Source: Burkholderiales bacterium
Lineage (GTDB): Bacteria; Pseudomonadota; Gammaproteobacteria; Burkholderiales; Burkholderiaceae_C
Direction: 5' to 3'
Length of the DNA stretch: 64,000 bases
Assembly (NCBI GenBank): GCA_016000265.1
Contig: JAECRL010000005.1
Coordinates: 1 to 64,000, forward strand
Part shown: in pieces, positions 1 through 64,000 of the stretch
Layout: the number at the start of each line of letters is the position of its first letter
Numbering within the stretch: position 1 is the first letter of the stretch
Program-made: the position numbers and the translations under genes
The notes under the pieces: model-generated
The model's input: only the letters and a program-made list of their open reading frames with translations
What the model was told of the DNA's origin: nothing
Databases searched by the model: none

Positions 1-48
1 GTGCAGGTGCAGGTGCAGGTGCAGGTGCAGGTGCAGGTGCAGGTGCAG
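1..48. repeat. Perfect hexanucleotide tandem repeat (GTGCAG)x8
   Basis: Eight perfect copies of GTGCAG start at the window edge, so the array may be longer. On the minus strand it encodes alternating Pro and Ala inside the lipoprotein linker. Because the unit is 6 nt, slippage would change linker length without shifting the frame. Confidence 0.9.
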
Positions 49-334
49 GCGCTGGTTCGGGGGCCGGGGCCGGGGCCGGCTCGGGTGCTGGGGCCGGTGC
101 GGGGGCTGGCGCCGGTGCCGGAGCCGGTGCTGTCGTAACCGGGGTCGACGAGGTCGAATCGGTGGGCGAGGTGCTCGTGTCGGTGGTCGTGGCGCGACGG
201 CGGCGCTCTGCCTCGGCGGCATCGGCCGAGGCCGAATCACCACCTCCGCCTCCGCCGCATGCCATCAAGGAGAAGGCGCAAGAGAGAGACGCCAGGAGGG
301 CGCGTCGGGTGTGGATCTGCTTTTGAATGGACAT
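1..334 (-). CDS. Surface lipoprotein with Ser/Thr and Pro-Ala linker, C-terminus outside the window
   Basis: The frame opens at ATG 334 and stays open to base 1, so only the first 111 codons are visible. The N-terminus has positively charged residues, a short hydrophobic stretch and a lipobox L-M-A-C with the acylated Cys at about residue 26, followed by a run of Gly. This is a type II signal peptide, so export and lipid anchoring are expected. Residues about 40-65 are rich in Ser, Thr and Asp. From about residue 69 the chain is almost pure Pro-Ala (with a few Glu-Pro), a typical extended linker that carries a catalytic or binding domain away from the membrane. That domain lies outside the window, so no function can be named. 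It sits downstream of the polysaccharide operon on the same strand, so a polysaccharide-active enzyme or binding protein is possible, but this is inference. Confidence 0.75.
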   Translation of the reverse strand, partial: MSIQKQIHTRRALLASLSCAFSLMACGGGGGGDSASADAAEAERRRRATTTDTSTSPTDSTSSTPVTTAPAPAPAPAPAPAPAPEPAPAPAPEPAPAPAPAPAPAPAPAPA

Positions 335-569
335 GAGCAACTCGCGGAAGATGGGGGGCTGTGAGGCGCCGGTGAGGGCGTGAAGGGCTCGCAATACGTC
401 TTCTCGAGCCTGCCAACGGGTTGTCGGCGTGTGGAAGTCATTCTCACAGCGAGGGCTGATCCCCGGTCGGTAGTCTGTCACACCCCATCTGTAACGGACC
501 GTAAGAATTGATTGGGTTTGCCAGCAAGGTGTTTTCGGGCGGAATCAGCGAGGTATTTCGGGGGGTAAT

Positions 570-1754
570 TCAGTCAATCAGCGATTGGCAAACGTCCAGG
601 GTTTCCCGCGCAACATCGTCCCAGGTTCGGCGCATGGAGGCGGCGATGTCGGTGCGACTCCACGGGGTGTCAAGTGCCTGGCGCAGCGCGGCGTGCAGAG
701 CTGGGGCGTCTTTGGGAGCGATCAGCAGTCCACGTTGGGCGTCAACGATCTCGGGGATCCCGCCGACGTCGCTGGCCACAACCGGACAGCCGCAGGCGAG
801 GGCTTCAACCAGCACATTGGGGTATCCCTCTGACCAGCTTGGCAAGGTCAGCAGATCGGCTGCGTTGAGGTATTTTGCCACGCTTTCCGGCAGCAGCCCC
901 CCGGCCAGGCGCACGTGCTTCCCCAGTTTGCGCTCCTCCACCATCGATTCGAGGGTGGTGCGAAACTCTCCGTTGCCGATGACGACCAGCAGGGCGTTTG
1001 AATCGGTTTGACGCAAACGATCAATCGCTTCAATCAGCTCGCGCAGTCCTTTGGCCTCGATCAGGCGCCCGACGTAGACGATCACGCGGGCCGCAGCGGG
1101 CAGGTCCAGGGCCAGGCGACACGCAGCCGCATCTTGCGGGTGGAACACCGATGTGTTGTATCCGTTGACGATCGTGTGGCACCGTGAGGCCGACACACCG
1201 TAACTCGACTGCGCAAACCGCGACATGGCTTCGCTGACGAATATCGTGGCATCGGCCATTTGGAGGGTATTTTGTGTCAGCCTTTTGGTGATGCCGGAGC
1301 GGTCGTTGATGTCGGTTCCCAATGCACCCAGGATCATGGGTTTGCCGAGTTTCCTGGCAGCATATTGCGCCCCCGCTCCTTCCGGGTATACCCAGTATCC
1401 AATCAATATGTCCGGGGAGAATTGACGAATGGGTTCGACCAGGCTTCGGCCTGCCATCCAGCCATTGCTCACGCGAGACAAGAGCGGCAAGGCGGGGTAG
1501 GTGACGGCTTCGATGTCGATGCCGGCCAGCGTGTGCCCCCCGTCGACACGAGGGGCGGGGTGTGCCGCGGGGCGCAGCGCAGGCAGCTTGGGGTAGGCCG
1601 CCTGGGTGAGGAAGACCCGGGTGGGCGTCATGCGCGACAGGGCGCGGGTCGTTTCATAGATGAAGCGACCGCGGGTCATGTCCTGCGGCACGGGCAGGAT
1701 GGGGGTCACCACGGCGATGCGAGGGGGACGAGGGGGGGCGCGGCGCGTGCTCAC
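570..1754 (-). CDS. Glycosyltransferase family 4 (GT-B fold), last gene of the polysaccharide operon
   Basis: A 394-residue protein with the two-domain GT-B layout. The N-terminal half resembles a glycosyltransferase-4 acceptor domain with a TPILPVPQD loop near residues 17-25. The C-terminal GT1/GT4 donor domain has VYVGRLIEAKGL at about 227 and the retaining-enzyme E-x7-E motif (E309 and E317 in SEGYPNVLVEAL), followed by a Gly-rich PVVASDVGG loop. It should transfer a sugar from an activated donor to a growing glycan at the cytoplasmic face. The sugar cannot be predicted. The start is GTG at 1754, overlapping the stop of the upstream GT4 gene as GTGA, which indicates translational coupling. 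It is the second GT4 gene in tandem. Confidence 0.88.
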   Translation of the reverse strand: MSTRRAPPRPPRIAVVTPILPVPQDMTRGRFIYETTRALSRMTPTRVFLTQAAYPKLPALRPAAHPAPRVDGGHTLAGIDIEAVTYPALPLLSRVSNGWMAGRSLVEPIRQFSPDILIGYWVYPEGAGAQYAARKLGKPMILGALGTDINDRSGITKRLTQNTLQMADATIFVSEAMSRFAQSSYGVSASRCHTIVNGYNTSVFHPQDAAACRLALDLPAAARVIVYVGRLIEAKGLRELIEAIDRLRQTDSNALLVVIGNGEFRTTLESMVEERKLGKHVRLAGGLLPESVAKYLNAADLLTLPSWSEGYPNVLVEALACGCPVVASDVGGIPEIVDAQRGLLIAPKDAPALHAALRQALDTPWSRTDIAASMRRTWDDVARETLDVCQSLID

Positions 1755-2911
1755 TGGGTGGGGGCGGTGTGTCCGGCCAGCGCCCGGGCATCCCGGTAGA
1801 TGCGGCCGTAGTGTTGATGAAGGCTGTCGAGCGAGGCGTGCTGGTGGACCCAGTTGCGTCCGGCGCTTCCCATGGCCCGCCTCGTGTCGGCGTCGTCGAG
1901 CAGGGCGAACAGGGCTGCGGAGAGGGTGGCGTCGCTCTGAACATCGAACAGGCGACCGGTCACGCCATCGTGGACGACCTCGACGTTGCCGCCCACGGCC
2001 GAGGCCAGGACGGGCAAGCCCGTTGCAGCCGCTTCCAGCAGGGCGATGGAGACGCCTTCGGTGAAGGAGGGCAGCGCGAACAGGTCGAAGGCCGGCAGCA
2101 GGTCGGCCACATTGGGGTGCAGGCCGGCCAGCAAGACGCGCTCGGCCACGCCCGCTTGCTGGGCTTGTTGGCTCAGCGTGTCGCGCAGGGGGCCGTCTCC
2201 GATGAGGACCAGTCGGGCTTTCGGGTGCCGCTGCAGCACCTCAGGCCAAAGGCGGATGAGCGCGGCGTGGTTCTTGAGTTCGACCAGTCGTCCCACACAG
2301 CCGACCACGAGTTCGTCGTCGCGCAGTCCCAGTGTCCGGCGTGCGTGGTTGCGCCTCTCGGGGGTGAGCTCGAATCGCTCGATCGGAACCGCGTTGAGCA
2401 CCGTCTCGGCTTTGCTGGCCGGCACGAAGCCGTCTCTCAGGAACCGCTCGAACACCTGCCGGCCGACCATGGCGACGCGCTGGCTGCGCCCCACAGCCCA
2501 GGTGAACAGGGTGCGCAGGCGCCGGTTGGCCAGTCGGGTGCCCATGTCGTGGCAGGTGATGACGAGCGCCGGCTTGCTGCGCATGAACAGCGATGCCACG
2601 GCCGCGTGGTAGCTGGGGACGAAGTTGTGGGCGTGAACGGTGTCGATGCGGTGCTCTTTCAGGGTTCGCCTCAACAAGGACAGCAGCTTGACGTCCAGCG
2701 TGCCTTGCTTGTTGCCCACGATCACGGGCACCCCGGCGGCCTCGAGGTCGGCGCGGTAGCCCTGCGTGGGCAGGATGCTGAAGACGAGCACCGTCCAGCC
2801 GGCTCGATGCTGGGCGATGGCCAGGTCGTGGACCAGTCGCTCCAGTCCGCCGCGCTCGAGCGAGTCCACGACGTGGAGGACGGCGGGTGAGGTGTGAGGT
2901 GTGCTGGGCAT
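1751..2911 (-). CDS. Glycosyltransferase family 4 (GT-B fold)
   Basis: A 386-residue GT4 enzyme. The N-terminal domain opens with a strand and the Gly-rich turn LERGGLERLV (about residues 18-27) common in GT4 proteins. The C-terminal domain carries CVGRLVELKNH (about 205) and the E-x7-E motif (E285, E293). The frame extends far upstream, but the start is set at ATG 2911 because AGGAGG lies 3 nt before it and the upstream part is the shadow of the preceding membrane protein. It lies 8 nt after that gene and overlaps the next GT4 by 4 nt, so it is within one operon. Likely role: adding one sugar of a surface polysaccharide repeat unit. Donor and acceptor are unknown. Confidence 0.88.
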   Translation of the reverse strand: MPSTPHTSPAVLHVVDSLERGGLERLVHDLAIAQHRAGWTVLVFSILPTQGYRADLEAAGVPVIVGNKQGTLDVKLLSLLRRTLKEHRIDTVHAHNFVPSYHAAVASLFMRSKPALVITCHDMGTRLANRRLRTLFTWAVGRSQRVAMVGRQVFERFLRDGFVPASKAETVLNAVPIERFELTPERRNHARRTLGLRDDELVVGCVGRLVELKNHAALIRLWPEVLQRHPKARLVLIGDGPLRDTLSQQAQQAGVAERVLLAGLHPNVADLLPAFDLFALPSFTEGVSIALLEAAATGLPVLASAVGGNVEVVHDGVTGRLFDVQSDATLSAALFALLDDADTRRAMGSAGRNWVHQHASLDSLHQHYGRIYRDARALAGHTAPTQ

Positions 2912-2919
2912 GGTCCTCC

Positions 2920-4284
2920 TCAGACGGAGCGCCCGACCAGGACGGTCTTGGCGACGACCACTGCCCACACCGCGAAGATGGTGACGAACATCATGAGCAC
3001 GGTGGTGGCGCGCCAGGGCATGGGCGCGGCAAGGGCCTCGCCGGCTGGCGAGCCCTTCAGTTGAACCTTGACGGCGTGCCAGGCTGCCACGCAGAAGATC
3101 AGCAAGATGAAGATGGGGGGCTCGAAGGCGCGCGACAGGAACATGCCGCAGGTGAAGAAGCCGAAGAAAGACGACTTGAGGCGTTGCACCCAGATCAACT
3201 CCTCGGAGCCCGGCAGGGCAAGGCTTTCTGCCTTGAGCAGGTTCTTGAAGACCAGCACGATCAACCCCAGCCACATGAAGTAGCCCAGCAGGCCGATTTC
3301 ACCGAAGGAGACCACGAGGGTGTTGTGGGCCGTGTGGGAGTGGTTTTCTCCAAAGCGGTGGTAGCCCACGCCGGTCAGGGGGTTGTGCGAGAGCATGACC
3401 AGGCCTTCGCTCCAGGCGTCCACCCGGCCGCCGGCCGATTCTTCGTTGGCGGAGTAGCCTCGCCCCCCCGTGAAGTTGAAGGCCATCGCGGCCGCGCCGA
3501 TCACGGTCACCAGCAAGGCCGTCTTGACGGTGCCGAGCTTGTCTCGGATGGTGAAGAAGAACAGCGCGGCCAGGCCGAGCAAGGCCCCACGCGATCGCGT
3601 GAGGTAGATGGTGTAGAGCATGATCGCCGCCGGGGTGGCGATGAACATCAGGTTGCGCATGAAGTGCGCGGGCTTGTAGAGCGCAAACAAGACAGGCAGG
3701 AAGCACACAAGGGTCTGCCCGAAGTCGTTGGGGTCGGCCAGGAAGCCGACGCTTCGGATGCGCCAGAGGTAGCGTCCGGAGTTGTCCAGAGCGGGGATGT
3801 CGTTGGCCTCGAAGGCGGCGTCGAAGCCCGAGTCGGCGCCGGTGCCGTGCTGCTTGACGACCAGCATCTCGATCATGAAACCGGTGTGATAGCAGGCGAT
3901 GCTGAACAGGCACAGCACGACCAGGGCCGCGATGATGACCGCCCCCGTGGTTTTGAGGCGGTCGAGCGAGCCGAGGTTCAGGCCGGCGATGATGAAGGTG
4001 AGGGCGCTGGGCAGGAAGGCGATCAGGCCGTTGCTGATGGCGGGGCCGAACCCCGCGGCCAAGGCCACGGACACGAACACAATCGCCACGATGCCCCACA
4101 GCAGCCGCAGGTGTTGTCCAGTGAGGATGCTGCCGCCCACTTTCTTGGAGTTCGCCATCGACAGCATCAGCACCAGCATCATCAGGATGAGCATGGGGCG
4201 GTAGACCGCCATCTCCGGCGCGAACATGTCGAAGGGGCGCAGGTAGCTCAGCGCCATGAACAGGGCAAACAGCGCGTAGGTCAT
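2920..4284 (-). CDS. O-antigen ligase/polymerase-type multispanning membrane protein
   Basis: A 454-residue, strongly hydrophobic protein with roughly ten predicted membrane segments and one large periplasmic loop. The loop region contains LSHNPLTGVGYHRFGEN and TAHNTLVVSFGEIGLLGY, which fit the Wzy_C/O-antigen ligase signature (conserved His-Asn followed by Glu at the start of the next helix). Such proteins polymerise repeat units or ligate glycans in the periplasm. Which reaction occurs here cannot be told from sequence. The start is ATG 4284, overlapping the acyltransferase stop as ATGA. The frame is open further upstream but that part is a shadow. It belongs to the same operon as the flanking glycosyltransferases. 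Confidence 0.85.
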   Translation of the reverse strand: MTYALFALFMALSYLRPFDMFAPEMAVYRPMLILMMLVLMLSMANSKKVGGSILTGQHLRLLWGIVAIVFVSVALAAGFGPAISNGLIAFLPSALTFIIAGLNLGSLDRLKTTGAVIIAALVVLCLFSIACYHTGFMIEMLVVKQHGTGADSGFDAAFEANDIPALDNSGRYLWRIRSVGFLADPNDFGQTLVCFLPVLFALYKPAHFMRNLMFIATPAAIMLYTIYLTRSRGALLGLAALFFFTIRDKLGTVKTALLVTVIGAAAMAFNFTGGRGYSANEESAGGRVDAWSEGLVMLSHNPLTGVGYHRFGENHSHTAHNTLVVSFGEIGLLGYFMWLGLIVLVFKNLLKAESLALPGSEELIWVQRLKSSFFGFFTCGMFLSRAFEPPIFILLIFCVAAWHAVKVQLKGSPAGEALAAPMPWRATTVLMMFVTIFAVWAVVVAKTVLVGRSV

Positions 4285-5405
4285 GCCGTGGTCTTCTGTT
4301 TGCCGGGAGCGGGGTGCAGACGGTCCTTCAGGCGCAGGAAGGGCTGCTCGACAAAGCGGTAGGACAGCCATGCGGCACCGAACGCCAAGGCCAGGTTGAG
4401 CGGAAAGCGCGTGGCCCAGGTGTCAGGGTAGAAGTACAGGAAGGGCTCCTGCCACAGGTAGAGCGAGTAGCTCATGGTGCCGATCCAGGCCACCGGCCGC
4501 CAGTTCAGGATGCGACCGGCCCAGTGTTGCGGGCTGCGGATGACGTGCTGGAGCAGCAAGATGATGCCCAGGTTGCTGAACACCTGGCCGATCACGTAGG
4601 CGAACGGACGAGAAACCAGCGCCGAGCCGTAGCCCGCGGCCAGCAAGCCTCCCCCGACGACGATGGGCGCGACAGGGTGCGTGATGAAGCGCATCAGCCA
4701 GGGCATGGCGCTGATGCGGGCGTGCAAAAGCGCGGCCATGCAGCCGGTGGCCAGGGCGTCTGCGATGGCCTGAAATTCTCGGTTCAAGGCGATCTCCGGG
4801 GCGTCGCCCCAGGTGTGCATGGCCAGCCGAATGAGCGGGCACAGCAACAGCGCCGCCAGGCAGGCCCACACGCCGCGATGCAGGCCGAAGTAGACCAGCA
4901 CGAATGGCCAGATCAGGTAGAACTGCTCTTCCACCGACAGCGACCACAGGTGGTTGTAGTACCAGTTGTAGTCGTGGTTGTAGTTGGCGGTGAAGGTGAT
5001 GGCGTGCAGCAGGTCGGGGATGGCGCTGTCCGCCTGCGTCTTGCTGGCGATGTGAAAGGCCAGGTCGATCCAGCCCAACAGGTGCGCGACCCAGATCAGT
5101 CCGATGTAGCAAAACGCCGCCGGCAGGATGCGGTAGGCGCGGCGCAGGTAGAAGTGACCCAGGTCCAGTCGACCGGTCTTGGCGTGCTCACGCATGAGCA
5201 AGGTCGTGATCAGGAAGCCGGAGATCAGGAAAAAGAAGCGCACACCGATGTTGCCCAGCGAGGTGATGGCCGGCTTATCCAGCCACAAGGGGGCGCCGTG
5301 GGTCGCGGCGGTGTGCCCGATGAGCACCAGCAACACGGAGAAGGCCCGCAGCCCGTCCAGTGACGGGATGTGACCTGGCAGGGGGGAGGGGGCAGGGTGG
5401 GCCAT
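4281..5405 (-). CDS. Acyltransferase 3 family membrane protein (OafA/YrhL type)
   Basis: A 374-residue integral membrane protein of the acyltransferase 3 family. It begins with SLDGLRAFSVLLVLIGHT (residues about 15-32), where the family Arg and catalytic-type His sit, and has RFFFLISGFLIT, WSLSVEEQFYLIWPF, SYSLYLWQEP near the C-terminus and a final FVEQPFLRL. Members transfer acetyl or other acyl groups from the cytoplasm to sugars of surface polysaccharides. Here the probable substrate is the glycan made by the surrounding operon. It is 16 nt downstream of the GT2 gene and overlaps the polymerase gene by 4 nt. No SGNH domain is fused. Confidence 0.9.
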   Translation of the reverse strand: MAHPAPSPLPGHIPSLDGLRAFSVLLVLIGHTAATHGAPLWLDKPAITSLGNIGVRFFFLISGFLITTLLMREHAKTGRLDLGHFYLRRAYRILPAAFCYIGLIWVAHLLGWIDLAFHIASKTQADSAIPDLLHAITFTANYNHDYNWYYNHLWSLSVEEQFYLIWPFVLVYFGLHRGVWACLAALLLCPLIRLAMHTWGDAPEIALNREFQAIADALATGCMAALLHARISAMPWLMRFITHPVAPIVVGGGLLAAGYGSALVSRPFAYVIGQVFSNLGIILLLQHVIRSPQHWAGRILNWRPVAWIGTMSYSLYLWQEPFLYFYPDTWATRFPLNLALAFGAAWLSYRFVEQPFLRLKDRLHPAPGKQKTTA

Positions 5406-5421
5406 GTCGGGGCGGTGAGCT

Positions 5422-6615
5422 TCAACGGGCGGTGCGTCGCCAGGTTCCCTGTTGCGAGCCGCGCAGGTAACGCCAGGAAGCGATCAGGAACGCCCAGTTC
5501 AGCGAAAAGAAAAAAGTAGGCAGACGCAAGGGGCCTGGAACGGGGCGACCGCTGGCGCTGCGGCGATGGCAGGCAGCGACGACGGCGTAGCCCAGCAATT
5601 GCAAGCCGCTCCAGGTCGACCACCCTTCGCTGCGCGTGGCCAGCCAGAGCGACAGCAGCAGGGCGAGCAGCAGCAGGTGGGGCGTGACCCAGCGCAGCAC
5701 CTTGTGCGAGAAGTAGGCAAAACGCGTGGCGTTCGAGGTGCGGCTGAAAAATTCGGGGTGGCCGAACAGCGCCAGGAAGTTGCCCACGCCGATGCGCAGC
5801 CGACGGTGGTATTCCTCGCGGATGTCGTCGGGGGTGTCTTCTTCGGCCCAGGCCGAGGGGTCGTAGACCATGCGTGCGCCACAGGCTGGCACATTCATGC
5901 CGATGCAGAAATCGTCGCAGATCTCATTGGGGCGCAGCGCCGGCCACAGGCTGCGACGCACGGCGTAGATGGCGCCATTGGCGCCCAGCAAGCCGCCGAT
6001 GCGACCTTCCAGGAATTTCAGCACCTGCTCCATGCGCCAGTACAGGCTGTCCTGGTTGTCGCCCTTGCTGCTGCGCAGGCGCAACTCACCCGTGACGCCG
6101 CCCACGTTGGGGTCATCGAACCAGCGCACCAGTTGCTGAATGGCCTGCGGGTGAAAGAAGGTGTTGGCGTCGGAGAACACCACCAGCGGTTCGGTCACGC
6201 GGTCACGCAGGTCGTTGAGCACGGTGGCCTTGCCGCGGTTGACGTCGAAGAGGTGCAGGCTCAGGCGCTCGTCCTCGAACGTGCGCAGGATGTCGGCCGT
6301 GCGGTCGCGGCTGCCGTCGGAGCCGATGTACAGGCGCAGGCGGTCGCGGGGGTAGTCCTGCTGCAGGATGTTGTGCACGCGCTGCGCGATGTGGACTTCT
6401 TCGTTGTAGGCCGCGATGACGACGGCCACGTGGGGCCAATCCGCGGGCTCCTGCACGCGACGCTCCCCCTTGGCCAGCACGTGGCGCACGTCACTGCGAA
6501 GCTGGTGGAGTGCGGCCCACGCGGCCAGCACCAGCGGGTACAGCGCGTAAGAGTAGATCACCAGGCCCCAGCAGGCCAGTGCGATCAGGGCGATGGCCTG
6601 ATCCGCAGCACTCAT
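5422..6615 (-). CDS. Membrane-bound glycosyltransferase family 2 (cellulose/hyaluronan synthase-like)
   Basis: A 397-residue protein with one N-terminal membrane segment (about residues 8-30), a GT2 catalytic domain and two or three C-terminal membrane helices. Nucleotide-sugar binding motifs are VVIAAYNEE (about 65-73), SDGSRDRT (about 99-106) and the DxD-like SDANTF (about 148). GLLGANGAIY and ICDDFCIG (acid base region) follow, then a degenerate QxxRW-type RRLRIGVGN. This layout is typical of processive or semi-processive inverting enzymes that extrude glycans. The start ATG 6615 overlaps the stop of the upstream NodB-like gene as ATGA. The longer open frame upstream has no family similarity. 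Confidence 0.87.
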   Translation of the reverse strand: MSAADQAIALIALACWGLVIYSYALYPLVLAAWAALHQLRSDVRHVLAKGERRVQEPADWPHVAVVIAAYNEEVHIAQRVHNILQQDYPRDRLRLYIGSDGSRDRTADILRTFEDERLSLHLFDVNRGKATVLNDLRDRVTEPLVVFSDANTFFHPQAIQQLVRWFDDPNVGGVTGELRLRSSKGDNQDSLYWRMEQVLKFLEGRIGGLLGANGAIYAVRRSLWPALRPNEICDDFCIGMNVPACGARMVYDPSAWAEEDTPDDIREEYHRRLRIGVGNFLALFGHPEFFSRTSNATRFAYFSHKVLRWVTPHLLLLALLLSLWLATRSEGWSTWSGLQLLGYAVVAACHRRSASGRPVPGPLRLPTFFFSLNWAFLIASWRYLRGSQQGTWRRTAR

Positions 6616-7796
6616 GCGGCCACCCGTGGGGCGTAGGCCGGACGGGGGATGAGGTGATCTCGGTACTGGTGGGGGTCCCCGGTCAGGCCCGCCTCGGCGG
6701 CCTTGATGATGTTGTACATCTCGCGGGCGCTGACGTAGTGCAGCTTCCAGTCCTTGCCGCAGTTGTATTTGTCTTCCAGGTGGCTGAAGGCATCGTCCAT
6801 GGCCGGGCCCAGCAGGGTCGGCATGTCGGGCTCTTGGGTGCCATGGGTGTGGATCTTGACGAACACCCACTCCGGGCGTCCCTTGACGTGGATGCCGGTG
6901 TCCACCCAGAGGTCGACCCGGTGTCGGCTGGGCGGGTTGGCCGCGCGGATGTCGCTGTTTTCAACCCGGGGCATCAGGCCCAGCTTGCGGTTGCGCATGT
7001 CAAAGCCCAGGGGGCCCTGGATGATCATCAGGTCGCCGGAAGGCGGCGTGCCCACGCGCACGGGCACGCCATGGTCATGCGACTTGCCGCAGTGCGGGTC
7101 GTCGGTGGCGTAGTAGATCTGGTTGATCGTGGTGGTCTGGCAGGGGTTGGGCGCAGCCGGCAGGGTGTAGTCCGCGTAGCAACCTTCCTCGCGCAGGATG
7201 ATCAGTTCGTTGTTGACGCCGCAACCGAAGCCGTCCGGGTGGGCGTTGTCCAGGGCCCAGTTGCCGTGGATGAAGGCCCAGCGGGCCTGTCCGGTGACCG
7301 GGTCCACGGGCAGGCAATCGTGCCGGTCGATCAGGGTGCGAGTGAAGCGCTGGAGCTTCTCGCGCAGCCCCGCTTCGGTGTCTTGGTCGTGGTGGAGGTG
7401 GATCTCGATTTCACCCAAACGCTGGCGGCACAGGTCAACCAGGTCGTCAAGGTGCTCCGGGCGGTATTCCTCCTCCGGGAAGAAGAAGGTGTGCACGGGA
7501 GGGTGTCCGTCGGCGTCGCGGTGCTTGGCGCACAGGGCAGGGTACTGTTGCTTCCAGCGCAGCACCCGGTCGCGTTCGACTTCGTAGCTGGGTCGCGCCC
7601 AAGCGGGCTCGTAGTGATCGACGAAGCAGAACATCAGGTGGCGGGTGGTGCCTTTCGGCACGCTGCCTCGCCAGTCTTGACGCAGCCAGGCTTTGAACCA
7701 GATGTCGATGTGACGGCTGCGGACTTCCCGCGCCAGGAAGGCGCAGACGGCCAGTAAGGCCAGTGCGAAAAGGATCAAACCCCAATAGATCGTCAT
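6612..7796 (-). CDS. NodB-like (polysaccharide deacetylase-related) membrane-anchored protein
   Basis: A 394-residue protein with a single N-terminal membrane helix (about residues 4-22). The rest has the feel of a divergent NodB barrel: FCFVDHYEP with Asp60 where the first metal-site Asp would be, HTFFFP (about 102), EIHLHHDQDT with H133/H135/H136 resembling the H-x-x-x-H metal site, HGNWALDN, and a late strand VKIHTHGT like the final His motif. The canonical TFDDG and RxPxG signatures are absent, so this is a divergent family and the deacetylase label is inference. It heads the polysaccharide operon and is coupled to the GT2 gene by a 4-nt overlap, which fits a role in glycan modification or export. 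Confidence 0.6.
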   Translation of the reverse strand: MTIYWGLILFALALLAVCAFLAREVRSRHIDIWFKAWLRQDWRGSVPKGTTRHLMFCFVDHYEPAWARPSYEVERDRVLRWKQQYPALCAKHRDADGHPPVHTFFFPEEEYRPEHLDDLVDLCRQRLGEIEIHLHHDQDTEAGLREKLQRFTRTLIDRHDCLPVDPVTGQARWAFIHGNWALDNAHPDGFGCGVNNELIILREEGCYADYTLPAAPNPCQTTTINQIYYATDDPHCGKSHDHGVPVRVGTPPSGDLMIIQGPLGFDMRNRKLGLMPRVENSDIRAANPPSRHRVDLWVDTGIHVKGRPEWVFVKIHTHGTQEPDMPTLLGPAMDDAFSHLEDKYNCGKDWKLHYVSAREMYNIIKAAEAGLTGDPHQYRDHLIPRPAYAPRVAA

Positions 7797-7920
7797 GGCG
7801 AACCGCTGATAACTGCAGGATGGCTCGCGTCAGAACCAGACGGGGCCGCATGATGCATGGGGCCGCCTCGATGCGCTCAGCGCACCGATGCCCTGTGAAT
7901 CGGGCCTCCCCTTGAGGGAA

Positions 7921-7948
7921 ATCATAGCGGGTTTTGCCAAGGTGCCCA
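7921..7948 (-). promoter_or_regulatory. Possible sigma-70 promoter of the polysaccharide operon
   Basis: On the minus strand TGGGCA (7948-7943) and TATGAT (7926-7921) are separated by 16 nt, about 125 nt upstream of the NodB-like gene. The -10 is 5/6 and the -35 is 4/6 to consensus. It is the best candidate seen in the 240-nt gap at 7797-8036. Confidence 0.35.
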
Positions 7949-8036
7949 TCGCGCAAACTGGGTGGTAAACCAGCGCGAATCGGGGGGCTGCGGCGCCATC
8001 TGTGGCGACGTTGGAACGCCGTTGCAGTCGCCCGGA

Positions 8037-8996
8037 TCAGCGCGTCAGGCCGCTGATCGATTGCTTGAGCGAGCGCGGCAGCAGCGAACGCAAGATCAAC
8101 TTCCACACGAACCAGCGTGGTCCATGAGGCATGGCATGCCAGGCGCAGGCGCGGGCCTGCCGGTTTTCACCCGCCCAGAGGTGACTGAGCGTCAGGGCCG
8201 TGTGCAGGTGGTAGTAGGCCCGGTTGATGACGTCTTCACCCAAGGTGAGTCGGGCATCGGGGTGTTGCGCGAGGAAGCGATCGTAGACCTTGAGCAGTTG
8301 CACATAGCCTGCGCGGCTGTCATCGCCCAGGCTGCCTTCGACCGGGCGCTTGTAGACCAGCAACTCGGTCATCAGCACGATCTTGGGGGCCCCGGCCAGC
8401 AGGCGCAGGTAGAAGTCGACGTCCTCGGCGATGCGCAGCGAGGTGTCGAAGCCCTGGACCCGCTCGAAAGCCGATTTCCGCACCATCACGGCGGATGTCG
8501 TGAAGTAGGGGTCGATGAAGCTGGGCCCCAACTCGGGCACGAGGGTGTGGGGCGCGTCGCTTCGCGCCTGGCCTGAGACGATGCCTGGCAGGTCGGCGGG
8601 TTTGATGGACAGCCTGGTGCGGCACAAGTCGCTGTCTGGGTGCTCGCGCATGGCCTGCACCTGCTGGCGAAGCTTGTCGGGGTGCCAGATGTCGTCCGAG
8701 TCCAGGAAGGCGATGAACTCGCCTTGCGCATGCGCCACACCGTGGTTGCGAGCCGCAGAGACCCCGCCGTTGGCTTTGTGGATGTAGCGAACGGACGGGA
8801 AGGATTGCACCACCTTCGCGGTGCCGTCGCGCGAGCCATCGTCGACCACGATGACCTCGATGTCGTGAAGCGTTTGGGCGATGACGGAGGTCAGCGTCTC
8901 GCCGATGAAGGCTTCTGCGTTGTACGCGGGGATGATGACGCTGACGACGGGCACGGGTGTAGGCGGACCTGAGACGGGACGCGGCGAATGTAGCAT
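8037..8996 (-). CDS. Glycosyltransferase family 2 (GT-A fold)
   Basis: A 319-residue soluble GT2 enzyme. It has SVIIPAYNAEAFI (about 19-31), VDDGSRDGT (about 51), ANGGVSAARNHG (about 75) and FLDSDDIW (about 96-103), which is the DxD metal and donor-binding motif. AEDVDFYLRL supplies the acidic catalytic-base region. The C-terminal 90 residues are less conserved. It is 240 nt upstream of the polysaccharide operon on the same strand, so it may be transcribed separately, but its function most likely belongs to the same glycan. The start at ATG 8996 gives the usual N-terminal distance to the first motif. Confidence 0.88.
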   Translation of the reverse strand: MLHSPRPVSGPPTPVPVVSVIIPAYNAEAFIGETLTSVIAQTLHDIEVIVVDDGSRDGTAKVVQSFPSVRYIHKANGGVSAARNHGVAHAQGEFIAFLDSDDIWHPDKLRQQVQAMREHPDSDLCRTRLSIKPADLPGIVSGQARSDAPHTLVPELGPSFIDPYFTTSAVMVRKSAFERVQGFDTSLRIAEDVDFYLRLLAGAPKIVLMTELLVYKRPVEGSLGDDSRAGYVQLLKVYDRFLAQHPDARLTLGEDVINRAYYHLHTALTLSHLWAGENRQARACAWHAMPHGPRWFVWKLILRSLLPRSLKQSISGLTR

Positions 8997-9070
8997 GCAG
9001 GCCCTTGAAGGGGGCTGCGATACGATCGCACCATCCCCTCAGATGAGCCCCCTTACTTGGAGTGACCGAG

Positions 9071-9577
9071 ATGAGCCAAGCCCCGATCCCTTTCGCCACC
9101 TGCGACCTTTGCGACGACCACAAGAACGACTCCGATGGGCATTTCCGCGTGCTGCCGCCGGTCTTCAGGGACTACGGCAAGCGCGTGAAATTCGCGGGCC
9201 CCGTGAGCACGGTGAAGTGCTTTGAAGACAACACCCTGGTCAAGGCCGCGGTGGACTCGCCCGGTCTGGGGCGCGTGCTGGTCGTGGATGGGGGGGCTTC
9301 GCTGCGCCGCGCGCTGGTGGGAGGCAACCTGGGCAAGGCCGCGGCCAGGAATGGCTGGGCGGGTGTCGTGGTCGACGGCTGCGTGCGCGACTCGGCCGAG
9401 CTGGCCGAGTGTGACGTGGGCATCCGCGCCCTGGCTTTGATGCCCCTGCCCACCGAGAAGCGCCAGGAGGGGCAGGTCGACGTGGCCGTTCAGGTGCAGG
9501 GCGTCTGGGTTCGCCCGGGTGACTGGCTGTATGCAGACGAGGACGGCATCGTGGTGTCGTCGACGCGCCTGGTCTGA
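9071..9577 (+). CDS. rraA: RraA-like protein (RNase E activity regulator / aldolase family)
   Basis: A 168-residue protein spanning the RraA fold. Key features are a Gly-rich [15 protein letters not shown] (about 94-108) followed by [10 protein letters not shown], the conserved Arg-Asp found at the active-site cleft in the wider family. In E. coli RraA binds RNase E and lowers its activity. Many homologues are instead 4-hydroxy-4-methyl-2-oxoglutarate aldolase/oxaloacetate decarboxylase, and the sequence alone does not exclude that. ATG 9071 is chosen over GTG 9062 because GGAG at 9059-9062 would overlap the GTG and is well spaced (8 nt) from the ATG. Its stop abuts the serB stop with no gap. 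Confidence 0.85.
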
Positions 9578-10282
9578 TCAGGCTGGGTGAACCAGCTCGA
9601 GCAGGCGGTCGAGGCCGCCGCTCTGGATGGCGACCATGGCCTGCTCTCGCACCTTGGGCTTGGCGTGGTAGGCCACGCTGAGGCCGGCTGCGCCCATCAT
9701 GGGCAGGTCGTTGGCGCCGTCGCCCACGGCGATGGCCTGGCTCGGCTCGCAACCAACCCGTCGACACAGGGCCAGCAGGTGCTGGCGTTTGGCTTCCCCA
9801 TCGACGATGTCCCCCAGCACGCGACCCGTCAGCAGCCCGCCCTGGATTTCCAGGGTGTTGGCGTGGGCCTCGTCCATGCCCAGGCGTTCGCGCACGCGGT
9901 CCGCGAAGAAGGTGAAGCCGCCTGAGACGAGCAGGGTGCGCAGGCCGGCCGCGCGCGCGGCGGCCATCAGGTCGCTGGCGCCAGGATTGAGTTGCAGCCG
10001 GGTGTCGTAGACCGCTTGCAGGGCTTCGGCTGGCACGCCCTGGAGCAGGGCAACGCGCCGACGCAGGCTGTCTTTGAAGTCGGTGATTTCACCCCGCATG
10101 GCGGCTTCGGTGATGGCCGCGACTTCCGCCTTCTTGCCAACGGCGTCGGCGATTTCATCGATGCACTCGATGTTGATCAGCGTGGAGTCCATGTCGAAGG
10201 CGATGGCCTTGAAGTCGGACAGGCGCAGCGGTGGGGTGAAGCGCTGGATGTCGAGGCCAGGGGCGAAGGTCTGGGCGGTCAT
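9578..10282 (-). CDS. serB: Phosphoserine phosphatase
   Basis: A 234-residue HAD-family phosphatase that hydrolyses L-phosphoserine to serine, the last step of serine biosynthesis. HAD motif I is AFDMDSTLIN (about 28-37, nucleophile first Asp), motif II is LLVSGGFTFF (Ser about 117), and motif III/IV is the Lys of GEAKRQ and VGDGANDLPM (about 186). The cap region includes IECIDEIAD. There is no N-terminal ACT domain, so it is the shorter form common in betaproteobacteria. It is convergent with rraA with no intergenic DNA. Confidence 0.95.
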   Translation of the reverse strand: MTAQTFAPGLDIQRFTPPLRLSDFKAIAFDMDSTLINIECIDEIADAVGKKAEVAAITEAAMRGEITDFKDSLRRRVALLQGVPAEALQAVYDTRLQLNPGASDLMAAARAAGLRTLLVSGGFTFFADRVRERLGMDEAHANTLEIQGGLLTGRVLGDIVDGEAKRQHLLALCRRVGCEPSQAIAVGDGANDLPMMGAAGLSVAYHAKPKVREQAMVAIQSGGLDRLLELVHPA

Positions 10283-10309
10283 GAGGCGGGGGCCGAGAGG
10301 AGAGCCGGC

Positions 10310-10347
10310 AAAAAGAAAAAGGGAGCCTGGATTATCTCCGGGCCCCC
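10310..10347 (-). terminator. Rho-independent terminator of the PEP-CTERM gene
   Basis: Read on the minus strand, an 11-bp stem (10347-10337 with 10331-10321, one mismatch and one G-U) has a 5-nt loop and is followed by TTTTTCTTTTT. It lies 46 nt downstream of the PEP-CTERM gene stop. Confidence 0.85.
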
Positions 10348-10393
10348 TCTGGTGATGTCGATGTCAGGCGCAAGGCCTGGGATCGAAGTCGAA

Positions 10394-11056
10394 TCAGGCT
10401 TGCTTGCGGCGGCGTGCGACGGCCACACCCATCAGCGCCAAGCCCAGCGAGCCCATGGCCAGGGTGCTGGCTTCGGGAACGGGCGATGCGGCGTGGAAGG
10501 CGACTTCGCCGATGCTGCACGACTCGTAGCCCGAGCCGCTGGGTTGCGGGCAACCGCTCATTTCCAGCTTCACGTAGCGCAGGTTGGTGGCCGACCAATT
10601 GAACAGATCAGCACCGTACTGCGTGCCAAGCGGGTTGTCGGTGGGGGTGAGGTTGCTCAGCAGGGTGGTCCAGTTGCTGCCGTCGGTGGAGCCCAGGATG
10701 TTGAGCGAGCCGATGCCGGCAGCGTCTTCGTTCCACAGGGCCAGGCCGGCGATGGACTGGACGGAGCCCAGGTCGTAGGAGACCGCGGCGGTGGAGGTGT
10801 AGCGCGTGGCGAACCATTCGCCACCTGCGAACGGGGTTTCGTGCAGCGGGTTGCTGGCGAAGTAGGTGGCCCAGTCGGTCACGCCACTGACGTAGTCGGT
10901 CAGCAGGCCGTACAGCGCGTACGTGTCTTCGATCAGGCCGGAGCCGTCGTCGTCGCCCAACACGGTGGCGGAGGCGGCGCTGATGACGGTGCCGGCTTGG
11001 GCGGCAGACAGCAGGCTGAGGGTCAGGGCGGCTGCGAGGGCGTTTTTGATGAACAT
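10394..11056 (-). CDS. PEP-CTERM sorting-domain exported protein, discoidin-like
   Basis: A 220-residue exported protein. A Sec signal peptide occupies residues 1-21 (cleavage near AQAG). The middle looks like a small beta-sandwich with F5/8 type C (discoidin) flavour: SYDLGSVQSIAGLALWN, ILGSTDGSNWTTLL and ATNLRYVKLEM, so carbohydrate or surface binding is plausible. The C-terminus is a PEP-CTERM signal: VPEAST, a hydrophobic helix, then RRRK at the very end. The central Pro of the usual PEPS is replaced by Ala. PEP-CTERM proteins are processed by an exosortase and are linked to exopolysaccharide production. No exosortase is in this window, but the polysaccharide operon lies 3 kb away. Confidence 0.88.
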   Translation of the reverse strand: MFIKNALAAALTLSLLSAAQAGTVISAASATVLGDDDGSGLIEDTYALYGLLTDYVSGVTDWATYFASNPLHETPFAGGEWFATRYTSTAAVSYDLGSVQSIAGLALWNEDAAGIGSLNILGSTDGSNWTTLLSNLTPTDNPLGTQYGADLFNWSATNLRYVKLEMSGCPQPSGSGYESCSIGEVAFHAASPVPEASTLAMGSLGLALMGVAVARRRKQA

Positions 11057-11288
11057 GATCTTCCCTTGGGTGACAGGAGAGCAATGACCGAGCCTGATCG
11101 AGCAGGCCCTTGGAATGAAACTAGGATAGTGCGCGTGACAAATGCACGCAATCCCCTGAGTTCAGTGTATCGCGCTCGGCCTGGGGCGAATGCCCGCCTC
11201 GTGCGCCCTGCAGTGGGCCGTGGGCTCTGGATGCGGTCATCTTTGTGGCCTAATACTGGGTTCACCATCCCATCCACTGGAGCCAGCC

Positions 11289-11456
11289 ATGGGCAACAAG
11301 ATCATCACCGAAGCCGACCGTCATGCCACCCCCCGTCCCGTTGCGCCCGCTGGCGTGACCCTGGTGCGCGGCAATGGCCAAAAGCGCAGCCTGGAGCGTG
11401 GCTCGCACACCCGCAGCAAGAAGAACCCCGGCAAGCGTTGCCGCAAGGGTGGCTGA
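11289..11456 (+). CDS. Small basic conserved-looking protein, 55 residues, unknown function
   Basis: A 55-residue ORF starting at ATG 11289 with GGAG 6 nt upstream (11279-11282). It begins MGNKIITEADRHATPRP and ends in a Lys/Arg-rich tail with GSHTRSKKNPGKRCRKGG. There are no membrane segments and the net charge is strongly positive, so nucleic-acid binding is possible. I do not recognise a named family. It is flanked by the divergent PEP-CTERM gene and a downstream flavoprotein 97 nt away. The good ribosome-binding site and the biased composition argue that it is real. Confidence 0.65.
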   Translation: MGNKIITEADRHATPRPVAPAGVTLVRGNGQKRSLERGSHTRSKKNPGKRCRKGG

Positions 11457-11553
11457 TGACTGGCTGAGCCGGCCCGGCCTTCGTTCGGGCTGGCAGGCTT
11501 TGCGGCGTGGCTGAGCCCTGGAGCCGGTTGCGTCGCTGAATGACCGCGTCGAT

Positions 11554-13248
11554 ATGTTGAGAATCACCGAGTTGCGCTTGCCCTTGGACCATGCCGAGGG
11601 TGCGGTGCGAGCGGCGATCCTGTCCCGCCTGGGGCTGACCGACACCGACCTGCAGGGCTTCACCATTTTCAAGCGCAGCTACGATGCGCGCAAGAAGACG
11701 GCCATCGTCCTGATCTACACGGTTGACTGCGAACTGGCTGGCGACGCCCTGCGCGCCGAGTTGCTGGCGCGCTTCGCGTCCGACCCCCACGTGCGACCGA
11801 CGCCCGACACGGGCTACCACTTCGTGGGGCACGCGCCTGCCGATTTCCAGGCAGTGGGGCGCCCGCGCCCGTTGGTGGTTGGCTTTGGCCCCTGCGGCAT
11901 CTTCGCGGCGCTGATCCTGGCCCAGATGGGCTTGCGTCCCATCGTGCTGGAGCGGGGCAAGGAGGTGCGTCAACGCACCAAGGACACCTGGGGCTTGTGG
12001 CGCCAGGGCGTGCTCAACCCCGAGTCGAATGTTCAGTTCGGTGAAGGCGGCGCGGGCACGTTCTCGGACGGCAAGCTCTGGAGCCAGATCTCCGACCCGC
12101 GCCACCTGACGCGCAAGGTGCTGACCGAATTCGTCAAGGCCGGTGCGCCCGAGGAGATCCTCTGGGTTGCCAAGCCCCACATCGGCACCTTCCGCCTGGT
12201 CAGCATGGTCGAGAAGATGCGCGCCGACATCGAAGCGTTGGGCGGCGAGATCCGTTTCGAGCAGCACGTCCACGACGTGATCATCGAGGGGCCCGAAGGC
12301 GCGCGCCACGTCCGAGGCGTGAGCTTGGCTTCGGGCGAGCAGATCCGCTCGGATCACGTCGTGCTGGCGCTGGGCCACAGCGCCCGCGACACCTTCCAGA
12401 TGCTTCATGAGCGTGGCGTCCACATGGAGGCCAAGCCGTTTTCGATCGGCTACCGCATCGAGCACCCGCAGGGGGTGATCGACCGTGCGCGTTTCGGCCC
12501 CAACGCCGGTCATCCGATCCTGGGTGCGGCGGACTACAAGCTGGTGCACCACGCCAGCAACGGTCGTTCGGTCTACAGCTTCTGCATGTGCCCGGGCGGC
12601 ACGGTGGTGGCCGCGACGTCCGAGCCGATGCGCGTGGTGACCAATGGCATGAGCCAGTATTCGCGCAATGAACGCAACGCCAACGCGGGCATCGTGGTGG
12701 GCATCTCCCCGCAGGATTACCGCCAAGACGGCAAGGCCGATGGCCCCGTGAGCCCGCTGGACGGCATGGCCTTTCAGCGTTTGTGGGAGTCTCGCGCTTA
12801 CGAGTTGGGCGAGGGGGGCTATGCGGCCCCGGGTGCGCTGGTGGGGGACTTCATCAAGCGCCAGCGCAGCAAGGTGCTGGGCAACGTCGAGCCTTCCTAC
12901 AAGCCGGGTGTGCACCTCACCGACCTGGCTCAGAAGGGGCGGGGCAGCCTGCCCGATTACTGCCTGGATGCCATCCGCGAGGCCTTGCCGGCCTTCGAGC
13001 GTCAAATCAAGGGGTTCTCGATGCCTGACGCGGTGCTGACGGGCGTGGAGACGCGCACGTCGTCGCCGTTGCGCATCACCCGTGGCCGTGATTTCCAGAG
13101 CCTCAATGTTCGGGGCCTGTACCCGGCAGGCGAAGGCGCGGGCTACGCCGGCGGCATCATGTCGGCGGGGGTGGATGGCATCGAGGTGGCGGAGGCGGTG
13201 GGGGCCGCCATGCTGGGCGTTCAGCCCGTCACGGCTCCCCGGGCTTGA
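11554..13248 (+). CDS. FAD-dependent dehydrogenase, COG2509-type NAD(P)/FAD oxidoreductase
   Basis: A 564-residue flavoprotein. An N-terminal domain of about 90 residues (RITELRLPLDHAEGAV, FKRSYDARKK) precedes the Rossmann motif VVGFGPCGIFAALILAQMG (about 108-126). Then come FGEGGAGTFSDGKL (about 165), a Cys-bearing YSFCMCPGGTV (about 346) and a C-terminal GLYPAGEGAGYAGGI (about 526), all typical of the uncharacterised FAD-dependent dehydrogenase group related to glutathione-reductase-like folds. The substrate is not known. The start at ATG 11554 lacks a clear Shine-Dalgarno but gives the normal N-terminus. It is convergent with mfd with a 30-nt gap. Confidence 0.85.
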   Translation: MLRITELRLPLDHAEGAVRAAILSRLGLTDTDLQGFTIFKRSYDARKKTAIVLIYTVDCELAGDALRAELLARFASDPHVRPTPDTGYHFVGHAPADFQAVGRPRPLVVGFGPCGIFAALILAQMGLRPIVLERGKEVRQRTKDTWGLWRQGVLNPESNVQFGEGGAGTFSDGKLWSQISDPRHLTRKVLTEFVKAGAPEEILWVAKPHIGTFRLVSMVEKMRADIEALGGEIRFEQHVHDVIIEGPEGARHVRGVSLASGEQIRSDHVVLALGHSARDTFQMLHERGVHMEAKPFSIGYRIEHPQGVIDRARFGPNAGHPILGAADYKLVHHASNGRSVYSFCMCPGGTVVAATSEPMRVVTNGMSQYSRNERNANAGIVVGISPQDYRQDGKADGPVSPLDGMAFQRLWESRAYELGEGGYAAPGALVGDFIKRQRSKVLGNVEPSYKPGVHLTDLAQKGRGSLPDYCLDAIREALPAFERQIKGFSMPDAVLTGVETRTSSPLRITRGRDFQSLNVRGLYPAGEGAGYAGGIMSAGVDGIEVAEAVGAAMLGVQPVTAPRA

Positions 13249-13278
13249 GGCGAATCAGGCCGCACCACAGCCTTTGCA

Positions 13279-16200
13279 TCACGCGTTCAGCGGTTGTCCC
13301 AGGGCCTTGAGCAGGTCGCGCACGTACTGGGCGCGGTCCTTCGGGTCGGACAGGGCCTTCTCGATGCGCAGCTTGTCGTTGCCCGCGAGTTTGATGTGCT
13401 TGTTTTTCTGCACCAGCTCGATGATGCGCATGGGGTCGATCGGCGGGTTGGGGCGGAAGGTGACGTTGATGATGCCGGGCGCCGCATCGATCTTGATGAC
13501 CCCATAGGGCTTGGCCAGCACGCGCAGCTTGTGGGTGTCGAACAGGGCCTGGGCTTGCGGTGGCAGCTTGCCGAAGCGGTCGACCAGCTCTTCGAGCATC
13601 GTTTCGATCTTGTCGAGCGAGTCGGTGGTGGCCAGGCGCTTGTACAGGCTCAGGCGCACGTGCACATCGCCACAGTAGGCGTTGGGCAGCAGGGCGGGGG
13701 CGTGCAGGTTGATGTCGGTGTTGGCGCCGAACATGCCCAGCGGCGAGAGCAGGTCGGGCTCCTTGCCTGCCTTGAGTGAACGCACGGCTTCGGCCAGCAT
13801 CTCGTTGTAGAGCTGGAAGCCCACTTCCATCATGTTGCCGCTCTGGTTGTCGCCGAGCACCTCGCCAGCGCCGCGGATTTCCAGGTCGTGCATGGCCAGG
13901 TAGAAGCCCGAGCCCAGCTCTTCCATGTTCTGGATGGCGTCCAGGCGTTGGGCGGCTTGCTTGGTCAGTCCCTCCACATCCGGCACGAGCAGGTAGGCAT
14001 AAGCCTGGTGGTGCGAGCGGCCCACGCGGCCGCGCAGCTGGTGCAGCTGCGCCAAGCCGAACTTGTCGGCGCGGCTGATGACGATGGTGTTGGCACTCGG
14101 CACGTCGATGCCGGTTTCGATGATGGTCGAGCACAGCAGCACGTTGTGGCGCTGGGCCACGAAGTCGCGCATGACGCGCTCCAGCTCGCGCTCGGGCATC
14201 TGTCCGTGGGCCACGGCGATGCGGGCCTCGGGCAGCAGCTCCTGGAGCTTGTCGCGCCGGTTCTCGATGGTCTCGACCTCGTTGTGCAGGAAGTAGATCT
14301 GGCCGCCGCGCTTGAGCTCGCGCAGCACGGCCTCGCGGATGATGCTGCTGTTTTCTGAGCGCACGAAGGTCTTGATGGCCAGGCGGCGCTGCGGCGCGGT
14401 GGCGATGACCGACAGGTCGCGCAGGCCTTCCATGGCCATGCCAAGCGTGCGGGGGATGGGCGTGGCGGTGAGGGTGAGCACGTCGATGTCGGCGCGCATG
14501 GCCTTGATGGCTTCTTTGTGGCGCACGCCGAAACGGTGTTCCTCGTCGATGATGAGCAGGCCCAGGCGCTTGAACTGGACGGTCTCGCTCAGCAGCTTGT
14601 GCGTGCCCACGACGATGTCGATGGTGCCGTCTTCCAGGCCCTGCATGGCGCCCTTGATTTCTTTGGCGGAGCGAAAGCGGGACATCTCGGCCACGCGCAC
14701 AGGCCACTGCGCGAAGCGGTCGGCGATGTTCTGGTAGTGCTGCTCGGCCAGCAAGGTGGTGGGCGCCAGCAGGGCCACTTGCTTGCCGCTGGTCACGGCC
14801 ACGAACATGGCGCGCAGGGCGACTTCGGTCTTGCCGAAGCCCACATCGCCGCAGACCAGGCGGTCCATGGGGCGGGGGCTGATCATGTCCTGGATGACGG
14901 CGTGGATGGCGGCGCGCTGGTCGGGTGTTTCTTCGAAGCCGAAGCTCGTGGCGAAGGCCTCGTAGTCTTGCGCGCTGAAGCGGAAGGCGTGGCCTTCGCG
15001 GGCGGCGCGACGGGCGTAGAGGTTGAGCAGCTCGGCGGCGGTGTCGCGCACCTGCTCGGCCGCTTTGCGCTTGGCCTTCTCCCATTGCGGCGAGCCCAGG
15101 CGGTGCAGCGGGGCTTCCTCGGCGCTGACGCCCGTGTAGCGGCTGATGAGGTGCAGCTGGCTGACCGGCACGTACAGCGTGGCCTTGTCGGCGTATTCCA
15201 GGTGCAGGAACTCGGAGGGGCCGTCGCCGAGGTCGAGGTTGATGAGGCCCTGGTAGCGTCCGATGCCGTGGTTGCTGTGCACGACCGGGTCGCCCACGTT
15301 CAGCTCGGAGAGGTCCTTGATGAGCGAGTCGACGTCGGTGGCTTGCTCGTTCTTCTTGCGCCGCCTGCGCGTGGCCGGGCTGGCGTCGAACAGCTCGGTC
15401 TCGGTCACCAGGTGGATGCTTTGTGGCTGACTGGGGGCTTGCCAGATGAAGCCGGCGGCCAGCGGGGCGGCCGTGATGGCGTGGCGGTGATCGCTGTCGG
15501 CGAAGGCCTGCAGGCTGTCCACGCTGGGCAGGTCGATCTTGTGGTCGCGCAGCAGCTCCATGAGGCTTTCTCGGCGTCCTGCGCTTTCGGCGACGACGAG
15601 CACGCGGGCGTCTGTGCCCGCCATGTGTTGCTCCAGCTTGCGCAGCGGGTCCTGGCCGCCGCGCTCCACGCTCAGGTTGGGCAGGGGGCGGGCCCAGTCG
15701 GTGGGTTCGCTGCCGCGAATGGCCAGCACGGCGTGGGCGTTGGCCAGCGCGAAGAACTCTTCCGTTTTGAGGAAGATGTCCTCGGGGGGCAGCAGGGGGC
15801 GCTCGGGGTCGTGCTGAAGGAAGCGGTGACGTTCGCGGGTCTCGTTCCAGAAGCGACGCAGCGCTTCGTCGATGTCGCCATGCAGCACGATGGCGGCGCC
15901 GCCTTGGGTGGGGTCACCGAGGTGCAGGAAGAAGGAGGCTGTTTCGTCGAAGAACAGGGGCAGGTAGTACTCGATGCCCGCGGTGGCCACGCCCGTGCCG
16001 ATGTCTTTGTAGATGCGGGATTTGGTCGGGTCCCCCTCGATGCGCTCGCGCCAGCGGTTGCGAAAGGCCCCGCGCGCGGCTTCGTCCATCGGGAACTCGC
16101 GCCCGGGCAGCAGGCGCACCTCGGGCACGGGGTAGAGGCTGCGCTGGGTGTCGGGGTCGAAGGTGCGGATCGAGTCGACTTCGTCGCCGAACAGGTCCAC

Positions 16201-16773
16201 TCGGTAGGGCACCAGCGAGCCCATGGGGTAGAGGTCGATCAGGCCACCGCGCACGGCGTACTCACCGGGGGAGACGACCTGGCTGACGTGGTTGTAGCCC
16301 GCCAGGGTCAGCTGGGACTTGAGTGCGGCCTCGTCGAGCTTTTGTTTTTGCTTGAAGTGAAAGGTGTAGGCGGCCAGGAAGGACGGCGGGGCCAGTCGGG
16401 TCAAGGCGGTGGTGGCGGGCAGCATGACCAGGTCGACGCCTTTGTCTCCTTCGCCGCGCACGCCGTTTTGCATGCGCCACAGGGTGGCCAGGCGCTCGGA
16501 GATCAGGTCCTGGTGAGGCGAGAAGGTGTCGTAGGGCAGCGTTTCCCAGTCGGGGAAGATGGCGCAGCGCAGATCGGGCGCGAAGAAGGCGACTTCGTCG
16601 AGCAGGCGCTGGGCATCTGCCGGGTCGGCCGTCAGCAAGGCGGTGAGTTGGCCTTGTGCCTTGCGCGCCTGGGTGAAATGCGCCAGCAGGGCTGCGTCGC
16701 CCGAACCGATGGGGCGGGGCACGGTGTGGCGTTTGCCGGCGGCGATCGAGGGCAGGGGCAGGGCGGGCAGCAT
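13279..16773 (-). CDS. mfd: Transcription-repair coupling factor (DNA translocase)
   Basis: An 1164-residue Mfd, close to the usual 1150. It removes RNA polymerase stalled at lesions and recruits UvrA. The N-terminal third is the UvrB-like module. The RNA-polymerase-interacting domain begins near VHSNHGIGRYQG (about residue 495). The translocase motor has Walker A GDVGFGKTEV (about 643), the DEEH box IIDEEHRFG (about 742), TATPIPRTLGM and the helicase motif VI QLRGRVGRS. The C-terminal regulatory TRCF domain follows. Like many betaproteobacterial genomes, mfd is divergent from ispD, here with 123 nt between the start codons. Essentially the whole reverse strand is also open, a codon-bias artefact. 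Confidence 0.97.
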   Translation of the reverse strand: MLPALPLPSIAAGKRHTVPRPIGSGDAALLAHFTQARKAQGQLTALLTADPADAQRLLDEVAFFAPDLRCAIFPDWETLPYDTFSPHQDLISERLATLWRMQNGVRGEGDKGVDLVMLPATTALTRLAPPSFLAAYTFHFKQKQKLDEAALKSQLTLAGYNHVSQVVSPGEYAVRGGLIDLYPMGSLVPYRVDLFGDEVDSIRTFDPDTQRSLYPVPEVRLLPGREFPMDEAARGAFRNRWRERIEGDPTKSRIYKDIGTGVATAGIEYYLPLFFDETASFFLHLGDPTQGGAAIVLHGDIDEALRRFWNETRERHRFLQHDPERPLLPPEDIFLKTEEFFALANAHAVLAIRGSEPTDWARPLPNLSVERGGQDPLRKLEQHMAGTDARVLVVAESAGRRESLMELLRDHKIDLPSVDSLQAFADSDHRHAITAAPLAAGFIWQAPSQPQSIHLVTETELFDASPATRRRRKKNEQATDVDSLIKDLSELNVGDPVVHSNHGIGRYQGLINLDLGDGPSEFLHLEYADKATLYVPVSQLHLISRYTGVSAEEAPLHRLGSPQWEKAKRKAAEQVRDTAAELLNLYARRAAREGHAFRFSAQDYEAFATSFGFEETPDQRAAIHAVIQDMISPRPMDRLVCGDVGFGKTEVALRAMFVAVTSGKQVALLAPTTLLAEQHYQNIADRFAQWPVRVAEMSRFRSAKEIKGAMQGLEDGTIDIVVGTHKLLSETVQFKRLGLLIIDEEHRFGVRHKEAIKAMRADIDVLTLTATPIPRTLGMAMEGLRDLSVIATAPQRRLAIKTFVRSENSSIIREAVLRELKRGGQIYFLHNEVETIENRRDKLQELLPEARIAVAHGQMPERELERVMRDFVAQRHNVLLCSTIIETGIDVPSANTIVISRADKFGLAQLHQLRGRVGRSHHQAYAYLLVPDVEGLTKQAAQRLDAIQNMEELGSGFYLAMHDLEIRGAGEVLGDNQSGNMMEVGFQLYNEMLAEAVRSLKAGKEPDLLSPLGMFGANTDINLHAPALLPNAYCGDVHVRLSLYKRLATTDSLDKIETMLEELVDRFGKLPPQAQALFDTHKLRVLAKPYGVIKIDAAPGIINVTFRPNPPIDPMRIIELVQKNKHIKLAGNDKLRIEKALSDPKDRAQYVRDLLKALGQPLNA

Positions 16774-16833
16774 GGCGCGTGTCGGTGATCTGGGCGGAGC
16801 ATGGGGGCGTGAGGGCGCCCGGGAATGACGAAG

Positions 16834-16859
16834 CGCCCGGTCACGGAGGTGGCCGGGCG
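16834..16859. repeat. Hairpin in the mfd/ispD divergent gap
   Basis: An 11-bp stem (16834-16844 with 16849-16859, one G-U) with a GGAG loop. No T-run follows on either strand, so it is not an intrinsic terminator. It could be part of the 5' leader of either gene or a dispersed palindrome. Confidence 0.45.
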
Positions 16860-16896
16860 ATGTCGGTGATCATTTTAGGTGGGGGACAATCGCGGG

Positions 16897-17667
16897 ATGC
16901 CCGCTTTCGCCCCTTTCACCTTGACGTCACCCGATTTTCAACCCCGTTGCTTTGCGCTGGTGCCCTGTGCGGGCGTGGGCGAGCGCGCTGGAGTCGGGGG
17001 GCCCAAGCAGTACCACCCTGTGGCGGGGCGAGCGGTGGTGGCGCACACCCTGGCGGCCTTGCAGGCCGTGCCCCAGTTGGCCGCGACCCTGGTGGTCTTG
17101 TCGCCTGGCGATGATGCTTTCGAGCGCCATGCCCCTGACTTCGTGGGTGAGCGGGCCTGGGTGGCCCGCGTGGGCGGTGCGACACGCGCCGAAAGCGTGG
17201 CCCACGGCCTGCAGGCATTGCAGGAGCGGGGCGCTCAAGCGCACGACTGGGTGCTGGTGCACGACGCCGCGCGTTGCCTGTTGCGCCCCGAGTGGGTGAC
17301 GCGCTTGATTGGCGAATGCGAGGCCGATGAGGTGGGGGGCTTGCTGGCGCTGCCGCTGGCCGACACGCTCAAGGCCTCGGCCCAGGGGGCGCGCGGTGAG
17401 CCGAGGGCCCAGGCCACGGTGGATCGCGCGGGCAAGTGGGCCGCTCAGACGCCGCAGATGTTTCGCCTCGGCCTCTTGCAGCCCGCCCTCGTGGGCGCCT
17501 TGTCCGACCCGCAGGCCGCTGCCGCGGTGACGGACGAGTCCAGCGCCATCGAGCGGCTCGGGCATGCCCCCCGACTGGTGGTGGGGGATCAGGAGAACAT
17601 CAAGCTCACCTGGCCGGGCGACTTCGCTTTGGCCGAGCGCCTGCTGACGACGCGTTGCCGCTTTTGA
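16897..17667 (+). CDS. ispD: 2-C-methyl-D-erythritol 4-phosphate cytidylyltransferase
   Basis: A 256-residue IspD, third step of the MEP isoprenoid pathway, making CDP-methylerythritol from MEP and CTP. The nucleotide-binding signature is VPCAGVGERAG...GPKQYHPVAG (about residues 22-45). HDAARCLL (about 119) and the C-terminal TDESSAIE and VGDQENIKLTWPGD are family hallmarks. ATG 16897 is chosen; a GTG at 16879 would directly abut AGG and add a non-conserved extension. The last 62 nt overlap, on the opposite strand, the 3' end of the toxin-like gene. ispF, usually adjacent, is 2.7 kb away beyond a toxin-antitoxin pair and amtB. Confidence 0.95.
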   Translation: MPAFAPFTLTSPDFQPRCFALVPCAGVGERAGVGGPKQYHPVAGRAVVAHTLAALQAVPQLAATLVVLSPGDDAFERHAPDFVGERAWVARVGGATRAESVAHGLQALQERGAQAHDWVLVHDAARCLLRPEWVTRLIGECEADEVGGLLALPLADTLKASAQGARGEPRAQATVDRAGKWAAQTPQMFRLGLLQPALVGALSDPQAAAAVTDESSAIERLGHAPRLVVGDQENIKLTWPGDFALAERLLTTRCRF

Positions 17668-18304
17668 GCGCAGCCATCACGATGGGTTTGGCCCAGTCGG
17701 GCGTCTGGGCCAGGGCCTGCGGGTCGGCCGGCGCGATGACCTGACCCCGTTGCCAGTGAAGCACCAGCCGCGGGCGAGGGGCGTGCCCCTGGTGGGGGTC
17801 GGCCTCTGTGGTGTTGTCGTAGATCCGCAGCTCGGTCAGCAGGGGCAGCAGCTGGATGAGTTGCAGGCGGCTTTGGTCGAAGCGTCGGCGGATGTCGGCC
17901 TCGGGGATGTCGTGTCCGCCCTTGCGAACCCGCGCCTTGACCCGCGCCAGGTGGTGCTCAGGGCTGGCCAGACCGACGTACCAGATGCGAACTTCGAAGC
18001 CGGCTTCCGAGGCTTGTTTGAGCAAGCGGGTGAAGCTCTGTCCGCCCAGGGTCGTTTCGAAGTTGTGGTCCAGTCGCTGCGCGATGGCGTGCTGCAGCAG
18101 CCGCTTGCCTTCGTGCCAGGCGGCGCTGTTGGCTTGCGTGGCGCTCAGGTGGGGTTGGCTGGCGCGGATGCGCGCGGCCGCTTCGTCGGGGTTGAAGTAC
18201 TGGGCGCCGTGGGCGCGGATGGTGGCGCCGCCGATGCTGCTCTTGCCGGCGCCGTTGGTGCCCGCCAGCACGAACAGGCGGGGTGCGTGGGCGGTCTGGT
18301 CCAC
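17606..18304 (-). CDS. Zeta-toxin-like P-loop kinase/ATPase (COG4185 type), probable toxin
   Basis: A 232-residue P-loop protein. Walker A is AGTNGAGKSS (about 14-23). FNPDEAA (about 37) and HNFETTLGG (about 79) match the Asp and Glu-Thr-Thr positions of zeta-like kinases, and VRKGGHDIPEADIRRRF (about 126) gives the Arg-rich lid. Zeta-family toxins phosphorylate UDP-N-acetylglucosamine, though the relatives of this shorter group are less characterised. The start is GTG 18304 with a weak AGAGAG upstream. It lies 120 nt downstream of a Phd/YefM-type antitoxin gene on the same strand, so a type II pair is the best reading. Its C-terminal codons run 62 nt into ispD from the other side. Confidence 0.75.
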   Translation of the reverse strand: MDQTAHAPRLFVLAGTNGAGKSSIGGATIRAHGAQYFNPDEAAARIRASQPHLSATQANSAAWHEGKRLLQHAIAQRLDHNFETTLGGQSFTRLLKQASEAGFEVRIWYVGLASPEHHLARVKARVRKGGHDIPEADIRRRFDQSRLQLIQLLPLLTELRIYDNTTEADPHQGHAPRPRLVLHWQRGQVIAPADPQALAQTPDWAKPIVMAALKSGNASSAGARPKRSRPAR

Positions 18305-18341
18305 GGGCGATCTCTCTGTGTTTTGTGATTCGAATGAGCCA

Positions 18342-18363
18342 CGCGCCCCGTCGAGGGGGCGCG
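18342..18363. other. GC-rich hairpin between antitoxin and toxin genes
   Basis: CGCGCCCC (18342-18349) pairs perfectly with GGGGCGCG (18356-18363) around a 6-nt loop. No T-run follows on the minus strand. It sits in the 61 nt just downstream of the halfway point between antitoxin stop and toxin start, where it could lower toxin expression relative to antitoxin. Confidence 0.5.
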
Positions 18364-18424
18364 GGTGTTCGGGGCCGGTTCGGCTCCGATGCGGGCCAGG
18401 GGCCTCGCCTGCTGGAGGAGGGGT

Positions 18425-18775
18425 TCAGTGCCCGGGGCGAACGGCCTCGAGCGCAGCCTGCCCCAAGGCCTCGGGTGACGCATCGAAGGCGTCCATCATG
18501 CCCTGGCGGGATGCCGGGGTCTGCATCTGCTGCAGCAAGGCGTCGAACTCGTGGCTCAGGCTGCCCAGGGCCTGATCGCGCGCGTCCAGCAAAGCCTGGT
18601 AGGCATCCAGGGACAGGACCACCGCGGTGGGGCGGTCCCGCTTGGTGATGGCCACCATGCCCTGGCTGAAGGCGGTGTCCAGCACCCGACCGAAGCTGTT
18701 TTTGGCCTCGGTGGCGGAGAACTCGGGAACGTCCACGTTGTCACCCAGGGGGTTGCGCAGGTGGAGTGCGGTCAT
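18425..18775 (-). CDS. Phd/YefM-family antitoxin
   Basis: A 116-residue protein. The N-terminal part has the Phd/YefM dimerisation and DNA-binding fold: VPEFSATEAKNSFGRVLD (about 16-33), then VAITKRDRPTAVVLSLDAY (about 41-59). The C-terminal 50 residues are a low-complexity acidic tail rich in Gln, Ala and Met, as expected for a toxin-neutralising segment that folds on binding. The frame is open up to TTG 18835, but ATG 18775 is chosen because AAGG is 8 nt upstream and because the upstream codons coincide with the promoter and two palindromes. Phd proteins repress their own operon. The toxin-like gene follows after 120 nt. Confidence 0.85.
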   Translation of the reverse strand: MTALHLRNPLGDNVDVPEFSATEAKNSFGRVLDTAFSQGMVAITKRDRPTAVVLSLDAYQALLDARDQALGSLSHEFDALLQQMQTPASRQGMMDAFDASPEALGQAALEAVRPGH

Positions 18776-18800
18776 GGTGCGAGCCTTGGAGTCGATGCTG

Positions 18801-18835
18801 TTGGCCATTTTAGCCAAATTGGCCATTTTGTCCAA
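18801..18835 (-). promoter_or_regulatory. Antitoxin promoter covered by two tandem palindromic operators
   Basis: Two 17-bp inverted repeats lie head to tail with an 18-bp period: TTGGCCATTTTAGCCAA (18801-18817) and TTGGCCATTTTGTCCAA (18819-18835). The first has perfect 5-bp arms. On the minus strand they contain TGGACA (18834-18829), 16 nt, and TAAAAT (18812-18807), a near-consensus sigma-70 promoter (5/6 and 5/6). The predicted start of transcription is about 25 nt before ATG 18775. Two sites spaced 18 bp apart and straddling -35 and -10 fit cooperative autorepression by a dimeric Phd-type antitoxin. Confidence 0.75.
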
Positions 18836-18856
18836 TGACTCGCGCCGTCAACCAGC

Positions 18857-20059
18857 TCACCAGGAGACTTCCTGCTCGGGAGACGAGCGAATGCGGTGAA
18901 TGGACAGGTCCGCCCCGTCAAATTCCTCCTCGTGGCTCAGGCGCAGCCCCATCACGCGGTTGAGCACACCATAAACCACCGCACCGGTGACCAGGGCGAA
19001 CGCCACCACGACCAGGGTGCCCACCGATTGGGTCAGCAGGCTCACGCCACCCGCGCCACCCAGGCTGGTCTGCCCGAAGATGCCGGTCGCGATGCCGCCC
19101 CAGGCTCCGCACAGGCCGTGCAGGGGCCACACGCCCAGCACGTCGTCGATCTTCCACTTGTTTTGCACCAGGGTGAACATGACCACGAAGATGGCCCCTG
19201 CGATGCCGCCCGTTACCAGCGCGCCGGCGGGGTGCATGACGTCCGAACCCGCGCACACGGCCACCAGGCCAGCCAGCGGGCCGTTGTAGGCAAAGCCGGG
19301 GTCGTTCTTGCCCATCAGCACGGCCACCAGGGTGCCGCCCACCAGGGCCATCAGCGAGTTCACCGCCACCAGGCCCGAGATCTTGTCGATGGTCTGGGCG
19401 CTCATCACGTTGAAGCCGAACCAGCCCACGGCCAGGATCCACGATCCCAGGGCCAGGAAGGGGATGCTCGACGGCGGGTGCGCCGAGATGGCGCCGTCCT
19501 TGCGGTAGCGGTTGCGGCGAGCACCCAGGATCAGCACCGCAGGCAGCGCGATCCAGCCCCCGAAGGCGTGCACCACCACCGAGCCGGCGAAGTCGTGCAT
19601 GGGGGTGCCCGTGAGGGATTGCAGCCAGTCGCCGATGCCGAATTTGTTGTTCCAGATGGCGCCTTCGCACAAGGGGTAGAACACGCCCACGATCACGGCG
19701 GTGGCGATCAGCTGGGGCCCGAACTTGGCCCGCTCGGCGATGCCGCCCGAGACGATGGCCGGGATGGCCGCCGCGAAGGTCAGCAGGAAGAAGAACTTGA
19801 CCAGCGCATAGCCGTTGTTTTGCGCCAGGGTGCCCGCACCCACCATGAAGTCGACCCCGTAAGCCAGCGTGTACCCGACGAAGAAGTACACGAGCGTCGA
19901 GACGCAGAAATCGACCAGGATCTTGACCAGGGCGTTGACCTGGTTCTTGCCGCGCACCGTGCCCAGCTCCAGGAAGGCGAAGCCGGCGTGCATGGCGAGC
20001 ACCATCACGGCGCCCAGGAGGATGAAGAGCGCGTCGGCGCCCTGTTTGAGTTGTTCCAT
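18857..20059 (-). CDS. amtB: Ammonium transporter
   Basis: A 400-residue Amt/Mep/Rh channel with about eleven membrane helices. The pore twin histidines are visible in VVVHAFGGW (about 160) and WPLHGLCGAWGG (about 310). GNDPGFAYNGPLAGLVAVCAG-type spacing and the N-terminal AFLELGTVRGKN are typical. The C-terminal tail ends EEEFDGADLSIHR, the conserved cytoplasmic segment that talks to the channel and P-II proteins. ATG 20059 is chosen; 27 extra upstream codons are not conserved. No glnK is adjacent. A sigma-54 promoter and an NtrC-like site lie upstream, matching nitrogen-limitation control by the NtrBC pair encoded at 59-62 kb. Confidence 0.95.
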   Translation of the reverse strand: MEQLKQGADALFILLGAVMVLAMHAGFAFLELGTVRGKNQVNALVKILVDFCVSTLVYFFVGYTLAYGVDFMVGAGTLAQNNGYALVKFFFLLTFAAAIPAIVSGGIAERAKFGPQLIATAVIVGVFYPLCEGAIWNNKFGIGDWLQSLTGTPMHDFAGSVVVHAFGGWIALPAVLILGARRNRYRKDGAISAHPPSSIPFLALGSWILAVGWFGFNVMSAQTIDKISGLVAVNSLMALVGGTLVAVLMGKNDPGFAYNGPLAGLVAVCAGSDVMHPAGALVTGGIAGAIFVVMFTLVQNKWKIDDVLGVWPLHGLCGAWGGIATGIFGQTSLGGAGGVSLLTQSVGTLVVVAFALVTGAVVYGVLNRVMGLRLSHEEEFDGADLSIHRIRSSPEQEVSW

Positions 20060-20135
20060 CGCTTCGATTCCACGGAAGTGGTCGCACCAGAATGCGGCGG
20101 TGTCGACCTGCACAGAGAAAGGGATGCACCGATAT

Positions 20136-20151
20136 AGCAATTAATGTGCCC
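20136..20151 (-). promoter_or_regulatory. Sigma-54 (-24/-12) promoter of amtB
   Basis: On the minus strand GGGCACATTAATTGCT matches TGGCAC-N5-TTGCW except for the first base, with the invariant GG and GC separated by exactly 10 nt. It lies about 77 nt upstream of the amtB start. The rest of the 330-nt gap 20060-20389 holds an NtrC-like site and a 12-bp GGGGTGCACCCC palindrome near 20245-20256, with no ORF I can support. Confidence 0.75.
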
Positions 20152-20272
20152 GCTGATGGGGCGCGTGCGCGGTGCTGGTGCCACCCTTCAGCCGCTTTCA
20201 GGCGGCATGAGGTGCGCTGTGTTGGTGAAGCCTTGCCCCGTTTTGGGGTGCACCCCTTTCGCAGGGTGAATT

Positions 20273-20289
20273 TGCACCGATGTGGGGAA
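20273..20289 (-). promoter_or_regulatory. NtrC-like enhancer site upstream of amtB
   Basis: TGCACCGATGTGGGGAA matches 11 of 14 defined positions of the NtrC consensus TGCACCA-N3-TGGTGCA. It lies about 135 nt upstream of the sigma-54 promoter, a usual enhancer distance. Confidence 0.5.
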
Positions 20290-20389
20290 TCCAGGCGATG
20301 CGCGCGAAGGCCGGCCGGGCCGCAGGAACGCGGGACAATGCAGCTCACCTCCGCAATTCACCGGGCGGCCCCAGCGGCGCCCCGCAGCC

Positions 20390-20878
20390 ATGAGCGCACC
20401 AGCCATTCGAATCGGAGAGGGATGGGACACCCACGCCCTCGTCACCGGACGCCCCTTGATCCTGGGTGGCGTCACCATCTCGCACACCCACGGCCTGCTG
20501 GGGCACTCCGATGCCGATGCCTTGTTGCACGCCATCACGGACGCGCTGTTGGGTGCCGCGGGCCTGGGCGACATCGGGCGCCACTTTCCCGACACCGACC
20601 CGCGCTTCAAGGGCGCCGATTCCGTCGCGTTGCTGCAGGAGGCCGCGCAACGCGTTCAGGCTGCAGGCTGGGGCATCGTCAACCTGGACGCCACCATCGT
20701 GGCCCAGGCACCCAAGATGGCGCCCCACATCGACGCCATGCGACAGCGCATCGCCCAGGTGCTCGGCCTTTCGGTGGACGCGGTCAACGTCAAGGCGAAA
20801 ACCGCCGAGAAGATGGGCCCGGTGGGCGAGGGGCGGGCCATCGAGACCCGCGCCGTGTGCCTGCTCTACCGCTTGTGA
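20390..20878 (+). CDS. ispF: 2-C-methyl-D-erythritol 2,4-cyclodiphosphate synthase
   Basis: A 162-residue IspF, fifth step of the MEP pathway, cyclising CDP-ME-2-phosphate to MEcPP. The zinc ligands are Asp and His in GEGWDTHAL (about 8-16) and His in [13 protein letters not shown] (about 36-48). [18 protein letters not shown] and the terminal [16 protein letters not shown] are family signatures. ATG 20390 is chosen; the open frame upstream is not conserved. In related genomes it usually follows ispD directly. Here the two are separated by the toxin-antitoxin pair and amtB on the opposite strand, so ispF needs its own promoter. Confidence 0.96.
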
Positions 20879-20896
20879 CGCGGCTTGTGGCGCCGC

Positions 20897-22225
20897 TCAG
20901 GGCGCCCGCTTGAGCCGGATGTGCGCCACCAGGCCGCCGCCCGGTGCGTTGGCGATCTCGAAGGCGCCACCCATGCGATGAAGGGCCTTCTCGACGATGG
21001 CCAGGCCCAGCCCGGCCCCCGTCGCCGCCGTGCGTGCGGCGTCTCCCCGGAAGAACGGGGTGGTCAGCTGCGAGAGCTTTTCCGGCGCGACGCCAGGGCC
21101 GTGATCGCGCACGCTGAGGATCACCCAGGCACCCGAGCGCGTGTAGCTCACGTCCACGTTGGTCACGCCCGTGTAGGTGTTGCGACCGTAGCGACGCGCG
21201 TTTTCGAACAGGTTCGTCAACACGCGGCCCAGTTCGGTTTCGTCCGCCATGACGCGCGTGTCGATCGGCAGCTTGGCCGTGATGCGGATGCGTTTGGTGT
21301 CGCGGAACTGGCTGATGGCCTTGTCCACCACGCTGGAGACGTGCACCGGCACGAGTTCGACTTCGCCGGGACGGGCGTAGTCCATGAACTTGTCGATGAT
21401 GGCGTCGAGCTGGTCGATGTCGGCGGCCATGTTGCGCTTGGCCTCTTCGTCGACCACGCTCATCTCGGCCTCCAGTCGCATGCGCGCCAGTGGGGTGCGC
21501 AGGTCATGCGAGATGCCGGCGAGCATCACCGCGCGGTCTTCCTCGACCTTGGCCAGCTCACGCGCCATGCGGTTGAAGCCCTGGTTCACCTCGCGGATCT
21601 CTCGGGTGATCATGGACTCGTCGAGCACCGAGTCGTACTCGCCTTCGCGGATGCGACTGGCCGCGAACGACAGCTCCTTGAGGGGTTGGTTGATCAGCCT
21701 GGCGATCACGGCCGAGCCCAGCACGGTGGCCACCAGCGCGATGCCCACCCAGATGAACCAGGTGCCGGCGGCCAGGGGCTCGACCCGCGTGGGGTCGGCC
21801 TGCAGCCAGTAGTTGTCCCGCTCGATCTGGAAGCCCACCCACAGGCCCGGCACGCCGTTGACGCTGCTGGCCACCACCGTGGTCGGCCCCAGCCTTGAGC
21901 GCAGCTGCTCGCCGATGGCGCGCGTGAAGCGGCTGACCTCGAAGGGCACGAAACGGTCGGCCGGCTCACGGGGTTTGAGCCGGATGGACTCCTGGTCGGA
22001 CAGCGTCTTGATCAGCGTGAGCCGGTTGATGCTGTCGGAGTAGCGCAGCGCCGCCCGCGACAGGTTCACCAGGCTGGCGATCTGCTGGGCGGCCTGCACC
22101 GCGCGCGGCTCGAACTCGAGCGCACGGAAGGTCTGCACCCAGGCGAAGATGCCTGCGGTCAGCAGCAAGCCGAGCAGGATGAAGGTGCGCCAGAACAGGC
22201 TGAGGGCGAACCGCTTTCTTGGCAT
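20897..22225 (-). CDS. envZ: EnvZ/OmpR-type sensor histidine kinase
   Basis: A 442-residue inner-membrane sensor kinase. Two membrane segments (about residues 12-32 and 165-185) bracket a periplasmic domain. A HAMP domain follows, then HisKA with the phosphoacceptor His in GISHDLRTPLARM (about 244-256), the N-box FENARRYGRN and G-boxes DHGPGVAPEKL and GAGLGLAIVEKAL. It sits 3 nt downstream of the response-regulator gene, the classic ompR-envZ order. The stimulus cannot be inferred, since EnvZ homologues in this group respond to osmolarity or other envelope cues. Confidence 0.88.
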   Translation of the reverse strand: MPRKRFALSLFWRTFILLGLLLTAGIFAWVQTFRALEFEPRAVQAAQQIASLVNLSRAALRYSDSINRLTLIKTLSDQESIRLKPREPADRFVPFEVSRFTRAIGEQLRSRLGPTTVVASSVNGVPGLWVGFQIERDNYWLQADPTRVEPLAAGTWFIWVGIALVATVLGSAVIARLINQPLKELSFAASRIREGEYDSVLDESMITREIREVNQGFNRMARELAKVEEDRAVMLAGISHDLRTPLARMRLEAEMSVVDEEAKRNMAADIDQLDAIIDKFMDYARPGEVELVPVHVSSVVDKAISQFRDTKRIRITAKLPIDTRVMADETELGRVLTNLFENARRYGRNTYTGVTNVDVSYTRSGAWVILSVRDHGPGVAPEKLSQLTTPFFRGDAARTAATGAGLGLAIVEKALHRMGGAFEIANAPGGGLVAHIRLKRAP

Positions 22226-22228
22226 CGA

Positions 22229-22966
22229 TCAAGCCCCGCCATCCGGCACGAACACATAGCCCACGCCCCAGACCGTCTGGATGTAGCGGGGTTGTGCCGG
22301 ATCGGGCTCGATCATCTTGCGCAGGCGCGAGATCTGCACGTCGAGGCTGCGGTCGAAGGGCTCGAACTCGCGGCCGCGGGCCAGCTGAGCCAGCTTGTCG
22401 CGGCTCAGGGGTTGACGCGGGTGGCGCACCAGGGCCTTGAGCATGGAGAACTCACCCGTGGTCAGCGCGATGGGCTCGCCCTCCTTGCTCAGTCGGCGCA
22501 GGGCCAGGTCGAACTCGAAAGGGCCGAAGGTGACGGTCTGCGCCTCCTTGGCGGGCGCGCCGGGGGCTTCCTGGGCCGGGCGGCGACGCAGCACGGCGTG
22601 GATGCGCGCCAGCAGCTCACGCGGGTTGAAGGGCTTGGGCAGGTAGTCGTCGGCGCCGACCTCCAGGCCGACGATGCGGTCCACGTCCTCGACCTTGGCC
22701 GTCAGCATGATGATCGGCGTGATGTCGTTGGCGGCGCGCAGGCGGCGGCAGATCGACAGGCCGTCTTCACCGGGCAGCATCAGGTCCAGCACGATCAGGT
22801 CGACCGTCTCCCGAGTGAGCAGGCGGTTGAGCGCTTTGGCGTCCTCGGCCAGCAGCACCTCGAAGCCTTCCTGGCTCAGGTAGCGGCGCAGCAGATCCCG
22901 GATGCGGGCGTCGTCGTCGACGACGAGCACGCGGTCGGGACGCTGGTTGGCGTGTGTGGCGGTCAT
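22229..22966 (-). CDS. ompR: OmpR-type response regulator
   Basis: A 245-residue regulator. The receiver has VVDDDARIRDLLRRYL (about 15-30), the phosphoacceptor Asp in LIVLDLMLPGEDG (about 60), Thr/Ser in IMLTAK and Lys in YLPKPFN. The winged-helix DNA-binding domain occupies about 145-240 with LTTGEFSMLKALVRHP and a terminal TVWGVGYVF. ATG 22966 has AAGGA 8 nt upstream; the open frame above it is not conserved. The kinase gene follows after 3 nt. Two inverted TTGTAACAA boxes lie in the divergent promoter region, possible autoregulatory sites. Confidence 0.93.
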   Translation of the reverse strand: MTATHANQRPDRVLVVDDDARIRDLLRRYLSQEGFEVLLAEDAKALNRLLTRETVDLIVLDLMLPGEDGLSICRRLRAANDITPIIMLTAKVEDVDRIVGLEVGADDYLPKPFNPRELLARIHAVLRRRPAQEAPGAPAKEAQTVTFGPFEFDLALRRLSKEGEPIALTTGEFSMLKALVRHPRQPLSRDKLAQLARGREFEPFDRSLDVQISRLRKMIEPDPAQPRYIQTVWGVGYVFVPDGGA

Positions 22967-22983
22967 GGTGCTGTCCTTGGCAT

Positions 22984-23050
22984 TTGTAACAAGCGCGGAT
23001 TGTGCGCAGTTTGCGGACGCCAAACGGCCGTATCTGACCGGTTGTTACAA
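22984..23050. promoter_or_regulatory. Inverted pair of TTGTAACAA boxes between ompR and the SIMPL gene
   Basis: TTGTAACAA (22984-22992) and its exact reverse complement TTGTTACAA (23042-23050) flank 49 nt in the divergent region upstream of both ompR and the SIMPL-domain gene. GTAAC cores resemble known OmpR half-sites. Direct control by OmpR is inference. Confidence 0.45.
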
Positions 23051-23155
23051 TTCTTGCCCCAGCATGACGCTCCCGTCAAGCCGTGTGGACGTCAGCCTGC
23101 GGACCGCGCCATGCGTTGAGAATGAACCCTCACAACGACGGAAGAAAGTGCGCCC

Positions 23156-23920
23156 ATGACATCCGACTCCTTGGTCTGCCCCCGCACCCGCGGCCTTCGC
23201 CGCGCCATCGCCCTCGTGGCCTTGCCCCTGGCCACGCTCGCGTCGACGGCCCCGGCTCAAGCGGACACCCCGCGCCAGAACACCGTTCAGTTCACCGCAA
23301 CCGCCACGCGCGAGGTCGCTCAGGACGAACTCACCGTGACCCTGGAGGTGCTCAAGGAAGGCAGCCAGGCCACCGAGGTCCAGGCCGAGCTCAAGCGCAT
23401 CCTGGAGGGCGCCCTGGCTGAAGCGCGGGCCCTGACTCAAGGCGTCAGCCCCGATGCCCTCAGCGCACAGACGGGTGGGTTCCAGCTTTACCCCCGGTAC
23501 GGCACGAATGGACGCATCTCTGGCTGGCAGGGCAGCGCGCAGGTCATCCTCAGCGGCAACGACGCGGCCAAGGTGTCGCAGGCCGCGGGCAAGTTGCAGC
23601 CGCTCAACATCACGCAGGTTCGTTATGGCCTGTCGCGGGCTTTGCGCGAGAAGCACGAAGCCTCCCTCACCACCGAAGCCATCAGCCAGTTCCGCGCCCG
23701 TGCGCGCCAGATCGCGACCGATTTCGGCATGAAGGGCCACACGCTGGGCACGGCCTCGGTGTCATCCACCGACCCGAATTTTGAAGGGCGCCCGGTGCCG
23801 ATGATGGCCATGCAGGCCAAATCGGCCGCGGCCCCCATGGCCGACGCGGCCCTGCCGGTCATGCCCGGCAAAGGCGTGCTCACCATCACCGTCAGCGGTG
23901 AGGTGGTGCTCACGCCATGA
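23156..23920 (+). CDS. SIMPL-domain (DUF541) periplasmic protein
   Basis: A 254-residue exported protein. The signal peptide ends near APAQA (about residue 37). The mature part follows the SIMPL pattern: VQFTATATREVAQDELTV at the start, LSAQTGGFQLYPRY (about 103), a C-terminal RARARQIATDFG helix (about 182) and a last strand VLTITVSGEVVL. The family is periplasmic or surface-associated with no settled molecular role. Some members relate to stress or membrane integrity. It is divergent from ompR and may share its control region. A GGAAGAAAG purine run precedes ATG 23156. Confidence 0.85.
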   Translation: MTSDSLVCPRTRGLRRAIALVALPLATLASTAPAQADTPRQNTVQFTATATREVAQDELTVTLEVLKEGSQATEVQAELKRILEGALAEARALTQGVSPDALSAQTGGFQLYPRYGTNGRISGWQGSAQVILSGNDAAKVSQAAGKLQPLNITQVRYGLSRALREKHEASLTTEAISQFRARARQIATDFGMKGHTLGTASVSSTDPNFEGRPVPMMAMQAKSAAAPMADAALPVMPGKGVLTITVSGEVVLTP

Positions 23921-23944
23921 CGGACGCGCGGGAGAGGCGGGCGC

Positions 23945-24682
23945 TCACGCGTCTCGCCACTGCCCGCCTTTGAAGACCTGGTGTGGCTGAAAACGGGTCT
24001 TGTAAGCCATCTTCGGGCTGGCTTCGATCCAGTAGCCCAGGTACAAGTGAGGCAGGCCCAACTCCTGCGCCTGCCTGATCTGCCATTGGATGTTGTACGT
24101 GCCGTAACTCGCGTGCGGCTCAGGGTCGTAGAAGGTGTAGACCGCCGACAGCCCGTCGTTGAGCACATCCAGCACGGACACCATTCGCAGGACGCCTGGG
24201 GTGCCATCGGCTGCCGCGGGCTCCCTGAACTCCACCAGGCGCGAGTTGACCCGGCTGTGCAGCAGGAACTGCGTGTACTGGTCGACTGAGTCGTGGTCCA
24301 TGCCGCCACCCTTGTGCCGGCCGGCCTGATAACGGAGGTAGAGCTGGTAATGCTCGGGGTTGAAGTTCAACCTCAGCACGCGTGCCTCCAGCCCCGCGTG
24401 GGCCCGCCACGCGCGCTGCTGGCTGCGGGTGGGCCGAAAGCGATCCACGGGGACGCGCAAGGGCACGCAAGCCCGGCAGCCATCGCAATGCGGGCGGTAG
24501 GTGAACATGCCGCTGCGACGAAACCCGGTGGCCACCAGCCCCGAGTAGACGTCCGCATTGATCAGGTGGCTGGGGGTCGCGACCTGGGAGCGAGCGGTGT
24601 GTCCGTCCAGGTAGCTGCAAGGGTAGGGGGCCGTGGCGTAGAACTGCAGCGAAGCCAGCGGCAAGTCTTTGGGGTGGGTCAC
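23945..24682 (-). CDS. bpt: Bacterial aminoacyl-tRNA--protein transferase (Bpt/Ate1-like)
   Basis: A 245-residue transferase related to eukaryotic arginyltransferase. Bacterial Bpt attaches Leu to proteins with N-terminal Asp or Glu, feeding the ClpS/ClpAP N-end-rule pathway. Evidence is the N-terminal Cys in [16 protein letters not shown] (about 19-34), [18 protein letters not shown] with paired Cys (about 62-79) and the C-terminal [20 protein letters not shown] (about 185), YLGYWI and [12 protein letters not shown]. The start is GTG 24682, overlapping the aat stop as GTGA, which implies coupled translation. The adjacent aat gene supplies the complementary specificity. Confidence 0.93.
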
Positions 24683-25437
24683 GGTCGGCCGTCGGGTGGA
24701 TGGGGCGATGCGGACAGGTGCGCCCACATCGAATCATCATAGGTCCAATCGGTCGGACCCGGCTGCGCCACCACCTGCTTGAGGTGAGCCTCGAATCGGG
24801 GGCGTTCCCAGGGGCGCGCGCCCATGGAAGCCAGGTGCGCGGTCTCTTGCTGGCAATCGATCAGCGCGATCCCATTGGCGCGACAAAAACACACCAGCGC
24901 GGCCAGGGCGATCTTGGAGGCGTCGGTCTGGTGCGCGAACATCGACTCGCCAAAAAACATGCGACCGATGTTGACGCCATACAGCCCCCCCACCAACTCA
25001 CCGTTCACCCAGGTCTCGAAGGAGTGGACCTGGCCGGCACGGTGCCATTGGCTGTAGACCGCGCGCATCTCGGAGACGATCCACGTCCCACCCTGGCCTT
25101 CGCGCGGGGTGTGGGCGCAATGGTGGAGGACGGCGTCGAAGTGCGAGTCGATGCGGACCTCGCAGCCTGGGGTCTGTCGAAAACGCTGGATGGCCTTGCG
25201 CAGGGAGCGCGACACCTTGAATCCCTCGGTGGGCAGGACCATGCGCGGGTCGGTGGTCCACCACAGCACGGGCTGGCCGTCGCTGAACCAGGGAAAGATG
25301 CCGCGCCGGTAGGCCTGCGCCAGCCTGCCCGGGCTGAGGTCGCCCCCGGCAGCCAACAAGCCGGGCGCATCCGAATCCGGACCCAGGGCCTGGGAGGTGT
25401 CGGGGAAAGGGGCGTCGGGTTCCAGCCAGGGGATCAT
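24679..25437 (-). CDS. aat: Leucyl/phenylalanyl-tRNA--protein transferase
   Basis: A 252-residue Aat. It moves Leu or Phe from charged tRNA to proteins with N-terminal Lys or Arg, marking them for ClpS-ClpAP. Signatures are [19 protein letters not shown] (about 43-61), [18 protein letters not shown] (about 117), [17 protein letters not shown] (about 139) and [18 protein letters not shown] (about 161). ATG 25437 starts the conserved IPWLEPD; 23 upstream codons in frame are not conserved. It overlaps bpt by 4 nt. Confidence 0.95.
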
Positions 25438-25482
25438 GGGCGAGGCGGGGAAGGGCGGGTCGTCGGGTTGGCTTGGGCCATG

Positions 25483-25512
25483 AAAAAAGCCCGATGGCAG
25501 GGCCACCGGGCT
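25483..25512 (-). terminator. Rho-independent terminator downstream of the phasin gene
   Basis: On the minus strand an 11-bp stem (25512-25502 with 25498-25488, one G-U) closes a 3-nt loop and runs into six T. It sits 166 nt after the phasin stop and 46 nt before the aat start, so it ends the phasin transcript before aat. Confidence 0.88.
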
Positions 25513-25585
25513 GAAAGGTACCTTAGAAAAAGATCAACGGGTACCGAGGAGACAACCTTTCAGGGAGTGCCGCTTGTCCAGAGCG

Positions 25586-25604
25586 GCCCTGATGAGATCA
25601 GGGC
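25586..25604. repeat. Perfect 8-bp hairpin in the phasin 3' untranslated region
   Basis: GCCCTGAT (25586-25593), loop GAG, ATCAGGGC (25597-25604). No T-run follows. It is 74 nt downstream of the phasin stop and upstream of the terminator at 25483-25512, giving a structured trailer of about 195 nt. Confidence 0.6.
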
Positions 25605-25677
25605 GCGGCCTGCAAGTTCAAGCGACCCTCCGAACTGACCTTGCAAAGTATTGTCAAGGCCAGCCGCAAGAAGGAGA

Positions 25678-26232
25678 TCAGGCGGCCTTGCGCTTGGCGG
25701 TGCTGGCAGCCTGGGTGGCCTTGACAGCGGTGTTGGTCATGGCCTGGAAGTTGGCTTCGGCGACGTCAGCGGCTTGCTTGGCGGCCTTCTGAACCGAGTC
25801 GAAGGCGTTGTTGGCGGCGGCCACAGCCGACTTCACCAGAACGACGGCGTTTTCGGTGCCAGCGGGGGCGTTCTTGACGGCGTTGTCCACGACCGTGGCG
25901 AACTTCTTCTGGGCTTCGGCGACTTGACCTTCGGCCAGCTTGCTGACTTCGGCGCTGGTGGTCGAAGCGATGTCGTACAGGTGACGACCGTAAGCGGCGG
26001 CCTTTTCAGCCGAGGGTTGCAGCAGCGAAGCTTGCAGGGCCAGCAGTTCCTGGGCGTCCTTGACGGCCAGCACAGCCTTGGCGTGCTCGGAGGCTTCTTC
26101 CAGCGAGGTCTTGGCGACTTGCAGGTTCAGTTCAACGACCTTCTCGACGCCTTGGAAGGCCTTTTGGCCCAGGTCGAACAGGGTGGCCAGGTTGGCTTTG
26201 TGGGCGGCCAGGATTTGTTCGGCAGTCAGCAT
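25678..26232 (-). CDS. phaP: Phasin family protein (PHA granule-associated)
   Basis: A 184-residue phasin, a small amphipathic coat protein of polyhydroxyalkanoate granules that limits granule coalescence. It starts [20 protein letters not shown] and is almost wholly helical, rich in Ala, Lys, Val and Gln, with [18 protein letters not shown] (about 21-38) and [19 protein letters not shown] (about 64-82) matching the phasin 2 family. The tail ends in AKRKAA. Codon usage is biased as in highly expressed genes. GGAG lies 8 nt upstream of ATG 26232. It has its own promoter and a terminator, so it is monocistronic. phaC and phaA/B are not in the window. Confidence 0.9.
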
Positions 26233-26310
26233 GTCAATTCTCCGTGTTGGATGGGTTGATTGCGGGCCGCAGCGATCGAAATGCTTTTGCTGCGTTGCAA
26301 CATGATTCTC

Positions 26311-26338
26311 AGTATAGGCATGTGGCGAGCGAATGCAA
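26311..26338 (-). promoter_or_regulatory. Probable phasin promoter
   Basis: TTGCAT (26338-26333), 16 nt, TATACT (26316-26311) on the minus strand, about 80 nt upstream of the phasin start. The -10 is 5/6; the -35 is weak. TGC-rich motifs flank it (CTGCGTTGCAAC downstream, GTGCGGTGCAGCA upstream), which could be sites for a PhaR-like repressor, but that is inference. Confidence 0.5.
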
Positions 26339-26375
26339 GTGGTTTTTGTGCGGTGCAGCAAGTGCCATCCTGAAA

Positions 26376-26391
26376 TGTCATTTTTTTGACA
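26376..26391. promoter_or_regulatory. TGTCA-N6-TGACA inverted repeat between phasin and ppa
   Basis: A perfect 5-bp inverted repeat with an all-T spacer, extended by AAA/TTT on the outside. It lies in the 281-nt divergent region, 122 nt upstream of ppa. The TGACA half with its preceding T also spells a -35-like TTGACA, but no -10 follows at proper spacing. A regulator site is possible; the regulator is unknown. Confidence 0.35.
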
Positions 26392-26513
26392 ATTTAAAGC
26401 GGCCTTGGGGGGCGCCACCCAGTCCACACCCCAGCCTCCCCCCGTTCCGAGGCGCTCCGTGCTTGGCCTACACTTCTGGCTTCATCGCATTCCAACCTGC
26501 TGATTGCAACACC

Positions 26514-27047
26514 ATGAGCCTGCTCAACGTCCCCGCCGGCGCCAAGGCGCCTGACGTCTTCAACGTCATCATCGAGATCCCCGCCAACGCCGATCCGATC
26601 AAGTACGAGATCGACCACGAAACCGGCGCCGTCTTCGTCGACCGCTTCATGGGTACGGCCATGCATTACCCCTGCAACTACGGCTACGTGCCCCAGACCA
26701 TCGCCGCCGACGGCGACCCGGTCGACGTTCTGGTGGTCACCCCCTTCCCGCTGCAGCCGGGCGTGGTCATCCCCTGCCGTCCCCTGGGCATCCTGAAGAT
26801 GGAAGACGAAGCCGGTGGCGACTCCAAGCTCGTGGCCGTGCCCACCGAGAAGATCTGCGCCATGTACAAGGACATCCAGAAGCTGGAAGACCTGCCGGTG
26901 CTGCTGGTCAGCCAGATCAAGCACTTCTTCGAACACTACAAGGACCTGGAGCCGGGCAAGTGGGTCAAGGTCGTGGGCTGGGATGGCATCGACGCCGCCA
27001 AGACCGAGGTCGTCACCGGCCTGGAAGCGTTCAAGAAACAACATTGA
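26514..27047 (+). CDS. ppa: Inorganic pyrophosphatase (family I)
   Basis: A 177-residue soluble family I PPase hydrolysing pyrophosphate to phosphate with Mg2+. Active-site segments are [18 protein letters not shown] (about 17-34), [13 protein letters not shown] (about 50), the signature [10 protein letters not shown] (about 66-75, three Asp) and [16 protein letters not shown] 26514 is chosen because it yields the standard N-terminus; no strong Shine-Dalgarno is visible. It is followed by a strong terminator and convergent with the aminotransferase gene. Confidence 0.97.
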
Positions 27048-27129
27048 TCGCCGTGGCGCTTCGGGCTGGGTGGCGCTGAGCCGACCCGACCCGCCTGGCA
27101 AACCACGGTGGCCCCCACCTGGGCATCGG

Positions 27130-27168
27130 GCCGCTCTCCCTCGTGCTTCACGAGGCGAGCGGCTTTTT
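27130..27168 (+). terminator. Rho-independent terminator of ppa
   Basis: A two-part stem: GCCGCTC (27130-27136) with GAGCGGC (27157-27163) outside, and CCTCGTG with CACGAGG inside, then five T. It is 82 nt after the ppa stop. Confidence 0.88.
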
Positions 27169-27184
27169 CACGCCTGATGCGCGC

Positions 27185-28492
27185 TCAGTGGAGGCGCAGG
27201 ATCGCCTGACGCAGGGTGTCGACGATCTGACCGATCTGGCTTTCGCTGACGATCAAAGGGGGCGAGAGGGCCACGTTGTCGCCCGTGGCCCTCACCAGCA
27301 CCCCCGCTTCGAAGCAGGCCTGGAACACCTCGAAGGCTCGGCGACCCGCGGCGCCTTCGCGCGGCTCGAACTCAACGGCCCCGACCAGGCCGGTGTTGCG
27401 GATGTCGATGACATGGGGCAGCCCACGCAGGCTGTGCAGGGCGGCTTCCAGCACCGGGTGCATGCGCGCGGCCCGCGTCAGCAGCCCCTCTTCGGCGTAG
27501 ACGTCCAGGGTGGCCAGTGCCGCCGCACATGCCAGCGGGTGGCCGGAGTAGGTGTAGCCGTGGGGCAGCTCGATCGCCGAGGCGGGGCCTTGCATGAAGG
27601 CATCGTGGATGCTTTGGCGGACCACCACCGCGCCCATCGGCACGCAGCCGTTGGTCAGGCCTTTGGCCAGCGTCATCAAGTCGGGCTTGACGCCGTGGTG
27701 CTGCGCGGCAAACGGAGCGCCCAGCCGCCCGAACCCCGTGATGACCTCGTCGAAGATCAGCAAGATGCCGTGGCGGTCGCACAAAGCTCGCAGGCGCTCC
27801 AGGTAGCCTTTGGGTGCCATCAAGGCCCCTGTCGAGCCGGCCATGGGCTCGACGATGACCGCAGCGATGGTGGAAGCGTCGTGCAACGCCACCAGGCGCT
27901 CCAGGTCGTCGGCGAACTCGGCGCCGTGTTCGGGCTGCCCGCGACTGAATGCGTTGCGGCCGAGGTCATGCGTGTGGCGCAGGTGGTCGACGCCGCCAAC
28001 GCTGCTGCCAAACAGCTTGCGATTGCCTCCGATGCCGCCAACGGCCGTTCCGGCGAAATTGACGCCGTGGTAGCCGCGCTCCCGGCCGATCAGGCGGGTG
28101 CGTTGAGCCTCGCCGCGCAGGCGGTGGTAGGCCAGCGCGATCTTCAGCGCCGTCTCCACGGACTCGGACCCCGAGTTGGTGAAGAACACGCGATTGAGTC
28201 CTTCCGGGGTCAGCTCAACGAGGCGACGGGCCAGCTCGAACGCAAGGGGGTGCCCCATCTGAAACGGTGGGGCGTAGTCCATTTCGGCGGCCTGTCGGGC
28301 GATGGCTTCGGTGATGCGGGGCCGGGCGTGCCCGGCGTTCACGCACCACAGGCCCGCGGTGCCGTCCAGGACGAGGCGCCCCTGGGGGGTCTGGTAGTGC
28401 ATGCCTTCGGCCCGCGAGAGCAGGCGTGGCGCCAGCTTGAACTCGCGGTTGGCGGTGAAGGGCATCCAGAGGGCGTCGAGCGGGGTGTTCAT
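27185..28492 (-). CDS. Omega-amino acid (beta-alanine)--pyruvate aminotransferase
   Basis: A 435-residue class III PLP aminotransferase. It opens with DALWMPFTANREFK (about 6-19), as in beta-alanine:pyruvate aminotransferases (BauA/OapT). It has FFTNSGSESVETALKIA (about 106), RGYHGVNFAGTAVGG (about 140), the Asp of LIFDEVITGFGRLG (about 242) and the Schiff-base Lys in TLAKGLTNG (about 274). Reaction: omega-amino acid plus pyruvate to an oxo acid (malonate semialdehyde from beta-alanine) plus alanine. Exact substrate range cannot be read from sequence. ATG 28492 is chosen; 39 upstream codons are not conserved. It is divergent from aceA. Confidence 0.87.
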   Translation of the reverse strand: MNTPLDALWMPFTANREFKLAPRLLSRAEGMHYQTPQGRLVLDGTAGLWCVNAGHARPRITEAIARQAAEMDYAPPFQMGHPLAFELARRLVELTPEGLNRVFFTNSGSESVETALKIALAYHRLRGEAQRTRLIGRERGYHGVNFAGTAVGGIGGNRKLFGSSVGGVDHLRHTHDLGRNAFSRGQPEHGAEFADDLERLVALHDASTIAAVIVEPMAGSTGALMAPKGYLERLRALCDRHGILLIFDEVITGFGRLGAPFAAQHHGVKPDLMTLAKGLTNGCVPMGAVVVRQSIHDAFMQGPASAIELPHGYTYSGHPLACAAALATLDVYAEEGLLTRAARMHPVLEAALHSLRGLPHVIDIRNTGLVGAVEFEPREGAAGRRAFEVFQACFEAGVLVRATGDNVALSPPLIVSESQIGQIVDTLRQAILRLH

Positions 28493-28637
28493 GGGCGACG
28501 GGGCAGGCGACTGAGAACGGTTCGTGCTTGATTCTGCAGCCACTGGACGTGACTTTTCCCCCGCCGACCAAGCCGCGTGTCTGGGGTGGGGTGGTGCGCG
28601 GCGTTGCATCGGGTTAACGCTCCCCGCGATTAAGGGG

Positions 28638-28651
28638 GTCTTATATAAGAC
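28638..28651. promoter_or_regulatory. Perfect 14-bp palindrome upstream of aceA
   Basis: GTCTTATATAAGAC is a perfect palindrome in an otherwise GC-rich gap, 78 nt upstream of the aceA start codon and 145 nt from the aminotransferase start. AT-rich symmetric sites of this size are typical operators of GntR-family or similar dimeric regulators of carbon metabolism. The regulator is not identified here. Confidence 0.6.
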
Positions 28652-28729
28652 ATATAACCGTGTTGTGCCGCGGAAATCCTGATAGAGTCACGGCTTTTCT
28701 AGCACCTCCCTTCAACCCCGGAGATCGTC

Positions 28730-30046
28730 ATGACTCAACTCACCCGCGAACAGCAAATCGCTGCCCTGGAAAAGGACTGGGCCGAAAACCCCCGTTGGAA
28801 GCTCGTCAAGCGCGGCTATTCCGCAGCCGACGTGGTTCGCCTGCGCGGCAGCATGCAGCCCGAGTACACCCTGGCCAAGCGCGGCGCTGAAAAGCTGTGG
28901 GAAAAGGTCAACGGCGGTGCCAAGAAGGGCTACGTCAACGCTTTCGGCGCCATCACCGCCGGTCAAGCCATGCAACAGGCCAAGGCTGGCCTGGAAGCCG
29001 TGTACCTGTCGGGCTGGCAAGTCGCCGCCGACGGCAACACGTCTGAGACCATGTACCCCGACCAGTCGCTGTACGCGTACGACTCGGTGCCCACCATGGT
29101 TCGCCGCATCAACAACACGTTCAAGCGTGCTGACGAAATCCAATGGTCGCGTGGCATCAACCCCGGCGACGAGCAGTTCGTTGACTACTTCCTGCCCATC
29201 GTCGCTGACGCTGAAGCCGGTTTCGGTGGTGTCCTGAACGCCTTCGAACTGATGAAGAACATGATCGCTTCGGGCGCCGCTGGCGTTCACTTCGAAGACC
29301 AGCTCGCCGCTGTCAAGAAGTGCGGTCACATGGGTGGCAAGGTGCTGGTTCCCACGCAAGAAGCCATCGAGAAGCTGATCGCTGCTCGTTTCGCTGCTGA
29401 CGTGATGGGCGTGCCCACCATCGTTCTGGCTCGCACCGACGCCGAAGCCGCCAACCTGATCACCTCCGATCACGACGCCAACGACAAGCCCTTCCTGACC
29501 GGTGAGCGCACCCAAGAAGGCTTCTACCGCGTCAAGAACGGCCTGGAGCAATCCATCAGCCGTGGCGTGGCCTACGCTCCCTACGCCGACCTGGTGTGGT
29601 GCGAAACCGGCGTGCCCGACATCGGCTTCGCCCGTGAGTTCGCTCAAGCCGTGCACGCCAAGTGCCCCGGCAAGCTGCTGTCGTACAACTGCTCGCCTTC
29701 CTTCAACTGGAAGAAGAACCTGGACGACAAGCAAATCGCCAAGTTCCAGCAAGACCTGTCGGACCTGGGCTACAAGTACCAGTTCATCACGCTGGCTGGC
29801 ATCCACATCAACTGGTTCAACACCTTCCAGTTCGCCCACGCTTACGCCCGCGGCGAAGGCATGAAGCACTACACCGAAATGGTGCAAGAGCCCGAATTCG
29901 CAGCTCGCGAAAAGGGCTACACCTTCGTGTCGCACCAACAGGAAGTTGGCGCTGGCTACTTCGACGACGTGACCACCGTGATCCAAGGTGGCTCGTCTTC
30001 CGTGAAGGCCCTGACCGGCTCGACCGAAGAAGAACAGTTCCACTGA
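28730..30046 (+). CDS. aceA: Isocitrate lyase
   Basis: A 438-residue isocitrate lyase, the glyoxylate-shunt enzyme splitting isocitrate into glyoxylate and succinate, needed for growth on acetate or fatty acids. The catalytic [11 protein letters not shown] signature with its Cys is at about residues 196-206. [13 protein letters not shown] (about 91) and [14 protein letters not shown] (about 318) are also diagnostic. GGAG lies 6 nt before ATG 28730. Its codon usage is more biased than its neighbours, suggesting high expression. A palindrome upstream and a strong terminator downstream make it a self-contained unit. Malate synthase is not in the window. Confidence 0.97.
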
Positions 30047-30093
30047 TCTGCGCGGGCCGCAAGGCCCGTTGCCTGATCGGTTTGAACCCAAAA

Positions 30094-30120
30094 ACGGCAC
30101 CCTCGGGTGCCGTTTTTTTT
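30094..30120. terminator. Strong, likely bidirectional terminator between aceA and the esterase gene
   Basis: ACGGCACCC (30094-30102), loop TC, GGGTGCCGT (30105-30113), then a run of T to 30120. The stem can be lengthened by A-T pairs. On the minus strand the hairpin is followed by five T, so it can also end the convergent esterase transcript. Confidence 0.92.
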
Positions 30121-30164
30121 ATCCTCTTGAAGGTCGTTGTCAACAGATGGCCCTGCGGTCTTCG

Positions 30165-31778
30165 TCAGTTCTGGCCGCTCAGGCTGAACAGCAGGGACCA
30201 GGTCAGGCAGCGGTGTGTTTTGCTGAACTCCCCCCATCCTTGCATGCCCACTTTGCCGGGTGCGAGGTTCATGATGGGGGTGGTCAACTCGTTGAACTTC
30301 ACCCATTTTGGCAACCCGCTTTGGTTCGGGTCGCCGTGGTTCGCGAAGGCGGACCAGTAGGCCACCATCTGGTCCGCCAGCCGCTTCTGCTCGGCGCTGG
30401 GTGCGCTGTTCACCTGGGTGGCGAACACGGGCTGGCCGAACAGGTATTGCAACTCCGCCGTGTGGTAAGCCCCCAGCTTGAAGAACGGGTCGGTCGGTGC
30501 CGGTGCTTGCGTGTCCGAGAACTCGTAGGTGTAGACCGGTGTGTGGCGCGACAGGCGGCGCGCATCGGACAGGGCGGGGCAGGCAAAGCCCGAATCGGTC
30601 ATCAGCGCTGACATCGCCAGGTCGATGTTTGGGTAGCCAGATGCGGGGTACAGCAGGCGAGCCGTGCTGCCTGCGAAGGTGCTGCCTGTCATCACATCGG
30701 AGGCCGATTTGTGGTCGACGGTGGTCATGGCCCTGCCCAGTTTCTGGTGGAAGGTGTACGACACGAAGAAGCGGCCCTCGTCTGACGTCGTGCCCAGCAG
30801 CACGGGCACCTTGTGGAAGGCCCCTTCGCGGATCATGTCGGTGAGGTTGCGCGGGATGGTCGTGCCATCGATCACGGGGCTCCAGGGATTGGCGGTCTGC
30901 AGGAGGTCGAGTCCGTCGCCTGCGGCAGCGATCAACTCCTGTGCGCTGCGGTTGCGCAGGCAACTCATCTGAGTCGCCCCGCTGGGGCAGTTCATTTTTT
31001 CCGCGAAGGCGTTGCCCTGGTTGTTTGCCTGCTCCAGCGGACGGGTTCGCAGCAGCACGCAGGGGCCGCTTTGAAGGATCGCCCGCTGGAACAGACCGCC
31101 CGATGAGGGGGACGCAAGGTGACCGCAGATGCTGGCCGATCCGGATGAGTTGCCCGCCACGGTGATGTTGCGGGCGTCGCCCCCGAAGGCCTGGATGTTT
31201 TCCTGAACCCAGCGCAAGGCTTGTTGTTGATCTTGCAGGCCCTGGTTGGGGGGGCTGCCTTCCTGCAGCAATGCCGGGGTGCTCAGGAAGCCGAGCGCGC
31301 CCAGGCGGTAGTTGATCGTCACGACCACCACATTGGCTCGGCGTGCCAGGGCCTTGCCGTCGTAGTCGCCGCCCGAGCCCATGGTCAGCGAGCCCGGGTG
31401 GATCCACACCAGAACTGGGCGTGGCGTGCTTTGTGGCGCTTCAGGTGCGTAGACATTGAGTGTCAGGCAGTCCTCGTCGGTGGGTCTTTGGGAATAGGCG
31501 CCAGGCAACTGCGGACAGGCATACCCCAATGTGGTGGCGTTTCGCACGCCTTGCCAGGCGGTTGGGGGCTGGGGCGGGCGCCAACGCAATTCGCCCAGTG
31601 GCGGCGCGGCAAATGGCAGGCCCAGGAACTGGTTGACGCCGTCCTCCGTGTTGCCTTGAGCGGAGCCTTGCCGGAGGGCGGCGAGTGGGCTGGCTTGCGT
31701 CGCCGCACTGGCCGGGGTGATCAAGGCGGCGACCAGCATGGCGGGCAGCAGGTGGTGGCGCGTCGGGGCGATGGGCAT
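30165..31778 (-). CDS. Type B carboxylesterase, exported
   Basis: A 537-residue alpha/beta hydrolase of the carboxylesterase type B family. The signal peptide is about residues 1-25 (cleavage near ASAA). The oxyanion segment is VWIHPGSLTMGSGG (about 125). The nucleophile elbow is AGNSSGSAS (about 210), with Ser in G-N-S-S-G instead of the commoner G-E-S-A-G. The acidic residue lies in TSDEGRFF and the catalytic His in YHTAELQYLFG (about 443). It hydrolyses carboxylic esters; the natural substrate is unknown. AGGAG is 6 nt before ATG 31778. The STAND regulator gene is 71 nt upstream on the same strand and may control it. Confidence 0.88.
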   Translation of the reverse strand: MPIAPTRHHLLPAMLVAALITPASAATQASPLAALRQGSAQGNTEDGVNQFLGLPFAAPPLGELRWRPPQPPTAWQGVRNATTLGYACPQLPGAYSQRPTDEDCLTLNVYAPEAPQSTPRPVLVWIHPGSLTMGSGGDYDGKALARRANVVVVTINYRLGALGFLSTPALLQEGSPPNQGLQDQQQALRWVQENIQAFGGDARNITVAGNSSGSASICGHLASPSSGGLFQRAILQSGPCVLLRTRPLEQANNQGNAFAEKMNCPSGATQMSCLRNRSAQELIAAAGDGLDLLQTANPWSPVIDGTTIPRNLTDMIREGAFHKVPVLLGTTSDEGRFFVSYTFHQKLGRAMTTVDHKSASDVMTGSTFAGSTARLLYPASGYPNIDLAMSALMTDSGFACPALSDARRLSRHTPVYTYEFSDTQAPAPTDPFFKLGAYHTAELQYLFGQPVFATQVNSAPSAEQKRLADQMVAYWSAFANHGDPNQSGLPKWVKFNELTTPIMNLAPGKVGMQGWGEFSKTHRCLTWSLLFSLSGQN

Positions 31779-31849
31779 GCGGATCTCCTCAGTGTTGGGT
31801 TCACCGAGGATCTCCGATCGGGCTGTCGAATCACCAGCCCAAAAGCGGT

Positions 31850-33940
31850 TCAACCGTCTGCCGCGCCAGGCCCTTGGGTTTCCTGGTGCCACAAGGCTTG
31901 TGACAGGCGATCGATGGCCATGCGGAGTTGGTAGCGGTAGGTCCCGAAAGGCAGTCCCAGCCGCTCGGCTGCGAGTTCTTGCGAGCCCGCGGGGCGCCAG
32001 TAGGTCAGCTCGATGGTCTTGAGGAACTTGGCGTGGCGGGGGTGATTCGCCAGGCGGTCCCCAGCGGCCGTGATCAGCCTGCGCAAGGTGGTTGCGGCCT
32101 CCTCGGCAGGCAGGCGGGTGGTGTGAACCAAACCGCTTTGCAGCAAAGGGTTGCGGCCCAGTTCGAGCGGGTCCTGCCACCGCTTCAACGCATCCTGGAC
32201 GGCCTCTTTGAAGCGCTGCTCGGTCAGCACCTGCACGGTCAGGCCGATTTCGGTTGCAGGCCTGGATTGACCCACTGGCACCTGGCTGGCGCCCAGCTTG
32301 TTGAGCCACAAGTTCATGGGCACGGCCCGCCAGTCGTGCGCGAAGGTGCCGTGGTGCTGGTTGTCCATGTCGACACCCTTGGGCTCGATCAGGTGGAAGT
32401 CGATGTGGCTCATCATGGGCACCCAGTGGTCAGGGTCCTTGTTGCACAGGGCGAATAATGCCAATGCGGGCTCGGTCATCCACATCAGGAAGGTGCGGGT
32501 CTGCAGTGCATTGATGTAGACCCCGTCGTTGGTCACGCCATTGCGCGTCACGGCCATGCGGGAACACAGCACCCGTTCGCCGGGGCGAAGCGTGGGTTGC
32601 CGTGCCACCCAGTCCAGCAGTTGGGTCAGCATCGGGTCGCCGCAGAGGTCTTGCGGTGACATGGCGCTGAGGTCCAGTAGCAGCATCGCGGTCATGATGC
32701 GCCCGTTTGGTTCGCGCACCACCCACCAGCCCGCAGCAGGGTGATTCAACCAGCGTTGCATCAGCGCTTCGTGCTCGCTTCCCAGCTCTTGCAGAACCAG
32801 TTCGGCGATCACCGGCAGGTCTTTGAGGTGCGCCCGATCGCAATGCACCGACCCCAGCGCGGCGAAGTCGATGAAGGCTTGCATGACGGGATGGCCGCGG
32901 TTCAGGTAGACGATGTCGAGCGCGCCCCTTTGACGCAAGGCAGGGCCGCCGCTGTGCACTTGCTGCACATGGTGTTTGAGCAAGCGCTCGCTGGTTTGCG
33001 TCAGTTTCTGCGGGTTGCGCCAGCGCATCTCCGAGGTGATCGCATCACGCACGAGGTCGTGTGGAAAGAGCCCGTCGGGCGCCGTCTCCATGAAACTGAG
33101 TGAGGCGAGCCATTCGAACAACTCGGCTGCACGAGCGGCGTCCACCAAGGCCAGCAGGTCTTCCGTGGTGACGCGGGCCAGTGCAGACAATTCCAGGGCC
33201 TCGCGGTGCAGCGGGCAGGGCGTCTGCGAAGCGAAGCAGTCGGTCAGCTTGCGGATGAGGTCCGTGTCCAGTGCCTCAGGCACCTTGCCCTTTGCCTTGA
33301 CCAAATCGGCCAGGAGCATCATGGCCAGGGGGTGCCCATGGCTGAGTTTGGTGATGGCCAGCCTTTGAGGCGGAGGCAGCTCCCGGGCGATGAGGGCTTG
33401 CTCGCACGCTTGCGTAGGCAGGTTGCGAAGGCCGATCACGTGGCTGCCGTGTCGCCAGACTGGGTCGGTGAGCCAGAGATCGGTGGGGGTGTCGCGCCCT
33501 GCCAGGATGACCAAGCTCTGCTGTGGCAACTCGGCCAGCACCTCATCCCGCAACCACAGGCTCAGGTGACGCAGGTGCTCGAAGGTGTCGATGACCAGCA
33601 GACGCCTGGGCTGGCTTCGCCAGGCCTGCAGGATGTGCTCGAGCTGCGCTTGCTCGGCGCCCAGCCTCAGGTGCGAAGCGAGTCCTTGCAACACGCCGTA
33701 GATCGAGGGCTCGATGCTGCGGCCATCGAGCTGTACCACATCGAGTCCCGCCTGGTGCGCGAGCTCCCGCATCCTCTCCAACAGGGCAGTTTTGCCGATG
33801 CCGCCGGGGCCATGCAGCAGGAAGACACTGACCTGCGGCACCTCTTCCGACAGGCTCTGTTGAAAGCGCAGCAGCTCGGTTTCGCGGCCAAAGAAGTTGG
33901 CCTGGCTTCGCTGGCGAAGGCGATCAACGATGCGAACCAT
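31850..33940 (-). CDS. STAND-type ATPase with C-terminal helix-turn-helix, probable transcriptional regulator
   Basis: A 696-residue protein. An AAA_16/STAND module starts with FFGRETELLRFQ (about 16-27), Walker A LHGPGGIGKTALL (about 42-54) and Walker B LLVIDTFEHL (about 114-123), with a winged-helix-like half following. The middle (about 370-600) contains a segment DLPVIAELVLQELGSE...GWWVVREPNGRI that resembles a degenerate GNAT domain. The last 60 residues have QELAAERLGLPFGTYRYQL, like a sigma region 4/LuxR helix-turn-helix. Such proteins are signal-gated transcription factors. No sensor ligand can be named. It is divergent from the thrS leader and lies upstream of the esterase gene. Confidence 0.72.
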   Translation of the reverse strand: MVRIVDRLRQRSQANFFGRETELLRFQQSLSEEVPQVSVFLLHGPGGIGKTALLERMRELAHQAGLDVVQLDGRSIEPSIYGVLQGLASHLRLGAEQAQLEHILQAWRSQPRRLLVIDTFEHLRHLSLWLRDEVLAELPQQSLVILAGRDTPTDLWLTDPVWRHGSHVIGLRNLPTQACEQALIARELPPPQRLAITKLSHGHPLAMMLLADLVKAKGKVPEALDTDLIRKLTDCFASQTPCPLHREALELSALARVTTEDLLALVDAARAAELFEWLASLSFMETAPDGLFPHDLVRDAITSEMRWRNPQKLTQTSERLLKHHVQQVHSGGPALRQRGALDIVYLNRGHPVMQAFIDFAALGSVHCDRAHLKDLPVIAELVLQELGSEHEALMQRWLNHPAAGWWVVREPNGRIMTAMLLLDLSAMSPQDLCGDPMLTQLLDWVARQPTLRPGERVLCSRMAVTRNGVTNDGVYINALQTRTFLMWMTEPALALFALCNKDPDHWVPMMSHIDFHLIEPKGVDMDNQHHGTFAHDWRAVPMNLWLNKLGASQVPVGQSRPATEIGLTVQVLTEQRFKEAVQDALKRWQDPLELGRNPLLQSGLVHTTRLPAEEAATTLRRLITAAGDRLANHPRHAKFLKTIELTYWRPAGSQELAAERLGLPFGTYRYQLRMAIDRLSQALWHQETQGPGAADG

Positions 33941-34048
33941 GACGTGGAGGTGAAAAACGATGAAAAAGCCTAGCAGAACGGTGTCCGATGTCTCGACCCC
34001 GCAACCCAGGTGTCGACCCGCCAGTGCACCATGCTGTGGGCTGCAAGA

Positions 34049-34054
34049 TACAAT
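34049..34054 (+). promoter_or_regulatory. Candidate -10 element for the thrS leader
   Basis: TACAAT (5/6 to consensus) lies about 73 nt upstream of the leader ORF. No convincing -35 hexamer is at 16-18 nt, so an activator or a poor promoter is implied. The 370-nt gap 33941-34310 is otherwise occupied by the leader ORF and attenuator described next. Confidence 0.35.
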
Positions 34055-34126
34055 GGCGGCCCATCGTTGAATCAGCGATGTGACCCAACCCAGGCAAGGT
34101 AAGAACCGAGAAAGGCACGCACGGTT

Positions 34127-34174
34127 ATGACACCGCGAACTCCGACCAACTCCTGCACCTCGACCGAGGTGTAG
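34127..34174 (+). CDS. Threonine-rich leader peptide of thrS (15 residues)
   Basis: ATG 34127 to TAG 34172-34174 encodes [15 protein letters not shown]. Five of 15 residues are Thr (codons ACA, ACT and three ACC), at positions 2, 5, 7, 11 and 13. AAAGG lies 11 nt upstream as a possible Shine-Dalgarno. The ORF sits upstream of a strong terminator and of the threonyl-tRNA synthetase gene. This is the layout of amino-acid-specific leader peptides, whose translation senses the supply of the cognate charged tRNA. Stalling at Thr codons 11 or 13 would hold the ribosome on the leader hairpin. The peptide itself probably has no other function. The assignment is from sequence only. Confidence 0.75.
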
Positions 34175-34244
34175 ACGGCTGTCCGCTGCTTTCGCACTCC
34201 TGACCTTGACTCACCAGAAAGCGCGGCGCCCCCCGCGCTTTTTT
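34153..34244 (+). promoter_or_regulatory. thrS transcription attenuator (leader hairpin, antiterminator, terminator)
   Basis: Three competing structures can be drawn. (1) A leader hairpin, 34153-34161 with 34166-34174 (9 bp, GACC loop), covers the last Thr codons and the stop. (2) An antiterminator pairs CCGCTGCTTTC (34183-34193) with GAAAGCGCGG (34217-34226): 10 bp with one bulged T. (3) The terminator (34218-34241) shares the 34218-34226 arm. A ribosome at the stop codon would cover the start of 34183-34193 and let the terminator form. A ribosome stalled at Thr codons would leave it free and allow readthrough. This matches ribosome-mediated attenuation as known for trp, his and thr operons; here the regulated gene is thrS. 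Confidence 0.72.
34218..34244 (+). terminator. Intrinsic terminator upstream of thrS
   Basis: AAAGCGCGG (34218-34226), 6-nt loop, CCGCGCTTT (34233-34241), with six T at 34239-34244. The 9-bp stem is perfect. It lies only 67 nt before the thrS start, between the leader ORF and the gene it would block. Confidence 0.9.
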
Positions 34245-34310
34245 GTTGTCTGCACAGTTGACGCTCCCTTGCAGATTGCTTTCACAGACCCGAACACACA
34301 GGCAGAAAAC

Positions 34311-36230
34311 ATGATCTCCATCCAGTTGCCCGACGGCTCCAAGCGTGAATTCCCCGGCCCTGTGACGGTGGCCGAAGTGGCCGCATCCATCGGCGCGGGC
34401 CTGGCCAAAGCCGCCTTGGCTGGCCGAGTGGGGCAGGGCGCCGCGGCCCGGCTGGTCGACACCAGCCACCGCATCGAGGCCGACGAGCACCTGGCCATCG
34501 TCACCGAAAAGGACGAAGCCGGCCTGGACATCATCCGCCACTCGACGGCCCACCTGCTGGCCTATGCCGTCAAGGAGCTGTTCCCCGAGGCGCAGGTCAC
34601 CATCGGCCCGACCATCGAAGACGGCTTTTACTACGACTTCGCCTACAAGCGCCCCTTCACGCCCGAAGACTTGGCTGCCATCGAAAAGAAGATGGGCGAG
34701 CTGGCCAAGAAGGACGAAAAGGTCGAGCGCCGTGTGCTGCCGCGCGACGATGCCGTGACCTACTTCAAGGGCCTGGGCGAGCATTACAAGGCGGAGATCA
34801 TCGAGAGCATCCCGGCCGATCAGGACGTGTCGCTCTACAGTGAGGGCGCCTTCACCGACCTGTGCCGTGGGCCGCACGTGCCCAGCACTGGCAAGCTCAA
34901 GCACTTCAAGCTCATGAAGGTGGCGGGCGCCTACTGGCGTGGCGACCACCGCAACGAGCAGTTGCAGCGCGTCTACGGCACGGCCTGGACTACCAAGGAT
35001 GACCTGCAGCAGTACCTGACCCGCCTGGAAGAGGCTGAGAAGCGCGACCACCGCAAGCTGGGCCGTGAGCTCGATTTGTTCCACATCGATGACCACGCCC
35101 CGGGCGTGGTGTTCTGGCACCCCAAGGGCTGGGCGGTGTGGCAGGCCGTGGAGCAGTACATGCGTCAGGTCTACCGCGACAACGGCTACCAGGAGGTCAA
35201 GGGCCCGCAGATCATCGACAAGACGCTGTGGGAGAAGACCGGGCACTGGGACAAGTACCGCGAGAACATGTTCACCACCGAGTCGGAGAAGCGCGACTAC
35301 GCGCTCAAGCCGATGAACTGCCCTGGCCACATCCTGATCTTCAACCAAGGCATCAAGAGCTACCGCGACCTGCCGGTGCGCTTTGGTGAATTCGGCCAGT
35401 GCCATCGCAACGAGCCCTCAGGCGGCCTGCACGGCATCATGCGCGTGCGCGGCTTCACGCAAGACGACGGTCACGTCTTCTGCACCGAGGATCAGATCCT
35501 GCAGGAGTGCGTGGACTTCACGGCGCTGCTGCAGAAGGTCTACGCCGATTTCGGCTTCACCGACATCATCTACAAGGTGGCCACGCGCCCCGAGAAGCGC
35601 ATCGGCTCCGATGAAGTGTGGGACAAGGCCGAGCAGGCCCTGATGGCCTCGCTGCGCGCCACGAACAGCGACTTCACCATCGCGGTGGGGGATGGTGCCT
35701 TCTACGGCCCCAAGATCGAGTACACGCTGAAAGACGCGCTGGGCCGCCACTGGCAGTGCGGCACCATCCAGGTCGACTTCTCCATGCCCGAGCGACTGGG
35801 GGCGGAGTACGTCACCGAAACCAGCGATCGCAAGCACCCGGTCATGTTGCACCGCGCCATCCTGGGCTCGCTGGAGCGCTTCATCGGCATCCTGATCGAG
35901 CAGCACGCGGGCGCCTTGCCCGTGTGGCTGGCCCCCGTGCAGGCGGTGGTGCTCAACATCACCGATGCGCAGGCGGACTACGCCCGCGAGGTGGCTGATG
36001 CCCTGCAGAAGGCCGGCATCCGCACGAAGCTGGACCTGCGCAACGAGAAGATCACCTACAAAATCCGCGAGCACGCGCTGCAAAAGGTGCCGTACTTCAT
36101 CGTGCTGGGTGACAAGGAAAAGGAAGCGGGCGCAGTCGCCGTGCGCGCGCGCGGCAACCAGGACCTGGGCGTGATGCCGCTGAATCAGCTCGTTGAGGTG
36201 ATCCAGCAGGCCGTGGCTGACAAGCGCTGA
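34311..36230 (+). CDS. thrS: Threonyl-tRNA synthetase
   Basis: A 639-residue class II ThrRS. It has an N-terminal TGS domain (about 1-60, [15 protein letters not shown]), the editing domain with [11 protein letters not shown] (about 75) and a HxxxH-type site, then the catalytic core with motif 2 [12 protein letters not shown] (about 364-375) and motif 3 near 505-520 ([14 protein letters not shown]). The anticodon-binding domain is about 535-639. The start is ATG 34311; an ORF opening at 34206 reads through the terminator hairpin and is not conserved. It is preceded by a Thr-rich leader ORF and attenuator. Downstream, infC is not adjacent as usual: a kinase gene on the opposite strand intervenes, with 12 nt between the two stops. 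Confidence 0.97.
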
Positions 36231-36242
36231 GCGCCTGTCGGG

Positions 36243-39230
36243 TCAAGCCTGCCCGGTCGGTGGGGCGGGCTGCTGCAGCCATTGCAGCAGCTTGCCGGCC
36301 AGCATCGCGGGCTCAAAAGGCTTGGGCAGGTGATCGTTCATGCCCGCGTCGAGGCAACGTTGCCGGTCGTCGGTCGATGCGTTGGCCGTCATCGCGAGGA
36401 TGGGCAGGTCGCGGTGTGCCGGCGTGGCGCGGATGCGTCGCGTGGCTTCGAGCCCGTCCATCTTGGGCATCTGCATGTCCATGAGCACCAGGTCTGGCTG
36501 TCGTGCCTGCACCAGCTCCACCGCCTGCTCGCCATCGGTGGCCACCAGCACCTGCAAGCCCATGATTGTGAGCAGCTCGGTCGCCAGCTCGCGGTTGAGC
36601 TCGTTGTCTTCCGCCAGCAGGACGACCTTCCCGTGGATGCGCTGGGTGTCTGGCAGGCGGCTGGCTGCGCCCCATGTCGCGGCCGCCGCGGGCTTCGTCG
36701 CGGCGATGGCCGGCTCCCGCTGCTCGTTGAACTCGCTCACCTGGGCTGTGAACCAGAAGGTCGAGCCCACGCCGGGCGCGCTGTCCACCCCGATGGCGCC
36801 CCCCATCAGCTCCGTCAGGCGCCGTGAGATCGCCAGGCCCAGTCCGGTTCCACCGAAGCGACGTGTCGTTGTGCTGTCGGCTTGCTGGAAACTCTGAAAC
36901 AGGCGCGACTGCTGCGCCGCACTCAGCCCGATGCCGGTGTCCTGCACCTCGATGCGCAAGGTCCACGTGTCGCCGAGGTGGCGCTGCGCGCTCATGCGGA
37001 TGTCGATGCGACCTTGCTCGGTGAATTTCAGTGCGTTGCCGCCGAGGTTCAGCAGCACCTGCCCGATGCGCAGCGGGTCTCCCACCAGCTGCTCGGGCAC
37101 GTCGGGCTCGACGTGGAGCTCAAACGCCAGTCCCTTGGCCAGGGCTCGATCCGACAGCGTCCAGGCGACCTGGTCCAGCAGGCGCCGCACATCGAAGGCG
37201 TGGTGCTCGATGTCCATCTTGCCGGCTTCGATCTTGGAGAAGTCCAGGATGTCGTTGAGGGTGGCCAGCAAAAGCTGACCGGCGCCCTCGATCTTGTCGA
37301 GATGACTGCGTTGCCGCCCCGTGAGTTCCGTGTGTTGCAGCAGCGCCGTCATGCCGATGATGGCGTTGAGTGGCGTGCGGATTTCGTGGCTCATCGTGGC
37401 CAGGAAGCTGCTCTTGGCGGCGTTGGCGGCTTCGGCTTGCTCCTTGGCGCGCTTGAGTGGGGTGATGTCTTGCAGGCTGATGATCAGGCCGTCTCCCAGC
37501 ACCTGCGCTCCGATCAGCACGTCCAGTTGCGTGCCGTGCCCCGTGTGGACTCGGTACTCACGGGCGCGCACGACGCCATGAGCCTGGCGCGCCTCGGCGA
37601 TGTCGGCGGCCCAGGTTTGCTCCACCCAGGCGCGGTAAACGGGGTCGGGGTAGGCCTGGGAGAACCAGGCGCTCGGGTCGCGGATGTCCGATGCATCCAG
37701 GCCCATCAACGACAGGTAGCACCGGTTCACCGACTCAACGACCGGGCCCCTCTGGTAGGCCATCGCCACTGGAGCGACGTCGAACAGCGAGCGAAAGAGT
37801 CGGTCCCGCTCGGCCGTGGCTTCGGCGATGCGCGCGCGTTCGGCCTGTTCTTCGGCCTCGATGCGCTGCGTCACCTCCCTGGACAACATCAGCACCTTGC
37901 CGCCCGGCTTGCGCGTTTTGCGGGTCGTGGACAGCTCGAACCAGCGCCTTTGCCCCCCGGCCTCAACCGAGATGCAGCGCCCGAAGTCGCCCCCGGTCTC
38001 CAGCGCTTGGGCGATGGAGTGCATCACCGTCTGCGCCGACTCTGGCGGCAAAATGTCCGTGACGACCTGTCCCAGCAGCCGGTCGCGCTCGATCACCTGA
38101 GGGCTGCACTCGTTGGCGAACACGTTCAGGTAGCGCCCTTCGGCGTCGAACTCGACCAGGCGATCGGGGATGGCCGCCAGCGTGGCAGCCAGGTCCGCGC
38201 GGGTTTGCTCGGTCTCTTCGTGCGCGGCGTTGAGCTCGCTGAGCGCTTCGTTCAGCGCAGCCGTTCTCGCCGCCACCCTGCGGCGCAGCTGAACGTTCCA
38301 CAGCAGCAACAAGGTGCCGCCGCACAGCAGCGCGCCGGCACTCCACCACACCATGGGGGGCACGGGGTGCGGGCCCTCGGGCCGCCCCAGCCACTTCGCC
38401 TGCAGGGCCTTGAGTTCTGCCTCGGGGATCGCTCGCATGCCGTCTTCGACTTGCCTCAAGGTGGCCGCGTTGCCTTTGCGCACCGCCCGATGAGCCTGTC
38501 CCGTGTAGAGCACGAAGGCCTGCTGGAACGACGCGCCAGCCCCCAGTTTGTAGAGGTAAAAATGCGCCGGCCCCTCATCCAGGCAGAACACCTTGATCTC
38601 CTGGCGTTGCGCGGCCTTGATCAGCGCCTCGTAGTTGGGGTGGTTCACCAACGTGGTGATGCCGGCGGCGCGCAGTTGATCGGCGCAGGCGTCACCGGCC
38701 TGCACGCCGATCTGAAAACCTTTGAGCGTGGCGGTGCTGCGGATGCCGTTGATGTCGACGTGGCTGTAGATGCCCACCGGCATGTCGGCATAGGGGCTGG
38801 AGAACTCGTAGGTGGATTCGCGGGGTGGGGTCCTGTAAATCAGGTCGATCACATCGGCCTGGCCCGCCAGCAGCGCTTGCTGGGCAGCAGCCCAATTCAG
38901 GGCCTTGAACTCGACGGGCACGCCGGTGTGACGCGACCACAGTTGCCACAGCTCGACGAGGTATCCCTCGGCGCCACCGTCGTCATTGAGGAAGACATAA
39001 GGGGGGAAATTGGCGTCCGTCACGACGCGCAGGGCTTGAGGCGGAGCGGTGTTCGGTGGCGTCGCCGCGATCGCGCCTGGATGGGACACCCAGGCGGCGA
39101 GGAGTGCGCACAGCAGGGCCCCGGCGACACTCAGCCAGCCGCGTGTTGGGGCGATTGGGCCGTGTGTGGGGGTCAATTGACCTGCTGCTCCAAGGTGAGG
39201 TGAGGCGCGGTGCCGCCCGGTTGCGTCCAT
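36243..39230 (-). CDS. Hybrid sensor histidine kinase with periplasmic solute-binding domain (BvgS-like)
   Basis: A 995-residue hybrid kinase. A signal/anchor segment near residues 30-55 is followed by a family 3 extracellular solute-binding domain (about 62-290: [37 protein letters not shown]), a membrane helix (about 305-325), two PAS domains, HisKA with His about 613 in [18 protein letters not shown], an HATPase ([21 protein letters not shown]) and a C-terminal receiver with Asp about 917 in [13 protein letters not shown]. It probably senses an amino acid or similar solute. No Hpt domain or output regulator is adjacent. ATG 39230 is preferred over an upstream TTG at 39275; no clear Shine-Dalgarno supports either. 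It lies inside the thrS-infC junction on the opposite strand. Confidence 0.9.
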
Positions 39231-39267
39231 TTGACAGCAGAAACAAGGACTTAGGTTTGCGTTGGGT

Positions 39268-39296
39268 TTGCGCAACGTCCGCTTCGGGTGTAAACT
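39268..39296 (+). promoter_or_regulatory. Candidate promoter for infC-rpmI-rplT
   Basis: TTGCGC (39268-39273), 17 nt, TAAACT (39291-39296). It lies about 275 nt upstream of infC. A local promoter is needed because the hybrid kinase gene separates infC from thrS. The rest of the 343-nt gap 39231-39573 shows no supportable ORF or terminator. Confidence 0.4.
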
Positions 39297-39573
39297 ACCG
39301 GGGCATTTTCATGCAATGTGGCGCTTTGGGTTGAATGCTTTCGTCCTCGCGCCTTGTTTGCTGCCGTGCGCGCCCGGGGCATCAGAACCTCGGCGCGATG
39401 TCGCTCGATGACTTCTCCTCGAAGACCTCTCCAGACATCGTCAGCCAGGCCTGAGGTGGTGGTGCGTCTGTTTCGGTTGTCTGCCGAAGCGGGCCAGCCC
39501 CCCATCCCGGTCGGGTGCGCAATCATTGGACATTGGTCCGAGCGACATGACGCCGGGCCTGAAGGAATTCGAC

Positions 39574-40122
39574 ATCGCTAACTTCTTTGACCGCCGCACG
39601 CGCAACGACGAGCGCAAGCACCGGCTGAACCGTGAGATCACTGCGCCCGAGGTCCGTTTGAACGGCCCGGAAAACGAGCCCCTCGGCATCGTCAGCATCC
39701 AGGAAGCGCTGCGGATGTCCGCAGAGGCTGACGTGGACCTGGTCGAAATCTCTCCCACGGCTGAACCGCCGGTCTGTCGCTTGATGGACTACGGCAAGTT
39801 CAAGTACCAGGAGCAGAAGAAGGCTCACGACGCCAAGCTCAAGCAGAAGGTCATCGAAGTCAAGGAAGTGAAGTTCCGTCCTGCGACCGACGAGGCCGAC
39901 TACCAGATCAAGCTGCGCAACCTGCGTCGCTTCCTGGAGGAGGGCGACAAGGGCAAGGTCACGTTGCGCTTCCGTGGCCGCGAGATCACCCACCAGGAAT
40001 TCGGCATGCGCCTGCTGGAGCGGGTTCGCGATGACCTGACCGATGTCTCCATCGTCGAGCACATGCCCAAGCTCGAAGGGCGCCAGATGATCATGGTTCT
40101 GGGCCCCAAGAAGAAGAAATAA
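39574..40122 (+). CDS. infC: Translation initiation factor IF-3, probable AUC start
   Basis: A 182-residue IF-3 if started at ATC 39574. AAGGA (39562-39566) is 7 nt before this ATC, whereas ATG 39547 lacks a good Shine-Dalgarno and TTG 39526 is further off. E. coli infC starts at the rare AUU, used for autoregulation because IF-3 rejects non-canonical starts, so an AUC start fits the family. The length to the conserved [13 protein letters not shown] then matches E. coli. Further landmarks are [27 protein letters not shown] (N-domain end, two pieces) and the C-domain [18 protein letters not shown]-3 binds the 30S subunit and proofreads start codons. If ATG is used, nine residues are added. Confidence 0.88.
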
Positions 40123-40351
40123 TCGGCTATAATTTAAGGCTTTGGTGGGTCTGCCTGGTTTGAATCCGGGCAAGCCAGCCAGCCGAAGCTGGTGGATTCA
40201 GTCAAGGCGGGGTGACCCGCCTTGTTGTTTCTGGCGGCTTCAAGTCGGTGGGGGCGTCAGCCCGATCCGGCATCGAAGTGCCTGCAGGCCATCAAGACAC
40301 GGACATGGACCGCCGTGGCGCCTGACAGGAACAAGTCAAAAGGAGCATCAC
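40123..40351 (+). promoter_or_regulatory. Structured leader between infC and rpmI
   Basis: A 229-nt gap is large for this operon. It opens with a consensus -10 TATAAT (40128-40133), though no -35 is visible. Several stems follow: CCTGG with CCGGG near 40155-40171, CCAGC with GCTGG, and CAAGGCGGG (40203-40211) with CCCGCCTTG (40216-40224). In E. coli and Firmicutes, ribosomal protein L20 binds such leaders to repress rpmI-rplT. The position here suggests the same control, but I cannot verify the L20 site from sequence. Confidence 0.5.
40203..40230 (+). terminator. Terminator-like hairpin in the rpmI leader
   Basis: A perfect 9-bp stem with a GTGA loop is followed by TTGTTT, a broken T-run. 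It could act as a partial terminator or attenuator 121 nt before rpmI, or be part of the L20 target. Confidence 0.5.
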
Positions 40352-40555
40352 ATGCCCAAGATGAAAACCAAGAGCAGCGCGAAGAAGCGTTTTCGCGTTC
40401 GTCCCGGTGGCACCGTCAAGCGCGGTCAAGCCTTCAAGCGTCACATCCTGACCAAGAAGACCACGAAGAACAAGCGTCAGCTCCGCGGCGCCGTCAACGT
40501 GCACGAGACCAACATGGGCCACATCGCCCAGATGCTGCCTTTCGCCGGTCTGTAA
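40352..40555 (+). CDS. rpmI: 50S ribosomal protein L35
   Basis: A 67-residue basic protein starting [16 protein letters not shown] with [17 protein letters not shown], the standard L35 signature, and ending [11 protein letters not shown]. It binds 23S rRNA in the large subunit. AAGGAG is 6 nt before ATG 40352. rplT follows after 59 nt, the conserved infC-rpmI-rplT order. Confidence 0.98.
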
Positions 40556-40614
40556 GACCTGCATCGCAGCCGTCGTCTCGAACCGTCCTCTAGTCAACGC
40601 AGAAGGAGCTACTC

Positions 40615-40974
40615 ATGCCTCGCGTCAAACGTGGCGTTACCGCCCGTGCCCGTCACAAAAAAGTTCTCGCCCTGGCCAAGGGTTTCCGTGGTCGTCGCAA
40701 GAACGTCTATCGCATCGCCAAACAGGCGGTCATGAAGGCTGGGCAATACGCCTACCGTGACCGCCGTGCCAAGAAGCGCGAATTCCGTCGCCTGTGGATT
40801 GCCCGCATCAACGCCGGCAGCCGCGCCCTGGGCCTGACCTACAGCAAGTTCATTGCTGGCATCAAGAAGGCCTCGATCGAAATCGACCGCAAGGTCCTGG
40901 CCGACATGGCTGTCAACGACCCCGCTGCTTTTGCCAGCATCGTTGAAAAGGCCAAGGCCCAGCTGGCTGCCTGA
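40615..40974 (+). CDS. rplT: 50S ribosomal protein L20
   Basis: A 119-residue L20. It has the long basic N-terminal extension [19 protein letters not shown] that threads 23S rRNA, then [23 protein letters not shown] and a globular C-terminal domain with [17 protein letters not shown]20 is needed early in 50S assembly and in many bacteria represses its own operon by binding the leader. AAGGAG precedes ATG 40615. A strong terminator lies 78 nt downstream, before pheS. Confidence 0.98.
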
Positions 40975-41052
40975 TCGCCCGATCCGCAGCACAATCTCGT
41001 CAGCCTGATGGCTGCCCATCGTCCTCGCGAGGGTGGGCGCCACGTCTGAACC

Positions 41053-41082
41053 AAAGGCCAACCCTGTGTTGGCCTTTTTTTT
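41053..41082 (+). terminator. Intrinsic terminator/attenuator between rplT and pheS
   Basis: AAAGGCCAAC (41053-41062), loop CCTGT, GTTGGCCTTT (41068-41077), with eight T at 41075-41082. It ends 12 nt before the pheS start codon, leaving no room for a separate promoter, so pheS must be reached by readthrough. Upstream are two more hairpins (41001-41014 and 41014-41038) and a 13-residue ORF at 41008-41049 with no Phe codon. Confidence 0.9.
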
Positions 41083-41094
41083 CGAAATGACCCG

Positions 41095-42144
41095 ATGAAC
41101 GACTCGTCCAGCGACCTGCAGGCCCTGGTGCAATCCGCCCAGGCGGCCTTCGACGCCGCGGCCACCCCCGCCGACCTTGAAAACGCCAAGGCCCGATTCC
41201 TGGGCAAGTCCGGCAGCGTGACCGAGCTGCTCAAGGGCATGGGGGCGTTGAGCCCCGAAGACAAGAAGACGCGCGGCGCGGCCATCAACCAGGCCAAGCA
41301 GCAGGTCGAGGCGTTGCTCAACGCCCGCCGTCAGGCCCTGGCTGACGCGGAGCTGGCGCAGCAGTTGCGCGCCGAGTCTCTGGATGTGACCTTGCCGGGC
41401 CGCCGCCGGGGTGAGGGCGGTTTGCACCCGGTGTCGCTGAGCATCGAGCGCATCGAGGGGATCTTCGGCTCGATGGGTTTCGCCGTCGCCGATGGCCCCG
41501 AAATCGAGGCCGACTGGTACAACTTCACCGCGCTGAACACGCCCGAGGACCACCCCGCGCGCTCCATGCATGACACCTTCTACGTCGAAGGTGGCCACCT
41601 GCTGCGCACGCACACCAGTCCGATGCAGGTGCGCTACGCGGTTCAGCACGTCCAGTCACATGCCGAGGCGCTGGCTCGTGGCGAACGCATCCCTGAGATC
41701 CGCGTGATCGCGCCCGGTCGCACCTACCGGGTCGACAGCGATGCCACCCACTCGCCCATGTTCCACCAGTGCGAAGGCCTGTGGATCGGCGAGAGCGTGA
41801 GCTTCACCGACCTCAAGGCGGTGCTGGGTGATTTCTTCAGCACGTTCTTTGAAACGGACGAGTTGGACATTCGTTTCCGCCCGTCGTTTTTCCCCTTCAC
41901 CGAGCCGTCTGCCGAGGTCGACATCGCCTTCGCGTCGGGTCCTCTCAAGGGACGCTGGCTGGAGGTCGGTGGCGCCGGCCAGGTTCACCCCAATGTCGTG
42001 CGCAATTTCGGCCTGGACGCCGAGCGCTACATCGGCTTTGCCTTTGGCCTCGGGCCGGATCGCCTGACCATGTTGCGCTACGGTGTGAACGACCTGCGCT
42101 TGTTCTATGAAGGCGACCTGCGCTTCCTGCAGCAGTTCCAGTGA
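41095..42144 (+). CDS. pheS: Phenylalanyl-tRNA synthetase alpha subunit
   Basis: A 349-residue class II PheRS alpha chain. The N-terminal coiled coil (about 1-90) binds tRNA-Phe. The catalytic core has [21 protein letters not shown] (in two parts, about 123-143), motif 2 [20 protein letters not shown] (about 207-226) and motif 3 [17 protein letters not shown] (about 313). It forms an alpha2-beta2 enzyme with PheT. No Shine-Dalgarno is clear; a three-codon ORF at 41087-41098 overlaps the start as ATGA. Unusually, pheT is not next: an alcohol dehydrogenase gene lies between. Confidence 0.97.
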
Positions 42145-42199
42145 CGCCTGCGTCGCCCCCTGCTGCCTCGACTTCTTGACCGTTGATAAGGATGCCCGA

Positions 42200-43228
42200 A
42201 TGAACCAGCCGTCCAACATCCGTGCCTGGGCCGCCCAGGAAGCCAGCAAGCCGCTCGTGCCCTTCGAGTACGCGGCCGGCCCGCTCGGTGCGGAAGAAGT
42301 CGAGATTCAGGTGGAGCACTGCGGTCTGTGCCACTCCGACTTGTCCCTCATCGACAACGGGTGGGGCTTTTCGGCCTACCCCATCGTCGGTGGCCACGAG
42401 GTCATCGGCACGGTGGTGGGGCTGGGCAGCCTGGCCAAAGGCCTCAAGCTGGGTCAGCGCGTGGGCCTGGGCTGGATGTCTGGCAGCTGCATGACCTGCC
42501 CGAGTTGCCTCAGTGGCCAGCCTCAGCTGTGTCGCGCCGGGGTGCCGACCATCGTGGGTCACCACGGTGGTTTTGCCGATCGGGTGCGTGCGCACTGGCT
42601 GTGGACCTGTCCGCTGCCGGAGGGCTTGAACCCCGCCAAGGCGGGGCCGTTGCTGTGCGGTGGCATCACGGTGTTCTCGCCGTTCCTGAACTTCGACATC
42701 AAGCCGACTCATCGCGTGGGGGTGGTGGGCATCGGCGGCCTGGGGCACCTGGCGCTGAAATTCGCGCGGGCCTGGGGCTGTGAGGTCACGGCCTTCACGT
42801 CCAGCGAGTCCAAGCGCGACGAGGCCCTGGCGCTGGGCGCACACCGCGTGGTCTCGAGCACCGATCCGAAGTCCATGAAGTCGATCGCCGGGCAGCTCGA
42901 CATGGTGCTGGTCACCGTCAACGTCATGCTGAACTGGAAGGCCCTGATGGGCACGCTGGCCCCCAATGGGCGCTTGCACCTGGTGGGCATCCTGCCGCAG
43001 CCGATGGAGGTCGAGGCCTTCCCGCTGATCGGCGGACAACGCAGCGTGTCGGGCTCGCCCACCGGCTCGCGCCAGGACATCGACACCATGCTGGCCTTCG
43101 CGGCCCGTCACGGCATCGAGCCGCAAACCGAACACTACCCGATGAGTCGCATCAACGAGGCCCTGGACCACTTGCGCGCCGGCAAGGCCCGCTACCGCGT
43201 GGTCCTGGATGCCGACACGGCGGCCTGA
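42200..43228 (+). CDS. Zinc-dependent alcohol dehydrogenase (YahK/cinnamyl alcohol dehydrogenase group)
   Basis: A 342-residue medium-chain dehydrogenase. Catalytic zinc ligands are visible in EHCGLCHSDLS (Cys about 37, His about 40) and GGHEVIG (about 62). The structural zinc loop is SCMTCPSCLSGQPQLC with four Cys (about 95-109). The NADP(H)-binding Rossmann motif is VVGIGGLGHLALKFA (about 176) with SSESKRDEA downstream, as in NADPH-preferring YahK-type aldehyde reductases. AAGGA is 8 nt before ATG 42200. It is inserted between pheS (55 nt) and pheT (33 nt) in the same direction, so it is probably cotranscribed with them. No functional link to translation is evident. Confidence 0.9.
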   Translation: MNQPSNIRAWAAQEASKPLVPFEYAAGPLGAEEVEIQVEHCGLCHSDLSLIDNGWGFSAYPIVGGHEVIGTVVGLGSLAKGLKLGQRVGLGWMSGSCMTCPSCLSGQPQLCRAGVPTIVGHHGGFADRVRAHWLWTCPLPEGLNPAKAGPLLCGGITVFSPFLNFDIKPTHRVGVVGIGGLGHLALKFARAWGCEVTAFTSSESKRDEALALGAHRVVSSTDPKSMKSIAGQLDMVLVTVNVMLNWKALMGTLAPNGRLHLVGILPQPMEVEAFPLIGGQRSVSGSPTGSRQDIDTMLAFAARHGIEPQTEHYPMSRINEALDHLRAGKARYRVVLDADTAA

Positions 43229-43261
43229 CGACCAGAACACCGATTTCCGAGGACCTTTTCC

Positions 43262-45691
<2,430 letters not shown>

Positions 45692-45714
45692 GGCCGAGAC
45701 AGGGAGACAGCCGA

Positions 45715-46074
45715 ATGAACGACAAGATCAGCGACCTGACGGTGCTGTTGCCGACCATCGAGACGCCGACGCTGACCAAGGCCGAGCTGTCCGAGTTGCT
45801 GTTCGAGCGACTGGGCCTGAACAAGCGCGAGTCCAAGGACATGGTCGAAGCCTTCTTCGAGTCGGTCAACGACACGCTGGTGGGGGGCACCGATGTGAAG
45901 CTGTCGGGTTTCGGCAACTTCCAGATCCGCCGCAAGGCGCCGCGCCCGGGCCGCAACCCGCGCACGGGCGAGGCCATCCCCATCAAGGCTCGCAACGTGG
46001 TGACCTTTCACGCCAGTGCCAAACTCAAGGGCATGGTCCAGGGCGACATCCCCGCCGCAGACGACTTGGAGTAA
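45715..46074 (+). CDS. ihfA: Integration host factor alpha subunit
   Basis: A 119-residue HU/IHF-family protein. After a 17-residue N-terminal extension not present in E. coli, the core begins [39 protein letters not shown] leads into the DNA-intercalating beta arm with RPGRNPRTG (Pro about 82), and [14 protein letters not shown] closes the fold. With IhfB it bends DNA at specific sites and commonly assists sigma-54 promoters, of which two are present in this window. It follows pheT by 23 nt and precedes a MerR-like gene. Confidence 0.95.
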
Positions 46075-46153
46075 AGTCTCAAGTTCCGCCCGGATGTGAT
46101 TGATCCGGCGAGGCTTTGTTGCCTTATCCCATCTTTGCCGCACCGCCCGGAAC

Positions 46154-46666
46154 ATGGACCGCGCCAGCCACGATTTGCCGCCGATCCCAGCCAAACGCTA
46201 CTTCACCATCGGTGAGGTCAGCGAGTTGTGCCTGGTCAAGCCGTACGTGTTGCGCTACTGGGAGCAGGAGTTCGTTCAACTCAAGCCCATGAAGCGCCGC
46301 GGCAACCGGCGCTATTACCAGCATCACGAGGTGCTGTTGATTCGCCGCATCCGCGAGTTGCTTTACGACCAGGGTTTCACCATCAGCGGGGCACGCAACC
46401 GCCTGACGGAGCTGGGCCACACCGCTCGCGTCGAACTCGAGGAAGACGATGCCCTGGACGAGGCCTTGAAGGCCGCTGTGGCGGCCTCTCGTCAGCCTGC
46501 GGGGCAGGGAGGTGGTCTGGTGTCGCGTGCCTTGCAGGCCAGCGCGCCTGCGATGGCGGAGTCCGCCTGGATCGCGCCCGAGACGGTTGATTTCTCTGGC
46601 TTGACGCCCGAGGCCGTGGTGAGCCTGCGCGCTTCCTTGTTGTCGATTCGCGACCTGCTGTCGTGA
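46154..46666 (+). CDS. MerR-family regulator (short, downstream of ihfA)
   Basis: A 170-residue MerR-like protein. The winged helix begins KRYFTIGEVSELCLVKPYVLRYWE (about 12-35 in two parts) and continues KRRGNRRYYQHHEVLLIRRIRELLYDQGFTISG in pieces to about 75. A short acidic and Ala/Gln-rich linker follows. The last 30 residues form an amphipathic helix (LTPEAVVSLRASLLSIRDLL). There are no effector Cys residues. This gene follows ihfA in many Burkholderiales and has no established target. ATG 46154 gives the conserved N-terminus; the frame above it is not conserved. Confidence 0.85.
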   Translation: MDRASHDLPPIPAKRYFTIGEVSELCLVKPYVLRYWEQEFVQLKPMKRRGNRRYYQHHEVLLIRRIRELLYDQGFTISGARNRLTELGHTARVELEEDDALDEALKAAVAASRQPAGQGGGLVSRALQASAPAMAESAWIAPETVDFSGLTPEAVVSLRASLLSIRDLLS

Positions 46667-46708
46667 TCAAAAAGCATCACGCTCTTTCATCATCAAAAGA
46701 ATGTGTGT

Positions 46709-46714
46709 TATAGT
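46709..46714 (+). promoter_or_regulatory. -10 element of the tRNA-Pro gene
   Basis: TATAGT (5/6) lies 11 nt before the tRNA 5' end. The region at -35 (TTCATC or TTTCAT, 17-18 nt upstream) is poor. Confidence 0.5.
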
Positions 46715-46724
46715 CTAAGTCTTG

Positions 46725-46802
<78 letters not shown>

Positions 46803-46812
46803 AGAACGACAC

Positions 46813-46844
46813 AAGCCCAGTGGCCAAAAGCCACTGGGCTTTTT
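46813..46844 (+). terminator. Rho-independent terminator after tRNA-Pro
   Basis: AAGCCCAGTGGC (46813-46824), loop CAAAA, GCCACTGGGCTT (46830-46841), then T-run to 46844. The 12-bp stem is perfect. Confidence 0.93.
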
Positions 46845-46933
46845 GTCTTGTGGCAGGTGGGGCTTGCTGATGGTCCGCGCGTCTGCACGGGTGCTGGGCG
46901 CCGGCTGGTTGCCGGCTGGGTGACCGCGGGGGC

Positions 46934-47776
46934 TCAGGACGGGCGCTTGAGGGCCTCTTGCACCGCTCGGTCGAATTCCTGCTGAAGGATGACCGGGAAC
47001 GCGGCCGTCACCGAACCGATGGCCAGTGGCCTGAGTCGCTCGAACAGGCCTTTGATGGATTCGGCCAGCGCCGGGTCCACCGACGGGTTGGTTGCGTGGC
47101 CCGCAGGGCTTTGCTGCTTCACGCGGTGCTCGGCCAGGGTGCGCACCATCGCCAGAAAGAGCTGCCGGACGTAGACCTGGGCAATCGCCCGGCTGTGTCG
47201 GATCAGCTCGTCTTGCAGGTCCAGCACGGTGTCCAGGGGCACGTCCAGCTCGGCGAGCTGGATGCCGATTCGCTCCAGCGACGGCGACAGCATCTCGACT
47301 TCGTCCGCTGCGAGGCGTCGGTAGAGGCCGTTCTCGCTGAGGCGGTCCTTTTGAGCCTGGGTGGCGGGCTGGGCCCAGTGGGCGGCCATCTCGGAGAGGG
47401 CCTTGCGTTGCGGCTTTTCGACGGTGAAGAAGGTGGTCGAAAACAGGCTGTTGATCAAGGCGTACTCGGTCCAGGCGCCAGCGGGCGTGTCGTCGAGCAT
47501 GCCTTTGATGGCGTCGAGTTTGAAGCCTTGTTTGCGCAGGTCGCGGATGAGTTCGAGCTTGCCTTGGTGTTCGGCGTCGTAGAGGCCCGTGCGGCCGTGC
47601 AGGCGGGGCGGGGCGATGAGCCCGGCGGTCTGGTAGGCGCGGATGTTGCGCACGCTGACGCCGGTCCGCTCCGCCAGGGCCTCCACGGTCATCTCGCCGG
47701 GCAGGCCCGTGACGGCATCGGTTCGTGCCGGCTTGTGCGGTGGGGTGCGCTTGGGGCGAGCGGGAGGCGCGGTCAT
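46934..47776 (-). CDS. MerR-family transcriptional regulator (long)
   Basis: A 280-residue regulator. The MerR helix-turn-helix is at about 29-95: [35 protein letters not shown] and [19 protein letters not shown]. The long C-terminal part is helical and lacks metal-binding Cys. It includes [20 protein letters not shown] and ends with a helix [21 protein letters not shown]. The start ATG 47776 leaves a basic Pro-rich N-terminal tail of about 27 residues. Its target is unknown. ubiE lies upstream on the same strand, 107 nt away. Confidence 0.83.
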
Positions 47777-47883
47777 GTCATGCAGGGCTCAGGTGGCCCG
47801 GTTGGCCCTTTTGGCCGTTTGGGTCCTTTTTGCCCTTTGGGCTCGGTTGGGGCCGCTGCGCCCCCGGGCGCTTGCAGGCCAGG

Positions 47884-48615
47884 TCAGCACTTGATGCCGA
47901 GGTGCAGTGCGACCACGCCCCCGGTCATGTTGTGGACGTCCACGTGGCCGAAGCCGGCCCCCTTCATCATGGCCTTGAGGGTGGCTTGATCGGGGTGCAT
48001 GCGAATGGACTCGGCGAGGTACTGGTAGCTGGCGGCATCGCCTGCGATGAACTGGCCCAGTTTGGGCAGAACCTTGAAGGAATACCAGTCGTAGGCCTTC
48101 TCAAGGGGCTTGGCCACCTTGGAGAACTCCAGCACCAGCAGGCGACCGCCCGGCTTGAGCACGCGGCACATCTCACTCAAGGCGCTTTCCTTGTGTGTCA
48201 TGTTGCGCAGGCCGAAGGCGACGGTGACGATGTCGAAGGTCTCGGCCGGGAAGGGCAGTTTTTCGGCGTCGCACAGGGTGGTGGGCAAGGCCAGGCCTTT
48301 GTTGAGCAGGCGGTCGCGGCCGGTGCTCAGCATGGCTTCGTTGATGTCGGTGTGAACCACCATGCCGCTGGGGCCGACGCGTGCGGCGAAGGCCTCCGAG
48401 AGGTCCCCCGTGCCGCCGGCGATGTCCAGGACCTTGTGGCCTTCGCGCACGCCGCTGGCGGCGATGGTGTAGGCCTTCCACAGCCGGTGCAGGCCCATCG
48501 ACATCAGGTCGTTCATGACGTCGTATTTGTTGGCCACCGAATCGAAGACGCCGCGCACGTGCTGGGCCTTCTGGGACTCGTCAACTTGCTTGAAACCGAA
48601 ATGCGTGGTGCTCAT
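47884..48615 (-). CDS. ubiE: Demethylmenaquinone/2-methoxy-6-polyprenyl-1,4-benzoquinol C-methyltransferase
   Basis: A 243-residue SAM-dependent methyltransferase of ubiquinone (and menaquinone) biosynthesis. UbiE signatures are [21 protein letters not shown] (in two parts, about 23-43), the SAM motif [16 protein letters not shown] (about 63-78), [20 protein letters not shown] (about 129) and the C-terminal [14 protein letters not shown]. It follows the flavoprotein gene by 9 nt on the same strand, so they are probably cotranscribed. Confidence 0.96.
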
Positions 48616-48624
48616 GGCGGCATC

Positions 48625-49917
48625 TTAAACGGTGACAGGGCTGGCTTGCAGCGCGCGGGCGCAGGCCATGGCGCTGGCCCAGGCCCACTGGAAGTTGTAG
48701 CCACCCAGCCAGCCGGTCACGTCCACCACCTCGCCGATGAAGTGCAGGCCTGGCACGATGCGGCTTTCCATGCTTTGCTGGTTGAGTTCGCGCGTGTCGA
48801 CGCCGCCTGCTGCGACTTCGGCTTTGGCGTAGCCCTCCGTGCCGTTGGGCACGATCGACCAGGCGTTGGCGGCCTGGCCCAGGGCGTCCAGGTCCTTGTC
48901 TTTGAGCTCGGCGAGGGCGGCTTGCGGCTGGAGGGTGGGGTGTTGTTGAGCGATGTCGGCCAGCCAGGCCTGGGCCAGGCGCTGTGGCACGGCCTCACCC
49001 AGGGCGAGGCCCCAAGCGGTCGACAACTGCTTGCGCGAGCCGGACTTGGCTGCCTTGAGCTCGCTGGCGAGTTCATGCTGGGGGCTGAGGTTGATGGTCA
49101 GGGCCTGTCCGCTTTGCCAGTGGCTGGAGATTTGCAGCACGGCGGGCCCGCTGAGCCCGCGGTGGGTGAAGAGCAGGTCTTCGGTGAAGCGGGCCCGCTG
49201 CGGGCCTTTGGTTTTGCCGCCCCGGGTGGCCGCGGGGACCGTGGTCGGCGTCTCGATGACGACCTCCAGCGACACCCCCGCCAGGGCGCTGAAGGGTGCC
49301 CAGCTGGCCGGATCGAAGGTCAGGGGCACAAGGGCGGGACGCAAGGGCACGACGCGGTGGCCGAGCTCGGCCGCCCAGCGCTGGCCGGCGTCGGTGGCGC
49401 CGATTTTCGGGATCGAGGGGCCGCCCGTGGCGATGACCAGCTGGTGCGCCCGCACGGTGCCGCGATCGGTGTCAAGCTCGAAGCGTGCGCCTTCGGCATG
49501 GGCGGGCTGGGGGCGGATGGCGTGCACACCGCAGGGTTGCCAGCGCGTCACGCCACCGAGCTCGCATTCTTTGAGCAGCATCTGGATGATGTCGTCGCTG
49601 CGGCGGTCGCAAAACAGCTGACCGCGGTGCTTCTCGTGCCAGGCGATGCCGTGGCGCTCGACCATCGCGATGAAGTCCTGAGGCGTGAACCCGGCCAGCG
49701 CGGAGCGGCAGAAGGCCGGGTTCTCGCCGATGAAATGGGCCACGCTGACGTCGCGGTTGGTGAAGTTGCAGCGACCTCCGCCGGAGATCCGGATTTTCTC
49801 GGCCACCTTCGGGGCGTGGTCGAGCAGGAGCACCTTGAGCCCGCGCTGGCCGGCCGTGGCGGCACAAAACAAACCGGCTGCGCCGGCCCCGATGATGACG
49901 ACGTCGTGGGAAACCAT
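48625..49917 (-). CDS. HI0933/YhiN-family FAD-dependent oxidoreductase
   Basis: A 430-residue flavoprotein. The N-terminal FAD motif VVIIGAGAAGLFCAATAGQRG (about 6-26, shown in part) is followed by ISGGGRCNFTNRD (about 44-56), LVIATGGPSIPKIGATDAG (about 160) and a C-terminal GLHFIGEVVDVTGWLGGYN (about 390). These define the HI0933-like/BaiN group, whose members are poorly characterised NAD(P)/FAD dehydrogenases. The start is ATG 49917. It is 9 nt upstream of ubiE on the same strand. Confidence 0.88.
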   Translation of the reverse strand: MVSHDVVIIGAGAAGLFCAATAGQRGLKVLLLDHAPKVAEKIRISGGGRCNFTNRDVSVAHFIGENPAFCRSALAGFTPQDFIAMVERHGIAWHEKHRGQLFCDRRSDDIIQMLLKECELGGVTRWQPCGVHAIRPQPAHAEGARFELDTDRGTVRAHQLVIATGGPSIPKIGATDAGQRWAAELGHRVVPLRPALVPLTFDPASWAPFSALAGVSLEVVIETPTTVPAATRGGKTKGPQRARFTEDLLFTHRGLSGPAVLQISSHWQSGQALTINLSPQHELASELKAAKSGSRKQLSTAWGLALGEAVPQRLAQAWLADIAQQHPTLQPQAALAELKDKDLDALGQAANAWSIVPNGTEGYAKAEVAAGGVDTRELNQQSMESRIVPGLHFIGEVVDVTGWLGGYNFQWAWASAMACARALQASPVTV

Positions 49918-49946
49918 GCCGTCATTGTCGGGCCAAGCCCGCGGCC

Positions 49947-51185
49947 TCAGTCCATGCCGAGCGGGCGGCTGGCCGAAAACACCGGGCGGCCCTGCAGGTC
50001 ATCGGCTCGCACGAGGCGGTTGCGCCCTTGGCGTCGGGCTTCCTGCATGGCTTCGTCGGCGCGGTGGATGGCCTCTTCCACCGATTCACCCGGCTGCATC
50101 TGCACCACGCCAAAACTCAGGCTCAAGGGTGGGCGTTGCTGGTGGGTGCGGGCCTTGTCGACGTGACGGACCATGCGGTCGGCCACGTGGAGGGCATCGG
50201 CCACGCTGGTCTCGGGCAGCAGCGCCACGAAGGCCTCGCCGCCCAGACGCCCCACGAGGTCGCGGCTGCGCAGCAGCGAACGCGCGCTGGAGGCCAGCAG
50301 CTTGAGGGCTTCGTCGCCTGCGGCGTGTCCGTGGTCGACGGTCAGCAGCCGAAAGTGGTCGAGGTCGAAGCGCATCATGGTGGCCCCACCGGGCGTGCTC
50401 AGCGTGAGGGCCTGCGTGGCCAGTTCGACGAAGTGACGGCGATGGGGCACCAGGGTGAGGAGGTCGAAGTCGGCCATCAGGCGCAGTTGTCGGTGGGACT
50501 CGCGCAGGTCGAGCTCGGTGCGCTCGTACGTGAGCAGCAGGCACATGTAGACCGAGAACATCACGCCGGCCACCAGGGCCACGAGGACGATGGGCTGGAG
50601 GATGTGGTTGGGGTCCAGCACCGGGGTGCCCCACACGCTGATGGCCGAGAACAGCCGCGGCAGTTGCACCGCGGCAGACACCACGAGGAAGATGAGGATG
50701 GCGCGCAGGTAGGGGCTCTCGCGCCCGTCCTTGTGGTCGCGCACGGCATGAACCTGCCACGCCGCATAGAGGTAACAAACCACGCTGGCGAAGCTGAAGG
50801 TGGCCACGCGCGCGCCGAGGTCCTGGGCGCTGGTCGACCAGATGGCGAGGTAGGCGGCGGAGCCCAGGCCGAGCACGAGCAGGTCGACCCAGGCGGGGGT
50901 TCGGAAGTCGCTGCGGATGTAGAACTGGCGCAGGCCGCCCAGCATGGTGATGGGCCATTGCAGCGTCAACAGCGCGGAGACGGGCAGCAACCAGGGGTGG
51001 TGGTCCTTGAGGAGCAGGCAGAACGCACCGAGCGTGTTGAGCCACTGGGCGGTGGTCCACCAGCTGAAGCCTCGGTAGGTGCGTTGCGTCAGCCCCACCA
51101 GGGTCATGGTCGAGGCGGCGGTGAACAGCACGACGCACACGACGAGGGTGAGGGTGGGCAGGTGCAGGTCGGGCATCGTGGGCAT
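49947..51185 (-). CDS. Membrane-bound GGDEF-domain protein with degenerate active site
   Basis: A 412-residue protein with seven or eight N-terminal membrane helices (about 1-225) and a C-terminal GGDEF domain (about 240-405). The signature is GGEAF (about 313-317), so the fourth-position Glu that binds metal is Ala. [20 protein letters not shown] keeps the first Asp but lacks the guanine-binding Asn/Asp of FKxIND. The domain entry reads [12 protein letters not shown] instead of DxLTGLxNRR. The RxxD inhibitory site (RSRD, five residues before GGEAF) is kept. Diguanylate cyclase activity is therefore doubtful, and a c-di-GMP-binding receptor role is possible. No EAL domain is present. Confidence 0.85.
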
Positions 51186-51324
51186 GTGGGGCCGTGGTTC
51201 AGCGCAAGGGTGCGGCTTTCAGACACAATCTGGCGTCAGAGTATCCCTGATCGCGCCGGGCGCTCGCCCCTCATCCGGATGGGTGACGGCGCCGCGCATG
51301 TTGACCTCAATGGAGCAAAAGACC

Positions 51325-52152
51325 ATGGCCATGGATGTGGTGGACTACGAAATTCGCGGCGCCGAGATGCAATTCGTCGAGGTGGAGCTGGACCCGGGCG
51401 AGGCCGCCATCGGCGAGGCGGGCAGCATGATGTTCATGGAGTCCGGCATCGAGATGGACACCGTCTTCGGTGACGGCAGCGCACAACAAGGCGGCATCTT
51501 CGGCAAGCTGCTGGGGGCGGGCAAACGCCTCATCACCGGCGAGAGCCTGTTCACCACGGTGTACGCCAACCAGGGGCAGGTCAAGCGCCGCGTGGCGTTC
51601 GCGGCGCCTTACCCCGGCAAGATCCTGCCCATGGACCTGCGCCAGTTGGGCGGCACGCTGCTGTGCCAGAAGGACTCCTTCCTGTGCGCCGCGCGTGGCG
51701 TGTCACTGGGCATCGCGTTTCAGAAGCGCCTGGGTGCGGGCTTCTTTGGCGGTGAAGGCTTCATCCTGCAAAAACTCGAGGGCGATGGCCTGGCGTTCGT
51801 GCACGCCGGCGGCACCGTGGTGCGTCGTGAACTCAAGCCAGGTGAGGTGTTGATGGTGGACACGGGGTGCGTGGTCGCCATGACGGCGGACGTCGACTTC
51901 GACATCCAGTACGTCGGCAAGATCAAGACCGCGTTGTTTGGCGGCGAAGGCCTGTTCCTGGCGCGCCTGAGCGGCCCCGGCCAGGTCTGGCTGCAAAGTT
52001 TGCCGTTCTCTCGACTGGCTTCGCGCATCTTCGCCGCGGCGCCGCAGACCCCTGGCGGTGGTGGGCGCGAAGAAGGTGGCCTGCTCAGCGGCGTGACCGC
52101 GGGCGGGGCCGGCGGCCTGTTGGGCTCCATCCTGGGTGGTCGAGACGACTGA
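51325..52152 (+). CDS. AIM24/TIGR00266-family protein
   Basis: A 275-residue protein with the AIM24-like beta-rich fold: [19 protein letters not shown] (about 7-25), [18 protein letters not shown] (about 29), [12 protein letters not shown] (about 74), a Gly-rich [20 protein letters not shown] (about 137) and a later [15 protein letters not shown]. The C-terminus is Gly-rich and disordered. Bacterial members have no settled function; the yeast namesake is mitochondrial. ATG 51325 is chosen because GGAG sits 9 nt upstream; ATG 51298 and 51310 are in frame alternatives. It is divergent from the GGDEF gene. Confidence 0.83.
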
Positions 52153-52241
52153 CGCGCGTCAAAGCGCCCCCTGATGGGGCGCCCCGGCGGCATCGGGGCC
52201 TTACACTGGAAGGCTTGACTGATCACTGGGGTGCTTCACGG

Positions 52242-53390
52242 ATGAGCGGGGACATGAATCAAAGCCGGCCTGTTGAGGCCCTTGCCCCGGAGGACGTGGG
52301 GGACGCCGATCCGATGTTGTCTCGTCGGCAGGTCGGGCGGTTTGCGCTCAAGGGGGTCGCCGGGTTCGTCACGCTGGCTGGCGCACTGAATTGGGGCGAG
52401 CCGGCTTGGGCGCTGGGCGACAAGCCCCGTCCCGCGGCGCCGCCCAAGCCGCCGCCGGCCCCGGCGCGCCCTCCCATCTTCGTGCTCAACTCGCTCGACG
52501 CCGACGTGAGCATCATCGACCCGGTCACCTACCAGGAGATCCGGCGCGTGCCCACTGGCAAGGAGCCCCATCACCTCTACCTGACGCCGGACGAGAAGTC
52601 GGTGCTGGTGGCCAACGCCCTGTCTGATTCCCTGACCCTGCTGGACCCGCGCACCGGCGCCGTGCAGCGCGTCATCGAGGGCATCGTGGACCCTTACCAG
52701 CTGCGTTTTTCGCCCGACATGAAGTGGTTCCTGACCGCGGCCAATCGCCTCAACCATGTCGACATCTATCGCTCCACGCCCCGCGCGGCAGGGGGCGTCG
52801 ACCTGAGCCTGGTCAAGCGCGTTCAGACGGCCAAGACGCCCAGCCACATCGGCGTCGACAGCAAGAGCACCGTGGCCTACGTCACCATGCAGGACAGCGA
52901 CGAGCTGGTCGCCATCGACTTGGCCACGCAGCTCATCCGCTGGCGCACCAAGGTCGGCAAGATGCCCGCCGACGTGTACGTCACGCCCGACGACAAGCAG
53001 GTGCTGATCGGGTTGACGGGCGACCGCTACGTGGAGGTCTATGACGTCTCCGGGCCGAAACCGGTGCGCACCCGACGCATCGAAACCGGCAACGGGGCCC
53101 ACGCCTTCCGCGCTTGGGGTGACAAACGGCACGTGCTGGTGAGCAACCGCGCGGGCAACACCATCAGCCGCATCGACATGCAGACCATGAAGGTCGTGGC
53201 GACCTACCCGGCGCCGGGCGGCCCCGATTGCATGGACCTGCTGGCCGATGGCCGCACCATCCTGGTCACGTCCCGCTGGGCACGCAAGCTCACCGTCATC
53301 GACACCGTCAAGGGCGAGGTCATCAGGCAGGTGCCCGTTGGCCGCTCGCCTCACGGCGTCTGGACCCTCAGCCATGCGGCGCGCCAGTGA
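52242..53390 (+). CDS. Tat-exported YncE-like beta-propeller protein
   Basis: A 382-residue protein. The N-terminus carries a twin-arginine signal, LSRRQVGRFALKGVAGF (about 26-42), with a hydrophobic stretch and a cut near PAWA. After a Pro-rich spacer, the mature part has repeated YVTN-type propeller blades: VLNSLDADVSIIDPVTYQEI, VLVANALSDSLTLLDPRTG, YVTMQDSDELVAIDLATQ, VLVSNRAGNTISRIDMQT and ILVTSRWARKLTVIDTVKG. It is a periplasmic, probably ligand-binding or redox-associated protein with no assigned role. ATG 52254 is an alternative start. It overlaps the deacetylase gene by 17 nt, so the two are translationally linked. Confidence 0.83.
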   Translation: MSGDMNQSRPVEALAPEDVGDADPMLSRRQVGRFALKGVAGFVTLAGALNWGEPAWALGDKPRPAAPPKPPPAPARPPIFVLNSLDADVSIIDPVTYQEIRRVPTGKEPHHLYLTPDEKSVLVANALSDSLTLLDPRTGAVQRVIEGIVDPYQLRFSPDMKWFLTAANRLNHVDIYRSTPRAAGGVDLSLVKRVQTAKTPSHIGVDSKSTVAYVTMQDSDELVAIDLATQLIRWRTKVGKMPADVYVTPDDKQVLIGLTGDRYVEVYDVSGPKPVRTRRIETGNGAHAFRAWGDKRHVLVSNRAGNTISRIDMQTMKVVATYPAPGGPDCMDLLADGRTILVTSRWARKLTVIDTVKGEVIRQVPVGRSPHGVWTLSHAARQ

Positions 53391-54174
53391 CCTGCCTTGG
53401 CGCTGGGGGGCGTGGCTCCTGCTGAGCCCCGCGGTCCTCGCGCACGCCGAGTGCAGCCGCCCGGTCTACCTGACCATCGACACCGGGCACATGGGCGTGG
53501 CGCCCTCGGTGGCCGACGTGTTGCGTCGCCAGCAGGTCAAGGCCACGTTCTTCCTGGCCAACGAGCGCACCCAGGCCGTCGGTGCGCGCCCCGCAGGCGC
53601 CTCGCTGGACGCACATTGGGCCGGCTGGTGGCGCCAGTTGGCCGCAGACGGCCACGATTTCGGCTCCCACACCTGGGACCACGTGATCTGGCAGGCCGAT
53701 GCCCCCGGGGGCTTTCGCATGAAGCCGACCGCTGGTGCGCAAACCGGCCAGCGCCTGAGCCTGAGTTCCGCGGCTTACTGCGCCCAGATCGCGCAACCGG
53801 CGGCGCGCTTCGAGGCCATGACCGGCCAGCGCATGCGCGCCATTTTCCGCGCGCCGGGCGGCAAGACCTCGCCGGCCTTGCTGGCCACCGCCCGCGCTTG
53901 CGGCTGGACCCACGTGCCCTGGACGCCCAATGGCTTCCTGGGCGATGAGCTCGACAGCGACCGACACCCCAACGCCGCCTTGCTGCAGCGCGCCTTGCGC
54001 AGCGTCAAGCAGGGTGACATCCTCTTGATGCACCTGGGCATCTGGAGCCGTCAGGACCCTTGGGCGCCGGCCGTGCTGGAGCCCCTGATCGCCGGCCTCA
54101 AGGCCCGAGGCCTGTGTTTCGAGACCCTGCGCGCGCACCCGGTTCACGGCCAGGTTGGCGCCGCCCCACGTTGA
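53374..54174 (+). CDS. Secreted polysaccharide deacetylase (NodB domain)
   Basis: A 266-residue exported carbohydrate esterase 4. The signal peptide covers about 1-25 (cut near AHAE). NodB motifs are TIDTGHMG (about 34, variant of TFDDG), HDFGSHTWDH with the metal-binding His pair (about 95-104), FRAPGGKTSP (about 162-171, the RxPxG motif) and the late LLMHLGIW (His about 225). It would remove N- or O-acetyl groups from a periplasmic or cell-wall glycan. It overlaps the end of the propeller gene by 17 nt and is followed after 10 nt by the hydroxylase-like gene. TIDTG lacks one Asp of the canonical motif, so activity should be tested. Confidence 0.87.
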   Translation: MRRASDLPWRWGAWLLLSPAVLAHAECSRPVYLTIDTGHMGVAPSVADVLRRQQVKATFFLANERTQAVGARPAGASLDAHWAGWWRQLAADGHDFGSHTWDHVIWQADAPGGFRMKPTAGAQTGQRLSLSSAAYCAQIAQPAARFEAMTGQRMRAIFRAPGGKTSPALLATARACGWTHVPWTPNGFLGDELDSDRHPNAALLQRALRSVKQGDILLMHLGIWSRQDPWAPAVLEPLIAGLKARGLCFETLRAHPVHGQVGAAPR

Positions 54175-54184
54175 CCCCCTCACC

Positions 54185-55186
54185 ATGATCGACGATGTTT
54201 TCATCCGCCCTTTGACCAACGCCTTCGGCGACGTTCAACAAATGTTGTTCGAGCACCTGGTGCAGCCCATCGTGTTCCACGCCGGACAGGGCAACCTGCT
54301 GGAAGACGCCTACTCGGCCACCGGTTGGCTGCTGGTGGGCCTGCTGCAGCTGCTGATCCTGCTGGTGCTGGTCGGGCCGCTGCAGCGCCTGTGGCCGGCC
54401 GAGCCCGCGAGCGGAGCAGGGCGTCGTCAGCAGGTGCGCGTGGACGTGGTCTACACGCTGCTGCACCGCCTGGGCCTGTTTCGGCTGGCCATGTTCTTCT
54501 CCGTGGAGCCGCTGCTGGATGGGCTTTTCGGCGAGGCCGCCGTGCGAGGCATCGAGGGCATCCAGCTCGATGCCTGGCTGGCGACCCTGTGGCCGGCAGG
54601 GCTGGGCACGGCCTTCGCGAGCTTCGTTGCCTACCTGCTGGTTTTCGACCTGCTGGATTACTGGATCCACCGTGGCCAGCACCACTTCGATCGCTGGTGG
54701 GCCTTGCACGCCGTGCACCACAGCCAGCAGCACATGACCATGTGGAGCGACAACCGCAACCACCTGATCGACGACGTCATCCGAGACGTGCTGCTGGCCT
54801 TCACGGCGCGCGCCATCGGCGTGCCGCCGGGGCAGTTCGTGGCGGTGGTGGCCTTCACGCAGTTGGTCGAGAGCTTCTCGCACGCCAATGTGCGCCTGGG
54901 CTTTGGCTGGCTGGGCGAGCGCCTGCTCGTCAGCCCCCGCTTTCATCGCCAGCATCACGCCATCGGCGTCGGCCACGAGTCCGATGGACCCGGCACCCTG
55001 GGCGGTTGCAACTTCGCTGTGTTGTTCCCGATGTGGGACGTGTTGTTCGGCACGGCCCGCTTCGACGGCCGCTGTGAGCCCACCGGCATCCGCGACCAAT
55101 TGCCCGAATTTGGTGCGCGTGACTACGGCCGAGGCTTCTGGCGCCAGCAATGGCTGGGCTTGCAGCGCCTGCTGGCGCGGGCCTGA
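54185..55186 (+). CDS. Sterol desaturase / fatty acid hydroxylase superfamily membrane protein
   Basis: A 333-residue integral membrane protein. Three histidine boxes that bind a di-iron centre are present: HRGQHH (about 164-169), HAVHHSQQH (about 178-186) and HRQHHAIGVGHE (about 256-267). Four or more membrane helices surround them. Family members hydroxylate or desaturate lipids (fatty acids, carotenoids, sterols or hopanoid-type substrates). The bacterial substrate here cannot be named. ATG 54185 starts 10 nt after the deacetylase stop. Confidence 0.88.
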   Translation: MIDDVFIRPLTNAFGDVQQMLFEHLVQPIVFHAGQGNLLEDAYSATGWLLVGLLQLLILLVLVGPLQRLWPAEPASGAGRRQQVRVDVVYTLLHRLGLFRLAMFFSVEPLLDGLFGEAAVRGIEGIQLDAWLATLWPAGLGTAFASFVAYLLVFDLLDYWIHRGQHHFDRWWALHAVHHSQQHMTMWSDNRNHLIDDVIRDVLLAFTARAIGVPPGQFVAVVAFTQLVESFSHANVRLGFGWLGERLLVSPRFHRQHHAIGVGHESDGPGTLGGCNFAVLFPMWDVLFGTARFDGRCEPTGIRDQLPEFGARDYGRGFWRQQWLGLQRLLARA

Positions 55187-55234
55187 TTGGGGCGGGTCCG
55201 GCGCGCCCGTGGCGTCTTCGGTATGCTGGCTGGC

Positions 55235-56125
55235 ATGACCGACCTGACCCAGATCGATGCCGACGCCCCTCTCGGGGCATCGCCCCCACCTCCCAGCCCC
55301 TTCACCCCCCGCCTGCTGGACTCGGCCTGGCGCGCGCTGGCTTACTGCCTGCACCCGCGCGTGATCTGGCTGTCGCTGCTGCCGCTGGTGCTGGCGGCCG
55401 TCAGCTTGCTGGGGCTGGCCTGGTGGGGTTGGGGTGACGCCAATGAAGCCCTGCGCCAGGCCCTGGACAACTGGTCCATCAGCCAGGCCCTGTTGTCCTG
55501 GCTCGACGCGATGGGGCTGCAAGGCATGCGCTCCGTTTTGGTGCCCATGCTCCTGCTCCTGCTGGTCGTGCCGCTGGTGGTGGTCGTGTGCCTGCTGCTC
55601 GTGGCGGTGCTGATCACGCCCGCGGTGGTCCGCCTGGTGCGCTTGCGCCGCTTTCCAGCCCTGGCGTCGAAGCACCGTGAGCCCGCCTGGCGGGCCGCAG
55701 CCTGGTCCATCGGCGCGACGGCGCTGGCCCTGGGCGCTTTGCTGCTGACCTTGCCGCTGTGGTTCGTGCCTTTGTTCGCCCTGGTGGGGCCCCCGCTGAT
55801 TTGGGGCTGGCTGACTTACCGGGTCATGGCCTACGACACCCTCGCCGACCTCGCCACGCCTCAGGAGCGCCAGGACCTCATGCGCGCCCACCGCACGCCT
55901 TTGCTCCTCATGGGGGTGGTGTGCGGCTACCTGGGGGCGGCCCCGGCGGCGCTGTGGGCCATGGGCGTGCTGGCCATCGCGTTGGCGCCGTTCGTCCTGG
56001 TGGCCTCCGTTTGGCTCTACACGCTGGTGTTCGTTTTCTCCAGCCTGTGGTTTGCCCACTACCTGCTGGCCGCGCTGGCGGCCTCGCGGGCCGCCCCCCA
56101 TTCAACTCCACGGACCCCCACATGA
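55235..56125 (+). CDS. EI24/CysZ-like membrane protein
   Basis: A 296-residue membrane protein with about six hydrophobic segments. The conserved beginning is LDSAWRALAYCLHPRVIWLSLLP (two parts, about 28-50), and PLIWGWLTYRVMAYDTLADLAT (about 185-206) carries the EI24 family signature. CysZ in E. coli supports sulfate uptake, but the betaproteobacterial EI24 group is not established as a sulfate transporter. Start codons at 55223 and 55235 are both possible with no clear Shine-Dalgarno. Its stop overlaps the next start as ATGA, so the MoCF gene is coupled to it. Confidence 0.78.
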   Translation: MTDLTQIDADAPLGASPPPPSPFTPRLLDSAWRALAYCLHPRVIWLSLLPLVLAAVSLLGLAWWGWGDANEALRQALDNWSISQALLSWLDAMGLQGMRSVLVPMLLLLLVVPLVVVVCLLLVAVLITPAVVRLVRLRRFPALASKHREPAWRAAAWSIGATALALGALLLTLPLWFVPLFALVGPPLIWGWLTYRVMAYDTLADLATPQERQDLMRAHRTPLLLMGVVCGYLGAAPAALWAMGVLAIALAPFVLVASVWLYTLVFVFSSLWFAHYLLAALAASRAAPHSTPRTPT

Positions 56126-56916
56126 TCGGGCTCATCATCATCGGCGACGAAATCCTCAGCGGACGTCGCCAAGACAAGCACCTCGCCAAAGCCATCGAAT
56201 TGCTCGGCGATCGCGGCATGGCCGTTTCCTGGGTGCGCTACGTGGGCGACGAGCCCGATCGCATCACGGCCGACCTGCGCCACGCCCTGGACAGCGGCGA
56301 CGTCGTTTTCTCCTTCGGCGGCATCGGCGCCACCCCGGATGACCACACCCGCGCCTGCGCCGCGCAGGCCTGGGGGCAGGGTCTGGTGCTGCACCCTGAA
56401 GCCAAGGAGCTGATCCTCAAACGCTGCCGGGAGATGGCCGAACAGGAAGGCGCCCCCTTCGAGCCCGACTCCGCCGACACGCTGCGGCGCCTGCAGATGG
56501 GTTTTTTCCCGGTGGGCTCCACCATCATCCCCAACCCCTACAACGGCATCCCTGGCTTCTCGCTGGAGGGGCGTGTGCATTTCGTGCCTGGCTTCCCGGT
56601 CATGGCCTGGCCGATGGTGGCCTGGGCGCTGGACACCCTGCACCGCGATCTTCATGGGCAGGGGCGCCAGAGCGAGCGTGCGGTGGTGGTTCACGGCGCC
56701 ATCGAATCGCGCCTCACGCCCTTGATGCTGGAGATCGAGTCGCACTTTGCCCCCATCAAGGTGTTCAGCCTGCCCAGCGTCGACCACCCGGTGCACGGGC
56801 GCCACATCGAACTCGGGGTCAAGGGCCAGGGCGGCCAGGTGGACGCGGCGTTCGATGCCTTGGTGGCCGGTTTGACCCAATTAGGTGCATCCATGGGCCC
56901 CGTGTCGGTGCGGTGA
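56122..56916 (+). CDS. Molybdopterin-binding (MoCF/CinA-like) domain protein
   Basis: A 264-residue protein. The N-terminal MoCF domain starts IGLIIIGDEILSGRRQDKH (about 2-20), with VFSFGGIGATPDDHT (about 62-76) as the molybdopterin-binding signature shared with MoaB, MogA and CinA. MGFFPVGSTIIPNPYNGIPGF (shown here in part) and VPGFPVMAWPM follow. The C-terminal CinA nicotinamide-deamidase domain is absent. Function in this stand-alone group is unclear. It overlaps the EI24 gene by 4 nt. The 200 nt downstream hold the nitrogen-regulated glnA promoter. Confidence 0.87.
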   Translation: MIGLIIIGDEILSGRRQDKHLAKAIELLGDRGMAVSWVRYVGDEPDRITADLRHALDSGDVVFSFGGIGATPDDHTRACAAQAWGQGLVLHPEAKELILKRCREMAEQEGAPFEPDSADTLRRLQMGFFPVGSTIIPNPYNGIPGFSLEGRVHFVPGFPVMAWPMVAWALDTLHRDLHGQGRQSERAVVVHGAIESRLTPLMLEIESHFAPIKVFSLPSVDHPVHGRHIELGVKGQGGQVDAAFDALVAGLTQLGASMGPVSVR

Positions 56917-56934
56917 TTCCGCCTGATGAATTGA

Positions 56935-56951
56935 CGCACCAATGTCGTGCA
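56935..56951 (+). promoter_or_regulatory. NtrC-like enhancer site upstream of glnA
   Basis: CGCACCAATGTCGTGCA matches 12 of 14 defined positions of TGCACCA-N3-TGGTGCA. It is centred about 103 nt upstream of the expected sigma-54 start site. Confidence 0.65.
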
Positions 56952-57019
56952 CTGAAGGGGCGCCTCGCCGGGCCCCTGCCTCCTTCTCGTGCCTCGCTGT
57001 TGCGGGGCGTGAGGTCCAA

Positions 57020-57035
57020 GGCACGCTTTCTGCTA
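57020..57035 (+). promoter_or_regulatory. Sigma-54 (-24/-12) promoter of glnA
   Basis: AGGCACGCTTTCTGCT keeps the -24 GG and -12 GC at exactly 10 nt spacing and differs from TGGCAC-N5-TTGCW at two outer bases. It is 82 nt upstream of the glnA start, with an NtrC-like site further up. No convincing sigma-70 promoter is visible. Confidence 0.7.
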
Positions 57036-57116
57036 TTACACTGCGCGCTGTTTCCGAGATTGAGACAGTCTCCCTTTTCTTCTTGCTTTCACAAAGCCTG
57101 TTGCTAGGAGCACCTG

Positions 57117-58535
57117 ATGGCCAACAAGACCGTCGCCGACGTGATGAAACTGGTGAAGGACAACGACGTCAAGTTCGTTGATTTCCGCTTCACCGATACC
57201 CGTGGCAAAGAGCACCACACCACGGTGCCCGTGTCCCACTTCGACGAAGACAAATTCACTTCGGGCCACGCCTTCGACGGTTCGTCCATCGCCGGTTGGA
57301 AGGGCATCGAAGCCTCCGACATGCTGCTGATGCCGGACCCGAACACCGCCAACGTCGACCCGTTCTTCGAAGAGCCGACCCTGCTGCTGACCTGCGACGT
57401 CATCGACCCGCACGACGGCAAGCCCTATGAGCGCGACCCCCGTTCGCTGGCCAAGCGCGCCGAAGCCTACCTGAAGGCCTCGGGCCTGGGCGACACCGCC
57501 TACTTCGGTCCGGAACCCGAATTCTTCGTGTTCGACGGCATCCGCTGGGGCAACGAAATGTCCGGCAGCTTCTTCGAAATCCAAGCCGAAGAAGGCGCCT
57601 GGAACACCGGCACCAAGTACGACCACGGCAACACCGGCTACCGTCCCACCGTCAAGGGTGGCTACTTCCCCGTGCCGCCCGTGGACTCTGGCCACGACAT
57701 GCGCTCGGAGATGTGCCTGATCCTCGAATCGATGGGCATCCCCGTTGAAGTGCACCACCACGAAGTGGCCAACGCCGGCCAGATGGAAATCGGCACGCGC
57801 TTCAGCACGCTGACCCAGCGCGCCGACTGGCTGCAGCTGCAGAAGTACATCATCGTGAACGTGGCCCATGCCTATGGCAAGACCGCCACCTTCATGCCCA
57901 AGCCCATCGTGGGTGACAACGGCTCCGGCATGCACGTCCACCAGTCCATCTGGAAGGACGGCAAGAACCTGTTCGCTGGCGACGGCTACGCCGGCCTGAG
58001 CGAGTTCGCCCTGTACTACATCGGCGGCATCATCAAGCACGCCCGTGCCCTGAACGCCATCACCAACCCCGGCACGAACTCGTACAAGCGCCTGGTGCCT
58101 GGCTTCGAAGCCCCGGTGAAGCTGGCCTACTCGGCCAAGAACCGCTCGGCCTCGATCCGCATCCCGTACGTGTCGAACCCGAAGGGTCGCCGCATCGAAG
58201 CTCGCTTCCCGGACCCCTCTGCCAACCCGTACCTGTCCTTCGCTGCCCTGATGATGGCCGGCCTGGACGGCGTGGAAAACAAGATCCACCCGGGCGAAGC
58301 CGCCACGAAGGACCTGTACCACCTGCCGCCGGAAGAAGACAAGCTGATCCCGACCGTCTGCCACAGCCTGGATCAGGCCCTGGACTCCCTGGACGCCGAT
58401 CGCGGCTTCCTGACCAAGGGCGGCGTCTTCACCAACGAGTACATCGACGCGTACATCGACCTGAAGATGCAGGAAGTCACCCGCTTCCGCCAGGCCGTGC
58501 ACCCCGTCGAATTCGACATGTACTACTCCCTGTGA
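57117..58535 (+). CDS. glnA: Glutamine synthetase type I
   Basis: A 472-residue GSI-beta. It makes glutamine from glutamate, ammonia and ATP. Landmarks are [17 protein letters not shown] (about 54-70), the metal-binding [11 protein letters not shown] (about 128), [16 protein letters not shown] (about 248), [10 protein letters not shown] and [16 protein letters not shown]. Tyr401 in the last is the adenylylation site, so GlnE control is expected. AGGAG is 7 nt before ATG 57117. The promoter region carries sigma-54 and NtrC-like elements, and a strong terminator follows. ntrB and ntrC lie downstream after one intervening gene. Confidence 0.98.
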
Positions 58536-58559
58536 TCCGCACCCCGCGGTGAGCTGAAG

Positions 58560-58585
58560 AAGGGCGACGCAAGTCGCCCTTTTTT
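58560..58585 (+). terminator. Rho-independent terminator of glnA
   Basis: AAGGGCGAC (58560-58568), loop GCAA, GTCGCCCTT (58573-58581), six T to 58585. A second short hairpin GCCCGC-TT-GCGGGC follows directly. Confidence 0.92.
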
Positions 58586-58667
58586 GTTGCCCGCTTGCGG
58601 GCATACTGCAAGGCATCCGGCTCACGAGCCGCCCCGTCGGTCCTTGTTTCTCTGACCGCCTCACCGC

Positions 58668-59189
58668 ATGAAGATGATCACCCAGACGATCTTGTTCCCC
58701 CGGTTGCCGGCCCTCATGGGGCTGCTGCTGGCGTGCCAGCTGGGCTTTGCCCAGGAAAAGCCCGTCTATCGCTGCCCAGGCAACCTCTACACGGATGCCC
58801 TCAGCGCCCGCGAGGCGCGTGACAAGGGTTGCAAGACCCTCGAAGGCGCCCCGATCACCGTGATCCAGTCGAGTGTCCCCCGCGGTGGCTCGACCGCGCG
58901 CCCTGCGGCATCGGGTGCGGCCAACCCGGGTGACCGGGTTGGAGCCGACGACCAGAAAGCCCGCGACAGCGATGCCAAGCGCATCCTGGAGGCGGAGCTC
59001 AAGAAGGAAGAAGACGCCCTGGCTGCGCTGCGCAAGGACTTCAACGACGGCCAGCCCGAGCGGCGTGGCGACGAGCGCAATTACCAGAAGTACCAGGATC
59101 GGGTCGAAGAGATGAAGGCCGCGCTCACCCGCAAGGAGGCCGACGTGGCCGCCCTCAAGCGCGAGCTGGGCAAGTTTGGTCAGCGTTGA
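58668..59189 (+). CDS. Exported DUF4124-like protein with C-terminal coiled coil
   Basis: A 173-residue protein between glnA and ntrB. The signal peptide covers about 1-28 (cut near GFAQ). Then PVYRCPGNLYTDALSAREA has the Cys-Pro-Gly of DUF4124-type beta-rich domains, with a second Cys in KGCKTLEGAP. From about residue 100 it is charged and helical (AKRILEAELKKEEDALAAL, YQDRVEEMKAALTRKEADV), probably a coiled coil. Function is unknown; its place between glnA and ntrB is common in Burkholderiales and may be only positional. No Shine-Dalgarno is obvious; ATG 58674 is an alternative. Confidence 0.75.
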   Translation: MKMITQTILFPRLPALMGLLLACQLGFAQEKPVYRCPGNLYTDALSAREARDKGCKTLEGAPITVIQSSVPRGGSTARPAASGAANPGDRVGADDQKARDSDAKRILEAELKKEEDALAALRKDFNDGQPERRGDERNYQKYQDRVEEMKAALTRKEADVAALKRELGKFGQR

Positions 59190-59216
59190 TGCCGTGTCCT
59201 GTTTGCGGGGGTCCCG

Positions 59217-60311
59217 ATGAGTCAGTCTGAGGTGAGGGCCGACCCGATCGTTCCTCAGGGCCTGGAGGCCTTCGATCACCTTGCCACGCTGGTGTGCGTG
59301 GTGGTGCCCGACGGGCGTTGCCTGTTTGCCAATTCCGCTTTCGAAGAAACGCTGGGCCTGTCGCGCCGCGCCATGCTGCGTGAGTCCATCTTCGACTGGG
59401 TCGTGTCCCCGGGCCTGCTCAAGGAGGTGGTGTCTGCCGTGGCGCGCAACGAATACGCCACCAGCCGCCTCGAAGCGGAGCTGCGCCGCCACCTGCAAGG
59501 CCATGGCGAGCCCCTGCCGGTGCAGGTCATCGTGACCCGCCTGGAGCAGGGCAACCTCGTGCTCATCGAGCTGGTCGAGGTCGAGCAGCAGACGCGGTTG
59601 GACCGCGATGAGCGCGCACTCGACCAGGCTCAGGCCAACAAGGAGCTCATTCGCAACCTGGCGCATGAGATCAAGAACCCGCTGGGTGGCATCCGTGGCT
59701 CGGCTCAGCTTCTGGAGATGGAGCTGGAGAGCAAGTCGCTCACCGAGTACACCCAGGTCATCATCCACGAGGCCGATCGCCTGCAGTCGCTGGTGGACCG
59801 CTTGCTGGCGCCCCACCGCCGCCCGCACGTGGTGGGGGACGTCAACATCCACGAGGTGTGCGAGCGCGTGCGCTCCCTGATCCTGGCGGAGTTCCCCAAG
59901 GGGCTGCGCGTTCAGCGCGACTACGACATCTCCCTGCCTGACTTCCGTGGTGACCGCGAGCAGCTGATCCAGGCGGTGCTCAACATCGCACACAACGCCG
60001 CGCAGGCCCTTTGTGATCGCATCGCCCATGGCGACGCCAGGCTGGTGTTGCGCACGCGGGTGGCTCGTCGCGTCACCATCAACCGTCAGTTACACCGACT
60101 GGCACTGGTCTTGCATATTGAGGACAACGGCCCGGGCATCCCGGAGGCCATCCGCGATCGTGTGTTCTACCCCTTGGTTTCGGGGCGCGAAGGTGGATCT
60201 GGTCTGGGCCTGACCTTGGCACAAACCTTCGTTCAACAGCACCAGGGCACCATCGAATGCGAAAGCGAGCCCGGTCGCACGGTGTTCAGGATCCTGATCC
60301 CCTTGCCCTGA
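59217..60311 (+). CDS. ntrB: Nitrogen regulation sensor kinase NtrB (GlnL)
   Basis: A 364-residue soluble kinase. The N-terminal PAS domain spans about 20-130. The H-box is RNLAHEIKNPLGGIRG (His about 147), the N-box VLNIAHNAAQAL (about 252) and the G-boxes DNGPGIPEAIRD and GREGGSGLGLTLAQTF. No membrane segments are present, as expected for NtrB, which is controlled by the P-II protein. It phosphorylates NtrC under nitrogen limitation. ntrC follows after 57 nt. Its predicted targets amtB and glnA are also in this window. Confidence 0.95.
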   Translation: MSQSEVRADPIVPQGLEAFDHLATLVCVVVPDGRCLFANSAFEETLGLSRRAMLRESIFDWVVSPGLLKEVVSAVARNEYATSRLEAELRRHLQGHGEPLPVQVIVTRLEQGNLVLIELVEVEQQTRLDRDERALDQAQANKELIRNLAHEIKNPLGGIRGSAQLLEMELESKSLTEYTQVIIHEADRLQSLVDRLLAPHRRPHVVGDVNIHEVCERVRSLILAEFPKGLRVQRDYDISLPDFRGDREQLIQAVLNIAHNAAQALCDRIAHGDARLVLRTRVARRVTINRQLHRLALVLHIEDNGPGIPEAIRDRVFYPLVSGREGGSGLGLTLAQTFVQQHQGTIECESEPGRTVFRILIPLP

Positions 60312-60368
60312 CCGGTGATCGCCTGGCGTTCGGATGACGCTTGTGGATGCAGACAACCTTAGGCCAGC

Positions 60369-61922
60369 ATGAAACCCATCTGGATCGTTGACGACGACCA
60401 ATCCATCCGCTTCGTGCTCGAGAAGGCACTGGCCCGCGAGGAGCTGCCGGTTCGCAGCTTCACCAACCCGCGAGACGTGCTGGCTGCCCTGGAGGTCGAC
60501 GAGCCCCAGGTGCTGGTCTCCGACATCCGCATGCCCGGCGGCTCGGGCATCGACTTGCTCACCAAGGTCAAGGCCCTGCACCCGGGCCTGCCCGTCATCA
60601 TCATGACGGCCTATTCCGACCTGGACAGCGCCGTCTCGGCCTTCCAGGGCGGTGCCTTCGAATACCTGCCCAAGCCTTTCGATCTGCCCAAGGCGGTGGA
60701 GCTGATTCGCCGGGCGGTCGAGGAAAGCGTGCGCGAGGAGGTGCTGGATGATCGCGTGGCGCAGATGCCCGAGATGCTCGGGCAGGCCCCTGCGATGCAG
60801 GACGTCTTTCGCGCCATCGGCCGACTCAGTCAGAGCAACGTCACGGTGCTCATCACCGGCGAGTCGGGGGCGGGCAAGGAGTTGGTGGCTCGGGCCCTGC
60901 ACAAGCACAGCCCCCGAGCCAACGGCCCTTTCGTGGCCATCAACACGGCGGCCATCCCCAAGGACCTGCTGGAGTCCGAGCTTTTCGGGCACGAGCGCGG
61001 GGCCTTCACGGGCGCGCAGACCATGCGCCGGGGGCGCTTCGAGCAGGCCGATGGTGGCACCTTGTTCCTCGATGAAATCGGCGACATGCCCTTCGACTTG
61101 CAGACCCGCTTGCTGCGGGTGCTCAGCGACGGGCAGTTCTACCGCGTGGGTGGCCACCACCCGCTCAAGAGCAACGTGCGCGTGATCGCCGCGACCCACC
61201 AGAACCTGGAAGACCGGGTTCGACTGGGGGCCTTCCGTGAGGACTTGTTTCACCGCCTCAACGTGATCCGGCTGCGCCTGCCTGCCTTGCGCGAGCGGCG
61301 CGAGGACATCCCGACGCTGGCGCGCTTCTTCTTGCAGAAAAGCGCCAAGGACCTGGGTGTCGAGGCCAAGCGCATCTCGGAGCCCGCGCTGGCCCGCCTG
61401 TCGGGGTTCGACTTCCCCGGCAACGTCCGTCAGCTGGAGAACATCTGCCACTGGCTGACCGTGATGGCGCCGGCCCAGGTGATCGAGACCAAGGACCTGC
61501 CGCCCGAGCTGTTGGGCGCGGTGTCGGTGGCGCCGGAGCCGCCCGCTCGGGATTGGTCGCCCGAGCCCCCGGCTGTGAGCACCGTGGAGCTGGCCCGATC
61601 GACGTCCGATGTGCTGGGTGCGCTGCCGTCTTCGTCTGTGCCGTCGCTGCCGTCGTCCGCACAGCCTCCCGCGGCCAGCGCCCCCTTGGTGGCCGCTGCC
61701 TTGCCATCGACGTGGTTGTCGGGCCTGGAGCGCGAAGCGCGCGAGCGGCTGGAGGCGGGCAACACGGACGTGTGGGATGCCTTGACGCGCCAGTTCGAGG
61801 CACAACTCATCCACACCGCGCTGGAGCTGACTCGCGGGCGCCGCATCGAGGCGGCGCAGAAGCTGGGCATCGGGCGCAACACCATCACGCGCAAGATCCA
61901 GGAGCTGGGCATCGACGACTGA
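60369..61922 (+). CDS. ntrC: Nitrogen regulation response regulator NtrC (GlnG)
   Basis: A 517-residue sigma-54 activator. The receiver has IWIVDDDQSIRFVLEKAL (about 4-21) and Asp about 54 in VLVSDIRMPGGSG. The AAA+ domain has Walker A GESGAGKELVARALH (about 164), the sigma-54 contact loop ERGAFTGAQ (about 211), Walker B GGTLFLDEIGDMP and sensor/arginine regions. A long Ala/Pro/Ser linker (about 385-445), longer than in E. coli NtrC, leads to the Fis-like helix-turn-helix: ELTRGRRIEAAQKLGIGRNT (about 485-504). It should bind the NtrC-like sites upstream of amtB and glnA. Confidence 0.96.
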   Translation: MKPIWIVDDDQSIRFVLEKALAREELPVRSFTNPRDVLAALEVDEPQVLVSDIRMPGGSGIDLLTKVKALHPGLPVIIMTAYSDLDSAVSAFQGGAFEYLPKPFDLPKAVELIRRAVEESVREEVLDDRVAQMPEMLGQAPAMQDVFRAIGRLSQSNVTVLITGESGAGKELVARALHKHSPRANGPFVAINTAAIPKDLLESELFGHERGAFTGAQTMRRGRFEQADGGTLFLDEIGDMPFDLQTRLLRVLSDGQFYRVGGHHPLKSNVRVIAATHQNLEDRVRLGAFREDLFHRLNVIRLRLPALRERREDIPTLARFFLQKSAKDLGVEAKRISEPALARLSGFDFPGNVRQLENICHWLTVMAPAQVIETKDLPPELLGAVSVAPEPPARDWSPEPPAVSTVELARSTSDVLGALPSSSVPSLPSSAQPPAASAPLVAAALPSTWLSGLEREARERLEAGNTDVWDALTRQFEAQLIHTALELTRGRRIEAAQKLGIGRNTITRKIQELGIDD

Positions 61923-62039
61923 GTTGCGTGTGTCTGCCGAAGCGGCCCCTTGTCAACCGAGGGGTGGGGCGCTGCGCTAAAGTAGGGTAGTCGACCGGGT
62001 CTTCCGCCTGGTCGAGCCCCTGCACTCAAGGTGTTTGAC

Positions 62040-62576
62040 ATGCCCACAGCCCCTCGCTTCGTCCCGTCCTTTTCCCGTTTGCCCGTTGCCGCCTGCGTGG
62101 CGGTCATGGTGGCCCTGGGCGGCTGCTCCACCACCAGCCCCGATGTGATCAAGCCGGGTGATGCGCAGCGCCTCTCTCAGGTCGCCGATGCGGTGGTGCT
62201 CAGCGTGCGCCCCGTGGTCGTCGAAGGCTCGCAGAGTGGCCTGGGTGGCGCAACCGGCGCCGTGGTCGGGGGCATCGCGGGCAGCACGGCCAGCAGCCAC
62301 AACAAGACCGCCGTCGTGGCCGCCGTGCTGGGTGCGGTGGTGGGCGGCGTGGTGGGCAACGCCACCGAGCGGTTCGGCACCCGCGAGGACGCCTACGAGA
62401 TCCTCTTGCAGATGCCCAATGGCGAGCGCCGCGCCATCGTTCAGGCCGAAGGCGGTGAGACCTTCAAGCCGGGTGACCCGGTCATCCTCGTGACCACGGC
62501 GGGCAAGACCCGAGTCATGCTGGCGCCTCGCGTGGCGGCGCCCGCTGCGCCCACTGCGCCCGCCCTCTCGCGTTGA
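62040..62576 (+). CDS. Glycine-zipper outer membrane lipoprotein (SlyB/Pcp type)
   Basis: A 178-residue lipoprotein. The signal peptide ends in the lipobox L-G-G-C (Cys about 29). The mature part has a glycine-zipper pair, GLGGATGAVVGGIAGSTA and AAVLGAVVGGVVGNATE (about 67-110), predicted to form a helical hairpin in the membrane, then a small beta domain with YEILLQMPNGERRAIVQ and FKPGDPVILVTTAGKTRVML. SlyB-type proteins stabilise the outer membrane under stress. ATG 62040 has AAGG 9 nt upstream and is preferred over GTG 62031. Confidence 0.87.
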   Translation: MPTAPRFVPSFSRLPVAACVAVMVALGGCSTTSPDVIKPGDAQRLSQVADAVVLSVRPVVVEGSQSGLGGATGAVVGGIAGSTASSHNKTAVVAAVLGAVVGGVVGNATERFGTREDAYEILLQMPNGERRAIVQAEGGETFKPGDPVILVTTAGKTRVMLAPRVAAPAAPTAPALSR

Positions 62577-62594
62577 CTCAACCCTGTGCACCCT

Positions 62595-62625
62595 CGGCCT
62601 CCCATTCGGAGGCCGATGTCTTTTT
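62595..62625 (+). terminator. Terminator after the lipoprotein gene
   Basis: CGGCCTCC (62595-62602), loop CATTC, GGAGGCCG (62608-62615), then ATGTC and five T. The T-run is offset by 5 nt, so efficiency may be moderate. The M16 peptidase gene starts 13 nt after it. Confidence 0.65.
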
Positions 62626-62638
62626 GCGGAGACCGGTC

Positions 62639-64000
62639 TTGAGCTTTCCTTTCCCTGAACTCGTTCGCCCCGTGTGCCAGGCCATCTGCCTGGTTTGCGC
62701 CTTGAGCGCACCCACCGCAGCCAGCCTGGCGGCTCGTTCAGGCGATGTGGTGCGCCTGCAGCCCAGCGGCCCCTTGCGTGCCGTCACGCAGGTCGAGGGC
62801 ATCACCGAGTACCGGCTGGCCAATGGTTTGCAGGTGCTGCTGATCCCGGACCGCGCCAAGCCCACCGTCACCGTCAACATGACCTACCGGGTCGGCTCGC
62901 GCCACGAGGGCCTGGGGGAGACCGGCATGGCGCACCTGCTGGAGCACCTCCTGTTCAAGGGCTCGCCTCGTCACCCCCAGGTCTGGGCCGAGTTCAACAA
63001 GCGAGGCCTGAGTGCCAACGGCAGCACCTGGCTGGATCGCACCAATTACTACGCCAGCTTCGCGGCCAACGACGACAACCTGCGCTGGTACCTCAATTGG
63101 CAGGCCGACGCGATGGTCAACAGCTTCATCGCGCGAAAGGACCTCGACAGCGAGATGACCGTGGTGCGCAACGAGATGGAGATGGGCGAGAACAGCCCCG
63201 GGCGCATCCTGCTGGAAAAGACCCTGGCCACGATGTACCAGTGGCACAACTACGGCAAGTCCACCATCGGCGCGCGCACCGACGTCGAAGGCGTGGACAT
63301 CGCGAACCTCAAGGCTTTCTACCAGCGTCACTACCAGCCGGACAACGCGACCTTGATCGTCTCGGGCAAGTTCGACGCCGCGCGCACGCTGGGCTGGATT
63401 GAGCAGGCCTTTGGCAAGCTGCCTCGGCCTCAGCGCAAGCTCCGAGAGCCTTACACGCTGGATGCCACGCAAGACGGCGAGCGCAGCGTGACCCTGCGCC
63501 GTGTGGGCGGCGTGCCGATGCTGTACGCGGCCTACCACGTGACCCCCGGCGCCCACGCTGATTTCGCCGCGGTGTCTTTGCTGTCGCAGATCCTGGGCGA
63601 CACGCCTTCGGGGCGTTTGCACCATCGGCTCACCGAGCGGCAACTGGCGGCGTCCGTGTTCGGCTTCACGCAGGGCCTGGCCGATCCGGGCTTCATCGTG
63701 CTGGGCGCGCAGCTCTCTGCGCAACAAGACAGCGCCGCAGCCCGCCAGGCTTTGCTGGATGCCATCGAGTCCTTTGCCACCCAACCCGTGACGAAGGAGG
63801 AGCTGGAGCGGGCCCGCACGCGTTGGCTCAAGGATTGGGACGCGTTGTTTGCCGATCCGCAACACGTGGGTGTGGCCCTGTCCGAATCGGTGGCCCAGGG
63901 CGACTGGCGTTTGTTTTTCCTGACCCGCGACCGCATCAAGGCGGTGCAACTGGCCGATGTGCAGCGCGTGGCCGAGCGGTACTTCGTGGGGTCCAACCGC
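62639..64000 (+). CDS. M16-family zinc peptidase (insulinase/pitrilysin), C-terminus outside the window
   Basis: The frame opens at TTG 62639 and is open to the window edge (454 codons seen). GGAG at 62628-62631 is 7 nt before the TTG, and no ATG fits. A signal peptide covers about 1-32. The inverted zinc motif HLLEHLLFKG (H-x-x-E-H, about residues 100-109) and the distal Glu in VVRNEMEMGENSP (about 180) are intact. YYASFAANDDNL and IVSGKFDAARTL match the first M16 domain, and the second, inactive M16 domain begins near 270 (GVPMLYAAYHVTPG). It is a periplasmic protease; a partner M16 gene often follows but lies outside. Confidence 0.9.
   Translation, partial: MSFPFPELVRPVCQAICLVCALSAPTAASLAARSGDVVRLQPSGPLRAVTQVEGITEYRLANGLQVLLIPDRAKPTVTVNMTYRVGSRHEGLGETGMAHLLEHLLFKGSPRHPQVWAEFNKRGLSANGSTWLDRTNYYASFAANDDNLRWYLNWQADAMVNSFIARKDLDSEMTVVRNEMEMGENSPGRILLEKTLATMYQWHNYGKSTIGARTDVEGVDIANLKAFYQRHYQPDNATLIVSGKFDAARTLGWIEQAFGKLPRPQRKLREPYTLDATQDGERSVTLRRVGGVPMLYAAYHVTPGAHADFAAVSLLSQILGDTPSGRLHHRLTERQLAASVFGFTQGLADPGFIVLGAQLSAQQDSAAARQALLDAIESFATQPVTKEELERARTRWLKDWDALFADPQHVGVALSESVAQGDWRLFFLTRDRIKAVQLADVQRVAERYFVGSNR

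Follow-up and report, generated by a model that had tools for sequence, protein, structure and literature searches.

A probable ribosome-mediated transcription attenuator upstream of thrS in Burkholderiales

The region preceding the threonyl-tRNA synthetase gene in the 64,000-nucleotide stretch of DNA analyzed here (the window) and in many of its relatives very probably encodes a ribosome-mediated transcription attenuator, as judged from sequence comparison. The comparison shows a translated frame enriched in Thr codons, a conserved terminator and a coevolving antiterminator whose arm lies at the leader stop codon; such a combination of a translated ORF, cognate codons, a terminator and an alternative antiterminator is what characterizes the leader-peptide attenuators.

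In the proposed mechanism, the leader would be translated by a ribosome trailing the RNA polymerase. When charged tRNA-Thr is ample, the ribosome would reach the stop codon and mask the antiterminator arm starting there, allowing the terminator to form and transcription to stop near position 34244. When charged tRNA-Thr is scarce, the ribosome would stall at the upstream Thr codons and leave the arm free to capture the terminator's 5′ side, permitting transcription of thrS. We infer the ribosome stall, the response to tRNA-Thr charging and the direction of control.

The thrS locus in the window

The original prediction, a 15-codon leader with five Thr codons followed by a perfect terminator with six T residues 67 nt before thrS, was borne out. 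The leader ORF (34127–34174, plus strand, as are all features of the element) starts with ATG at 34127, ends with TAG at 34172–34174 and has Thr at positions 2, 5, 7, 11 and 13. It is preceded by the Shine–Dalgarno-like GAAAGG (34110–34115), which occupies conserved columns in the alignment of relatives, A1. A full sigma-70 consensus promoter was not found in 33940–34330; a candidate −10 box of the putative leader promoter, TACAAT (34049–34054), lies 78 nt before the ATG. Of 149 leaders, 107 have a TANAAT box upstream, as against a mean of 4.8 and a maximum of 10 after shuffling, and in 59 of these 107 it was located 48–51 nt before the ATG.

The intrinsic terminator (34216–34244) consists of a stem of 34216–34226 with 34233–34243 and six T residues ending at 34244, which leaves 67 nt to the ATG of the next gene at 34311. 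Two terminator-like sites, overlapping each other, were found, against 0.3 expected by chance, and the leader RNA (34100–34247) folded more stably than 198 of its 200 dinucleotide-shuffled versions. The gene downstream (34311–36230), taken for thrS from the beginning, was confirmed as threonine--tRNA ligase by its ORF and NCBIfam TIGR00418 (E 5.7e-221, 735 bits vs. the cut-off of 384).

Of 110 loci, 108 have infC in the downstream flank of thrS; the exceptions are the window and locus L015, which is cut by a contig end. In the window, the space between thrS and infC is occupied by a minus-strand gene (36243–39275) resembling a hybrid sensor histidine kinase, with NCBIfam matches below the curated cut-offs. 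Farther downstream, a hairpin with eight consecutive T residues (41053–41082) lies between rplT and pheS (the latter assigned by TIGR00468); inspection by eye revealed no Phe-rich leader ORF before it.

Translation of the leader and coevolution of the antiterminator

Of 227 regions, the 154 that are distinct and bear the core supplied the codon and coevolution statistics; since 118 of the 227 had been found with R1, a covariance model of the leader element built from relatives, the set leans to the consensus. In the comparison that the original prediction had called for, the leader frame and its Thr codons proved conserved in relatives. After codon 5, ACN triplets made up 326 of 1373 in-frame codons (23.7%), vs. 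15 of 1219 (1.2%) and 43 of 1219 (3.5%) in the other two frames, and base shuffles gave a mean of 102 and a maximum of 134 in 1000 trials. The first stop lay 33–66 nt from the ATG in 149 of 154 leaders in frame and in only 9 and 21 of 154 in the other frames. The leaders carried two (15 leaders), three (31), four (54), five (33), six (17) or seven (4) Thr codons; those with just two had Thr2 and Thr5, and codon 6 encoded Thr in 109 of 154. Beyond the core, Thr was encoded mostly by the common codons ACC (160) and ACG (87), followed by ACA (44) and ACT (35). The Shine–Dalgarno sequence was also conserved across A1. Altogether, these patterns indicate that the leader frame is translated and selected for Thr.

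The terminator was recovered by script in 152 of the 154 leaders (none for L017 and L249; an earlier search had likewise found none for L017). Five of the ten terminator stem pairs had changed on both sides, a value reached by 0 of 500 shuffles. In alignment A1 the stems were picked by script with pairing required, a procedure that favours pair counts. A1 contained 63 of 65 references, L069 being omitted as the script had taken a distant terminator, and L098 having been left out needlessly.

The antiterminator proposed earlier, 34183–34193 with 34217–34226, exists within a wider best duplex of 34178–34193 with 34217–34229 (−16.3 kcal/mol), formed between the antiterminator arm (strand 2, 34178–34195) and the 5′ side of the terminator (strand 3). 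Across the relatives, pairing of the arm started at a median distance of 3 nt, counted from the stop codon's first base, and in 139 of 152 leaders within −15 to +20 nt of that base. When arms and terminator 5′ arms were swapped between leaders, 0 of 10,000 permutations reached the matched value; an earlier swap test on 64 leaders (without L069 and L089) had given 17 of 5000. The effect is small, −15.80 kcal/mol for the matched vs. −15.16 for all pairs (a difference of 0.64), with kinship handled solely via a control region taken from upstream of the leader, which fitted its own terminator no better than others (the matched value was equalled or bettered in 4822 of 5000 permutations). In single sequences the pairing of strands 2 and 3 was often unremarkable: p ≤ 0.05 was obtained in 14 of 64 leaders (window p = 0.075) and, with a shorter arm, in 22 of 65 (window p = 0.345). 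The swap tests thus support coevolution between the arm that starts at the leader stop and the 5′ arm of the terminator.

Folding of the window RNA was modelled with an assumed ribosome footprint of 12 nt past the A-site codon. Before the 3′ arm was made, a ribosome at the stop left −7.0 kcal/mol of structure, one on Thr13 left −14.7, one on Thr11 or Thr7 left −18.3, and one on Thr5 left −30.1, the 9-bp hairpin being included in the last value. The antiterminator arm was lost solely with the ribosome at the stop. The completed RNA adopted the terminator fold in all six modelled ribosome states, hence the switch must be kinetic, with timing deciding the outcome. The geometry first proposed, masking by a ribosome at the stop vs. 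stalling at Thr13 or Thr11, fits these folds under the assumed footprint, but the Thr codons common to relatives are 2, 5 and usually 6. Similarly, the 9-bp hairpin noted over the last leader codons and the stop is present (34153–34161 with 34166–34174) but does not overlap the antiterminator arm.

The conserved core and the rival explanations

An 18-nt core, GGTTATGACACCGCGAAC (34123–34140, candidate strand 1), is near-invariant, synonymous sites included. Among the 154 leaders its codons were ACA in 153, CCG in 154, CGA in 147 and ACT in 133. R1 played no part in choosing A1, where the free synonymous sites were also near-constant (ACA 63/63, CCG 63/63, CGA 60/63). Three of these codons are rare in five long ORFs of the window, where ACA accounts for 7 and ACT for 5 of 163 Thr codons, and CGA for 11 of 208 Arg codons.

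In trp-type leaders, pairing of strands 1 and 2 acts as the anti-antiterminator. Core-to-arm pairing was predicted in 111 of 152 folds, vs. 57–76 with the core shuffled, 45–67 with the arm shuffled and 25–47 with everything downstream shuffled. These position-specific counts weakened our earlier reading of a default-on switch devoid of an anti-antiterminator. In the window, the pairing is weak (34135–34139 with 34191–34195, −6.7 kcal/mol); by duplex energy, core-to-downstream pairing stood out in only 3 of 65 leaders, and in the swap test 2360 of 10,000 permutations reached the matched value, a test that is weak here since the core hardly varies. The excess could be a by-product of the arm matching strand 3, which resembles the core. 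On the modelled folds, the core–arm pairing, though weaker, appears to be a better candidate for the anti-antiterminator than the 9-bp hairpin. Arm pairing, the initiation site and codon choice may contribute together to core conservation. It is conceivable, if rather doubtful, that the core plays a triple role as the leader initiation site, the sensor codons (rare ACA and ACU) and the anti-antiterminator strand. If so, leader initiation itself would open the switch, codon, peptide and RNA pairing would be locked together, and this would explain why, throughout the order, the core stays constant in an otherwise drifting leader.

Two other ideas about the core were abandoned. It is not a repeated DNA motif, as the genome has a single copy even with up to 3 mismatches allowed, and the idea of a GGU:ACC mini-hairpin at the start codon was given up, since no compensating change accompanies the CGTT variants.

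Three rival explanations were weighed against attenuation by tRNA-Thr charging. The leader might be translated and the terminator real, with the switch sensing how fast translation runs in general, or pausing at the rare-codon core. The conserved synonymous sites of the core, despite the rarity of ACA, ACT and CGA in the window ORFs, and the 15 leaders with Thr2 and Thr5 alone would agree with this explanation; we nevertheless consider it unlikely, as Thr is enriched beyond the core mostly in common codons, and Arg4 varies to Leu or Pro in some families (L268, L277, L280) while Thr5 (ACT) stays. Even less probable is binding of ThrRS to the leader RNA with repression in the E. coli manner and only a secondary role for the leader ORF. 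Translation is required by the frame and Thr statistics, and near the thrS start, where an E. coli-type operator would have tRNA-like hairpins, a single fold of 34245–34345 was at least equalled by 193 of 200 shuffles.

The terminator could also merely end an upstream transcript such as that of tRNA-Val, the ORF being incidental. A tRNA-Val(GAC) gene does lie upstream of thrS in 32 of 60 hand-picked loci (one on the opposite strand), so that in those lineages the tRNA transcript, too, may be ended by the attenuator. The window, however, contains a single tRNA gene, at 46726, and the long ORF upstream of the thrS leader (31850–33940, without an NCBIfam match) is on the minus strand, and hence the terminator is most likely a part of the thrS transcript. 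With selection on the frame and Thr codons and the coevolution of the arm also speaking against it, this explanation appears the least credible of the three, and control of thrS by leader translation remains the preferred reading.

Known RNA families gave no better identity. The sequence ACCGCG resembles the T-box motif, but this likeness was dropped, as the position preceding GGTT holds T in 36 of 63 rows and C in another 24, and no Rfam match was obtained. T-box RF00230 was absent at the gathering threshold from the window and 16 relatives and, up to E 10, from 34040–34330; the Thr operon leader RF00506 was likewise absent at gathering from the window and 16 relatives, and from 34040–34330. 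A match to RF02869 ncS025 (15.8 bits vs. the gathering value of 46) was taken as chance; we infer that this family and NcS25, described as a porin regulator in the excerpt of PMC10117139, are one RNA.

Distribution among relatives and comparison with known systems

Protein similarity yielded 80 named thrS loci, with Methylibium, Roseateles, Rubrivivax and Piscinibacter among the closest, and another 30 within the family, one of them that of the window. Setting aside L027 (without a thrS start) and L082 and L083 (not thrS), a PRT-type leader was present in 68 of 109 usable upstream regions; the 68 take in the locus of the window and L089, a duplicate of L004. Core-less fetched regions contained an ORF with at least three consecutive Thr codons in 12 of 24 cases, e.g., MFKRTTTTRISR, the leader of Vogesella (L072), and MAVRTTTTHP. 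In L008, L011, L022, L026 and L102 no Thr leader was found while a terminator-like hairpin was kept directly before thrS; by eye, it lies just after a TAAAAT box. L012 has a core copy with ATA replacing the leader ATG and is apparently decaying.

In its own 3.56 Mb genome, R1 found one strong place (E 2e-26), the next best being at E 1.6e-3. In the family sample, 132 of 150 genomes matched at E 1e-4, and 122 at E 6.5e-10 or better, every one of the latter directly upstream of thrS. In the order-wide sample 166 of 300 matched at E 1e-3, many of them partially; the 48 matches below E 1e-9 were all upstream of thrS. In the class-wide sample (n = 369), the strong matches came from three genomes of the same family; the remaining ones had E > 2e-6, and thrS was present at 0 of the 27 such loci read. 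The element thus appears to extend to other families of the order, with no convincing member in the class sample outside the family; R1 searches over 40 genomes used stricter filters that lose weak matches, so this absence is no proof.

Two of 120 fetched regions had no thrS. G758 (R1 E 1.4e-9) was a false match, with neither leader nor thrS, whereas in G535 (L297) a contig end cuts the region before thrS. L297 displays a tRNA-Val gene, a Thr leader (MSFRTTTTGTLNLG, read by eye), a terminator and then, up to the contig end, a sequence resembling the start of a group II intron.

Leader-peptide attenuation of synthetase genes is a known mechanism, exemplified by E. coli pheST. The T-box (RF00230) also couples tRNA charging to synthetase genes by antitermination, whereas the thrS element has a translated leader and no T-box match. 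The Thr operon leader (RF00506) likewise places Thr codons before a terminator, but it precedes biosynthetic genes. Judging from excerpts of the respective papers, leader-peptide attenuators were predicted for Streptomyces trpS and leuS (PMC1262725) and described for hisS paralogues of bacilli (PMC2965389), and an auxiliary trpS is named as having one in a title cited in PMC4787780. All these synthetase attenuators share with thrS a cognate-rich leader and a terminator before the synthetase gene; they concern another synthetase and lineage, and the thrS element has a near-invariant core around the leader start. The thr operon leader of E. coli contains eight ACC codons (PMC1183508), whereas in the thrS leader codon 2 is fixed as ACA and codon 5 as ACT. 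According to the argument in PMC1183508, codons are chosen for the greatest sensitivity, which does not always mean a rare codon. The E. coli thrS operator, where ThrRS binds its own 5′UTR (PMC8058203, in extract), serves the same gene by feedback on ThrRS supply, whereas here the evidence suggests termination tied to leader translation. For B. cenocepacia, 82 5′UTRs with short transcripts have been reported, BCAL3373 and BCAL3436 being the synthetase genes named in the excerpted text (PMC5688073). No report of a thrS attenuator in this order was found in the open-licence literature searched, although an earlier description may exist outside it, and the string MTPRT was absent from the matches listed there.

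While E. coli provides the textbook case of self-repression of the thrS mRNA, the relatives studied here apparently place the same essential gene under leader-peptide attenuation. The element flags a short ORF likely overlooked by gene finders, and its many aligned variants offer a natural system in which to study why particular Thr codons have become fixed in what may be a charging sensor.
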